Shown piece after piece: positions 1 to 42,354 of a DNA stretch of 42,354 bases. The translations under genes and the position numbers were made by a program. The notes under the pieces were generated by a model. The model did no database searches. It was not told where the DNA came from and saw nothing but the letters and a program-made list of their open reading frames with translations. Source of the stretch: Chloroflexota bacterium. Its GTDB lineage: Bacteria; Chloroflexota; Anaerolineae; Aggregatilineales; Phototrophicaceae. Position 1 is the first letter of the stretch; every line of letters starts with the position of its first letter. The DNA lies in NCBI GenBank assembly GCA_013388735.1, contig JACAES010000082.1, forward strand, positions 1 to 42,354. Direction: 5' to 3'.

Positions 1-36
1 GAAAAAGTGAACCGCGCGGATATGTTTCCCGCGCGG
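1..36 (-). terminator. Probable Rho-independent terminator of glnA
   Basis: An 8-bp GC-only stem (CCGCGCGG at 12-19 and 29-36) encloses a 9-nt AT-rich loop. On the minus strand it is followed by a T-rich stretch (positions 1-11 read TTCACTTTTTC on that strand). It lies about 60 nt past the glnA stop codon. The T tract is interrupted, so the call is moderate. Confidence 0.55.
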
Positions 37-58
37 CCCAGGCTGAGGAGGAGAAGCG

Positions 59-89
59 GTAGCAGGGGCAGGGTTCAGAAACCCGCCCA
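59..89. repeat. Degenerate copy of GC-rich intergenic palindrome
   Basis: This reads GTAG, CA, GGGGC, then GGGTT/AACCC arms and CGCCC. It matches the perfect palindrome at 3013-3038 with a small insertion and one arm mismatch. It sits between the glnA stop and its terminator hairpin. Confidence 0.45.
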
Positions 90-97
90 TATCATGC

Positions 98-1549
98 TTA
101 AGCGTCGTAGTACAGCACGAACTCATACGGGTGCGGACGCAGCGCCACCGCATCCACGTCGTGCGCCATCTTGTATTCGATGTAGCTTTCGATGTAGTCC
201 CGCGAGAACACGTCGCCCTTGAGCAAAAAGGCGTGGTCATTCGCCAGGGCTTCCAGCGAAGCGCCCAGGCTGCCCGGAACGGTCGGGGTCGGTTTGCCGT
301 TGTGCGACTCGTACAGATCGTAATCCGACGGCGCGCCGGGATCAATCTTGTTCTGGATACCGTCCAGGCCGGCCATCATCAGCGCGCTGAAGGCCAGGTA
401 CGGGTTGGCGGTCGGGTCGGGGAAACGCGCCTCGATGCGTTTGGCCTTCGGGCTGTTGCTGTACATCGGGATGCGAATGGCCGCCGAACGGTTGCGGGCG
501 CTGTACACCAGGTTAACCGGCGCTTCGTAACCCGGCACGAGGCGGCGGTAGCTGTTGGTGGTTGGCGCGGCGAAGGCCAGGATGGCCGGCGCGTGTTTGA
601 GGATGCCGCCGATGTAATACAGCGCCGTCTGGCTGAGGCTGGCGTAACCATCTTTGTCGAAGAACAGCGGCTCGCCCGCCTTCCACAACGACTGGTGGCA
701 GTGCATCCCGGAGCCGTTGTCGGCAAAAATCGGCTTCGGCATAAAGGTCACAGTATACCCCGCTTTGTAGGCCACGTTGCGGATGATGTACTTGTAGATT
801 TGCAGATTGTCGGCCATGCGCAGCAGGGGGGCGAAACGCATATCAATTTCGGCCTGCCCGGCGCCGCCCACTTCGTGGTGATGCACTTCCACGTCCACGC
901 CCACGCTCATCAGGGTGGCGACCATTTCGGCGCGCAGGTCTTGCAGCTTGTCGGTGGGCGGAACGGGGAAGTAACCTTCCTTGATGCGCGGGCGGTAGCC
1001 CTGGCCCATCTCGCCTGTACCCCAGAAGCCCGACGATGACTCGACCTTATAAAACGTGCCGTTGCTGACGGATTCGTAGGCCACGCCGGTGAAGATGAAA
1101 AATTCCGCTTCCGGCCCAAAGTAACAGACGTCGGCGATGCCGGTGCTGTGCAGATAGGCTTCGGCCCGCCGCGCCACGCCGCGCGGGTCGCGGGCGTAGG
1201 GTTTGCCGTCCACGTCCATCACGTCGCAGAACAGGGTCAGCGTCGGTTTGGCCGGGACGGGATCAATGAACGCCGTCGTCGGGTCAGGCAGCAGATTCAG
1301 GTCGGAGACGTTGATCGTCTGGAAGCCCTGAATGCTCGACCCATCGAAACCGATGCCATCGGTAAAAATGTCCACGTCGAAGTTCTTCAGCGGCACGCTG
1401 AAGTGCTGGACGACGCCGCGCACGTCGGTGAACTTTACGTCCACCTCGACCACGCCGCTCTGCCGCGCCCAATCCAGCAGCGCGGCGGGCGATGCCTTCA
1501 CCTCATCAGGGGGGATCAGCCCGGTTTTTTCCTGTTCGATTGAAACCAT
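98..1549 (-). CDS. glnA: Glutamine synthetase type I
   Basis: Catalyses ATP-dependent amidation of glutamate to glutamine, the main ammonium-assimilation step in the cytosol. The 483-residue product has the usual GSI length. Family signatures are visible in order: FDGSSIQGF near the N-terminus, the EVHHHEVGGAGQAEIDMRF metal/ammonium region, the GSGMHCHQSLW ATP-binding region, NSYRRLVPGYEAP with the glutamate-binding Arg, and RIEARFPDPTANPYLA. The Tyr region near the C-terminus reads DLYESHNG rather than the usual NLYDLPPEE of adenylylated GSI-beta enzymes, so adenylylation control is uncertain. A GTG start 27 nt upstream is possible, but the ATG at 1549 has a GGAG six bases ahead and is preferred. 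The gene is divergent from kbl, and its leader holds a terminator-like inverted repeat. Confidence 0.96.
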   Translation of the reverse strand: MVSIEQEKTGLIPPDEVKASPAALLDWARQSGVVEVDVKFTDVRGVVQHFSVPLKNFDVDIFTDGIGFDGSSIQGFQTINVSDLNLLPDPTTAFIDPVPAKPTLTLFCDVMDVDGKPYARDPRGVARRAEAYLHSTGIADVCYFGPEAEFFIFTGVAYESVSNGTFYKVESSSGFWGTGEMGQGYRPRIKEGYFPVPPTDKLQDLRAEMVATLMSVGVDVEVHHHEVGGAGQAEIDMRFAPLLRMADNLQIYKYIIRNVAYKAGYTVTFMPKPIFADNGSGMHCHQSLWKAGEPLFFDKDGYASLSQTALYYIGGILKHAPAILAFAAPTTNSYRRLVPGYEAPVNLVYSARNRSAAIRIPMYSNSPKAKRIEARFPDPTANPYLAFSALMMAGLDGIQNKIDPGAPSDYDLYESHNGKPTPTVPGSLGASLEALANDHAFLLKGDVFSRDYIESYIEYKMAHDVDAVALRPHPYEFVLYYDA

Positions 1550-1638
1550 TGTACACTCCGTCTTCGTCAACTTCACTAAAAGTTGGACAATGGCGGCAAT
1601 TGTAAAGGGTCGTAAGAAAACTTCATGGTGAAAAATTT

Positions 1639-1689
1639 GCCAAAAAACCGGGATATTCGATGTCGAGAGTCACCAAAAAGCCCGGTTTT
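1639..1689 (-). promoter_or_regulatory. Attenuator-like inverted repeat in glnA leader
   Basis: AAAACCGGG (1644-1652) and CCCGGTTTT (1681-1689) form a perfect 9-bp inverted repeat with a 28-nt loop, which itself contains TCGATGTCGA. Read on the glnA strand, the stem ends CCCGG followed by six T residues. That is the shape of an intrinsic terminator about 95 nt upstream of the glnA start. I see no GlnR box and no recognised glutamine riboswitch core. The regulatory role is inferred. Confidence 0.35.
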
Positions 1690-1778
1690 GCGCCGAACCA
1701 TTCCCCGCGTTAAGATGGGTTTGGCGACATGATACAGTCGTCACCTGCTTGCGATTGCCGGCAGGGTTGCAGACAGAC

Positions 1779-1815
1779 AGGTTTAAAAAACCTACCTTTA
1801 TTACACGAGGTTTTT
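1779..1815 (+). promoter_or_regulatory. Alternative hairpins over kbl ribosome binding site
   Basis: AGGTTT occurs at 1779-1784 and again at 1808-1813, and both can pair with AAACCT at 1788-1793. The first pairing makes a compact hairpin with a 3-nt loop. The second, extended to AAAAACCT/AGGTTTTT (1786-1793 with 1808-1815), covers the GAGG Shine-Dalgarno (1807-1810) just before the ATG at 1818. The two structures exclude each other, as in translational switches. The stems are AT-rich and short, so this is a candidate only. Confidence 0.35.
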
Positions 1816-1817
1816 GG

Positions 1818-2996
1818 ATGTCTCACAAACTGGACTGGATCGAAACCGAACTGAACGCCCTGCGCGACCAGGGCTTGTACAACACCATCCGCGCCCTCAA
1901 CAGCCCGCAGGGTGCCTGGCTGGAGGTAGACGGGCGGCGCGTGCTGAACCTGTGTTCCAACAATTACCTGGGGCTGGCGAACCACCCCCGCCTGCGCGAA
2001 GCGGCCAAAGCCGCCATAGACCGTATGGGCATTGGCCCGGCGGCGGTGCGCTCGATTGCCGGAACGACTACCCTGCACCTGGAACTGGAAAGCCGGCTGG
2101 CCGCCTTCAAAAAAGTTGAGGCGGCGCTGACCTTCCAGAGTGGTTTTAATGCCAATATCGCCGTCATCCCGGCGCTGGTCGGCAAAGGGGATGTGATCTT
2201 CAGCGACCAGCTTAACCACGCCAGCATCATTGACGGCTGCCGCCTGAGCCGCGCCGAAATCGTGGCCTACGAACACAATAACGTGGACGATCTGCGCCGG
2301 AAGATCGCCCAGACCGGCGAATACGGGCGGCGCATCATCATCAGCGACGGCGTGTTCAGCATGGACGGCGACATCGCGCCGCTGCCGCAGTTGTACGACG
2401 TGGCCGCAGAACACGACATCCTGCTGATGGTGGACGACGCGCATGGCGAAGGCGTGCTGGGACACGGCGGGCGCGGCATTGTGGATCACTTCGATCTGCA
2501 CGGCAAGGTGGATATCGAAGTCGGCACGATGTCGAAAGCCTTCGGCGTGGTGGGCGGCATGGTCGCCGGCAAGCAGATTTTGATTGACTGGCTGAAACAG
2601 CGGGCGCGGCCTTTCCTGTTCAGCAGCGCCATGACGCTGCCGGACGCCGCCGCCTGCCTGGAAGCGGTGGACATGCTGGCCGAATCGACCGAACTGGTTG
2701 ACCGGCTGTGGGCCAACGCCGAAACTTTCAAACAGGGCATGAAACAGCTCGGTTTTGATACCGGCGTCACGCAGACGCCCATCGTGCCGGTGATGCTGGG
2801 CGAAGCGCCGCTGGCGCAGCAGTTCAGCCGACGGCTGTTCGAGGAAGGTGTTTTTGCGATGGCAATCGGCTTCCCGACCGTGCCGAAGGGCAAAGCGCGC
2901 ATCCGGGTGATGAACAGCGCCGCCCATACGCCGGAAGACCTGGAAACGGCGCTGGCCGCCTTCGAGCGCGTGGGCAAAAGCCTGGGCGTGATTTAA
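1818..2996 (+). CDS. kbl: Glycine C-acetyltransferase (2-amino-3-ketobutyrate CoA ligase)
   Basis: PLP-dependent alpha-oxoamine synthase that cleaves 2-amino-3-ketobutyrate with CoA to glycine and acetyl-CoA in threonine breakdown. The 392-residue product has [13 protein letters not shown] near the N-terminus, the [10 protein letters not shown] segment that holds the PLP-ring Asp and His, and the Schiff-base lysine in [12 protein letters not shown] (about Lys240). GRGIVDHF after the DAHG segment favours KBL over ALAS or BioF. The start is taken at ATG 1818 with GAGG upstream; a TTG 69 nt further upstream would add an unrelated-looking tail. No threonine dehydrogenase gene lies in the window, so the enzyme's partner would be encoded elsewhere. 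AONS/BioF activity cannot be excluded by motifs alone. Confidence 0.92.
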
Positions 2997-3012
2997 CCCA
3001 GAGACGAAAAAT

Positions 3013-3038
3013 GGGCGGGTTTCTAAACCCGCCCCTAC
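3013..3038. repeat. GC-rich intergenic palindrome (perfect arms)
   Basis: Arms GGGCGGGTTT (3013-3022) and AAACCCGCCC (3025-3034) are separated by two bases and followed by CTAC. There is no T tract, so it reads as a dispersed palindromic repeat rather than a classical terminator, although it lies 16 nt past the kbl stop and could block read-through. Related elements occur at 59-89, 5013-5040, 20103-20124 and 20148-20172. Confidence 0.6.
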
Positions 3039-3198
3039 GCGCCCATATCGGCTTTGAATCAGGGCGCTGTTTTGAACCATTTCTGCCATTTCGATAGTAG
3101 TTGTACAGCGGCGGCGACAACAAGCCCGTTGAAAGCCGCTTCGTTATCCGCTACTATTTCCCTGTTTAACCGCTAAAGAGAGAAAGTTGAATACCATC

Positions 3199-5016
3199 AT
3201 GGTTGAAGCAGCAGTTGAGCGTGCGACCGGCGCGGAAAATGTAGTCTGGGATTTATCGGTGTTTTACAGCGGCGCGGACGACCCCGCCATGCAGCGCGAC
3301 ATGGAGCAGCTGGATACCCAGGTGGACGAGTTCGCCGCCGCCTATCGCGGGCGCGTTGCCCAACTGGAGGCCGAGGAAATGGTGGACGCACTGAAAATGC
3401 TGGAAACCATCTACGACCACAGCGGGCGCATCGGCGCGTTTGCGTCCCTGCTCTACAGCACCGATACTGCCAACGCGCAATACGGCGCGCTGCTCCAGAA
3501 AGTCACCGAATATGGGGCGATGGTTAACCAGAAGCTGCTGTTTTTTGAGCTGGAATGGAACAAGGCCGACGACGAAACCGCCCAAAAGCTGCTTAACGAC
3601 CCGACGCTAGCCGACTACCGGCATTACCTGGAAGCCGAGCGCCGCTACAAACCCTACCAACTGAGCGAGATCGAAGAACAACTGCTGGTGGAAAAATCCG
3701 TCACCGGGCGTTCGGCCTGGGTGCGTTTTTTCACGCAGATCACCAGTGCCATCCGGGCGGATTATGACGGCCAGAAAATCACGATGACGCAGGCGCTTAC
3801 CAAACTGCACGAGGCTGACCGCGAGACTCGGCGCAAGAGCAGTGCCGCCATCACTGCCGCCCTGCGCGACAAGGCGATGGAACTGACCTACATCTTTAAT
3901 GTGCTGGCCGCCGACAAGGCCGCCGACGACAAACGACGTGGGTATCCCGGCTGGATTTCCTCGCGCAACCTCGCCAACAAAGCCCCGGACGCGGTGGTCG
4001 AGGCGCTTATCCAGGCCGTCACGTCGAATTACGAGATTGTGGCGCGGCACTACCGCCTCAAACGTATCCTGCTGGGCCTGGACGAACTGACCGAATACGA
4101 CCGCTACGCGCCGCTGCCCATCCCCGAAGGCGATACCTTCTACACCTGGGACGAAGCCCGCGAGATTGTCCTTAAGGCCTTTGGCGCTTTCAGTCCGCGT
4201 TTTGCCGAAATCGCGGCGCGTTTCTTCGACGAAAGCTGGATTCATGCGCCGGTGCTGCCGAACAAACGCGGCGGCGCGTTCTGCCATCCCGGCGTGCCGT
4301 CGGCGCATCCTTATGTGTTCCTCAATTACGAGGGCAAACCCCGCGACGTGATGACCCTGGCGCACGAACTGGGGCATGGCATTCACGGTTATCTGGCCGC
4401 CGAAGCGCAGGGCATCTTCGGCATGTATACGCCGCTGACCACCGCCGAGATGGCCTCCACCTTTGGCGAGATGCTGGTGTTTAACGACCTGATGGCGAAA
4501 GAACCTGACGCCGAAGCCCGGCTGGCGATGCTGGCGCAGAAGATCGAGGACAGCTTCGCTACCATCTTCCGGCAGGTTTCGATGAACCGTTTCGAGGACG
4601 GCTTCCACACCGCCCGCCGCAGCGAAGGCGAACTGACGACCGAGCGTTTCAGCGACATCTGGCTGACCACTCAGCGCGCCATGTTCGGGGACAGCGTGAA
4701 CCTGAGCGACGACTACGGCATCTGGTGGAGCTACGTGCCGCATTTCCTCAGCACGCCGGGGTATGTGTACGCTTATGCCTTTGGCGAACTGCTGGTGCTG
4801 GCGCTGTTCAACCTGTACCGCGAGCGCGGCGCGTCGTTCGTGCCGCTGTTCGTGGACGTGCTGGCCGCCGGCGACTCAAACTGGCCGGAGCAGATTCTCG
4901 CCAAAGTCGGCGTAGACCTGACCGACCTGAACTTCTGGAACGAAGGGCTGAACACGCTGCGCGCGCTGGTTGAGCAGGAGGAGCAGTTGGCGCGGCAGGT
5001 CTACCCGGAGAAGTAG
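3199..5016 (+). CDS. pepF: Oligoendopeptidase F, M3 family
   Basis: Cytosolic zinc metallopeptidase that degrades oligopeptides. The product is about 605 residues, typical for the M3B PepF group. The zinc motif HELGH lies at about residues 389-393 (LAHELGHGIHGYL), and the downstream glutamate ligand is in TTAEMASTFGEM. The C-terminal YVPHFLSTPGYVYAYAFGEL segment, with conserved His and Tyr residues, is typical of the family. No signal peptide is visible. The start is uncertain: TTG at 3187 has a purine-rich GAGAG 4 nt upstream, while ATG at 3199 is the better codon but has no well-spaced ribosome binding site. The stop codon TAG lies inside the palindromic repeat at 5013-5040. Confidence 0.93.
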   Translation: MVEAAVERATGAENVVWDLSVFYSGADDPAMQRDMEQLDTQVDEFAAAYRGRVAQLEAEEMVDALKMLETIYDHSGRIGAFASLLYSTDTANAQYGALLQKVTEYGAMVNQKLLFFELEWNKADDETAQKLLNDPTLADYRHYLEAERRYKPYQLSEIEEQLLVEKSVTGRSAWVRFFTQITSAIRADYDGQKITMTQALTKLHEADRETRRKSSAAITAALRDKAMELTYIFNVLAADKAADDKRRGYPGWISSRNLANKAPDAVVEALIQAVTSNYEIVARHYRLKRILLGLDELTEYDRYAPLPIPEGDTFYTWDEAREIVLKAFGAFSPRFAEIAARFFDESWIHAPVLPNKRGGAFCHPGVPSAHPYVFLNYEGKPRDVMTLAHELGHGIHGYLAAEAQGIFGMYTPLTTAEMASTFGEMLVFNDLMAKEPDAEARLAMLAQKIEDSFATIFRQVSMNRFEDGFHTARRSEGELTTERFSDIWLTTQRAMFGDSVNLSDDYGIWWSYVPHFLSTPGYVYAYAFGELLVLALFNLYRERGASFVPLFVDVLAAGDSNWPEQILAKVGVDLTDLNFWNEGLNTLRALVEQEEQLARQVYPEK

Positions 5017-5040
5017 GGGAGCGCCTGCGTGCGCTCCCCC
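5013..5040. repeat. GC-rich palindrome overlapping the pepF stop
   Basis: GTAG is followed by perfect 9-bp arms GGGGAGCGC (5016-5024) and GCGCTCCCC (5031-5039) with loop CTGCGT. The GTAG border and the xxGCGT loop match the other palindromes, especially 20148-20172. The TAG at 5014-5016 in the border is the stop codon of pepF. Confidence 0.6.
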
Positions 5041-5070
5041 GGCTGGATGACAGGAAAACGACAGGACGTT

Positions 5071-5844
5071 ATGCGCGAAATCAATCGTCGCGCGGCGCTC
5101 ATCACCGGCGCGAGCCGCCGCATCGGCATCGGCGCGGCGGTTTGCCGGGCATTGGCGGCGCGGGGTATGAACGTATTTTTCACCACCTGGCGCGCCTATG
5201 ACCAGACCATGCCCTGGGGCGAGGACGCCGCTTCCCCGGCGCTGCTGGCCGAAGAACTGCGCGCATTGGGCGCGCGCTGCGCTTACCTGGAAGCCGACCT
5301 CAGCCAGCCGGAGACACCTGCGAAAATCATGGACGCCGCCGAAGCCGCCCCGGGCGGGATTTCTGTGCTGGTGAACAACGCCACCTATTCGGTCAACGGC
5401 GGCTGGCAGGAACTGGACGCGGCCGCGCTGGACGCGCATTACGCCGTCAACATGCGCGGCGCGTTTATGCTGAGCGTGGAGTTCGCCCGGCGCTTCCGGG
5501 GCGGGGACGGTGGGCGCATCATCAACCTGACTTCCGGCCAGGGATTGGGGCCGATGCCGGACGAACTGGCCTATGCCGCCACCAAAGGCGCGGTCGAAGC
5601 CTTCACCGTGTCGCTGGCGGCAGGGCTGGCGCGCAAATGCATCACGGTGAATGCGGTAGACCCCGGCCCGACCGATACCGGCTGGATGAGCGATGACCTG
5701 AAAGCCTGGGTGCTGGAACATTCACCGCAGGGGCGGCTCGGCCAGCCGGAGGACGCCGCGCGGCTGATCGCGTTTCTGGCAGGCGAGGACGCCGGCTGGA
5801 TCACCGGCCAGGTGATTCACGCCAATGGGGGATTTCGCCCCTAA
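5071..5844 (+). CDS. SDR family NAD(P)-dependent oxidoreductase
   Basis: Classical short-chain dehydrogenase/reductase of 257 residues with a Rossmann fold. The cofactor loop TGASRRIGIG lies at residues 12-21. It is followed by the NNAT structural motif, a catalytic Ser region (NLTSGQG), the YAATK pair (YxxxK) and the PGPTDTGW segment after the active site. The substrate cannot be told from sequence; FabG-like sequences are the closest type I can name. The start at 5071 has AGGA four bases ahead; an in-frame upstream start would lie inside or beside the palindromic repeat. The gene follows pepF by 54 nt and could be co-transcribed with it. Confidence 0.85.
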   Translation: MREINRRAALITGASRRIGIGAAVCRALAARGMNVFFTTWRAYDQTMPWGEDAASPALLAEELRALGARCAYLEADLSQPETPAKIMDAAEAAPGGISVLVNNATYSVNGGWQELDAAALDAHYAVNMRGAFMLSVEFARRFRGGDGGRIINLTSGQGLGPMPDELAYAATKGAVEAFTVSLAAGLARKCITVNAVDPGPTDTGWMSDDLKAWVLEHSPQGRLGQPEDAARLIAFLAGEDAGWITGQVIHANGGFRP

Positions 5845-5970
5845 TCAGATCAGAGCTTGTTAAAGTTATGTTAAAATCAGCCGCCCCCTGGCCGGATATG
5901 ATGGTTATCACCTGCTTTTGTAAACAATCGTTATGTTGTTCGTTTCCCCGGCCTGATATGCTGTAAACAG

Positions 5971-5986
5971 CCGCCCCGCCGGGCGG
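5971..5986 (+). promoter_or_regulatory. Stem-loop in the leader of the methyltransferase operon
   Basis: CCGCCC and GGGCGG form a 6-bp GC-only stem with a 4-nt loop, 43 nt before the ATG at 6030. The 185-base gap upstream also carries two copies of CAGCCGCCCC. I cannot recognise a cobalamin riboswitch here: no clear B12-box consensus is present. A clear -35/-10 pair is not visible either. Confidence 0.25.
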
Positions 5987-6029
5987 TATTCGTTGTTGAA
6001 AGCCGAGTTTTTCCGGGTTAAAAATCATC

Positions 6030-7409
6030 ATGTCTGTTCACAATCACCTTCAACTGACCGGCAGAGAACTGGTGCTGCGAACGCTGCGCCACGAGTCCGT
6101 ACCGCTGGTTCCCTGGGTGCCGTTCGCCGGCGTTCATGCCGGACGGCTGAAGGGATACAGCGCACAGGAAGTGCTGACCGACGAAAACAAGCTGGTCGAA
6201 TCGTTGGTAGAAGCCAACCGCCTCTACAGCCCAGACGGCCAGCCGGTGCTGTTCGACCTGCAAATCGAGGCTGAAATCCTGGGCTGCGATCTGCTGTGGG
6301 CGGAAAAAGCCCCGCCGTCGGTGGCCTCGCACCCCCTGGCGGACGATCCGACCATCCCGACCCGGCTGCCGGAAAAAAGCGACGGTCGGCTGCCGCTGGT
6401 GCTGAACGCCATGCGCCGCGTGAAAGCGGCGGTGGGCGACCATACCGCGCTGTACGGGCTGGTGTGCGGGCCGTTCACGTTGGCGTCGCACCTGCGCGGC
6501 ACGGAAATTTTTATGGACATGATGCTTAACCCTAACCTGGTGCATGAACTGACGGCCTATACGCTCAGGGTCAGTCGTCGTGTGGCCGAGTTTTATATCG
6601 AAGCCGGGATGGACGTGATCGCCATTGTAGACCCGATGGTGTCGCAGATCGGGCCGGGGCATTTCGTCGAATTTTTCTCGGCGGCCTTCACCGGGCTTTA
6701 CGACTTCCTGCGCGATATGAACGTGCCGTCCTCGTTTTTCGTCTGCGGCGACGCCACCAAAAACATCGAGCCGATGTGCCAGACCGGGCCGGACTGCATT
6801 TCAATTGACGAAAACATCAACCTGCCCGCCGCCAAAACCATCACCGACCGTTATAATATCACCCTGGGCGGCAATATCCCGCTGACAACGGTGATGCTGC
6901 TCGGCACACAGCAGGATAATATGAAGTTCGCGCTTGATCTGCTGGACAGCGTGGACACACATAACCTGATCGTTTCGCCCGGCTGCGATATGCCCTACGA
7001 CGTGCCGCCGGAAAACACCGTCGGCATTGGGGAGGCGCTGCGGAATACCGCCCAGGTGCGCGCGATGCTGGCGAATTATCACGCCCCGGAGCTGTTTGAT
7101 ATTGAGGTGGAACTGCCGGATTACGCCCACCTGGAAAAACCGCTCATCGAAGTTTTCACGCTCGACTCGGACTCCTGCGCCGCCTGCATGTACATGCTGG
7201 GCGCGGCGGCGCGCGGCGCGGATGAAATGGCCGGGCGGGTTGATCTGGTCGAATATAAGTTCACCGAGCGAGAAAATGTGGCGCGCTGCAAAAAACTGGG
7301 CGTCAAAAACCTGCCTAGCATTTATATCAACGGCGAACTGGTCTTTTCTTCGATCATCCCCAGCGCGCAGGAACTGCGGGCGGCGATTGAAAAATACCTG
7401 AAGCGGTGA
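6030..7409 (+). CDS. UroD-family (MtaA/CmuA-type) methyltransferase with C-terminal thioredoxin-like domain
   Basis: The product has 459 residues. Residues 1 to about 345 form a URO-D TIM barrel of the kind found in corrinoid:coenzyme M methyltransferases (MtaA, MtbA, CmuA), not haem-pathway HemE. The zinc motif of that family is H-x-C...C; here Cys239 (FFVCGDAT) and Cys319 (SPGCDMPYDVP) are present, but the His position is Phe237. Residues from about 365 form a thioredoxin-like domain with the pair Cys383-Ala-Ala-Cys386 and a cis-Pro-like NLPSIYINGE segment. A methyl-transfer role is inferred from the family; the methyl donor and acceptor are unknown and no corrinoid protein lies nearby. The CobW GTPase follows after 12 nt, so the two are surely co-transcribed. 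Confidence 0.8.
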   Translation: MSVHNHLQLTGRELVLRTLRHESVPLVPWVPFAGVHAGRLKGYSAQEVLTDENKLVESLVEANRLYSPDGQPVLFDLQIEAEILGCDLLWAEKAPPSVASHPLADDPTIPTRLPEKSDGRLPLVLNAMRRVKAAVGDHTALYGLVCGPFTLASHLRGTEIFMDMMLNPNLVHELTAYTLRVSRRVAEFYIEAGMDVIAIVDPMVSQIGPGHFVEFFSAAFTGLYDFLRDMNVPSSFFVCGDATKNIEPMCQTGPDCISIDENINLPAAKTITDRYNITLGGNIPLTTVMLLGTQQDNMKFALDLLDSVDTHNLIVSPGCDMPYDVPPENTVGIGEALRNTAQVRAMLANYHAPELFDIEVELPDYAHLEKPLIEVFTLDSDSCAACMYMLGAAARGADEMAGRVDLVEYKFTERENVARCKKLGVKNLPSIYINGELVFSSIIPSAQELRAAIEKYLKR

Positions 7410-7421
7410 GGAACGCGATAC

Positions 7422-8486
7422 ATGCAGCTTCATCTGGTGAGCGGGTTTTTAGGCAGCGGCAAAACGACGGCTATCGCGGCGGCGGCGCGCTGGCTGATGC
7501 AGCGGGGTAAGCGCGTCGGCGTCGTCACCAACGACCAGGGGCGTTACCTGGTGGACACGGCTTTTTTCCGCCTGGGCGACCTGCCGGCGGTGGAAGTGAC
7601 GGGCGGCTGCTTCTGCTGCAATTATGACGATCTGGACGCTCGCCTGACGCAGTTGGTCGAGTCCTACGCGCCGGACGTGGTATTCGCCGAATCGGTCGGT
7701 TCGTGTGCCGATCTGGTGGCGACGGTACTCAAACCGCTGCTGGAGCTGCGCCACGCCCCGGCCAGCCTGTCGGTTTTTGCCGACGCGCGCCTGCTGCGTT
7801 TTCGGCTGCTGGGTTATGCCCTGCCGTTCAGCGACGACATCCTGTACATCTTCGATAAACAGATCGAGGAAGCCGGTCTGCTGGTCATCAACAAGGCCGA
7901 CCTGTTGAATTCGGACGAACGCCGGGAAGTTGAGGCGCTGGCGCGGGAAGTGTATCCGCAAAAAAATGTGCGGCTGCAAAATTCGCTCGACGAGTCCCAG
8001 GTGGCGGCCTGGGTGGGGTCGCTGCGCGCTAACGGGTTCGCGGCTGCCGCGCCCTCGCCGGCAATTGATTATCAACGCTACGGCCAGGGCGAGGCGGAAC
8101 TGGCCTGGCTTGACCAGCGCATCACGCTAGAAGTGAAACCGGGACAGGGGCAGGCCGCCGTTGTCCGTTTGATTGAAACCATCCTGGAACGGCTGGCCGC
8201 GCAGGATGCCAGTGTCGCGCATCTTAAATTCGTCCTGGACGACGGCGCGAAAATCAGCATCACCGCCGGCGGCGAAACCGGCTGGCGCGCGGCTGTCCCC
8301 GACCTGCCCGGCCAGCAGATCGCCCTGCTGGTGAATGCGCGGGTGCAGACCGGCGCGGATCTGCTGCGCGCCGCGGTTGCCGAGGCCGCGCAGCGTGTGG
8401 CCGGGATGCCCGGCGTGTCGGTCGTTTTAAGTCCGGCGGATGCCTTCCATCCCGGTTTCCCCAACCCGACCTACCGGATGGATTGA
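7422..8486 (+). CDS. CobW/COG0523-family G3E P-loop GTPase
   Basis: The 354-residue protein has the Walker A motif GSGKTT at residues 11-16, the metal-binding CxCC motif (GGCFCC, Cys63/65/66) that marks COG0523 proteins, and the guanine-specificity motif NKAD at 157-160. A divergent C-terminal half follows. COG0523 proteins are metallochaperone or insertase GTPases for Zn, Co or other metals. Its position directly behind a Zn/corrinoid-type methyltransferase suggests it loads metal into, or reactivates, that enzyme or its corrinoid partner; this is inference. The start has GAGGAA 7-8 nt ahead. The gene ends 7 nt before the convergent glycosyltransferase stop. Confidence 0.88.
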   Translation: MQLHLVSGFLGSGKTTAIAAAARWLMQRGKRVGVVTNDQGRYLVDTAFFRLGDLPAVEVTGGCFCCNYDDLDARLTQLVESYAPDVVFAESVGSCADLVATVLKPLLELRHAPASLSVFADARLLRFRLLGYALPFSDDILYIFDKQIEEAGLLVINKADLLNSDERREVEALAREVYPQKNVRLQNSLDESQVAAWVGSLRANGFAAAAPSPAIDYQRYGQGEAELAWLDQRITLEVKPGQGQAAVVRLIETILERLAAQDASVAHLKFVLDDGAKISITAGGETGWRAAVPDLPGQQIALLVNARVQTGADLLRAAVAEAAQRVAGMPGVSVVLSPADAFHPGFPNPTYRMD

Positions 8487-8493
8487 CGGGCTG

Positions 8494-9657
8494 TCACCGG
8501 CTTTCGACCATCTGCCGGTAGACCGTTTCCATCTGCTGGGCGATGGTGTCCCAGGCGAAGCGCGTCCGCGCCAGCGCCAGCGCCGCCGCGCCCATTCGCG
8601 CCCGCAGGCCGGCGTCGTTCAGCAGCGTTTCCAAAGCCCCGGCCAGCGGTTCGACGGCGGGTTGGACTTCCAGTCCCGCGCCGTTTTGGGCGGCTTCCGG
8701 CAGGTAACAGCCCGGCGAGACGATCACCGGCCTGCCCGCCGCCATCGCTTCCAGCGCCACCATCGGCAGCCCTTCACCGACGGCAGGCAGCACCAGCACA
8801 TCCGCCGCCGCGAAAGCCGCCAGCCTGTCCTGCCCGCCCAGGTAGCCGGTCAGCACCATACGTTCATCCAGCAGCGGTCGAACGGCGGCCAGCGCGCCTT
8901 CGTCCGGCCCGGCGATCACCAGCCGCGCCCCCGGAATATTCGCCCGTTTGAAGGCTTCCACCAGCACCACCACGCCCTTGCGCGGGTGCAGCCGACCCAT
9001 GAACAGGCATACCGGCGCATCCCCTAGCCTGTACCGCGCCCGGAAGTCCGCGCCGCCCGACAGGTCGGTATAGTCATCCGGGTCTACGCCGTTGGGGACA
9101 ACACACACACGCGCCGCCGCGCCGAACGTCGCCCACAGCGCGGCAGCTTCTTCCGCTTCCGCCGCCGTCAGGCCGATGATCCGGTCGAAGCGCCGCGCCA
9201 GCGCCGGGCTTAAGAGCCGATCCCAGGCGGCTTTCAAACCGCTGCGCCCGGTATTGAGCGCCAGCGTGCCGTGTGGCGACAGCGCCAGCGGTTTGCCCAG
9301 GCGCGCCGCGATGGGTGTGACGAGCAGGTTTTCCACCGTGCGAAATTCGTGGCAGTGGACGACATCGGCTGAGGGCAGCCGCCGCCGGGCCGCCGCCGCC
9401 AGGCCGGGCGGCGTGGAAAGGTTCAGCCGCCCGCGCAGCCAGGGCGAGAGATTACGGACGCGCACCACGCGCACGCCGTCCAGGACTTCCTCGGCAGGGC
9501 CGGCAGCACGCGCCCGCCGGTCGAGCGCGTCGGTGGTCAGTACCATGACGGTATGGCCGCGCCGCGCCAGCGCCCGCGCCAGACCTTCCACCGAACGCAC
9601 AACGCCGCCGAAGGCATAAGCCGGAGCATAGTAGGGGACAAGGTGAACGATGTTCAT
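8494..9657 (-). CDS. GT4-family glycosyltransferase
   Basis: GT-B fold retaining glycosyltransferase of 387 residues. The N-terminus (MNIVHLVPYYAPAYAFGG) has the acceptor-domain GG loop. The C-terminal donor domain shows VVPNGVD, FMGRLHPRKGV and the E-x7-E motif in GEGLPMVALEAMAAGRPVI. Such enzymes make glycolipids, capsule or exopolysaccharide; the sugar and acceptor are unknown. The start is set at ATG 9657, where the typical family N-terminus begins; a longer frame adds 12 non-homologous residues, and there is no well-spaced ribosome binding site. A small unknown gene lies upstream on the same strand. Confidence 0.88.
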   Translation of the reverse strand: MNIVHLVPYYAPAYAFGGVVRSVEGLARALARRGHTVMVLTTDALDRRARAAGPAEEVLDGVRVVRVRNLSPWLRGRLNLSTPPGLAAAARRRLPSADVVHCHEFRTVENLLVTPIAARLGKPLALSPHGTLALNTGRSGLKAAWDRLLSPALARRFDRIIGLTAAEAEEAAALWATFGAAARVCVVPNGVDPDDYTDLSGGADFRARYRLGDAPVCLFMGRLHPRKGVVVLVEAFKRANIPGARLVIAGPDEGALAAVRPLLDERMVLTGYLGGQDRLAAFAAADVLVLPAVGEGLPMVALEAMAAGRPVIVSPGCYLPEAAQNGAGLEVQPAVEPLAGALETLLNDAGLRARMGAAALALARTRFAWDTIAQQMETVYRQMVESR

Positions 9658-9738
9658 GACGGCGATGATAACCGACGCCTCTTTAAACAGCAATCGCCCC
9701 GTTTTGGGGCGAGTCCTGCTGATGACAGAAACGATTGT

Positions 9739-9960
9739 TCAGGCTCTGCGCGCTTTTTTCTTCACCATCACAGAGCGATTATCAATGCCGGTTAACAACT
9801 GGTTCGCGTCCAGTATGGTGGTTTCAGCCTCTCTGGTCAGGATACGAACTTCGTCGTCGCCGGAATAGGTCACATGCCCTTCAACCACGAGGCTGCCGTT
9901 TTCAAATATCTGTACCTCTTCACCCGTTTTCGGCCACATCAACCGCCGTGTCAGGCTCAT
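9739..9960 (-). CDS. Small hypothetical protein
   Basis: A 73-residue soluble protein beginning MSLTRRLMWPKTGEEVQIFE and ending in a Lys/Arg-rich tail (KKKARRA). It alternates polar and beta-branched residues, suggesting a small beta-rich fold, but I recognise no family. The ATG at 9960 has AAAGGA 7 nt ahead, a good ribosome binding site; an upstream in-frame start at 9987 lacks one. It lies between the kinase and the glycosyltransferase on the same strand, with 166 nt to the kinase stop and 81 nt to the glycosyltransferase start. Confidence 0.6.
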   Translation of the reverse strand: MSLTRRLMWPKTGEEVQIFENGSLVVEGHVTYSGDDEVRILTREAETTILDANQLLTGIDNRSVMVKKKARRA

Positions 9961-10126
9961 CACGGTTTCCTTTACAATTTTCACCAATCTAACGGCTTCA
10001 ATTTCAACTGTAGTCGCCGCGCTTTCCGAATGCGATAGCCCAATCGTACTAGTACAAAGGCTATGACAAGACTCGATCTTGCGCTTTTATGAGATGTGCT
10101 GCGGCTTTATGGATGCAGTCAGGGTT

Positions 10127-12310
10127 TTACGACGCCGCCACCCAGGATGGGAACTGGCCGCCGCCGCTGGTGATCTGCCGCAGGTTGCTGCCGTCGGCGT
10201 CCATGACGAAAATTTCCTCGCGCCCGCCGTCCTGCGTGGTGAAGGCGATGAGCTGCCCGTCCGGGCTGTAGCTGGCGCCCCATTCGTAGCCGGGGCCGTC
10301 GTAGAGGATTTCGCGCTCGCTGCCGTCGGCGGCCATGCGGGCGATAGCCGAATTGCCGCGCGCGCCGTCGTCGGTCAGGAACAGGATATATCGCCCGTCC
10401 GGGCTGTAGCTGGGCGACCAGTCCTTCACGGCGTTATCGGTCAGTTGGGCGACTGACCCGCCGGACAGGTCGAACTGCGCGATTTCCCAGGTTGCGGCGT
10501 TATTCTGCGCCCCGCTGGTGAACACAAGCGTCTGACCATCGGGACTCCAGCGCGCCCCGCTGCTGCGCGCCGCATCGCTGAACACCGCCTGCAAACCACT
10601 GCCATCGGGACGGGCGCGGTACAGGTCAAACAAGCCATCGCCGCGCGCGTCCGTCGAAAAGATGATCCACTCGCCGTCAGGACTCCAGGCCGGCAGCCGG
10701 TCATCTACGGTGTTGCGGGTGATCTGGCGCAGGTTATCGCCGGATAGATCCATCACGTAAATGTCAAAATCGCCGTCCCGGTCGGATTGAAAAACGATGT
10801 GCCGACCATCGGGCGAGACGGCGGGGAAGGCGTCCGCCCCCGCGCCGAAGGTCAGCTGCGTCTGCTGACCGGCGTTTAAATCCAGATGGAACAGCCGCGT
10901 GGTATCGTCGCGTTCGGCAAAGTAAACCAGGCTGCCGCCAATCGCCCGTGCGTCCGGGTTGAGCGACATGGTTGTGCGCACGCCGACCGGGATGAGCGTC
11001 GGCGTATAATCTGGGGTCACGGTGGGTGGCGGCGTTTCGGTCGCGGCGGGCAGGCGGGCGTCACGCGCAGCGCGGCTGGTCGGGTCGAGCGTCGGGATGG
11101 CCTGGTCGGCGCGGCTGACGTTGTTCAGCCAGGGCGGTAGCGTTGCGGTCGGCGTCGGCGGAGACGGCCAGCCGCCGGTGATGATGCTGATAATCAGCAG
11201 CGCGGTGATCGCCAGCACCACCAGCACGCCGCAGCCGATCAACCCGCCGACCGCCGCGTTCATCCACCTGTTTGAACGGCGTGGTTTGCGCCGCCGCCAG
11301 TAAACAGCAGCCGATCCGCCGGACGCCACCGACTGGTTGGGTGGTGAGTAGGCGATCTGCGGGATGGCGACCATCGGCGGGGGGGACTGTGCCGGTTGTT
11401 CAATCGAGATGGGGCGGGGCGAAATGGGGCGGGGCTGCGGGCGCACCGTTACCGGTTGGGTGTCGTGGATGCTGGTAATGGGTTTGTCCACCGCCCGCTT
11501 GAGCGACTCCGCCAACCCGACGGCGTGCGGATAACGTTCCTCGCGCTTTTTTTTGAGCGCCTTTAAAATCACTTCTTCGACGGCGAATGACAGGGTTGGA
11601 TTGTAGGCGCGCGGCTGCGGGGGCGGCATCGTCACCTGCATAACGGCGATGCTGTAGGGCGTATCGCTCTCGAATGGTCGCCGCCCGGTCGCCATCTCGA
11701 ACAGCATAACCCCCAGCGCATACAGGTCGCTGCGGTTATCCAGCGGCAGCCCCTGCGCCTGTTCGGGACTCATATAGCTGGGTGTGCCGACCACGCCCTG
11801 TGTGGTGATGCCGGCGCTCTGTTCGCCCAGGATGCGGGCGATTCCGAAGTCGGTCAGGTATGCGCCGCCGTCGTCGTCCATCAGCACGTTGCTGGGTTTC
11901 AGATCGCGGTGCAGCACATTCTTGCTGTGGGCATAATCCAGCGCCGGGGCGATCTGCTCCAGTATGGAGATGATGGTTTCGATCTCCATCGGCCCGCCGG
12001 AGATGCGGTCGTCCACCGAACCGGCGGTCATGTAGCGCATGACAATATACGGCTGGCCTTCGCTTTCGCCGTAATCGTACACCGGCACGATATTCCGGTG
12101 TTCAAGCTGCGAGACGATTTTTACTTCCTGATGAAACCGCTGCAAATAGGTATCGTCATGGATGTACTGCTTCGGCAGCACCTTAACGGCCACCAGGCGC
12201 TTCATGGAAACCTGCTGGGCGCGATAGACCGTCGCCATGCCGCCGCGTCCGATCACATCCAGAATTTCATAACCGCCGATTGTCTTGCCGATTAACTCAT
12301 CCGTCGTCAT
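10127..12310 (-). CDS. Transmembrane Ser/Thr protein kinase with TolB-like beta-propeller
   Basis: Hanks-type kinase of 727 residues. The kinase domain (about 8-280) has the Gly loop GRGGMATV (21-28), the lysine of VAVKV (43), HRDLKPSN (Asp136) and DFG (154-156), so it should be active. A proline-rich linker leads to one membrane helix at about 350-380. The outer part carries five clear PD40/WSPDG repeats plus a sixth degenerate one, enough for a six-bladed TolB-type propeller, presumably a sensor outside the membrane. The start at 12310 (MTTDELIGKTIGGYE) has AAAGGCGAG upstream; a longer frame exists but its first 52 residues are not kinase-like. The ligand is unknown. Confidence 0.92.
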   Translation of the reverse strand: MTTDELIGKTIGGYEILDVIGRGGMATVYRAQQVSMKRLVAVKVLPKQYIHDDTYLQRFHQEVKIVSQLEHRNIVPVYDYGESEGQPYIVMRYMTAGSVDDRISGGPMEIETIISILEQIAPALDYAHSKNVLHRDLKPSNVLMDDDGGAYLTDFGIARILGEQSAGITTQGVVGTPSYMSPEQAQGLPLDNRSDLYALGVMLFEMATGRRPFESDTPYSIAVMQVTMPPPQPRAYNPTLSFAVEEVILKALKKKREERYPHAVGLAESLKRAVDKPITSIHDTQPVTVRPQPRPISPRPISIEQPAQSPPPMVAIPQIAYSPPNQSVASGGSAAVYWRRRKPRRSNRWMNAAVGGLIGCGVLVVLAITALLIISIITGGWPSPPTPTATLPPWLNNVSRADQAIPTLDPTSRAARDARLPAATETPPPTVTPDYTPTLIPVGVRTTMSLNPDARAIGGSLVYFAERDDTTRLFHLDLNAGQQTQLTFGAGADAFPAVSPDGRHIVFQSDRDGDFDIYVMDLSGDNLRQITRNTVDDRLPAWSPDGEWIIFSTDARGDGLFDLYRARPDGSGLQAVFSDAARSSGARWSPDGQTLVFTSGAQNNAATWEIAQFDLSGGSVAQLTDNAVKDWSPSYSPDGRYILFLTDDGARGNSAIARMAADGSEREILYDGPGYEWGASYSPDGQLIAFTTQDGGREEIFVMDADGSNLRQITSGGGQFPSWVAAS

Positions 12311-12498
12311 ATCTCGCCTTTGCCGTGCGCGCCACAAGCGCCCGCCACGCCCATTATACGGTAGACCGGGGGACAAAACCACACGCCGCGCCGCGCAATT
12401 CGGGGCGGGCGTTTCGAAGCCAATATACCGTTTCGTCTCCTCTGCCGTTATGATAAAATCTCTCAATCAGACATCTTTATGCCAGGGGATTTGCCCGT

Positions 12499-13065
12499 AT
12501 GATGTGGGATGACGACTTCACGCCTGACGTATCCGGCTACTGGCAGGAACCGGATTTTTTACTCGCCGATCTGGTATCCGCCTTCGTTAATCACGGCGGG
12601 ATGCCGTTGGGCATCACGGTGTTTGTGAAGGGTATGGTCATCACCGGGACGCTGGTCAGTGAGGGCGAGTATCTTTCGACCATGAGCAAGATATTCACCA
12701 AGCAGGCACGTAAGTCCTTGCTGCATCCAACGGCGGAGGAGCTGAAAGCGACCGAAGAACTGTTCGACTTCACCCGCCTGACCGAAGACGACCGGGCTTC
12801 GGGTGGCGAGGATAAGGACGCCGACCAAGAAGATGATGTAGACAATTTTTGGGACGACGACGACGTACACGTCCCGACCATTCGTCACATGCACCTCAAA
12901 GACCCGGTGATTTTGCAGCCGCAGTCCTCAATCAGCTTCAGTCACAGCCAGCTTCCCATCATGCGGATTCGCCTGACGGCGGTGGACGGATGGATGATGG
13001 GCAAGGTCACGCTGGATGACACAATGGACGATTTTTCGCTGCCGCCCAATGAAGTGCGGCATTAG
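12499..13065 (+). CDS. GvpU-like protein without other gas vesicle genes
   Basis: An acidic 188-residue protein. The N-terminal part (DLVSAFVNHGG, then ITVFVKGMVITGTLVSEGEYL) and the C-terminal part (IRHMHLKDPVI and RIRLTAVDGWMMGKV) resemble, from memory, the two conserved blocks of gas vesicle accessory protein GvpU. Between them is a very acidic linker (about 95-120, many Asp/Glu). No gvpA or other gas vesicle gene is in the window, so the role is unknown. AGGGGA lies about 9 nt before the first ATG; a second ATG follows immediately. The family call is by eye and needs a profile search. Confidence 0.5.
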   Translation: MMWDDDFTPDVSGYWQEPDFLLADLVSAFVNHGGMPLGITVFVKGMVITGTLVSEGEYLSTMSKIFTKQARKSLLHPTAEELKATEELFDFTRLTEDDRASGGEDKDADQEDDVDNFWDDDDVHVPTIRHMHLKDPVILQPQSSISFSHSQLPIMRIRLTAVDGWMMGKVTLDDTMDDFSLPPNEVRH

Positions 13066-13759
13066 GCGCGGCGGGCTGCGGCTTCTGTCCCACAGGATGC
13101 GGAGACGTTTTTTCCGGGGCGTCCGGGAGCGGCTGTCGTTCCGGCGGCTGCTGCGCTGGCTGCTGCCGGCGCTGGCGCTCTGGTTGGTTCTGGCGCTGCT
13201 GCTGGCGGTGACGATTCACCTCTACGGGCGGTTTGAACGCAGCCCGCAGCCCGCCGACGTGATTATCGTGCTGGGGGCGGGGGTGCGCGCCGACGGACGC
13301 CCCGGCCCGGCGCTGACCCGCCGCTCGACCCATGCCGCCGATCTGTGGCACAACGGCCTCGCGCCGCGTATCATCTGCTCCGGCGGCATGCCCGGACACA
13401 CCCATCGCAGCGAAGCCGATGCCTGCGCCGAAATCCTGCGCGGGCTGGGCGTCCCGGCGGCGGCGATTTTGCTGGAAGATGCCAGCCGCAGCACCGAAGA
13501 AAATGCCATTCAGTCGCACAAAATCATGGCGGCCAACGGCTGGCAGACGGCTATCCTGGTCAGCGATGGTTTCCACATCCTGCGGGCGGAGTGGATTTTC
13601 CGCCTGCGCGGGGTGAACATTTCGCTTAGCCCGGTGATAGACAGCCGCCCCGGTGCGTTGGAGTATGCGCTGCAAATCGGCAGGGAAATCGTCGCTCTGC
13701 ACTGGCAGGTGTTTAAAGAAATTTTTAATGTGCCGATCACCTATGTCAAAAGCATCTGA
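13049..13759 (+). CDS. YdcF/DUF218-family membrane protein
   Basis: About 236 residues. An Arg-rich N-terminus is followed by one membrane helix (LLRWLLPALALWLVLALLLAV) and a DUF218 domain starting at ADVIIVLGAGV. Conserved features include the RSTHAADLW region, CSGG, the SEADACAEIL helix, EDASRSTEENA and VSDGFHILRAEWIF. DUF218 proteins such as SanA, ElyC and YdcF act in envelope maintenance; the exact reaction is unknown. The ATG at 13049 overlaps the end of the GvpU-like gene by 17 nt, suggesting coupled translation. The ATG at 13097 (MRRRFFRG) is an equally reasonable start, and neither has a strong ribosome binding site. Confidence 0.85.
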   Translation: MKCGIRRGGLRLLSHRMRRRFFRGVRERLSFRRLLRWLLPALALWLVLALLLAVTIHLYGRFERSPQPADVIIVLGAGVRADGRPGPALTRRSTHAADLWHNGLAPRIICSGGMPGHTHRSEADACAEILRGLGVPAAAILLEDASRSTEENAIQSHKIMAANGWQTAILVSDGFHILRAEWIFRLRGVNISLSPVIDSRPGALEYALQIGREIVALHWQVFKEIFNVPITYVKSI

Positions 13760-13824
13760 TCCCCGTAGGCCAAACGCCGGGTGATCGGCGCGGCGCTTTT
13801 GCCTCGCCAAATTCCTCCTTGCGA

Positions 13825-13830
13825 TATAAT
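13825..13830 (+). promoter_or_regulatory. Candidate -10 box for the alpha-2-macroglobulin gene
   Basis: A perfect TATAAT lies 39 nt before the start codon at 13870. The best -35 match, TTGCCT at 13799-13804, is 20 nt away, longer than the optimum. The ribosome binding site GAGAGGGG lies just before the ATG. Confidence 0.4.
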
Positions 13831-13869
13831 AGACACAGCCGGTTCTCCATATCATGAGAGGGGCTTGTT

Positions 13870-16800
13870 ATGCGTCGTTCCTTCTTAATCTTGTTTGTAT
13901 TACTGATGTTGTTAAGTCTGTCCAGTCTGGCGGCTCAGGAGCAGCCGGGCGAGCCGGGTTTGCAGCTCGTGGATTCCGAACCGTTCGCCGGACAGGAACT
14001 GGGTTTGCAGGCGAACATCACGCTGTATTTTGATCGCCCGCTGGCCTGCGACACGGCGGCCAGTGCCGTCATGCTGACGCCCGCCGTGCCGGGCCGCGTG
14101 ACCTGTGATGCCGCTTCCGGGACGGTCGTTTTTACGCCCGACCAGCCGTTTGCGCGGGCAGCCGCCTATGCCGTCACGGTCGGCGAAAGTCTGCGCGGCC
14201 AGGACGGGACGCGGCTGGCCGAGCCGATCACACTGGAATTTAACACGGTCGGTTATCTGGTGGTGTCGGACGTGCTGCCCGCCGCCGACAGCGCCGGCAT
14301 CGAAACCGACGCGGCCATCACCGTCATCTTCAATCGCCCGGTCGTGCCGCTGGTGATCGCTGAAGAGATGGGCGACCTGCCCGACCCGCTGGCTTTCAGT
14401 CCAGCGGTGACGGGCGTGGGCGAGTGGCTGAATACTTCGATTTACATTTTCCGCCCTGACCCGGCGCTGGCCGGCGGCACGGAATATACGGTCACGATCA
14501 ACCCTGATCTGGCCGCCCTGGACGGCGCGGTGCTGGCCGAAGCCTACAACTGGTCGTTTACGACGGTTGACCCGGCCATCGCCGAAGTGATCCCCGAAGA
14601 TCGCAGCGGCGACGTGCGGCCTGATCGCCCGCTCCAGGTGCGTTTTAACCAGCCGATGAACCGCGCCAGCGTGGAAGCCGGCTTTTACCTGCGCGCGCAG
14701 GGGCAGGTGGGCAGCACCGTGGCCGGGACGTTCGAGTGGGCAGACGATGGCAAAGGCTTCATGTTCCGGCCCGCCCAACGTCTGCAACTGGATACGCTCT
14801 ATGAAGCCGGTTTTAACGACGGTGTGATGGGCGAAACCGGCGGCGCGCTGACCGGCTTTACAGCCTGGCAGTTCGCTACCGTGCCGTTCCCGGCCATCGT
14901 CGGCACCGACCCGTCCAATGGGCAGACCGGCGTATACCCCTGGGGCAGCTTCACCATCTATTTCGCTTCCCCGATGGATACGGATACGCTGGAGGATAAA
15001 ATCACCATCGCGCCGGAACCCTGGCGCGCGCCGGACTTTTACTACAGCAGTTGGGACGACAGCTACAACGTCAACTTCCCGATGGAGCCAAGCACCGACT
15101 ACACCATCACCATCGCGCCCGGCATGGCCGACCTGTACGGTAATGTCATCAGCGCCGAGCGTGTGGTGCGTTTTACGACCGCGCCGTATGACCCGGCGGT
15201 GTTGTTGAACGTGCCGGGGGAAGTCGGTTTTTACAACGCCTACAACGAACAGACACAGCTTTTCCTCAAACACCTCAACATCAGCCAGCTTAACCTGCGG
15301 CTGTACGGCGTGCAGCTAACCGAGTTTGTGCTGGCGGCGGCGCGCAGCGCCTACAGCCCGGCCAGCGACTATGTAGCCGACCCGGACGAGGTGATCCGCG
15401 ACTGGCAGCTTCAGGTGCCGTCGCCGGAGAATATCTACCGCTACGAACTGCTGAACCTGAACGCTCAGGACGCGGCGGCGGACTGCCCCGGCGCGCCCAA
15501 AAGCCGGCTGAAAGTCGGTGACGTGGCGATTGTCGTCACCGACCCCGACCCGGTGCGCGCCCGCCAATCGCCGCCCGATGGCGCGGTGGTGGAGCAGTTG
15601 TACCGCGATTACCAGCTTCCGGTGGTCGGCGGCCCGGTGTGCGCCAACGCTATCGTCTGGTGGGAAGTGCGCCTGCGCGACGACAGCACCGCCTGGGTGG
15701 CCGAAGGTCTGGGCGAGGAATATTTCCTGGACGTGCGTATCGCCGCCGACTCGTCGCCGGTCACGGTCATGACCGACGCGGAATCCGGCGCGCTGCCGCC
15801 GGGCGTCTACCTGCTGGAAGTTTCGTCGCCGCAGGTGTACAACGGTCGCGTGCAGTCGCACTTTATGATCGTCGGCACGGCGAACCTGACGCTGAAGTAT
15901 TCGGTGGATAACGTGCTGGTGTGGGCGACCGACGTGCAGACCGGCCAGCCTATCGCAGACGCGCCGGTGATGCTGTATAACGCGGACGGCGCGGTGATAG
16001 GCCGGGGCATGACCGACGGCGGCGGCCTGGCGCGTATCAGTATCCCGCGTATGACGAATCTGTACGAGGCGATGGTGGCCGTTCTGCAAACCGATACCCA
16101 GTTCGGCATCGGCCACAGCGAATGGACGAGCGGTATCGAAGGCTGGGAATTCGGACAGAGTACCGATTATTATCCGCAGCAGTACCGCACCTATCTGTAT
16201 ACGGACAGGCCGATCTACCGCCCCGACCAGCCGGTTTACTTCCGGGGCGTGGCTCGCTTTAAAGATGACGTGACTTACACGCCGCCGGCATTCTCGACCA
16301 TCCCGGTCACAATCTACGACGCTAACGGCGAGATCGTTTACGAAGAAACGCTGAGTCTGACGCCGTTTGGCACTTTCAGCGGCCAGTTCGACATCGCCGA
16401 TGACGCGCCGCTGGGGTACTACCGCATCGAAGCGGAACTGCCCAGGCCGGCAGGCGAGGACTTCTACTATGGCAGCAGCGCCTCGATCTCGTTCGGCGTG
16501 GCGGAGTTTCGTCTGCCGGAATTCCAGGTGAACGTGACGCCCACTGCCGGCGAAGTGGCGCAGGGTGATACCATTCAGCTTACGGTGGACAGCCGCTATT
16601 TCTTCGGCGGCGTGGTTTCCAACGCCAATGTGGACTATTCGGTGATGGCCGAAGGTTACTACTTTGAGTATGACGGCCCCGGTTATTACAGCTTCACCGA
16701 CTACGATTACGACAGCGGGCCGAGCGAGTTTTACGGCTTCTACGGCGGCGAGGTCGCCAGCGGGACCGGCACGACCGATGCCGAAGGCAAGCTGGTGATC

Positions 16801-19800
16801 GAAGTTCCCGCCGAACTGAAGGACAGCACGGAGAGCCAGCGTTTCACCATCGAGGCGGTCGTCAGCGACGAGAGCCAGCAGGTAGTGGCCGGGCGCGCCG
16901 AAGTCATCGTCCACAAGGGGCTGATCTACGTGGGCGTGCGACCGGAAGAATACGTCAGCACCGCCGGGCAGGAAACGACCATCAACATCCTGGCGGTAGA
17001 CTGGGACAGCCAGGGCATCGCCAACCAGGATGTGCAGGTGGAAGTGGTCGAGCGCCGCTGGTCGAGCGTGCAGGAAGAGGACGAAAACGGGCGCACCACC
17101 TGGACGTGGGAAGTTGAAGAGATCCCCGTCACCGGCGGCAGCGTCACGACCGACGCGCAGGGCAAGGCGAACTTCGCCTTTACCCCGCCGAGCGGCGGCA
17201 TCTTCAAGGTGATCGTCACCAGCCGCGATCAGCGTGGTAACGAGGTGGTCGCCTCTACCAGCATGTGGGTGAGCAGCCGCGAGTTCGTTTCCTGGCGGCA
17301 GCAGAACAGCAACCGCATTGACCTGATCGCCGACCAGGACGATTACAGTGTGGGCGACACGGCGCAAATCCTCATCACGTCACCGTTCCAGGGCAGCGCC
17401 GAGGCGCTGGTCACGGTCGAACGCGGCGACGTGCTGACCGCCGAACGCATCACCCTGACCAGCAATTCGTACATTTATGAACTGCCGATCGCGGCGGATT
17501 TCGCGCCGAACGTTTTTGTGAGCGTGTTCCTGGTTAAAGGCGTGGATGAAAACAACCCGGTGGCGGCCTTCCGCATGGGGCTGGTGCAGATCGGCGTGGA
17601 TAATGCTCAGAAGGAACTGAACATCGAAATCACGCCCGACCGCGAACAGGCCGGCCCGCGCGAAACCGTCACCTACAGCGTGCGCGTCACCGACTACCAG
17701 GGCAATCCGGTGCAGGCGGAAGTCGGCATCGGGCTGACCGATCTGGCTTCGCTTTCGATTGCCGATCCCAACAGCGAGCCGATCCTGGGATTCTACTACG
17801 GCCAGCAGGGTTTGAGCGTGCGAACCTCCACCGCGCTGACCATCAACGTTGACCAGCTCACCCAGACGGTGCTGGACACCATCAAGGGTGGCGGCGGCGG
17901 CGGCGGCGAAGGCGGCATCTTCGACATCCGGCAGGATTTCGTGGATACGGCCTACTGGAACGCGGCGCTCGTGACCGACGCCGCCGGCGTGGCGTCCTTC
18001 AGCGTCACCCTGCCGGATAACCTGACCACCTGGCGGCTGGATGCCCGCGCCGTCACCAGCGGCAAGGACGGCCTGACACTGGTGGGCCAAGAGACGTTCG
18101 ACCTGCTCAGCACCAAACCGCTGCTCATTCGCCCGGTAACGCCGCGTTTTCTGGTGGTGGATGATGCCGTTACACTGGCGGCGGTCGTCAACAACAACAC
18201 CGGCCAGGATATGGCGGTCGAAGTGTTCATTGAAGGCGAAGGGATAACTTTCCAAGGCGCGGCTTCGCAGACCTTCACCATCCCGTCCGGCGGGCGGCAG
18301 CGCGTGAACTGGCCGGTGACGGTGCTGGACGTGCCGGGCGTCAACCTGACGTTTTTCGCCAATGGCAATAATGGCGCTTTCACCGATGCCAGCAAACCGC
18401 CGCTGGGTCGCGGCGACGACCGCCTGCTGCCGGTTTACAAGTACGAAGCGCCGGAGACGGTCGGCACGGCGGGCGTGCTGCGCGAGGCCGGCTCGCGGCT
18501 GGAGTCCATCAGCCTGCCGCGCCGTTTCGACGTGACCCAGGGCGAACTGACGGTCAAGCTCGATCACTCGCTGGCGGCCACGACGCTCGACAGCCTGGAA
18601 TACCTGCGCAACTTCCCCTACCAGTGCATCGAACAGACGGTGAGTAAGTTCCTGCCGAACGTGATGACCTACCGCGCCCTGGACGAACTGGGCGTGGCAA
18701 ACCCGACGCTGAAGGCGCAGCTGGACGCCGGCGTAAACTTCGCCTTGCAGCGGCTGTACGCGCAGCAGAAGGTAGACGGCGGCTGGGGCTGGTACGTGCA
18801 GGAACCCAGCAACTCGCTGACGACGGCCTATGCGCTGATCGGCCTGGTGGAAGCCAAAAACGAAGGTTTCGCCGTCAGCGACAGCATCATCAGCCGGGCG
18901 CAGAACTACCTGCGGACGACCTTCGTCATACCCGGCCCCAGCGTGGAAACCTGGCGTCTGAACCGGCAGGCCTTCGTGCTGTACGCGCTGGCGCGTTCCG
19001 GCGCGCCGGACGTGGCGCGGGCGGCCAACCTGTTCGATGAGCGGGCGCGGCTGCACACCTATGCCAAAGCCTTCCTGGCGCTGACCTTCTACTACGCTAA
19101 TCCGAACGACACCAGCCGTACCGATACGCTGGTGTCCGACCTGGTGAATGCCGCCGTCCTCAGCGCGACCGGCGCGCACTGGGAAGAAGCCGCGCGCGAT
19201 TACTGGAACTGGAACACCGACACGCGCACGACGGCCATCGTGCTGGATGCGCTGGTCAAACTGCGCCCGCAGAACGACCTGCTGCCCAACGCCGTCCGCT
19301 ACCTGATGGTGCAGCGGCAGGCTGACCACTGGGAAACCACCCAGGAAACGGCCTGGGCGGTGATGGCGCTGACGGACTGGATGGTGACGACCGGCGAACT
19401 GCAACCGGCCTACCGGTATTCGCTGTCGCTGAACGGCGACAAACTGGCCGAAGGCGCGGCCTCGCCGGACACGGTGCGCGACTCGCAAAAGCTGGTAGTC
19501 GAGGTGGCCGACCTGCTGGCCGATCAGGCTAACGAACTGATATTCGGGCGCACCGACGGCCCCGGCGTGCTGTACTACACGGCGCACCTGCGCACCTATC
19601 TGCCGGTGCCGGAAATCGAGCCGCTGAACCGAGGGCTGATCGTCGAGCGCCGCTATGTGAGGCCGGGCGACGAGAGCAAAACACCCATCACCGAAGCCCG
19701 CGTGGGCGAACTGATCCAGGCGCGGCTGACTATCATCGCACCCAATGACCTGCACTATGTCGTCATTGAAGACCCGATTCCCGCCGGCACAGAGGCCGTT

Positions 19801-20094
19801 AACCCAGGGCTGGCGACCGAACAGCAGATCGGCACGCGGCCCGGCTTGGACGTGAACGACCCGTTGAGCCGGGGCTGGGGCTGGTGGTGGTTCAGCAGCA
19901 TCGAGTTCCGTGATGAAAAGGTGGTGCTGTCCGCCGGGTATCTGCCGGCAGGCACATATGAATACGTGTACACCATCCGCACCGGGCTGCCGGGGACGTT
20001 CAATGTTATCCCGCCGGTGGGCTACGAGTTCTACTTCCCCGAAGTCTACGGGCGCGGCGCGGGCAGCACCTTCACCGTGCTGCCGGAGGGATAA
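13870..20094 (+). CDS. Alpha-2-macroglobulin family protein with Ig-like repeats
   Basis: A very large secreted protein (2074 residues), thought to trap proteases by a thioester and protect the envelope. It has a signal peptide (1 to about 22, ending LAAQ) and no lipobox Cys, so it is not a lipoprotein of the usual bacterial type. Four Ig-like SbsA/Big_5-type repeats span about 30-435. An SH3-like insert lies at about 545-630, followed by macroglobulin domains, a Gly-rich loop at about 1340 and the A2M core. The thioester motif is CIEQ (Cys1586, in PYQCIEQTVSKFLP), followed by an alpha/alpha toroid. Usual bacterial A2Ms are 1500-1900 residues; the extra length comes from the N-terminal repeats. 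No pbpC is nearby. The C-terminal part (about 1900-2070) looks like the receptor-binding-type beta domain. Confidence 0.93.
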   Translation: MRRSFLILFVLLMLLSLSSLAAQEQPGEPGLQLVDSEPFAGQELGLQANITLYFDRPLACDTAASAVMLTPAVPGRVTCDAASGTVVFTPDQPFARAAAYAVTVGESLRGQDGTRLAEPITLEFNTVGYLVVSDVLPAADSAGIETDAAITVIFNRPVVPLVIAEEMGDLPDPLAFSPAVTGVGEWLNTSIYIFRPDPALAGGTEYTVTINPDLAALDGAVLAEAYNWSFTTVDPAIAEVIPEDRSGDVRPDRPLQVRFNQPMNRASVEAGFYLRAQGQVGSTVAGTFEWADDGKGFMFRPAQRLQLDTLYEAGFNDGVMGETGGALTGFTAWQFATVPFPAIVGTDPSNGQTGVYPWGSFTIYFASPMDTDTLEDKITIAPEPWRAPDFYYSSWDDSYNVNFPMEPSTDYTITIAPGMADLYGNVISAERVVRFTTAPYDPAVLLNVPGEVGFYNAYNEQTQLFLKHLNISQLNLRLYGVQLTEFVLAAARSAYSPASDYVADPDEVIRDWQLQVPSPENIYRYELLNLNAQDAAADCPGAPKSRLKVGDVAIVVTDPDPVRARQSPPDGAVVEQLYRDYQLPVVGGPVCANAIVWWEVRLRDDSTAWVAEGLGEEYFLDVRIAADSSPVTVMTDAESGALPPGVYLLEVSSPQVYNGRVQSHFMIVGTANLTLKYSVDNVLVWATDVQTGQPIADAPVMLYNADGAVIGRGMTDGGGLARISIPRMTNLYEAMVAVLQTDTQFGIGHSEWTSGIEGWEFGQSTDYYPQQYRTYLYTDRPIYRPDQPVYFRGVARFKDDVTYTPPAFSTIPVTIYDANGEIVYEETLSLTPFGTFSGQFDIADDAPLGYYRIEAELPRPAGEDFYYGSSASISFGVAEFRLPEFQVNVTPTAGEVAQGDTIQLTVDSRYFFGGVVSNANVDYSVMAEGYYFEYDGPGYYSFTDYDYDSGPSEFYGFYGGEVASGTGTTDAEGKLVIEVPAELKDSTESQRFTIEAVVSDESQQVVAGRAEVIVHKGLIYVGVRPEEYVSTAGQETTINILAVDWDSQGIANQDVQVEVVERRWSSVQEEDENGRTTWTWEVEEIPVTGGSVTTDAQGKANFAFTPPSGGIFKVIVTSRDQRGNEVVASTSMWVSSREFVSWRQQNSNRIDLIADQDDYSVGDTAQILITSPFQGSAEALVTVERGDVLTAERITLTSNSYIYELPIAADFAPNVFVSVFLVKGVDENNPVAAFRMGLVQIGVDNAQKELNIEITPDREQAGPRETVTYSVRVTDYQGNPVQAEVGIGLTDLASLSIADPNSEPILGFYYGQQGLSVRTSTALTINVDQLTQTVLDTIKGGGGGGGEGGIFDIRQDFVDTAYWNAALVTDAAGVASFSVTLPDNLTTWRLDARAVTSGKDGLTLVGQETFDLLSTKPLLIRPVTPRFLVVDDAVTLAAVVNNNTGQDMAVEVFIEGEGITFQGAASQTFTIPSGGRQRVNWPVTVLDVPGVNLTFFANGNNGAFTDASKPPLGRGDDRLLPVYKYEAPETVGTAGVLREAGSRLESISLPRRFDVTQGELTVKLDHSLAATTLDSLEYLRNFPYQCIEQTVSKFLPNVMTYRALDELGVANPTLKAQLDAGVNFALQRLYAQQKVDGGWGWYVQEPSNSLTTAYALIGLVEAKNEGFAVSDSIISRAQNYLRTTFVIPGPSVETWRLNRQAFVLYALARSGAPDVARAANLFDERARLHTYAKAFLALTFYYANPNDTSRTDTLVSDLVNAAVLSATGAHWEEAARDYWNWNTDTRTTAIVLDALVKLRPQNDLLPNAVRYLMVQRQADHWETTQETAWAVMALTDWMVTTGELQPAYRYSLSLNGDKLAEGAASPDTVRDSQKLVVEVADLLADQANELIFGRTDGPGVLYYTAHLRTYLPVPEIEPLNRGLIVERRYVRPGDESKTPITEARVGELIQARLTIIAPNDLHYVVIEDPIPAGTEAVNPGLATEQQIGTRPGLDVNDPLSRGWGWWWFSSIEFRDEKVVLSAGYLPAGTYEYVYTIRTGLPGTFNVIPPVGYEFYFPEVYGRGAGSTFTVLPEG

Positions 20095-20102
20095 ACGCAG
20101 GC

Positions 20103-20124
20103 GGAGCGAGGTATGTCTCGCCCC
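20103..20124. repeat. GC-rich palindrome, copy A of a tandem pair
   Basis: Arms GGAGCGAG and CTCGCCCC (one mismatch) enclose a 6-nt loop GTATGT. It lies 9 nt past the alpha-2-macroglobulin stop. The outer GG..CC and 6-nt loop match the other dispersed palindromes. Confidence 0.5.
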
Positions 20125-20147
20125 GATGGAATGATCGAACGATACGC

Positions 20148-20172
20148 AGGGGCGGCCCAGCGTGGCCGCCCT
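20148..20172. repeat. GC-rich palindrome, copy B of a tandem pair
   Basis: Arms GGGCGGCC (20150-20157) and GGCCGCCC (20164-20171) are perfect, with loop CAGCGT. It has the same border and loop style as 5013-5040. It lies 37 nt before the next start codon and may also limit read-through. Confidence 0.55.
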
Positions 20173-20208
20173 CACAGCTCAATCACAGAATCTTGAGGGG
20201 AACGTTGC

Positions 20209-21147
20209 ATGTCCGACTCCCTTCAGCCTGTCCGCGAGGCCATTAAAGCGGGCGATAAACGCCGCGCGCGGGAACTGCTGCGCCCGCTGCTGGCGGACGA
20301 CCCCACCGCCGACACGTGGTTTCTGGCGGCGCAGGCCAGCCCCACCCGTGAACAGGCGATTCGCTTTCTGAACCGGGCGCTGGCGCTTGATCCGACGCAC
20401 GAACGCGCCGGACGCGCGCTGTCCCGGCTGTCTGCCCCGGCGGACGATGCGCTGCCGCCGCTGGAAAGTCTGGTACAGCCCCCAATCTCAATTCCCGAAA
20501 CAGCGCTGCCGCCCCTCAAAAAAGCCCGCGCGCAGCGCAGGCGAAGCTCCTGGGCGCTGGTCGGTCTGGCCGGGTCGCTGCTGCTGAGTCTGTCGCTAAC
20601 GTATGCGGCGCTGACGGCGCTCGGTTCGCCGATTGCCGCGCAGGTGCGCGCCATCCTGGGCGGCGGCCCATCGCAGTCGAGCGAAGGCACGCCGGTTTTC
20701 GGCCAGCCCCGGCAGCCAGATTCCGGTGCGCCGGTTATCGGCCAGCCGTCCGGCGGCGGGGACGGCAGCATCGGTTCGTCGCCATCCAGCAGCTTTGTGG
20801 TGCGCCCGAACAAAAGCGTTGAACTTAAACGCCAGCAGCCGGTCAGCGATGTGCTGGACGCCGGATTCGCCCACGAATACACCTTCGAGGCGGCGCGCGG
20901 CGAAGAGATCGCCGTCGGTGTGCAGTTCCTTTCGCCCACCGCGAAGAAGGTCGGCATGAACGTGGCGGTGATCGGCCCGGACGGCTACAACGCCGAAAGC
21001 CGCTGCCAGCGCGACCAGATTCTCACCGACGGGTCGAGCGTGGCGTTCATCTGCACCGTGCATCAAAGCGGCATCTGGAAGCTGCAACTGTTTGGCCGCG
21101 ACGGCGAAAGCACCGGCGTCTACGTCGTCACCTACGAACGTATGTGA
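20209..21147 (+). CDS. Single-pass membrane protein with N-terminal TPR-like and C-terminal PPC-like domains
   Basis: A 312-residue protein. Residues 1-75 look like two helical TPR-type units (AIKAGDKRRARELLRPLLA, then AIRFLNRALALDPTHERA). After a basic stretch comes one membrane helix at about 112-130 (ALVGLAGSLLLSLSLTYAAL), a Pro/Gly/Ser-rich linker, and a beta-rich domain at about 205-312. That domain (HEYTFEAARGEEIAVGVQ, with GVYVVTYERM at the end) resembles prepeptidase C-terminal (PPC) domains that sit outside the cell. The function is unknown. GAGGGG lies 8 nt before the ATG. Its position behind alpha-2-macroglobulin suggests a common envelope role. Confidence 0.75.
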   Translation: MSDSLQPVREAIKAGDKRRARELLRPLLADDPTADTWFLAAQASPTREQAIRFLNRALALDPTHERAGRALSRLSAPADDALPPLESLVQPPISIPETALPPLKKARAQRRRSSWALVGLAGSLLLSLSLTYAALTALGSPIAAQVRAILGGGPSQSSEGTPVFGQPRQPDSGAPVIGQPSGGGDGSIGSSPSSSFVVRPNKSVELKRQQPVSDVLDAGFAHEYTFEAARGEEIAVGVQFLSPTAKKVGMNVAVIGPDGYNAESRCQRDQILTDGSSVAFICTVHQSGIWKLQLFGRDGESTGVYVVTYERM

Positions 21148-21154
21148 GACAAAT

Positions 21155-21206
21155 GTCCCCCAGATGTGTATCAATCATCCAGAAACAGCCCTCATCTTTG
21201 GGGGGT
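21155..21206 (+). other. Imperfect inverted repeat between genes
   Basis: CCCCCAGATG and CATCTTTGGGGGG pair with a two-base bulge across about 30 nt. It lies just downstream of the PPC-like gene. The T tract is absent, so I do not call it a terminator. It may be an RNA structure in the leader of the next gene. Confidence 0.25.
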
Positions 21207-21296
21207 AACGGCTGCCGGTAAACTGTGCTTAGATTTAAAGCAGGCGTTTATGTTGCCACTGTATTTATCTGTTCATCTGTCTCGGAGTTATCGGTC

Positions 21297-22991
21297 ATGG
21301 AACGACGCACCTTTGCTATCTGGGCGGTCGCAATCGGCCTGGTACTGGGCGTGCTGGGGAACGTCTTTTTTTACGAGCGGGTGATCGGTTTATCCTTCCC
21401 GCTGTTCACCCTGCTCAGCGTGATCGCGGTGCTGGCCGCGCGCCCGGCCAAACAGCCCCTAAACCGGCGCAATCTGTGGCCGCTGATTCCACTGCTGTTT
21501 TTTGCGGCGATGGTGGCTGTGCGCGCCGATGGCCTGATTAGCCTGCTGAATATGCTGGCGGCGCTGTCGCTGGGCGGTCTGGTGCTGTTTTACCTGCCGC
21601 TGTCGCGCGCCCTGGACGAGGACCCGCTGCTGGAACAGGTAGGCCATACGCTGGAAGTCGGGGTTGAACTGCCGTTCCATGCCGGACGAGAAGTGGGTTT
21701 TGCCTGGGATTGGCTGCGGGAGCGGCGCTCCCGGCGCGGCGGCGCGGCGGCCTCGGTGCTGCGTGGGCTGATGTTTGCCTTGCCGGTGCTGGTCGTTTTC
21801 GTCTTTCTGCTGGGGTCTGCCGACGCCGTTTTTGCCGATTACGTCAATAAAATCTGGCTGGGTTTGCGCCAGCTTCTTGGTTTGCAGGCGATGAGCGACG
21901 CCGTGCCGCGCCTGCTGTTCACCCTGTTTATAGCGGCGCTTGGCGCCGGCGCACTGGGTTACGCCTGGTTTCGCCGGGAGCGCCCGCTTCAGCGACGTTA
22001 CGTGGCGGTGGGCAGCGCCGTCAGCGAAATACCGCCGGACGAAGAAACCGCTGCCGAGGTGGAAGCCAAAACCAAACCGTCAATTAAACTGGGCATGATC
22101 GAAACCGGCATCATCCTGGGCAGCGTGGTGGCACTGTTCGCGGCTTTTGTGTTCATCCAGTTCGCCTACTTCTTCGGCGGGCAGCAGAACATCAGCATCG
22201 AAGGGCTGACCTACGCACAGTATGCGCGGCGCGGCTTTTTCGAGCTGGTGGCCGTTTCGGTGCTGACGCTGGGGCTGGCGCTGTGGCTCGACCGCGTGAC
22301 GGTGCGGCAGGAACGGCGCGAGCAGTTGACCTTCCGGGGGCTGTGTGTGGCGCTGGTCGCGCTGACGACCGTGATGCTGGTATCGGCGTCTCAGCGGATG
22401 CTGCTGTACGAGGACGCTTTTGGCTTCACGCAGCTTCGTGTGTATACCCATGTGTTTATGCACTGGTTGGGCGTGCTGTTCATTGTTTTTCTGCTGGCGC
22501 TGTTCCGGGTGCGGAAGAATGTCTTTTCGCTGGGATCGCTGCTGGTCATTATCGGCTATCTCGGCACGCTCAACCTGATGAACGTAGACCTGTATATCGC
22601 CGACCGCAATATCGCCCGCTACCGCGCCGGGCAGGAACTGGACATTGCTTTCCTCAACATTCTGTCGGTGGATGCCGCCCCGGCCATCATCCCGCTCTAC
22701 ACTGAAGCAGCGGATGACCCGGCGGTGCATGACTGGGCGGGGCAGTGGTTGGTTCGCAAGCTCATTTCGCTGGATAACTTGCGTGAAGGGTATGGCGCGA
22801 CCGTGTTTTCCGCCAACCTCTCGCGCGAGAGCGCCTGGACGCAGCTCGATGCCGCCCGCGCCACGCTGCCGGAATACGACTCGTCATCCTATTGGTGGTA
22901 TCAGGGTTCGTATTACGGGTACGAGGGCAGCTATGGCGGCGATTACCGCTCCGGCTGGGACGTGGTGCCGGCGCCGGAGGACGGGCGCTGA
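21297..22991 (+). CDS. DUF4173/DUF4153-family polytopic membrane protein
   Basis: A 564-residue integral membrane protein with about ten or more hydrophobic segments and a soluble C-terminal tail of about 130 residues. The segment IEGLTYAQYARRGFFELVAVSVLTLGLAL, followed by DAFGFTQLRVYTHVFM and ADRNIARY, is characteristic of the DUF4173 family. The role is unknown; family members are often beside two-component or envelope genes. The C-terminus is rich in Tyr, Gly and Ser (YWWYQGSYYGYEGSYGGDY). The start at 21297 has GGAG 9 nt ahead, better than a start 72 nt upstream. It ends 26 nt before the convergent SGNH gene. Confidence 0.85.
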   Translation: MERRTFAIWAVAIGLVLGVLGNVFFYERVIGLSFPLFTLLSVIAVLAARPAKQPLNRRNLWPLIPLLFFAAMVAVRADGLISLLNMLAALSLGGLVLFYLPLSRALDEDPLLEQVGHTLEVGVELPFHAGREVGFAWDWLRERRSRRGGAAASVLRGLMFALPVLVVFVFLLGSADAVFADYVNKIWLGLRQLLGLQAMSDAVPRLLFTLFIAALGAGALGYAWFRRERPLQRRYVAVGSAVSEIPPDEETAAEVEAKTKPSIKLGMIETGIILGSVVALFAAFVFIQFAYFFGGQQNISIEGLTYAQYARRGFFELVAVSVLTLGLALWLDRVTVRQERREQLTFRGLCVALVALTTVMLVSASQRMLLYEDAFGFTQLRVYTHVFMHWLGVLFIVFLLALFRVRKNVFSLGSLLVIIGYLGTLNLMNVDLYIADRNIARYRAGQELDIAFLNILSVDAAPAIIPLYTEAADDPAVHDWAGQWLVRKLISLDNLREGYGATVFSANLSRESAWTQLDAARATLPEYDSSSYWWYQGSYYGYEGSYGGDYRSGWDVVPAPEDGR

Positions 22992-23017
22992 GTGCCTGCG
23001 GTTGATCTATAGACGGT

Positions 23018-24631
23018 TCAATTGGCCTGCCTTTCGGATGAATAGTCATTCAGAACATCGGTCATGATCTGCCGCACGAGATCATGGCCGGTTTGATTCC
23101 AGTGCGAGTCGCCGAAGAAGTATGGTTCAGTCCCGTTTGCGACAGCATCCTGAAGCAGTGTCGTAAGGTCAACGAAGGTGATGTTTTTCTCCTGAGCCAG
23201 TTCGGCGATTACGGCGCGCTGCGCGTCAATGTTCTGCGCCAGCAGCGCCGCCGTTTCGCGCGGGGGACGATCAGGACGAGGCACGACATTGCCTGTCGCG
23301 GGCAAATCCCAACTTACGACATGCGCGCTGATGATCTCAAGCTGCGCCTGTACGGATTGCCAACAGGCGTGAAGTTTGGTTGGAATATAAAGCAGCACGA
23401 ACTGCGCGCCGCCGGCGCGGGCTTCGCCGGCCATTGCTGTGATGGCGTCCCGCGTGATGGCGTAAAACTGGCTCTGCTTAAGAGCCTGGTATGGCACGGT
23501 GAAGATGCTGATTTCTTCCTCAAGGAAGGCGCGTTTTTGTCCCCGCGAGTCGATAATGGGCCAGTGGCAGCCTTTAACCAGGAATCGGTCTTTGAAGGCC
23601 GAGAGCATATTGTAGATCACCAGAAAGTTGCGCACCGGCTGCTCGGCATACCAGCGCTCGTATCCTTTCCGCGCGCTTCCGTTAAAGAAGAAGGCCCAGT
23701 TACCCGTCATATCATTGCCTTCATAATATGCCAGCACGATGACCTGGGGTGAACGCGGCAGCCCATAGGTTTCAAGGATGCGCGATTGTTCCAGGGTGCT
23801 GGTGGCGTCCATCCCCAGACCAAGCGTTGAGGGATGTATGTCCTGCCAGAACGGCTTTTCGATACCTCCTGCATAGACAAACGAATCCCCCAATACCACT
23901 AGATGAACCTTTTCAGGCCAGGGGGACGGATTACGAAAACCGTATTCGTCACGGGTGTAGGATACAATATAGACCGCATCCTGAGCGGCATCCGGTGGCA
24001 GGCAGCTTTTGAAGAACATGTCGCCGGTGCTGCCGCCCTGATAATCGGTGATTTTGAGATAGGGCATGTACTGCCGGAAGCCATTGGGATGGTCGTAGTT
24101 CACGCGGTAGATTCGCTCGCCGGCCTGAGGCATACGCGCTGTGATGGATGACGGGATCGAGCCATAAGCAAGCTGGCAGAGCGCCTCCAGCAAAAGCAGG
24201 CACAAAACGGTGCTGCCGATGGCTATCATTGGGTTGACGAGCCATCGTCCGGTTTTAGGGCATGATCGGTTAAGCGCGATCAGCAGTGTGCCGAGCGTGA
24301 ACCAGGGCCAGAGCGCCAGGAACAGCAGCGCCAGCCATCCTCCGGCAGAAAAATCGGCGACAGAAAACTGCCAGAGCGCCAGACTGACCCCTACAGCCCA
24401 GGTTGCTAACAGCGCCAGACTGACCAGATATATCAGCGGCAGCCTTCTCAGCGTGATGTCTAAGGCTTTTTGGGCCAGCCGGCCCAAGTCCGTATCAAGA
24501 GAAGCGATGAACATGATGGCCGTTACAAGTACAGCCAGGGCTGTGGCGGGCTTAATCCATGCCAGGGCTGCCGGGACAAAGGGCAGGCTGATGATGCCCG
24601 CCGCCGCTGTAATGATCTGCCCTGTCGTCAT
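23018..24631 (-). CDS. Membrane-anchored SGNH/AlgX-like hydrolase or acetyltransferase
   Basis: About 537 residues. Roughly five membrane helices fill the first 170 residues, followed by an extracytoplasmic SGNH-type domain. Block I is VVLGDSFVYAGG (about residue 247) and block V is FGDSHWNQTGHDLV (about 507), giving the Ser and the Asp/His of the catalytic triad; YYEGNDM supplies the Asn block. Similar proteins O-acetylate exopolysaccharide (AlgX/AlgJ type), but hydrolase activity is also possible. The start is uncertain: ATG 24631 begins a clean hydrophobic N-terminus, while ATG 24709 adds 26 polar residues; neither has a strong ribosome binding site. The gene is slightly less GC-rich than its neighbours, which may hint at transfer. 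Confidence 0.78.
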   Translation of the reverse strand: MTTGQIITAAAGIISLPFVPAALAWIKPATALAVLVTAIMFIASLDTDLGRLAQKALDITLRRLPLIYLVSLALLATWAVGVSLALWQFSVADFSAGGWLALLFLALWPWFTLGTLLIALNRSCPKTGRWLVNPMIAIGSTVLCLLLLEALCQLAYGSIPSSITARMPQAGERIYRVNYDHPNGFRQYMPYLKITDYQGGSTGDMFFKSCLPPDAAQDAVYIVSYTRDEYGFRNPSPWPEKVHLVVLGDSFVYAGGIEKPFWQDIHPSTLGLGMDATSTLEQSRILETYGLPRSPQVIVLAYYEGNDMTGNWAFFFNGSARKGYERWYAEQPVRNFLVIYNMLSAFKDRFLVKGCHWPIIDSRGQKRAFLEEEISIFTVPYQALKQSQFYAITRDAITAMAGEARAGGAQFVLLYIPTKLHACWQSVQAQLEIISAHVVSWDLPATGNVVPRPDRPPRETAALLAQNIDAQRAVIAELAQEKNITFVDLTTLLQDAVANGTEPYFFGDSHWNQTGHDLVRQIMTDVLNDYSSERQAN

Positions 24632-25281
24632 GATGGTTATTGCAGGTGAATGCTGCGTCGGCAGCCGTCGAGGCTGTTCTGTTCTATGAGCCTGAATTTG
24701 ATGGAACATTGCCTGAGTACCTCGCAGTCATTAAACGGATCCTTCTGGATCCTTCTAAAGGAGCGAAGTTTTTGACTGCAATGCAGGCGAGGATAGGGGC
24801 TGTGACGGAAAGGGGGATGATTAACTTCGGAAGCCTTTGTAATTATTATAGTATGATTTCCGTGAAGTGATTAATCATTTAAGACAGAAAAGGGTGAGCG
24901 CCTGAGAAAACGCAAGCGCGATCTCAGGACTGTTTCCGCGTGCTGCGATATGAGAAAGGTATGATTATCCCGCTGCGCCCTATGGACAGCAGCCGGGTCT
25001 AAATGGATAATGACGCTAGAGGCTGTTATGTACTCTGCCACTCCAGCAGGGCGATGAAACGGCTTTTTACGCCCGCCCGCTTTTTGCCCTCACCCCCGTC
25101 CCCTCTCCCGAACAGGCCTTCGGCACCGGGAGCGGGACGAAAACGCACACAAACGCGCTTTCCTCCCCCTCGCCCGGCCAGGAAGTGGCGGTTGGGAGAG
25201 GGGGAACGAGGGGGTGAGGGCGAATTGACAGCGCAGAAGGGCATAACACGCTCTAATGAAAGCGTTCACGGAGATGATGCT
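24632..25281. other. 650-base stretch without a convincing gene
   Basis: This is the longest gene-poor stretch. It holds a 10-bp tandem duplication (GGATCCTTCT twice, 24737-24756), an AT-rich segment at 24830-24890 with the palindrome TGATTAATCA (24868-24877), and a GC-rich inverted-repeat element at 25085-25227. A 76-codon frame from a TTG at 24640 to 24870 has some protein-like composition but overlaps the possible longer start of the SGNH gene and has no ribosome binding site. I do not call it. Confidence 0.5.
25085..25227. repeat. Inverted-repeat element (MITE-like or dispersed palindrome)
   Basis: The left arm (25087-25110) begins GCCCTCACCCCCGTCCCC. The right arm (25195-25225) contains its complement GGAGAGGGGGAACGAGGGGG followed by TGAGGGC. 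The arms of about 24-30 bp match with small indels and enclose roughly 85 nt. No transposase is present. The whole element is open in the plus-strand frame, so an automatic annotation could wrongly include it in the SH3b gene that follows. Confidence 0.6.
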
Positions 25282-26064
25282 GTGGGGGTGCTGCTGGCCG
25301 CCGCCGGTGTTCTGTTCGCTGTGCTGTTGGCGGGGAATACATTGCTGCAAACCGTCCGCCGCCAGGAGCGAATTGGTTTTATCAACACGCTGCTGGCCTT
25401 CCTGACGGCACTGCTGCCGCTGGCCGGGTTGATCGCCGCCACCGTGACGGGGCGTTTCGTGCGGCTGCCCTATGCGCTGTCGTTAGGCTCGGCAGGGCTG
25501 CTCGGCCTGGTCGGTCTGGTCGTGTTGGCGGTAGAAGCGCGCCGCCCGAACGGGCTGAAAAATTCGCGCGGGGCGCTGACGTTGGGCGTTGGCGTGCTGG
25601 TGGCCGTCGCTACCGTGACCGTCCCGCTGACGGCGGAACACCTGCTAATTACGCCGACGCCGTTCACGCTGCTGGGCGTCACCAGCCCGTCGCCGGTTTA
25701 CACGCCGACCCCGGCGCAGACGGCCACGCCGACTTTGACCTGGACGCCCACTTTCACCCGTACCCCGCGCCCGACGGCCACACCCACGCGCCCGCTGTTC
25801 GCCTCTGACACCCCCACGCCAACCACGCCGGCTTTTGGTTCGTGTGCGGCAGTCGTCAATTACAATCTGAATCTGCGGGGCGGGCCATCCACCGGGGCGG
25901 CGGTTCTGGCGTCCATCCCGTTTAATACCCCGCTGACCATCCTGGGGCGCAGCGCCGACTCGGTCTGGTGGTATACCACCTACCAGGGGCAGGAAGGCTG
26001 GGTGGCCGGGGAATATCTGACGCTAGAGGCCGGATGCGCCGGTTTGCCGGAACGCCCACAATAG
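25282..26064 (+). CDS. Membrane protein with extracytoplasmic SH3b domain
   Basis: A 260-residue protein with three or four membrane helices in the first 130 residues, a Pro/Thr-rich linker (many TPTP units, about 130-185), and a C-terminal bacterial SH3 domain. That domain runs from YNLNLRGGPSTGAAVLASIP to GQEGWVAGEYL, typical of SH3_3 modules thought to bind cell wall or other envelope ligands. I prefer the GTG at 25282 because GGAG lies 8 nt ahead and membrane helix 1 starts at once. A longer frame from 25003 would translate the inverted-repeat element into low-complexity Pro/Arg/Gly sequence. Confidence 0.72.
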   Translation: MGVLLAAAGVLFAVLLAGNTLLQTVRRQERIGFINTLLAFLTALLPLAGLIAATVTGRFVRLPYALSLGSAGLLGLVGLVVLAVEARRPNGLKNSRGALTLGVGVLVAVATVTVPLTAEHLLITPTPFTLLGVTSPSPVYTPTPAQTATPTLTWTPTFTRTPRPTATPTRPLFASDTPTPTTPAFGSCAAVVNYNLNLRGGPSTGAAVLASIPFNTPLTILGRSADSVWWYTTYQGQEGWVAGEYLTLEAGCAGLPERPQ

Positions 26065-26075
26065 CGGGCTGCGCT

Positions 26076-26816
26076 TCAGTCGGCGGCTGCCGCAGCGTCC
26101 TGGGTTTGCGGCTGCGCTTCGTCGTCTTTGAGTTTCATCACGCGGAAGGATTCGGCGTAGGCATAACCGTGTTTTTGGCCTTCTTCGGCGGCCCACTTCC
26201 GCACCATGTCCGCCACTTCCGGCCCGACCTGCGAACGGTGGCACAGCAGCGATTCCACTTTACGTTCGATGGTCGCGCTGATGTCCACGACTGTATCGGT
26301 GTTGTCGGAAAACATGATCCACAGTTCGTCCACGTCGTGCGGCTCGTAGCCTTCGGCCAGCAGCTCGCGGAAGATGGGGCGTGTCCCGGCGCTGGGGAAG
26401 GTCGCGTAAACAGCGGCCTCGGCGGCGGCGCGGTGGTCGGGATGGTTGATGTAATAATTGCCGGCGAAAACCATCGTCGGGTCGCTGCAAACGACGCGCT
26501 GGGGTTTCAACTCGCGGATCAGGCGGGTCAGGTCGCGGCGCAGTTCCAGCGTGGGCTGGAGCGTGCCGTCCAGGTAGCCCAGGAAGCGCACGTCGCTCAC
26601 GCCGACAACAGCTGCTGCCTGACGCTGTTCGGCCTCGCGCGTGCGCACCAGTTCGTCCAGGTCGGCATCCGGTGTATTGCTGCCCGCCGAGCCATCGGTG
26701 ACGATGCAGTACGTGACCTGATGGCCTTCATCCGTCCAGCGGGCCACGCTGCCTGCCAGGCCAAACTCGATGTCGTCGGGGTGGGCGGCAATAACCAGGA
26801 TTCGTAGAGATGCCAT
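26076..26816 (-). CDS. PIG-L family N-acetylglucosaminyl deacetylase
   Basis: A 246-residue LmbE/PIG-L zinc deacetylase. The metal and catalytic motif AHPDDIEFG is at residues 11-19, with a second His cluster in NHPDHRAAAEA. The family removes acetyl groups from GlcNAc-type conjugates (for example in bacillithiol, mycothiol or glycolipid synthesis); the substrate here is not known. The start MASLRILVIAAHPDD fits the family. GGAGG lies 12 nt upstream, rather far. The C-terminal tail is Ala/Gln-rich and probably disordered. A remnant glycosyltransferase lies two genes upstream, but a working pathway cannot be inferred from it. Confidence 0.9.
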   Translation of the reverse strand: MASLRILVIAAHPDDIEFGLAGSVARWTDEGHQVTYCIVTDGSAGSNTPDADLDELVRTREAEQRQAAAVVGVSDVRFLGYLDGTLQPTLELRRDLTRLIRELKPQRVVCSDPTMVFAGNYYINHPDHRAAAEAAVYATFPSAGTRPIFRELLAEGYEPHDVDELWIMFSDNTDTVVDISATIERKVESLLCHRSQVGPEVADMVRKWAAEEGQKHGYAYAESFRVMKLKDDEAQPQTQDAAAAAD

Positions 26817-26894
26817 AAATCGCTTCAACCTCCATTCCAGCACAATCGGCGGGCAATCATAACACGAGAGCGGAATGGGGAAAAGTGCGAGCGA

Positions 26895-27506
26895 TCAGCC
26901 GGTTTTTTCCGGGTTCAGGCGTTCGATGTCCGCCAGGGCTTCCCCGGCGAAGCGGCACAACAGCCCCAGCAGCGCCAGGTCGGAATCATCGAAAGGCTGG
27001 TCGCCGGGTTTGTTCAGCACCTCGATCACGCCATACACCCGGCGGTCGCCGATCAACGGCGCAGCGGCAATAGACTGGGTGTGGAATGTAAACTGCTCAT
27101 CAACGGTATGCGAGAAACGCGGGTCGCGGCGCACATCGCGCACCAGAGTGGGCTGGGCGTTGGTGACTACCCAACCGGCGATACCCTCGTTGGCCGGGAT
27201 GCGGTAGCCTTTGAGATTGGTCGCCAGCGCGCCGCGCACCAGGACGAATACGATTTCATTGGTTTCGTCGTCCAGCAGCATCAACGAGCCGTCGGGCGCA
27301 TTCAGCAGGTTCATCGCGCGGGTGAAGATGTCGTCCAACAGCGGCAGCAGTTCGGCGTCACTGGTGACGGTGTGCGCGGCGCGAGTCAGGTCACTCAAAA
27401 TCTGGACGAACTCGCGCAGATTGTTCAGTTCTTCCTGCAATTGTTCATTTTCGGCCTGCAAGCGGGCGTTTTCGCGCCGCATGATGGCAACGGGATTCGT
27501 GACCAT
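26895..27506 (-). CDS. GAF domain protein with N-terminal coiled coil
   Basis: A 203-residue cytosolic protein. Residues 9-40 form a coiled coil (ENARLQAENEQLQEELNNLREF), followed by a GAF domain at about 40-195 with GSLMLLDDE, the NEGIAGWVV motif, a DPRF segment and APLIGDRRVYGVIEVLNK. GAF domains bind small ligands or light-sensing cofactors; no output domain is attached, so it may work by dimerising with, or presenting a ligand to, a partner. CGGAGA lies about 9 nt before the start. The PIG-L deacetylase is 78 nt downstream on the same strand. Confidence 0.85.
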   Translation of the reverse strand: MVTNPVAIMRRENARLQAENEQLQEELNNLREFVQILSDLTRAAHTVTSDAELLPLLDDIFTRAMNLLNAPDGSLMLLDDETNEIVFVLVRGALATNLKGYRIPANEGIAGWVVTNAQPTLVRDVRRDPRFSHTVDEQFTFHTQSIAAAPLIGDRRVYGVIEVLNKPGDQPFDDSDLALLGLLCRFAGEALADIERLNPEKTG

Positions 27507-27589
27507 CGGGTAAATCTCCGCATTTCAACAACTATTTTTCTCATTGTAACGATATTTTTACAGCGCGCGAACCGACGGTTAGGGTACGG

Positions 27590-28073
27590 TTAGAAGACGG
27601 CGGCGCCAAGCGCCATACCGATGAGCGCGCTGAGGTAGCCCTCCAGGGCGTTGAAGGAGTAGTGCCGCTGCGCGATGGCATAGTTGTGGGTGACGATTTC
27701 GGCGGCATGGGCGGCATCTTCCAGCAGGCGCGCGGCCTGCCGCACCGTATCATCGGTGATGAAGTCTTCAAAAGCGACCACGCGAAAACCTTTCGGCTGG
27801 ATGTCGGCCTTGAAGATTTCGCAGCTGCTCATGACCAGGGGACGGCGGTAATAGCTGGTTTCGAGAAAAAGCACTGCCGAAGCCCTCCACGCATGGGGGG
27901 TAAGTGACCAAATTGGCCTGGTGATAGATGTCCGCCAGCGAAAAAACAGCCTTGCCGTTATTGGCCGGACGGCGCATGTAGTTAACATGGTCGGGGGCGA
28001 ACAGCGTCCGCACGCCCAGCGCCTCGCTGTACTCGCGCAGGAAATCGGCATAAGCCTGTTGATTGCCGGCCAT
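27590..28073 (-). pseudogene. C-terminal remnant of a GT4 glycosyltransferase, frameshifted
   Basis: Two overlapping frames join into one recognisable product. The first reads AYADFLREYSEALGVRTLFAPDHVNYMRR to YPPCVEGFGSAF. The second continues LETSYYRRPLVMSSCEIFKADIQPKGFRVVAFEDF to the stop at 27590. Together they match the donor domain of a GT4 glycosyltransferase (E-x7-E region and PKGFRV block). The break falls in a run of five A at 27866-27870 on the plus strand; removing one base restores the frame, so a sequencing error is possible. Even then the N-terminal acceptor domain is missing: the piece begins 13 nt after the kinase stop. I treat it as a truncated gene. Confidence 0.75.
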
Positions 28074-28086
28074 GCCGCGCTACCCG

Positions 28087-29670
28087 TCACCTGCGCCCGC
28101 GCCCACGTTTCGGTTTATCGTATTCTTCATCGTACACGTCTTCGACGACTTCTTCCAGTTCGCCGTCTTCGGTCAGCCGCACGCGGTGGTCGCGTTTCGG
28201 CTTGGCGTCGTAGTAGGCTTCGGCGCGGCGCTGGCGTTCGCGTTCCAGTTCTGCCTGCACCAGCCGTTCGCGTTTTTCCGCGCCCGGCCCGTATTTATTA
28301 TAATATTCCATAAAATTCGCCACCACGCCGATGCCCCAGAAAAAAGTGATGAAAATCGGCCAGGGAAAGCCCAGATCACCAACAGGAAGCTGGCCGTTTT
28401 CGAAGATGGCGGCGAACAGGTCTTGCGCGCCGGCCCACATGCCCCAGAACACCAGGTTCATGACGATGTAAATCACCAGGTGGATGATAAAACCGTTGCG
28501 TTCCTCGAATTTCTTTTCGATGCGGCGGCGCACGCGCTCCTCATCGGAAACCGGTTTCTTGTTTTCGTCAACCGCTTCCTGGATCGAGCGCACAATTTCG
28601 GCCATCACCCCGCCGCCGCGACGGACGCCCTGTTCGATTTTTTGCCCCACGTCATTCCAGTTGACGCCGCCCATATCTATGCGCGCTTCGACGCGGGGCG
28701 GCGCGGGTGGATGCGGCGGAACCGGGGACGGGACGCTGATATACCGCTTCTGGTCGCTGCTGCCCGCGCGGGGTACCTGATCGGTGATCGTCGGCGAGTC
28801 GTCCATCACCTGTGGGCGCAGGGGGGACATCGCCCGCAGACCGGATTCGCTCAATGCCTGCCGGAAATCGGCCATCAGGTCGGCGGCGGACTCGTATCGC
28901 TCCGCCGGGTTTTTCGCCAGCGCCTTGACCAGCACGCGCTCCACCGCCGGCGGCACGTCCGGGTTGAGTTCGCCGGGCATCGGCAGCGGGCTGTAAATAT
29001 GGTCGTGGACGATGGCATAGGGTGTATCGGCGTTAAACGGCACGCGCCCGACCACCATCTCGTACAGGATGACGCCGAACGAATACACATCGGTGCGGGA
29101 GTCCAGGTTGCGCTCGCCGCGCGCCTGTTCTGGCGAGATGTACTGGGGCGTGCCGAGGATCATATCCTGGCTCATGGTGGATTCGCCGGCCTGGGCAATG
29201 CGCGCCAACCCGAAGTCGGTCAGGTAGGGTGTGCCAGAAGCGTCCAGGACGATGTTCGAGGGTTTGATGTCCCGGTGCAGTACGCCGCGCTGGTGCGCGT
29301 AGGTCAGCGCGTCGGCGATGGGCGTCATGATCTGCGCGACCTGCTCCAGCGGCAGCGGGCCGGCGGACAGCGTAGATTTGAGCGTGCGCCCCTCGATGTA
29401 TTTCATCACCAGGTAGGGCTGGCCTTCGGTTTCGGCGTAGTCGTAGACCGGCACGATGTGGGGGTGTTCCAGCTTGGCGACGATCTGGGCCTCGCGCTCG
29501 AAGCGGGTCTGAAAATTTGGGTCTTCCAGGAAAGCCTGGTGCATGACCTTAATGGCAACATGGCGGTCGAGTTTGGCATGATAGGCTTTGTACACGCTTG
29601 CCATGCCGCCCTGCCCAAGCTGCCCCACGATCTGATACGGGCCGACCATCTGCCCTTCGTACAATGCCAT
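28087..29670 (-). CDS. Ser/Thr protein kinase with C-terminal 2TM domain
   Basis: A Hanks-type kinase of 527 residues. The Gly loop GQGGMASV is at 19-26, the lysine in HVAIKVM is Lys41, and HRDIKPSN and DFG are present. A proline-rich linker follows, then a 2TM domain at about 395-480: an amphipathic helix RIEKKFEERNGF, a helix HLVIYIVMNLVFWGMWA, a loop, and a helix WPIFITFFWGIGVVANFM. The charged tail ends in KPKRDHRVRLTEDGELEEVV and an acidic stretch. The tail is shared with the next upstream gene. The start at 29670 has GAGGGG 5 nt ahead. The signal sensed is unknown. Confidence 0.93.
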   Translation of the reverse strand: MALYEGQMVGPYQIVGQLGQGGMASVYKAYHAKLDRHVAIKVMHQAFLEDPNFQTRFEREAQIVAKLEHPHIVPVYDYAETEGQPYLVMKYIEGRTLKSTLSAGPLPLEQVAQIMTPIADALTYAHQRGVLHRDIKPSNIVLDASGTPYLTDFGLARIAQAGESTMSQDMILGTPQYISPEQARGERNLDSRTDVYSFGVILYEMVVGRVPFNADTPYAIVHDHIYSPLPMPGELNPDVPPAVERVLVKALAKNPAERYESAADLMADFRQALSESGLRAMSPLRPQVMDDSPTITDQVPRAGSSDQKRYISVPSPVPPHPPAPPRVEARIDMGGVNWNDVGQKIEQGVRRGGGVMAEIVRSIQEAVDENKKPVSDEERVRRRIEKKFEERNGFIIHLVIYIVMNLVFWGMWAGAQDLFAAIFENGQLPVGDLGFPWPIFITFFWGIGVVANFMEYYNKYGPGAEKRERLVQAELERERQRRAEAYYDAKPKRDHRVRLTEDGELEEVVEDVYDEEYDKPKRGRGRR

Positions 29671-29738
29671 ACCTGCCCCTCGCAAACCTGTTTATGCGCA
29701 CTATTGTGGATTATAGACGACATGCGGCGGGCGTTCAA

Positions 29739-30239
29739 TTAACCCCGCTTGTATTTCTCTTCGGCTTCCCATTCCTCTTCGATCACATCCAGCAGTTCGC
29801 CCTCGTCGGACAGCCGCAGATGTTGGCTGCGTTTGGGTTTGTCCGCTTCGTAAAAACGGCTGCGCTCACGTTCGATTTCGCGTTCAATGGCACTATCGCT
29901 CATCTCCGCGAACAAAATTTGCAGGCCGTGAATCAGCACCACCAGCCCCCACGCGCCGGCGATCAGCGCCAGCGCCATGCCTGGCAGGCGCAGCGCCCAC
30001 AAACCGCCGACGATCACCAGATACATCACGATATGCGCTGCCAGTTCGTAGCGGCGGTGGAAGCGGCGCTCCACCCGCTGCCGGATCGAATCAAAATCCG
30101 GCTTGCCCTCCGGGAAGGCAGCCTCAGCCGCGCGCTGCTTTTTGGCGTTGATGCTCCGTGTTTTCATCGTCGCCAGCGCCATGACAACCATGAAGATGAT
30201 GACCAGGAAAATGAGTTCCACCACGCCGAATACCATCAT
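29739..30239 (-). CDS. Stand-alone 2TM-domain protein related to the kinase tail
   Basis: A 166-residue protein with an N-terminal membrane helix (VVELIFLVIIFMVVMAL), an amphipathic helix (SIRQRVERRFHRRYE), two more membrane helices and a charged tail. From about residue 60 onward it follows the C-terminal region of the neighbouring kinase. The tail KPKRSQHLRLSDEGELLDVI aligns with KPKRDHRVRLTEDGELEEVV. It lies 68 nt upstream of the kinase start, so both are probably co-transcribed. It may interact with, or be phosphorylated by, the kinase; this is inference. Confidence 0.8.
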   Translation of the reverse strand: MMVFGVVELIFLVIIFMVVMALATMKTRSINAKKQRAAEAAFPEGKPDFDSIRQRVERRFHRRYELAAHIVMYLVIVGGLWALRLPGMALALIAGAWGLVVLIHGLQILFAEMSDSAIEREIERERSRFYEADKPKRSQHLRLSDEGELLDVIEEEWEAEEKYKRG

Positions 30240-30395
30240 ATTGCCCCCGTCCCTAAAGAATCTGCCGGCGCGGTGTTTCGTCCGGCCACTACCCGGCTGC
30301 GCGCCAGTTCGTAGTCAGCCGGATGTCGTTCGTCCATCAGCAGCCTTTCCAAGTCTTATTTTCTTGTACGCAAAATGAGGTATTCGGGTTGTGAA

Positions 30396-30587
30396 TTAGT
30401 CCCGGTTGCGGTCTTCATCCCAACGAATAAGTTCCGCCAGGAAGCTGTCTACCCAGATGTAGGTGAAGCCGACCAGCGCCGGGGGCAGCAGCAGGCCGGC
30501 CAGGCCGAACGCCCGGCTGAAGGCGAAGGAAAACAGCGCGATCACCAGGCCGAAAAAGGCGAATATGCAGCCGCGATAGAGCCTCAT
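30396..30587 (-). CDS. Small membrane protein
   Basis: A 63-residue protein, MRLYRGCIFAFFGLVIALFS at the start, with two hydrophobic segments and a charged end (LIRWDEDRNRD). A strong ribosome binding site (GGGAGG) lies 8 nt before the ATG, supporting a real gene. I recognise no family. It lies between the 2TM protein and the ARMT1-like gene on the same strand. Confidence 0.6.
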   Translation of the reverse strand: MRLYRGCIFAFFGLVIALFSFAFSRAFGLAGLLLPPALVGFTYIWVDSFLAELIRWDEDRNRD

Positions 30588-30662
30588 GGGAGTGCCTCCC
30601 GCTAAACCATTTCCACCTTTATGTATACACCGCTCGTCGAAAATGTGTTCAAAATCCGGCCA

Positions 30663-31811
30663 TCAGGGCAGGGCGGCCTGGGCGACCCCGCGCCGCCCGT
30701 TGGAGCGCCACAGTGGGTCGTCGGCGTCCAGGCGTTCGGCCATCCCCGGCGGCAGGCCGGCGATGGTGTCACTTTTGAGCGTTCGCAGCGCCGCCGCCGG
30801 CGCGGGCAGGTATCCGGTCATCACGCCGAAGGGCGTGGCGGGTGGCCACAGCGCATCCCCGGACAGCCGGCGGTAGTTGGCGTCCCCCTTGAAGATAAGC
30901 AGCCGCGCGCCGGCGAACAGGTCAGCCAGGCGGGGCGGCAGTTCGCGCAGCAGGCGGCTGCTGTTCCAGAACAGATCGGGGGCCAGGCGCAGGTGGCCTT
31001 CATCCAGAGCAGCCTTCAGGCGGTTGCCCAGGCGGTCGCCGCGTCCGCGCAGGTGTTCGATTAACCAGCGTACATCGTCTGCTGTCGCGTCGCTGACGAA
31101 AGTCGGATGAAACTTGAGGTGTAAAAAAACCTGCGGCTGCGACTCCAGCAGCTCCCCGACGAGCGCCAGATCCATCAGCAGTTCCGTCCCGGCGTTGTCG
31201 GCGATGATGTGAACGGCACCCGGCTGGCGCAGCAGATAGGCGGCGATGGCGGCGCGGTCGTCCACCAGCAGATCATCGTCCTGGACGTGCGCGCCATGCG
31301 CGGCGGCGGCGGTGTAGCTCAGGTCAATGCGGTTGCCCCACAGGGCGAAATCCAGCATCAGCGCCAGCCGTTCTTCCGGCGCGCCGTTCACTGCCGAAGC
31401 GCGTTCAAGCATGTCCCAGGGCGTTTGCCCGGCGTACTCCTCCATCTTCTTTGGCAGGAAAGGGTCGCGCCCGGTCTCCCACCAGCGAACCGCCTGAATG
31501 ACGTGGCGATAGCAGAACGTCTCGGCAAAAAACCAGGCTGTCTGCTGCCAGGTGCGGCCCTCACGCCGCGTGTAGTGGTCGTAGGCGGCGTGCCAGTCGT
31601 CGTAGTCCGGGGCGGGCAGGTCGAGCCTGGGCATCTCGCGGTCGCTTTCCATGTCATCGGCTAGTCGTTTGAGGGCGTCCTTCATGGCCGGCGTGTAGTC
31701 CGGGTTGATAGCGGCTATCTCGCGGGCGATGCCGGGCAGCCGGATGCTCATGGTATGGTGCGCGAAAGCATTGCTGGTATCGGTGCGAACCATCGGGAGG
31801 TCTGTAGTCAT
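30663..31811 (-). CDS. ARMT1/DUF89-family metal-dependent phosphatase
   Basis: A 382-residue member of the DUF89 damage-control phosphatase family, ARMT1-like branch. Visible blocks are the N-terminal four-helix region (PRLDLPAPDYDDWHAAYD, then TWQQTAWFFAETFCYRHVI), LWGNRIDLSY, the metal-binding loop IIADNAGTELLMDL, the FLHLKFHPTFVSDAT segment, the LIFKGDANYRRL loop and ALRTLKSDTIAG near the C-terminus. Such enzymes hydrolyse sugar phosphates or damaged phosphometabolites with Mn or Co. Eukaryotic ARMT1 was also described as a carboxyl methyltransferase. The substrate here is unknown. AGGA lies 9 nt before the start. A class I methyltransferase gene precedes it by 53 nt on the same strand. 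Confidence 0.85.
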   Translation of the reverse strand: MTTDLPMVRTDTSNAFAHHTMSIRLPGIAREIAAINPDYTPAMKDALKRLADDMESDREMPRLDLPAPDYDDWHAAYDHYTRREGRTWQQTAWFFAETFCYRHVIQAVRWWETGRDPFLPKKMEEYAGQTPWDMLERASAVNGAPEERLALMLDFALWGNRIDLSYTAAAAHGAHVQDDDLLVDDRAAIAAYLLRQPGAVHIIADNAGTELLMDLALVGELLESQPQVFLHLKFHPTFVSDATADDVRWLIEHLRGRGDRLGNRLKAALDEGHLRLAPDLFWNSSRLLRELPPRLADLFAGARLLIFKGDANYRRLSGDALWPPATPFGVMTGYLPAPAAALRTLKSDTIAGLPPGMAERLDADDPLWRSNGRRGVAQAALP

Positions 31812-31864
31812 GCGTTTTTATCCTGCCAGAGAACAATCGAACAATTCAGGGTTTTGCAGCGTGG

Positions 31865-32506
31865 TTACGCCGCTGCCGGCGTAATCAGCAGCACGCAGCC
31901 GCACACGGAAATCTGCCGGTAGGATGCCCCCAGGCCGGCGGCGCGCAGGGCGGGTATAGCTTCGTCGGCGATCCAGTAAAATTCCTCATCCCATTGGTCG
32001 GCCCACTGCCGGCGGGCGGCGTCCCGCGCGGGCGCGTCCGGGAAGCCGATGTCCCCGATGACGATACGCCCGTCCGGCGCGAGATGGTCAGAAGCCAGCC
32101 GCCGCAGCAGTTGAATTTTGGCCGGCAGATCAAACTCGTGAAACGTGTAGGTAGAGGCCACGCGGTCGAACCGGCGGTTCAGTTCCGGCGGCCAGTCGCC
32201 CAGTAAATCCACCTGCACGAAACGCGCCGCCGGGACGTGGAGGCGCGCGCGGGCCAGCATCTCGGCGGAAAAATCCGTTCCCAGGACGTCGCAGCCCAGC
32301 GCGGCAAAACGCGCCGTCAGGCTGCCCGTGCCGCTGCCCAGTTCGAGCAGGCTCAGGCCGGGGCGGGCTTCCGCCAGGCCGACAACGCTATCCAGCACGC
32401 GCGCGTACCCGGCGAACGGGAACGACTCGTCGGCGTCGGACTGCCGCACGTCACGGTCATAATCGGCAGCCCAGCGATCAAAGTTCTGTGCGGGGTTAAG
32501 GCTCAT
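31865..32506 (-). CDS. Class I SAM-dependent methyltransferase
   Basis: A 213-residue Rossmann-like methyltransferase. Motif I is LLELGSGTGSLT (about 54-65), the acidic motif II residue is in VLGTDFSAEML, and TYTFHEFDLPAKIQLL is the motif IV/V region. The N-terminus NFDRWAADYDRDV is typical of the YrrT/UbiE-like small-molecule subgroup. The substrate is unknown. The start at 32506 is chosen because the longer frame runs through the terminator of the upstream gene; the ribosome binding site GGGAG is rather distant (12 nt). Confidence 0.86.
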   Translation of the reverse strand: MSLNPAQNFDRWAADYDRDVRQSDADESFPFAGYARVLDSVVGLAEARPGLSLLELGSGTGSLTARFAALGCDVLGTDFSAEMLARARLHVPAARFVQVDLLGDWPPELNRRFDRVASTYTFHEFDLPAKIQLLRRLASDHLAPDGRIVIGDIGFPDAPARDAARRQWADQWDEEFYWIADEAIPALRAAGLGASYRQISVCGCVLLITPAAA

Positions 32507-32554
32507 GGCTATCAAACGCTCCCGATCAGCGGCTGTAAGCTCCGGCGCTGGCGC

Positions 32555-32587
32555 AAAAAAACGGGGTGGGCTTATCAACCCACCCCG
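32555..32587 (-). terminator. Rho-independent terminator of the alpha/beta hydrolase gene
   Basis: A perfect 9-bp stem (CGGGGTGGG 32562-32570 with CCCACCCCG 32579-32587) and 8-nt loop are followed on the minus strand by seven T residues (32555-32561). It lies 50 nt past the hydrolase stop and before the methyltransferase start, so it separates two transcription units. Confidence 0.85.
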
Positions 32588-32637
32588 CGAGTATAACCCG
32601 GCGCGGCCATCCCTCACCAGTCCCGAATCGGCAGCCT

Positions 32638-33660
32638 CTATTCACCGACCGGCGCGTTCTGCGCCAGGAATTTCAGCAGGTCGGCATTGAAGGCGTCGGC
32701 GGTTTCCTCCTGCGGCAGATGGCCGGTGTTGGGGTAGGTGACGTAGGTGGCCTGCGGCAGCAGTTCGCGCAGGCGCTCCCCCACGCTGACCGGCACCCAG
32801 GTGTCGTTCTGCCCCCAGGCGATCATCACCGGCGCGGTGAAGGCAGCGATCTGTTCGGCGGTGATGGGATCGTTCGGGAACGCGCCGCCCTTGAGCTGGT
32901 CGAGCAGGGCTTCATCCCAGCCAACGACCCGAAGCTGGCGGCTGTAACCTTCGGCAGCCTCCGGCGTCATAAAGGCCGGGTCGTAATAAGCCGACTTGAG
33001 AATATTGGCGGCGAAATCCGGTTTGACGAAGGCGCGAATCCCGATCTGCGCCCAGCGAGCGAAAGGCGGAAAATCCAGCAGCGTGCCGACAACCGGCGGC
33101 AGCCCCAGCGCCCCCGTAACGCGCCCGCCGCCCTGACCGTCCGGGGGCGGGTCGTCGGTGGGGCGCAGCGCCGCCGACACGAACACCAGCGCCTTGACGC
33201 GCTCCGGGTAATGAGCGGCGAAATAACCGATCACGCCGCCGCCCTGGCTCTGCCCGACCAGGACGGCGCTTTCGAGGCCGAGTTCGTCCATCACGCGGGC
33301 GGTGAAGTCGGCCAGCGCCGACGGGCTGTAGGGGATGTTCGCGCCGGTTTTGGTGGACAGCCCGTAAGGCGGGCGGTCAAAGGCGATGGCGCGGTAGCCG
33401 GCTTCGGCCAGCACGTCCTGGTTAAAACGCCAGGTGAAGGTCGAAGCGCCCCAGCCGTGCAGCAGCAGCACCGGCGTGCCGTCTTCTGGGCCGCGCGCCA
33501 GGACGTAAGTCGAAAGGCCGTCTACGGTGATGAAAAAGCCGTCTGGCTCGGCCAGCGAGGCCGCCTCCACGCCGACCGGCGGCAGGGGCAGCAGCAGCGG
33601 GCCGATCAACAGCACCAGCAGGATAAAAAAGAGCAGCCGGATGATTCGCCGTTTTCGCAT
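32638..33660 (-). CDS. Membrane-anchored or exported alpha/beta hydrolase
   Basis: About 340 residues with an uncleaved anchor or signal sequence (MRKRRIIRLLFFILLVLLIG). The alpha/beta hydrolase fold shows the oxyanion motif HGWGAST, the nucleophile elbow GQSQGGG, the acid in WGQNDTW and the catalytic His in NTGHLPQEE. Haloalkane dehalogenases, epoxide hydrolases and esterases share this pattern, so the substrate is open. The frame is open for 122 codons further upstream inside the photolyase region, but those residues are an Arg-rich shadow. The start at 33660 has GGGGA 11 nt ahead. A strong terminator follows the gene. Confidence 0.88.
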   Translation of the reverse strand: MRKRRIIRLLFFILLVLLIGPLLLPLPPVGVEAASLAEPDGFFITVDGLSTYVLARGPEDGTPVLLLHGWGASTFTWRFNQDVLAEAGYRAIAFDRPPYGLSTKTGANIPYSPSALADFTARVMDELGLESAVLVGQSQGGGVIGYFAAHYPERVKALVFVSAALRPTDDPPPDGQGGGRVTGALGLPPVVGTLLDFPPFARWAQIGIRAFVKPDFAANILKSAYYDPAFMTPEAAEGYSRQLRVVGWDEALLDQLKGGAFPNDPITAEQIAAFTAPVMIAWGQNDTWVPVSVGERLRELLPQATYVTYPNTGHLPQEETADAFNADLLKFLAQNAPVGE

Positions 33661-33718
33661 GATATGTGTTTCCCCAATCGTTAATCGTCTCGACAGCCGG
33701 GAAATCCGCAACCAATTG

Positions 33719-35155
33719 TTACGATGCGTCGCCCTGATTTTGCCGCGCCGCGCCGAACGCCGCCAGCGCCCGCTCCCGCGCGAAAGCGTGATCTGCAATC
33801 GGCGGCGGGTAATCACGCGGCGGGCTGTCCATCGTCCAGGGCGCATGGATGAACGGCAGCGGCACGCCGCGCAGTTCCGGCAGCCAGCGCCGGATATAAG
33901 CGCCGTCGGGGTCGAACTTCTGCGACTGCGACACGGGGTTAAACACGCGAAAGTACGGCTGCGCATCCGTCCCGGTGCCGGCAGTCCACTGCCAGCCGCC
34001 GTTATTCTGCGCCGGGTCGCCGTCAATCAGCCATTGCATGAAAAAGCGTTCGCCTGCCTGCCAGTTGATGAGCAGGTCTTTTGTCAGAAAGCTGGCGGCG
34101 ATCATGCGGGCGCGGTTGGGCATCCAGCCCATGTGCTGAAGCTGGCGCATGGCGGCGTCCACCACCGGATAACCCGTCCGGCCTTCTGTCCAGGCTTGCA
34201 GATCGTTCGGCTCATCCCGCCATTGTAGGACGTCATATTCGGGGCGGAAGTTGCCGTCCAGGGCATGAGGATGAAAGTGCAGGATGTGGGCGTAAAATTC
34301 CCGCCAGATCAACTCACCGATGTACTGCTCCACCGACCGGCGTGCTTCCGGCGTGCCGGCCTCGCGGTAGGCTTCGCGCGCCGCCCAGTAAACCTGCCGG
34401 GGCGAGATCAGGCCGAAGCGAAAATAGGGCGACAGGAACGACCAGCCGCCGCGCGTGTCGTCGTCCGGGTCGGAAGCCAGCCGGTCGCGCCCGGTCTGAT
34501 AGTTGTGGATGCGCCGCGCCAGGAAATCATACAGGCGGCGTTGGGCGGCTTCTTCGCCGGCTTCGGGCGTTTTAAAGTTGCCGTCAAAACCGAGCGCCGC
34601 CAGAGTCGGCAGATCGTCAAACGGCAGGGACAGGCCGCCTGCCGGGATAAAACAGTCGCCCGGCTGACCCACCGGCAGCGTTTTGTTCAGCGTCAGCCAC
34701 TTCTTTTTGAAGGGCGTGAAGACGGCAAAGGGCGTCTGGTCGGGTTTGAGGACAGCGCCGGGCGGGTGCAGCAGGCCATCATCAAAAACATAAACCGGGA
34801 TGTTCAGCATCCGTTTGATGTCTTCGTCTCGGCGCAAGGCGTAGGGCGTGTAGTCCCGGTTGAGGTAAACCGCCGCCGCGCCGGTCTGTGCGGCCAGTTC
34901 CGCCAGCACGCGGCGCGGGCTGCCCTGCCGGATCAGCAGGCGCGCCCCCTGCCGGCGCAGGCGAGCGTCCAGCGCCGCCAGCGTTTTTATCAGCCACGCC
35001 AGGCGCGGCACGCCGAAGTAGCGTCCCCGCAAAATAGCCGGATCGAAGATGAACACCGGGATAACCGGCGCGCCCGTTCGCGCGGCGGCGTCCAGCGCCA
35101 GATTATCGGTCAGCCGCAGATCACGGCGAAACCAGTGAATGACCGGTGCGGCCAT
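33719..35155 (-). CDS. phrB: Deoxyribodipyrimidine photolyase
   Basis: FAD-dependent light-driven enzyme of 478 residues that reverses cyclobutane pyrimidine dimers. The N-terminal antenna domain begins MAAPVIHWFRRDLRLTDNLAL. The catalytic domain shows GYPVVDAAMRQL, the GWMPNRARMIAASFLTKDLL region, and QNNGGWQWTAGTGTDAQPYF with FNPVSQSQKFDPDG, the usual FAD and DNA-binding signatures of class I photolyases. The ATG at 35155 has GGAG 8 nt ahead. It lies 35 nt behind the desaturase on the same strand, so it should be transcribed from the light-type promoter at 36764-36793. A frame open further upstream is not part of the gene. Confidence 0.95.
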   Translation of the reverse strand: MAAPVIHWFRRDLRLTDNLALDAAARTGAPVIPVFIFDPAILRGRYFGVPRLAWLIKTLAALDARLRRQGARLLIRQGSPRRVLAELAAQTGAAAVYLNRDYTPYALRRDEDIKRMLNIPVYVFDDGLLHPPGAVLKPDQTPFAVFTPFKKKWLTLNKTLPVGQPGDCFIPAGGLSLPFDDLPTLAALGFDGNFKTPEAGEEAAQRRLYDFLARRIHNYQTGRDRLASDPDDDTRGGWSFLSPYFRFGLISPRQVYWAAREAYREAGTPEARRSVEQYIGELIWREFYAHILHFHPHALDGNFRPEYDVLQWRDEPNDLQAWTEGRTGYPVVDAAMRQLQHMGWMPNRARMIAASFLTKDLLINWQAGERFFMQWLIDGDPAQNNGGWQWTAGTGTDAQPYFRVFNPVSQSQKFDPDGAYIRRWLPELRGVPLPFIHAPWTMDSPPRDYPPPIADHAFARERALAAFGAARQNQGDAS

Positions 35156-35190
35156 CGTGTGAACTCCATGTTGAACGATCCGGTAGAGTG

Positions 35191-36741
35191 TCAGAAGCTG
35201 GACTCGGCGCGCGGGCGCAGCGGGAAAATCCGCCGGTCGCGTCTCATCGGCAGTGCGCGTTCCACGTCCGCCGCCACGCGCAGCGCCCCCAGCGTGACAC
35301 CCGCGGTAGACTGGCCGGGGAAAATCGAGTCGCCCACCAGACGCAGATTGCGGATTCCGGTGCGCGGGCCGCGCGCGGCCAACAGGGACGTTTGCGGCTG
35401 GCCGCCGACCATGCCCAGGTGACGGTCGGTATAAAACTGGTACGTCACGGGGCTGCCCGGCAGCAGCAGACGGACGCTCGACCGGAAGCCGGGCAGGGCG
35501 TTTTCGATGGCGCTTAACAAACGTTCGGCGTATTCGTCCTTGCGGGCGCTGTAGGCGGCGGGGTCGCGTTCCAGCGCGTCCCACCAGGGCTGCACCGCCG
35601 TATGCGTGGTGATGGTGGCGGCGCGGTGTCCGGCAGGGGCGCGGGTCTCGTCCCAGGTGGGCGACAGCGAAATGAAGATACTGCGCCCTTCGCCCAGCGG
35701 GCCATCCATGTCGGTGATGATCTGGTGATGATCGGGCCAGTCCGCCGGTATCGAAGCAGCGTCCAGGCCGACGTGCAGCGCGAATGCGCCCCAACCGGGA
35801 CGGCGGCGGCCCACCTCACGGCGCAGGTGGCGCGGGCTGGAGTCGCCCAGCAGCGCGTCCAGCGACCAGGGCGTGAGGTTCGCTACCACAAAATCGGCGG
35901 GCAGCCATTGGTCGCGTCCGGCGCGCCGGCCTTCACGAACGGTGAGGCCGGTCACACGCCCGCCTGCAACGCGAATTGTCGTCACCCGGCGGCGGTACAG
36001 GATTTGCCCGCCCAACGCCTTTATCCGGCTGACCAGCGTTTCCGCCAGCCCGCCGATGCCGCCCTGGACGTGATAAACGCCCTGGCGCGCCAGATCGAGG
36101 GCGGTGGCGCTGTACAGCGCATTGGCATGGCGGGAAGTGGTCTGCGCGGAGATGAGAAGCTGCGCGTCAATAAAACGGGTAAATGCTGCATCCTGGGCCA
36201 GCCCGTGCTGCTGCAACCAGTGGTTAGTTGACCGAAATGCCATCGGGAGGAGAAGCAAATCTTGGGGTAGGTTCAACAGACCAACACGGGCCAGCTTAAG
36301 GATGTCTTGATGGTCGGTCGGGGGCCAGGGCAAACCCTGCGCCGATAGCGACCAACCCAGATCAGCAATTCGGGACTGCGCCTTCCAGAAGCCCTCGCTG
36401 GCCGGGAAGTTGCGCAGCACATCGGCATAATCCTGCGTCAGGGCGATTTTTCGATCCGGCAGATGCACGACCCAGGCGGGGTCGTGGCGGCGCACCGGCC
36501 ACGTTATGTCCAGCCGCTCGCCGGCGATGTGGTGCGGACCGTCCGGCTGAAAGCCGCCGGCGACAGTCGCTCCGGCATCGAAGCGATAGCCCTGATGGGT
36601 GAAGGTTCCGGCACAGCCGCCGGGATAGGCCTGCGCTTCCAGCACTGTGACCCGGTAACCGGCCTGCGCCAACAGGGCGGCGGTTGTCAGCCCACCGATG
36701 CCGGCGCCGATAACGATAACCTGAACGGAAGAAACTGCCAT
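35191..36741 (-). CDS. FAD-dependent CrtI/CrtD-family desaturase or isomerase
   Basis: A 516-residue oxidoreductase of the phytoene desaturase superfamily. The dinucleotide-binding loop VIGAGIGGLTTAALL is at the N-terminus, followed by the YPGGCAGTFTHQGYRFDAGAT block. The C-terminal block LRLVGDSIFPGQSTAGVTLGALRVA is the family end signature. It is closer to CrtD/CrtH-like members than to classical CrtI in the parts I can compare by eye, but the reaction is not certain. GAGG lies 5 nt before the start. Its promoter is a near-perfect TTGACA-N18-TATAAT overlapped by 11-bp repeats. No other carotenoid gene is in the window. Confidence 0.85.
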   Translation of the reverse strand: MAVSSVQVIVIGAGIGGLTTAALLAQAGYRVTVLEAQAYPGGCAGTFTHQGYRFDAGATVAGGFQPDGPHHIAGERLDITWPVRRHDPAWVVHLPDRKIALTQDYADVLRNFPASEGFWKAQSRIADLGWSLSAQGLPWPPTDHQDILKLARVGLLNLPQDLLLLPMAFRSTNHWLQQHGLAQDAAFTRFIDAQLLISAQTTSRHANALYSATALDLARQGVYHVQGGIGGLAETLVSRIKALGGQILYRRRVTTIRVAGGRVTGLTVREGRRAGRDQWLPADFVVANLTPWSLDALLGDSSPRHLRREVGRRRPGWGAFALHVGLDAASIPADWPDHHQIITDMDGPLGEGRSIFISLSPTWDETRAPAGHRAATITTHTAVQPWWDALERDPAAYSARKDEYAERLLSAIENALPGFRSSVRLLLPGSPVTYQFYTDRHLGMVGGQPQTSLLAARGPRTGIRNLRLVGDSIFPGQSTAGVTLGALRVAADVERALPMRRDRRIFPLRPRAESSF

Positions 36742-36763
36742 AACGCCTCATTACGATAGTTTC

Positions 36764-36793
36764 ATTATAGGTAGATTGCCAAATATTTGTCAA
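36764..36793 (-). promoter_or_regulatory. Sigma70-type promoter of the desaturase-photolyase operon
   Basis: On the minus strand TTGACA (36793-36788) is followed after 18 nt by TATAAT (36769-36764). Both boxes match consensus exactly. The expected start point is near 36757, leaving a leader of about 15 nt with GAGG before the ATG at 36741. Confidence 0.75.
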
Positions 36794-36819
36794 TATATTG
36801 ACGAGGTACTGTCAAATCC
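36776..36819. promoter_or_regulatory. Four 11-bp direct repeats overlapping the promoter; CarH/LitR-like operator
   Basis: On the plus strand, TTGCCAAATAT (36776), TTGTCAATATA (36787), TTGACGAGGTA (36798) and CTGTCAAATCC (36809) follow each other in exact 11-bp steps; the third is degenerate. The array covers the -35 box. GTCAATATATTGAC (36789-36802) is also a perfect 14-bp palindrome. B12-dependent MerR regulators such as CarH bind 11-bp direct repeats overlapping -35 boxes of carotenoid and photolyase genes; assignment to that class is inference, since no regulator gene is in the window. Confidence 0.55.
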
Positions 36820-36890
36820 TTTAACCGTTTTCTCAAGTGCAGACGGCGCGTTTCGACCCGCCGTTAAGCAACGTTCCCCATGCTTCTGCG

Positions 36891-36896
36891 TATAAT
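36891..36896 (+). promoter_or_regulatory. Candidate -10 box of the GTPase operon
   Basis: A perfect TATAAT lies 24 nt before the ATG at 36921. No good -35 match is visible at 16-18 nt spacing. The ribosome binding site GGAGG (36908-36912) follows. Confidence 0.4.
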
Positions 36897-36920
36897 GGGT
36901 AAGACGTGGAGGAGCGAGTT

Positions 36921-37622
36921 ATGGCAAACATCTTCGATACGCTGATTACCGTAGTCGTCGGGACGATCACCGGAGTGACGCGCGCGGTGGGTGATGCGGT
37001 GGCGGGCTTGCAGGATTTCTTTTATATCAAGGTGTCCGGCATGTCATTTATCGTCCTGGGCGCGCGGCAGACCGGCAAAACCACGCTGATCGAGTGGCTG
37101 CGGCGGAATATGTCGTCGCTGGACGATTTTCAGCCCGACCCGACCGCCGCCGGCGGCGACGCGCTGCCAGACTTCATGTCCCAGGTGGGCGACACCTATA
37201 TGAAGCTGAAGCCGAACCGCGACGTAGGCGGTGAGTATGCCATGTGGGAAACCGACTGGATTGAGTTATTTCGGGAAGCGCAGCCCAGGGGCATCCTGTT
37301 CCTGATTGACCACACCGACGTGCATCTGCAAAAGGACGCGCTGAACTTCGTGCTGCAAATGATCGAGGATGAACCCGCCGCGCGCCGCAACCTGAAGGCT
37401 TTTTACATCCTGGTCAACAAGGCCGACCTGTGGAGCGGCGAAACCACACTGGAAGAAATCGTCCATCACTATCGCAACGAGCAGCGGCGGCTGAAAGGCC
37501 AGGCCGAACGGCTGGGTTATAAATGGTACATCAGCGACGGCAGCCTGGTCAGCGGGCGCGGCGTGCCAGACCTGATGCGAAAATTCTTCAACGCCATTCG
37601 CCCCCGCCCCCAGGCGAGCTGA
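36921..37622 (+). CDS. Arf-like small GTPase
   Basis: A 233-residue P-loop GTPase. G1 is GARQTGKTT (47-55), G3 is DVGG (101-104, followed by EYAMW), G4 is NKAD (166-169), and a G5-like SDG lies at 206. The WDVGGQ-like G3 and the N-terminal hydrophobic/amphipathic helix (FDTLITVVVGTITGVTRAVG) recall Arf/Arl GTPases, which attach to membranes through such a helix. Bacterial relatives are poorly known. A stretch of about 30 residues between G1 and G3 (DDFQPDPTAAGGDALPDF) would hold switch I. GGAGG sits 8 nt before the ATG. The next gene starts 24 nt downstream and probably encodes its partner. Confidence 0.85.
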   Translation: MANIFDTLITVVVGTITGVTRAVGDAVAGLQDFFYIKVSGMSFIVLGARQTGKTTLIEWLRRNMSSLDDFQPDPTAAGGDALPDFMSQVGDTYMKLKPNRDVGGEYAMWETDWIELFREAQPRGILFLIDHTDVHLQKDALNFVLQMIEDEPAARRNLKAFYILVNKADLWSGETTLEEIVHHYRNEQRRLKGQAERLGYKWYISDGSLVSGRGVPDLMRKFFNAIRPRPQAS

Positions 37623-37646
37623 CGGCGCAGAAAGCCGAGAAAACCC

Positions 37647-38279
37647 ATGCAGCCGCTTGTCCTGGAATATGTATTTGAAGGCCACCAGCGCGGGTACAAC
37701 TTCACCTCGCCGACGCGGGGCTACAGCGACTCGACCCTGAAGGCTATCTGGCGCAGCGCCATGCCGCGCGGCCAGGGCTGGGCGGCCTATACCGGCGCGC
37801 GTTCGCTCAAAAGTTTCGCGCTGGAAGATGGGCGGCTGGCGCTTTCGGAAGTGACCGTCACCGACCAGCGCGACGAAAGCGGGCGGGGCGGTATCCGGCG
37901 GGCGGTCATTCAGGTGATGTATCCCGGCGCTTACGCCGAATACCTCAAAGACCGTCTGCGGCGTTTCCCGGCTTCGGTGCGGGTAGCGGTTGACCGCTGG
38001 CCGTCGTTCGGTCAGCGCAGGCAGTTGTTCGAGTGTGCGCGCCCCCGGCTGCGGGGCAATTTGCAGATCGTCTGTGCCTACCCGTACCAGACCCCCGAAA
38101 GTTGGCAGATCGCGGAAGCCATTTTGCTCAAGCTGGCGTTAATGCCGGGCCTGCTGCTGCGGTCGGGTTTTCTGCCCTTTACCACGCTGGCGCTGGATAA
38201 CCGCGACGAGTCGGCGCTGGTGGCGCTGCCTGCCGACCGCGCCGCCCGACTGGACGGCGTGCCGGTCATCACGCTTTAG
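37647..38279 (+). CDS. Unknown partner of the Arf-like GTPase
   Basis: A 210-residue soluble protein that I do not recognise with confidence. The N-terminal half has a striking pattern, RGYNFTSPTRGYSD, then AMPRGQGWAAYTGARSLKSF and GRGGIRRAVIQVM, with many Gly and aromatic residues. It loosely recalls the GAP1-N domains of predicted GTPase-associated conflict systems, but I cannot show homology. The C-terminal half is helical and then beta-rich. It lies 24 nt behind the GTPase on the same strand, so both should be made together. It may be an effector or regulator of the GTPase. Confidence 0.7.
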   Translation: MQPLVLEYVFEGHQRGYNFTSPTRGYSDSTLKAIWRSAMPRGQGWAAYTGARSLKSFALEDGRLALSEVTVTDQRDESGRGGIRRAVIQVMYPGAYAEYLKDRLRRFPASVRVAVDRWPSFGQRRQLFECARPRLRGNLQIVCAYPYQTPESWQIAEAILLKLALMPGLLLRSGFLPFTTLALDNRDESALVALPADRAARLDGVPVITL

Positions 38280-38357
38280 TCCGCCCTGGACTCGTTGGCT
38301 TCGGCCTCCAAACCGGCGCTGTTCGGAATCCGCACTCGTATACATGTCGCTTTGCCG

Positions 38358-38383
38358 GGCGCGCTGTGCATATAAAACGCGCC
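38358..38383. other. Stem-loop after the GTPase operon
   Basis: GGCGCG and CGCGCC form a 6-bp stem with an AT-rich 14-nt loop containing CATATAAAA. It is followed on the plus strand by GTTTAACG. It lies in the 151-base gap between the convergent operons, so a weak bidirectional terminator role is possible. I see nothing else in that gap. Confidence 0.3.
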
Positions 38384-38430
38384 GTTTAACGAAGTGGTAT
38401 ATTCCCGCATGGGCATCAGCAAGTCCATCA

Positions 38431-39399
38431 CTACCGGCACAACGCCAGCAGATCATCCAGGTGGGCGGTAGCAAGACAGACGGTTGTATCCGCTGCGCCG
38501 TAGTAAATCTTAACCTCGCCATCGGGTTCGAGAATCAGGCCGCAGGGGAAAATCACGTTGTTACGGAAGCCGCCGTCCACCTCGTAGGGCGCTTCGGGGA
38601 TCATCAGCGGCTGGCGGCTGATGCCGAGGATGCGCGCCGGGTTGTCCACGTCGAGCAGCATCAGCCCCGCCGTGTACCGTTTCGTCCAGCTTTCCTCCCA
38701 GCCGTTTTTGCCGCGCGTTGGGTCTATGTCTACGGCGTGGAAGGCGACCAGCCACCCGGCGGGCGTTTTCACCGGCGGCGCGCCAGGGCCGATTTTGGCG
38801 TTAGCGAACGGCACGTCCTCCACGCCCAGCAGCAGCCGGGTATCACCCCAGTAGCGTAAATCCGGCGAGGCGGACAGCCAGATGTCGAACCACTCCTTGA
38901 CGAACGGGCGGCCATAAACCGGGAACGGGCGCTCCAGGCGCAGGTAGCGCCCGCCCACTTTTTCCGGGAACAGCGCCAGATTACGGTTGTCCGGTGCGGT
39001 CAGGTGCAACACATCGAAGCGGCGGAAATCGTCGGTGGCGGCGATGCCGCCGCGAATGCCGTGCAGCGTATCCAGCGCGAAACACACCAGCGGGCGGTCT
39101 TCGATCACCGTCAGGCGCGGGTCGTAAACGCGCAGCACGTCGCCGTCCGCCCACTGCCATACCGGCGCGGCTTCGACCGTCCAGCGCAGGCCGTCGTCGC
39201 TGAAGGCCAGCCCGATATTGGTGCCGTCCAGCCGCCGGTCTTGCGGCGAGCCGTAGTCGTTGCGGAACAGCATCACATAGCGTCCCGCGAATTTAACGAC
39301 GCCGGCGTTAAAAACCAGCGCCGAAGGGTACGGCACGTCGCGGGCAGACAGGATAGGGTTGGCCGGGTGGCGCTGGATGATCGGATTTGAGTCGGTCAA
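38431..39399 (-). CDS. Glycoside hydrolase family 130 (mannoside phosphorylase-like)
   Basis: A 322-residue five-bladed beta-propeller enzyme. GH130 members phosphorolyse beta-mannosides such as mannosyl-glucose, mannosyl-GlcNAc or mannooligosaccharides. Visible blocks are NAGVVKFAGRYVMLFRND, YDPRLTVIED, NLALFPEKVGGRYLRLERPF, KIGPGAPPVKTPAGWLVAFH and IFPCGL with IYYGAADTTVCLATA at the end. The substrate cannot be told by eye. The start is a TTG with AAGG about 10 nt ahead. It follows the membrane protein gene by 16 nt. No mannosyl transporter or other sugar gene is adjacent. Confidence 0.9.
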   Translation of the reverse strand: MTDSNPIIQRHPANPILSARDVPYPSALVFNAGVVKFAGRYVMLFRNDYGSPQDRRLDGTNIGLAFSDDGLRWTVEAAPVWQWADGDVLRVYDPRLTVIEDRPLVCFALDTLHGIRGGIAATDDFRRFDVLHLTAPDNRNLALFPEKVGGRYLRLERPFPVYGRPFVKEWFDIWLSASPDLRYWGDTRLLLGVEDVPFANAKIGPGAPPVKTPAGWLVAFHAVDIDPTRGKNGWEESWTKRYTAGLMLLDVDNPARILGISRQPLMIPEAPYEVDGGFRNNVIFPCGLILEPDGEVKIYYGAADTTVCLATAHLDDLLALCR

Positions 39400-39415
39400 G
39401 GAAAAACGCCTTATC

Positions 39416-40456
39416 TCAGGCAGCTTTCAGGCGTGCCGGTTCGATGTTGACCAGGCGGTGACTGAAGGCCGTGTAGTAAACAATATAACGCCGACCGTTC
39501 AGCAGCGCATTATAACCGCCGGGCTTCACTTTGAATTTCAGATGGTCTATCCGGTACAGGCAGGTTTTAGCGTCTTTTGGCGTCTCCCGGTTCGACACCT
39601 CCCGGTAGCCGGTTTCGTCAGCCACCATAACCGAACGTTTGACGATACCTTCCCGCGAAAGCACCCGCCCGATGATCGCGTCCAGCAGGCGGCGGAAGGT
39701 GAGCAGTAAGATCAGCGCGCCAAAACCGACCAGCGCCAGCAGCACTATCTGCGGGTTTTCCAGCAGCGACCCGTTTTGCGGCACGATCAGCAGGATAAAA
39801 CCGATGAAAACCGCTCCCCATGCCACAGCCAGAATTTTCCCCGGCCCGACTACCAGCAGCCCCACCCGCTGCCGCAGCGAAAGCCAGCCGGCCTGGTTAA
39901 GCGACAGCGCCGCGCCGTCGAACCGGTTGCCGCGCACCAATGCCTGCCACAGATATTCATCGCTGTCGGCGGGCGTGCCGGTGGACTGTGCAGAAAGCGC
40001 CCAGCGCGTGCCTTTTAGCACATACAGGCAGTAGCGCCCCGGCTTGATTCCGGCCAGTTTGTAAAGCGGCTTCAGCCGTCCCCGGCCATAACCCAGGATA
40101 ACATACTGTCCGCCCCGAAATGTAATCTCGCCGTCAACCGGCTCGACCTCTACTCCGGCATCGAGTCGTTGCTGCACCGGCGCAGCTTTAATGCGCTGGT
40201 AGATGACGCCGAGTCCCACCACCGCCAGCGCCGCGCCAACGCATGATATACCCGCTGCTGCCACCTGGACATCGGTACTCATGCCGATTTGTCTGGTCAG
40301 AACCAGTGCGCCCGGACCAAACAAAACCGCCGCCAGAAACGCCAGTAAAAAAATATAGACCGTAAAATCATAATGACGCAGCAGCGCCGCGCGCTGCTCC
40401 CCGGTGATAGTTCCTTCCTGGTTGCTTTTTAAACCGCCAGCATCCACCAGTGCCAT
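39416..40456 (-). CDS. Membrane protein of unknown function
   Basis: About 346 residues with two membrane helices near the N-terminus, a soluble domain (about 100-200) and two more helices (about 215-265), then a C-terminal soluble domain. The two soluble parts share a pattern: VILGYGRGRLKPLYKLAGIKPGRYCLYVL in the first and CLYRIDHLKFKVKPGGYNAL in the second, suggesting a duplicated beta domain. I do not recognise the family. The start at 40456 has AGGAG 7 nt ahead; a 47-codon longer frame lacks one. GH130 follows after 16 nt. Confidence 0.7.
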   Translation of the reverse strand: MALVDAGGLKSNQEGTITGEQRAALLRHYDFTVYIFLLAFLAAVLFGPGALVLTRQIGMSTDVQVAAAGISCVGAALAVVGLGVIYQRIKAAPVQQRLDAGVEVEPVDGEITFRGGQYVILGYGRGRLKPLYKLAGIKPGRYCLYVLKGTRWALSAQSTGTPADSDEYLWQALVRGNRFDGAALSLNQAGWLSLRQRVGLLVVGPGKILAVAWGAVFIGFILLIVPQNGSLLENPQIVLLALVGFGALILLLTFRRLLDAIIGRVLSREGIVKRSVMVADETGYREVSNRETPKDAKTCLYRIDHLKFKVKPGGYNALLNGRRYIVYYTAFSHRLVNIEPARLKAA

Positions 40457-40579
40457 TCCACACTCCTTGTTAACGTTCGACGGCAAGAGTGCAGGGACAT
40501 GCCTTCTAATATTTTCGGCCTGGGTTCCAGGCGGGTCACTGACTTTCGAAGTCAGGCTCCTCAATTTATTATAACGCCG

Positions 40580-40613
40580 TAAAACAAAACAGCGCAAGAC
40601 ACTGCTTGCGCTG
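40580..40613 (-). terminator. Rho-independent terminator of the RNA-binding protein gene
   Basis: A perfect 9-bp stem (CAGCGCAAG 40590-40598 with CTTGCGCTG 40605-40613) and 6-nt loop are followed on the minus strand by TTTTGTTTT (40581-40589). It lies 30 nt past the RRM gene stop. Confidence 0.85.
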
Positions 40614-40642
40614 TTCGACCTTACGCGGAATTGGGCGGCTGC

Positions 40643-40963
40643 TTAAAAGCGGCTGCGGCGTGAATCGGGGCGGCTGTCGCGGCGCTGGCCGCCGCCAAAA
40701 CCACCGGAACGCTCTTCGCGCGGGCGGGCTTCGTTAACCGTCAGGGCGCGGTTTTCAAAGTTATGGCCGTTAAACCGCTTGATAGCTTCCTGAGCCTGCT
40801 CTTCGGTTTCCATCTCGACGAAGCCGAAACCCTTCGAGCGGCCTGTTTCGCGGTCGGTAATCAGCGTGACTTCGGCGACTTTGCCGACCTGGGAAAACAG
40901 CGTTTGTAACTGTTCCTGCGTCGTGCTGTAAGACAGATTGCCAACGTACAACTTCTTTGCCAT
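40643..40963 (-). CDS. Single-RRM RNA-binding protein
   Basis: A 106-residue RNA recognition motif protein of the cyanobacterial Rbp/cold-inducible type. RNP2 is LYVGNL (residues 4-9) and RNP1 is KGFGFVEM (about 44-51). A Gly/Arg/Asp-rich tail (SGGFGGGQRRDSRPDSRRSRF) follows. Such proteins bind single-stranded RNA and may act as RNA chaperones in the cold. The start MAKKLYVG has GGAG 10 nt ahead; a start five codons upstream would use that same site as code. The gap to the next upstream gene is 215 nt, leaving room for a long 5' leader, as in other cold-regulated rbp genes. A strong terminator ends the gene. Confidence 0.93.
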   Translation of the reverse strand: MAKKLYVGNLSYSTTQEQLQTLFSQVGKVAEVTLITDRETGRSKGFGFVEMETEEQAQEAIKRFNGHNFENRALTVNEARPREERSGGFGGGQRRDSRPDSRRSRF

Positions 40964-41178
40964 TGTGGCGAACTCCATGTATCAGAAATATGCGATTGAT
41001 AGAGCAGGAAAGTTGGCGTGGCAAACCATGCAGGAGCGGAAAAAGCGGCGCACAATGCAGTCAGACCAAGAACTATGCATACCCTACCGTGGTATAGTAT
41101 CGCACACTTTGCGCGGGTTGTACAGGGGCAGTTCTGTGAAAAGCCCTTAAAGCATCTGTGGATAGTTTTAAGGCTCGT

Positions 41179-41637
41179 TTATGGTGCGGCGGGTCGCCGG
41201 AGGAACAGCGCCGTGCGCGTCACTTCCACGCAGACTGCGCCGTCCTGGTTGCGCCCGGTGTGTTTCATCGTTACCAGCCCGGCGTTGGGGTTGGACTGGC
41301 TGTCTCGCTTGCTCAGAATTTCCGTCTCCACGTACAGCGTATCGCCATGAAAGAGCGGGTGCGGGTGGTTGACCTGTTCGTAACCCAGGTTGGCAATAAT
41401 CGTCCCCTGCGTTAAGTCGGCCACCGTCAGGCCGACGACCAGCCCCATCGAAAGAATGCCGTTGACGATGCGCCGCCCAAAGCGCGTTTGCGCCGCGAAA
41501 TGCTCGTTAAGATGGAGCGGCTGCGGGTTCATGGTCAGGCTGCAAAACAGCACGTTATCGGCCTCGGTGATGGTGCGCCCCAACTCGTGCCGGAAACGCA
41601 TCCCGACGGTTAAATCCTCGTAGTATTTACCAGGCAT
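41179..41637 (-). CDS. MaoC-family (R)-specific enoyl-CoA hydratase-like protein
   Basis: A 152-residue single hotdog domain of the MaoC/hydratase 2 family. The motif region reads DNVLFCSLTMNPQPLHLNEHFAA, followed by FGRRIVNGILSMGL. This LTxNPQPLH variant, with Asn where classical hydratases have Asp, is typical of the mesaconyl-CoA/methylmalyl-CoA dehydratase-like subgroup rather than PhaJ. The substrate is likely an acyl-CoA, but which one is not known. The start MPGKYYEDLTVGMRF is the family N-terminus. It begins 7 nt after the avidin-like stop, so the two are a coupled pair. Confidence 0.88.
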   Translation of the reverse strand: MPGKYYEDLTVGMRFRHELGRTITEADNVLFCSLTMNPQPLHLNEHFAAQTRFGRRIVNGILSMGLVVGLTVADLTQGTIIANLGYEQVNHPHPLFHGDTLYVETEILSKRDSQSNPNAGLVTMKHTGRNQDGAVCVEVTRTALFLRRPAAP

Positions 41638-41644
41638 CGTCGCG

Positions 41645-42055
41645 CTACCCGGCGGCCTGGCCTTCAAGCGCGCCGGGCTGCACTTCGCCGACCGGCGCGC
41701 GTTTAAAGGTATCCTGCCCGACCATCGTGGCTGCCCAGCCGTTTTCTGGGGCGGTTTCGCGGGTCAGCAGCCAGCTTGCCGTCAGCACTTCCTCGCCGTT
41801 GATGAGCTGGTACTGCCCCGACCAGGCCGTGATTGAGTGCTGGTTGACGTATTCGTTATTCCAGCACACGACCAAACCTACGCTCCGGCTGCCGCCGAAA
41901 GCGCGCGTATCGCTCATGCCGATCAGGTCGAACGTGGACTGCGGCTCGTCTTCGTTCGACGTGTGGTATTTCCCTTCGATACGGCCGTCGTGCGCGACGG
42001 ATAATTCCAGCCACGAACCCCGCTGGCCGTACCACAGCCCTGCTATACCCTTCAC
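41645..42055 (-). CDS. Avidin/streptavidin-family protein without signal peptide
   Basis: A 136-residue beta-barrel of the avidin family. It follows streptavidin through GIAGLWYGQRGS, DGRIEGKYHTS, CWNNEYVNQHSITAWSGQY, ASWLLT and NGWAATMVGQDTF. Biotin-contact residues that are kept, by alignment to streptavidin, are Ser14, Tyr30, Trp65, Ser74, Thr76, Trp78, Trp95, Leu97, Trp107 and Asp115. Changed are Asn23 to Gly10, Leu25 to Arg12 and Ala86 to Gln72. The GTG start at 42055, with GGAAAGGG about 10 nt ahead, gives no signal peptide, so the protein seems cytosolic; streptavidin is secreted. Whether it still binds biotin is open. A MaoC hydratase gene follows after 7 nt. Confidence 0.85.
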   Translation of the reverse strand: MKGIAGLWYGQRGSWLELSVAHDGRIEGKYHTSNEDEPQSTFDLIGMSDTRAFGGSRSVGLVVCWNNEYVNQHSITAWSGQYQLINGEEVLTASWLLTRETAPENGWAATMVGQDTFKRAPVGEVQPGALEGQAAG

Positions 42056-42090
42056 GATTCGACTACCCTTTCCGATTCATTTGGCAATTT

Positions 42091-42233
42091 CAGTAGATCA
42101 CGAAATGATGTGTATCACCCGTTGTTCAACCAATCACCCCCACCCAATCTCCCCCGAATTCGGGGGAGGAGTCGCGCTCTGCGCGGCGGAGGGGGTCAAA
42201 AAGATAACACACAAATGAATCCATGATCTACAG
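42091..42233. repeat. Nested palindromic element
   Basis: Imperfect terminal inverted repeats (left 42091-42116, beginning CAGTAGATCA; right 42203-42233, ending TGATCTACAG) enclose ACCCCC/GGGGGT arms (42136-42141 with 42191-42196) and a perfect 20-bp palindrome CTCCCCCGAATTCGGGGGAG (42149-42168). The nested form and lack of coding potential suggest a MITE-like or structured intergenic element between map and the avidin-like gene. Confidence 0.55.
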
Positions 42234-42240
42234 AATGTAA

Positions 42241-42354
42241 TTATACCGCCGTAACCAGGATTGGGCGATCTTTGGTAATGATGACGGTGTGTTCGTACTG
42301 CGCCGCCAGGCTGCCGTCGGGTGTTTTGAGTGTCCAGCCGTCGGCTGCCGCGAC
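42241..42354 (-). CDS. map: Methionine aminopeptidase, C-terminal end (partial)
   Basis: A frame running off the right edge encodes the last 37 residues: ADGWTLKTPDGSLAAQYEHT followed by VIITKDRPILVTAV and TAA at 42241. This matches the end of type I methionine aminopeptidase, where the xQxEHT segment carries the last metal-binding glutamate. The enzyme removes the N-terminal Met from new proteins. The rest lies beyond the window. Confidence 0.85.
   Translation of the reverse strand, partial: VAAADGWTLKTPDGSLAAQYEHTVIITKDRPILVTAV

Follow-up and report, generated by a model that had tools for sequence, protein, structure and literature searches.

What controls the carotenoid desaturase-photolyase operon of this Chloroflexota bacterium, and are the short repeats that lie over its promoter the operator of a regulator that the genome itself encodes? 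The window, that is the whole 42,354-nt stretch of DNA that was analysed, is contig C111 of a 4.27-Mb genome in 190 contigs that is 94% complete. Its minus strand carries an FAD-dependent carotenoid desaturase-like gene of the CrtD/CrtI family (35191..36741; Pfam and NCBIfam) and a DNA photolyase gene (33719..35155; PF00875 and PF03441). The desaturase comes closest to the NCBIfam model TIGR02733 (CrtD), with 318.8 bits where the cut-off is 549.7, and the exact substrate is therefore left unassigned. An alpha/beta hydrolase gene (32638..33543, minus strand) is a possible further member of the operon, judged by its strand alone and separated by a 175-bp gap; the weak terminator-like matches at 33537-33555 are of a kind no commoner than in shuffled sequence. 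The photolyase adjoins the desaturase (within 1.5 kb) in 5 of 11 loci of the window's genus, which makes the desaturase the steadier target of the two.

The minus-strand promoter reads TTGACA-N18-TATAAT, with the -35 box at 36793-36788 and the -10 box at 36769-36764, and agrees with the consensus at 12 of 12 positions, as the first-pass annotation had claimed; the desaturase ATG (36741) lies 3' of the -10 box. The same annotation placed four repeats in exact 11-bp steps here (36776, 36787, 36798 and 36809 on the plus strand), and these correspond to cores within 36777-36815. Read on the minus strand, unit 1 (36815-36810, core TTGACA) matches TnnACA in full, unit 2 (36804-36799, TCGTCA, A to T) is degenerate, unit 3 (36793-36788, TTGACA) is at the same time the -35 box, and unit 4 (36782-36777, TTGGCA, A to G) lies inside the promoter spacer. 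The repeat formerly counted as second and said to contain the -35 box (36787) is unit 3, and the one called degenerate (36798) is unit 2; both descriptions hold.

The unit of CarH operators, as defined by experiment, is nnnnTnnACAn; some units may be degenerate, and the -35 box TTGACA of Myxococcus sits inside a repeat (PMC9304148). Two of the four units in the window match TnnACA in full and the other two carry one change each, giving 14 of 16 positions against four tandem units of this consensus. The promoter combines tandem 11-bp TnnACA units with overlap of the -35 box, two marks of a CarH-type operator, in which either the -35 or the -10 box may be overlapped. A further claim, that the motif departs from the core used in Thermus and that the regulator would have a specificity of its own, was wrong, since TTGACA fits TnnACA and the related loci L055 and L110 carry TGTACA. 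We consider it likely, by analogy with the known systems, that the repeats are a CarH/LitR-type operator, the predicted site at which the genome's own MerR-B12 protein would repress the desaturase-photolyase operon in a dark/light switch. The earlier reading as a CarH/LitR operator is hence retained, and is strengthened by the regulator, the conservation, the adjacency and the crt-associated repeats described below; its proposal of a separate specificity is dropped. Two of the three conditions that it named as refuting, a genome lacking a MerR-B12 regulator and repeats absent from orthologous promoters, were checked and do not hold.

A search of 61 genomes with the desaturase gave matches in 57 at E <= 0.001, from which 30 loci (L050-L079) were used; weaker matches and fragments, e.g. 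in G002, G036, G046 and G057, lie outside this set. Eleven of the 30 loci belong to the window's genus (17 genomes), and in all 11 promoters the letters have diverged while the 11-bp phase is kept, as expected if the repeats are conserved in orthologous promoters. Mean identity at lag 11 was 0.455, compared with 0.267 in shuffles (z = 9.8), in a region hand-anchored on TTGAC (TTGTAC in L055) and across a set that includes close kin (L051/L052 and L059/L061). Lag 22 gave z = 5.7 and every other lag from 4 to 22 stayed within 3.1, and an upstream segment taken as a control had an identity of 0.312, compared with the 0.455 of the operator.

Scored against the published CarH consensus, all 11 genus loci reach 12-15 of 16 upstream of the gene. 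In ten of them (scores 12-15) the repeats share the register of the -35 TTGAC box, and in L055 they are one base off; the score of 12 in L052 is shared by another register there, and other step lengths score 10-12 in the same promoters, tying with step 11 in L056. The background consisted of 160-nt windows (L044, L047, L048 and L049 served for these alone), of which 17 of 4572 score at least 12, or 8 of 346 when AT-rich ones are taken. Three promoters from another family (L075-L077) score 12, 13 and 11 and the remaining 16 loci 7-10; in one of these low scorers, L079 (G039), the repeats stand where the operon begins (L110) and not before the desaturase.

A 57-position profile was built from 14 operators, 11 from the genus (the window's own included) and three from another family, and searched in the 17 genus genomes. 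Among the 150 of 274 own-genome candidates that were scored, the desaturase promoter has E 1.8e-8 and the next place 0.053. In G002 the profile found a further site, which was not among the 14 operators, at 43 bp from the desaturase fragment (E 2.7e-6).

The stretch at 10932-10948 of contig C150 (L020, TTGACAAATATTTTGCA) is a near copy of units 3-4; it is palindromic and lies at the start of a gene which we take, from its translation, to encode a ROK-like regulator, and it was set aside as unrelated, being probably the operator of the ROK-like protein itself. A three-unit match at 22965-22992 of contig C78, before a gene presumably for an aspartate kinase-like protein (again read from the translation), has a profile E of 0.154 and is regarded as unproven. 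An operator-like site at L215:1501-1542 (contig C44 of G011, E 5.2e-4) occurs in a genome with the regulator and without the desaturase orthologue.

The first-pass annotation had supposed that a MerR-B12 regulator is encoded elsewhere in the genome, and one was found. PF02310 matches eight places and MerR_1 five; the two coincide in a single protein, encoded on contig C21 (L006:1426-2424, minus strand), and the other MerR_1 matches (L009, L011, L012, L013) coincide with no B12-binding match. Its closest named relatives are records labelled as Chloroflexi, Anaerolineae and Caldilineales MAGs. Relatives occur in 36 of the 61 genomes at E <= 0.001, and a full-length one in 14 of the 17 genus genomes, the exceptions being G004, G007 and G016.

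By the printed criteria, RxWERRY, Wx9EH and the B12 motif (PMC9304148), the protein gives a mixed picture. The MerR helix-turn-helix (PF13411, 44.9 bits) contains RxWERRY, and R37-Y43 is invariant in 16 of 16 aligned proteins; Wx9EH, in the four-helix bundle, is intact (W166, E176, H177). These two features place the protein with CarH rather than CarA. The classic B12 motif, D/ExHx2G/P-x41-SxT/V-x22-27-GG, is changed in two of its three parts: ExH and GG are kept, with Ser at the G/P position and V-x-M at SxT/V. Both changes characterise the clade, which comprises the own protein and the relatives L080-L099, as Ser replaces Gly in ExHxxG and V/I-x-M replaces SxT/V in all 16 proteins of alignment A1. 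Outside this alignment, L135 and L137 keep Gly, L130 has Asn, and more distant relatives (<40% identity) mostly keep G and S. The light signature GxxW, EH, GxxH and GxxxP, reported from SignatureFinder (PMC11796333), is present in three of its four parts, with ExxH here in place of GxxH; the G is present in 4 of the 16 aligned proteins. Histidine at the place of His132, the upper ligand of the light state in Thermus (H167 in the own protein), is likewise found in 4 of 16, the own one included, and the residue otherwise varies between L, E, K, F, R and S.

The regulator stays below the threshold of two models, with 22.8 bits for PF02310 (cut-off 32.1) and 164.9 bits for NF052513, the CarH equivalog (cut-off 400). 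The structure model (mean pLDDT 83.4, pTM 0.66) found Thermus CarH chains as its best Foldseek matches (5c8a_A, TM 0.87 by target length, rmsd 2.2), and a whole CarH-like B12-binding fold is thus predicted. Unlike Thermus CarH, to which it is identical at 92 of 221 aligned residues and, within the DNA-binding part, at 28 of 52, the protein has Ser in ExHxxG and V-x-M for SxT/V, and its clade mostly lacks the His132 equivalent; unlike CarA, in which the Trp of Wx9EH is lost and the B12 motif kept (PMC9304148), it keeps the Trp and has an altered B12 motif. We therefore describe it as a CarH-like variant rather than file it as a proven CarH, with B12 and light control putative. With two parts of the motif altered, the involvement of B12 is less secure than the first-pass annotation had assumed.

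These substitutions speak for a second reading, in which the operator is bound by the MerR-B12 protein but this has ceased to sense light through adenosylcobalamin, the repressor being independent of B12 or controlled by a partner, in the manner of CarA or class II LitR. The Ser and V/I-x-M residues throughout the clade, together with the scarcity of His at the His132 place, count in its favour; class II LitR, described as being without a working B12 domain, answers to a LOV protein (PMC9758184), and pigment formation in Herpetosiphon is reported as constitutive despite a CarH-like gene (PMC6210107). Against this stand the predicted intact B12-binding fold and the retention of the Wx9EH Trp in 15 of 16 aligned proteins and of both EH and the axial His in all 16, CarA being a protein that lost the Trp and kept the B12 motif (PMC9304148). 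We regard this second reading as rather unlikely, and continue to prefer a CarH-type repressor.

The variation at the His132 place bears on how such a repressor might work. For Thermus CarH, an H132A variant is reported to be mostly tetrameric after illumination, and a contrary earlier report is cited in the same source (PMC10442372). We suggest tentatively that these proteins form a separate Chloroflexota CarH clade in which the operators, the cap residues of Wx9EH and the axial His were kept; DNA binding may be switched off by light chemistry that proceeds without the bis-His state of Thermus, a corrinoid with a different lower part may be used, or light sensing may have been lost and the regulon retained.

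As to the supply of the cofactor, no cobalamin adenosyltransferase was found in the own genome with either PF01923 or PF02572. PF01923 is present in all 16 other genus genomes, which suggests that the absence is probably an assembly gap. Locus L001 of the own genome encodes what we take, from the translations, to be a B12-binding protein beside a MeaB-like GTPase. Such a pair usually goes with an adenosylcobalamin-dependent methylmalonyl-CoA mutase.

The repeats and the regulator gene are physically associated in other families. Forty-six upstream regions from 48 regulator loci were scored (L084 and L143 were too short), of which 39 are distinct, L124-L128, L132 and L133 being counted as duplicates of other rows. 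Eleven of the 39 score at least 13, each with a simulation P <= 0.010, and none of these comes from the 13 genus loci. Eight of the 11 sites point away from the regulator, and three (L102, L103 and L107) precede the regulator gene itself. In L096/L110 and L095/L111 the site faces an epimerase-desaturase-Ldh-like-photolyase operon; L099/L112 has a similar divergent operon in which the desaturase was identified, and L130, from a Caldilineales MAG, has an epimerase-desaturase-Ldh-like operon with no photolyase seen. The regulator of L098/L113 is divergent from phytoene synthase and CrtI-like genes, and the sites of L097 and L131 are likewise directed away from the regulator. In L110, L111, L113 and L130 the repeats in the intergenic region shared with the divergent regulator reach 13-15 of 16; L114 and L131 were covered by the repeat scoring alone. 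In G047 (L094/L115) the site faces a solute-binding-protein/ABC permease pair and not a pigment operon; here the repeats TGTACA, TAGTCA and TGTACA lie at L115:7134-7172, between the MerR-B12 gene and the divergent ABC pair. In G009, G014 and G015 regulator and desaturase are 20-24 kb apart on one contig.

Across genomes, repeats before the desaturase (score at least 11) occur, among the 30 desaturase genomes, in 13 of 16 with a full-length regulator (E below 1e-40) and in 1 of 14 without one (Fisher 5.6e-5, uncorrected for kinship and with a cut-off chosen after the scores were seen). The regulator-bearing genomes without them are G054, G059 and G039. G007 (93% complete, 740 contigs) has the repeats at its desaturase (contig C605, L056) and gave no MerR-B12 match, and in this genome both crtI-like promoters that were examined are without repeats.

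A scan upstream of crt genes, which the first-pass annotation had recommended, revealed a second candidate operator in the own genome. On contig C54 the units TGGACA, TGTACA and AATACA follow one another in 11-bp steps (L116:6469-6496) between a TATAAT and the crtI start of a crtI-phytoene synthase operon supported by Pfam; they were read by eye, the scoring being tied with another place. Among 21 CrtI-like starts examined (the own and 20 others, G001 and G004 not being covered), 9 of the 14 of the first type have three tandem units of 10-12 out of 12 and five do not (G007, G011, G012, G014 and G016), and the seven of the second type score 8 or less. Three units stand before crtI in 9 of the 12 regulator-bearing genus genomes examined and in neither of the two without the regulator; G011, G012 and G014 bear the regulator and are without repeats before crtI. 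Probably the same MerR-B12 protein also controls the crtI-phytoene synthase operon of C54.

Upstream of the regulator gene itself the scan gave a different outcome. The best four-unit score before the own gene is 10 of 16 (simulation P 0.40), which is no strong site, and by eye only two units are present there (TGAACA and TGAAAA, 11-bp step). The 13 genus upstream regions score 9-12, none reaching 13 and five at most 10, and four of them (L083, L086, L087 and L091, all scoring 12) have a simulation P < 0.05. Autoregulation is thus not clearly seen in the genus on these scores, and we do not claim it for the own regulator. A weak profile site at L227:1501-1537 (contig C31 of G001, E 0.075), 44 bp from the MerR-B12 gene, is compatible with possible autoregulation in that genome.

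Because the units are partly symmetrical, the site could also be read as a palindrome for a repressor of another kind, such as one of the TetR or MarR family. The site contains GTCAATATATTGAC, a perfect 14-bp inverted repeat, and inverted symmetry in the 11 promoters exceeds that of shuffled sequences, 0 of 300 of which attain it; the CarA site of Myxococcus was described as inverted repeats (PMC9304148). Among the five best symmetry centres, however, four form a series with a spacing of 5.5 bp (26.0, 31.5, 37.0 and 42.5), which is to be expected of a partly self-complementary unit recurring every 11 bp rather than of a single dyad, and in other families it is a MerR-B12 gene that accompanies such repeats. 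A TetR- or MarR-like repressor is for these reasons very unlikely, and the tandem reading as a MerR-B12 site is maintained.

Taken in the window alone, the repeats are far less striking. The lag-11 self-similarity of the site was matched by 73 of 5000 shuffles, a number that rose to 1237 once all lags between 4 and 22 were admitted, and as evidence this self-similarity is unimpressive, weak to moderate in strength. The score of 14 of 16 is the best for four units at step 11 on either strand of the window, followed by 12 for the one-unit shifts of the site itself and for four other places, and none of 60 simulated windows and none of 4000 simulated promoters of 140 bp attained it. Elsewhere in the window, however, 14 is attained with steps of 12 and 17 bp as well, so the score on its own does not decide the matter; as read from the compared promoters, it is the cross-genome conservation that is decisive for the repeats being real. 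That they arose by chance from a strong sigma-70 promoter with its TTGACA box in AT-rich surroundings would suit the modest figures for the window and the scores at other steps, but is largely contradicted by a phase kept in 11 of 11 diverged promoters and, beside the regulator, in other families, and is extremely improbable.

The repeats, with their phase and conservation, and the link between them and the regulator gene are observed; from these we infer the following model of binding, repression and response to B12 and light. The MerR-B12 protein of contig C21 would occupy the four adjacent 11-bp units from a single side of the helix. In doing so it would cover the -35 box and keep RNA polymerase from initiating at the promoter of the desaturase-photolyase operon. 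By analogy with CarH, the oligomer loaded with adenosylcobalamin would be the dark repressor; light would break the cobalt-carbon bond, the oligomer would dissociate and transcription would begin. Derepression would provide, at the time of need, an enzyme that modifies carotenoids and another that repairs DNA with the help of light.

Compared with described systems, the arrangement resembles that of CarH in Thermus thermophilus, Bacillus megaterium and the Myxococcales in its tandem 11-bp TnnACA units, intact and degenerate ones mixed, over a -35 TTGACA. Carotenoid genes as targets and a protein composed of MerR, a four-helix B12-binding_2 and a Rossmann B12-binding domain, with RxWERRY and Wx9EH, are further points in common. 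With CarA of Myxococcus xanthus it shares the DNA-binding motif and the operator, which CarA has in common with its CarH paralogue (PMC9304148). Class II LitR of Pseudomonas (PplR/PmlR) is similar in being a light regulator of the MerR type that governs genes for photolyase, short-chain dehydrogenase and FAD-oxidoreductase, but is described as having no recognisable C-terminal B12-binding domain (PMC9758184), whereas one is predicted here (PF02310, at the score given above). Within the Chloroflexota, Herpetosiphon llansteffanense has a MerR-family (CarH) gene beside the carotenoid gene phytoene synthase; carotenogenesis is reported there as constitutive, with no operator described in the passages concerned (PMC6210107). 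In the open-licence library searched we found no paper linking CarH with Anaerolineae. The site looks functional, and the system is best explained, from the sequences compared here, as one of a known kind, a CarH-type operator whose regulator the genome itself encodes, in which the regulator belongs to an unusual clade.

A regulon of the CarH type, complete with its operator, its regulator and the operons it targets, would thereby be extended to a Chloroflexota group whose closest named records are MAGs. Nature offers in this clade a test of the residues that are essential to CarH, given that 12 of 16 of its aligned proteins are without His at the His132 place, yet the operators persist. Joint control of carotenoid and photolyase genes is predicted for these Chloroflexota, which, by analogy with CarH, probably switch on their protection against sunlight with a B12-type sensor.
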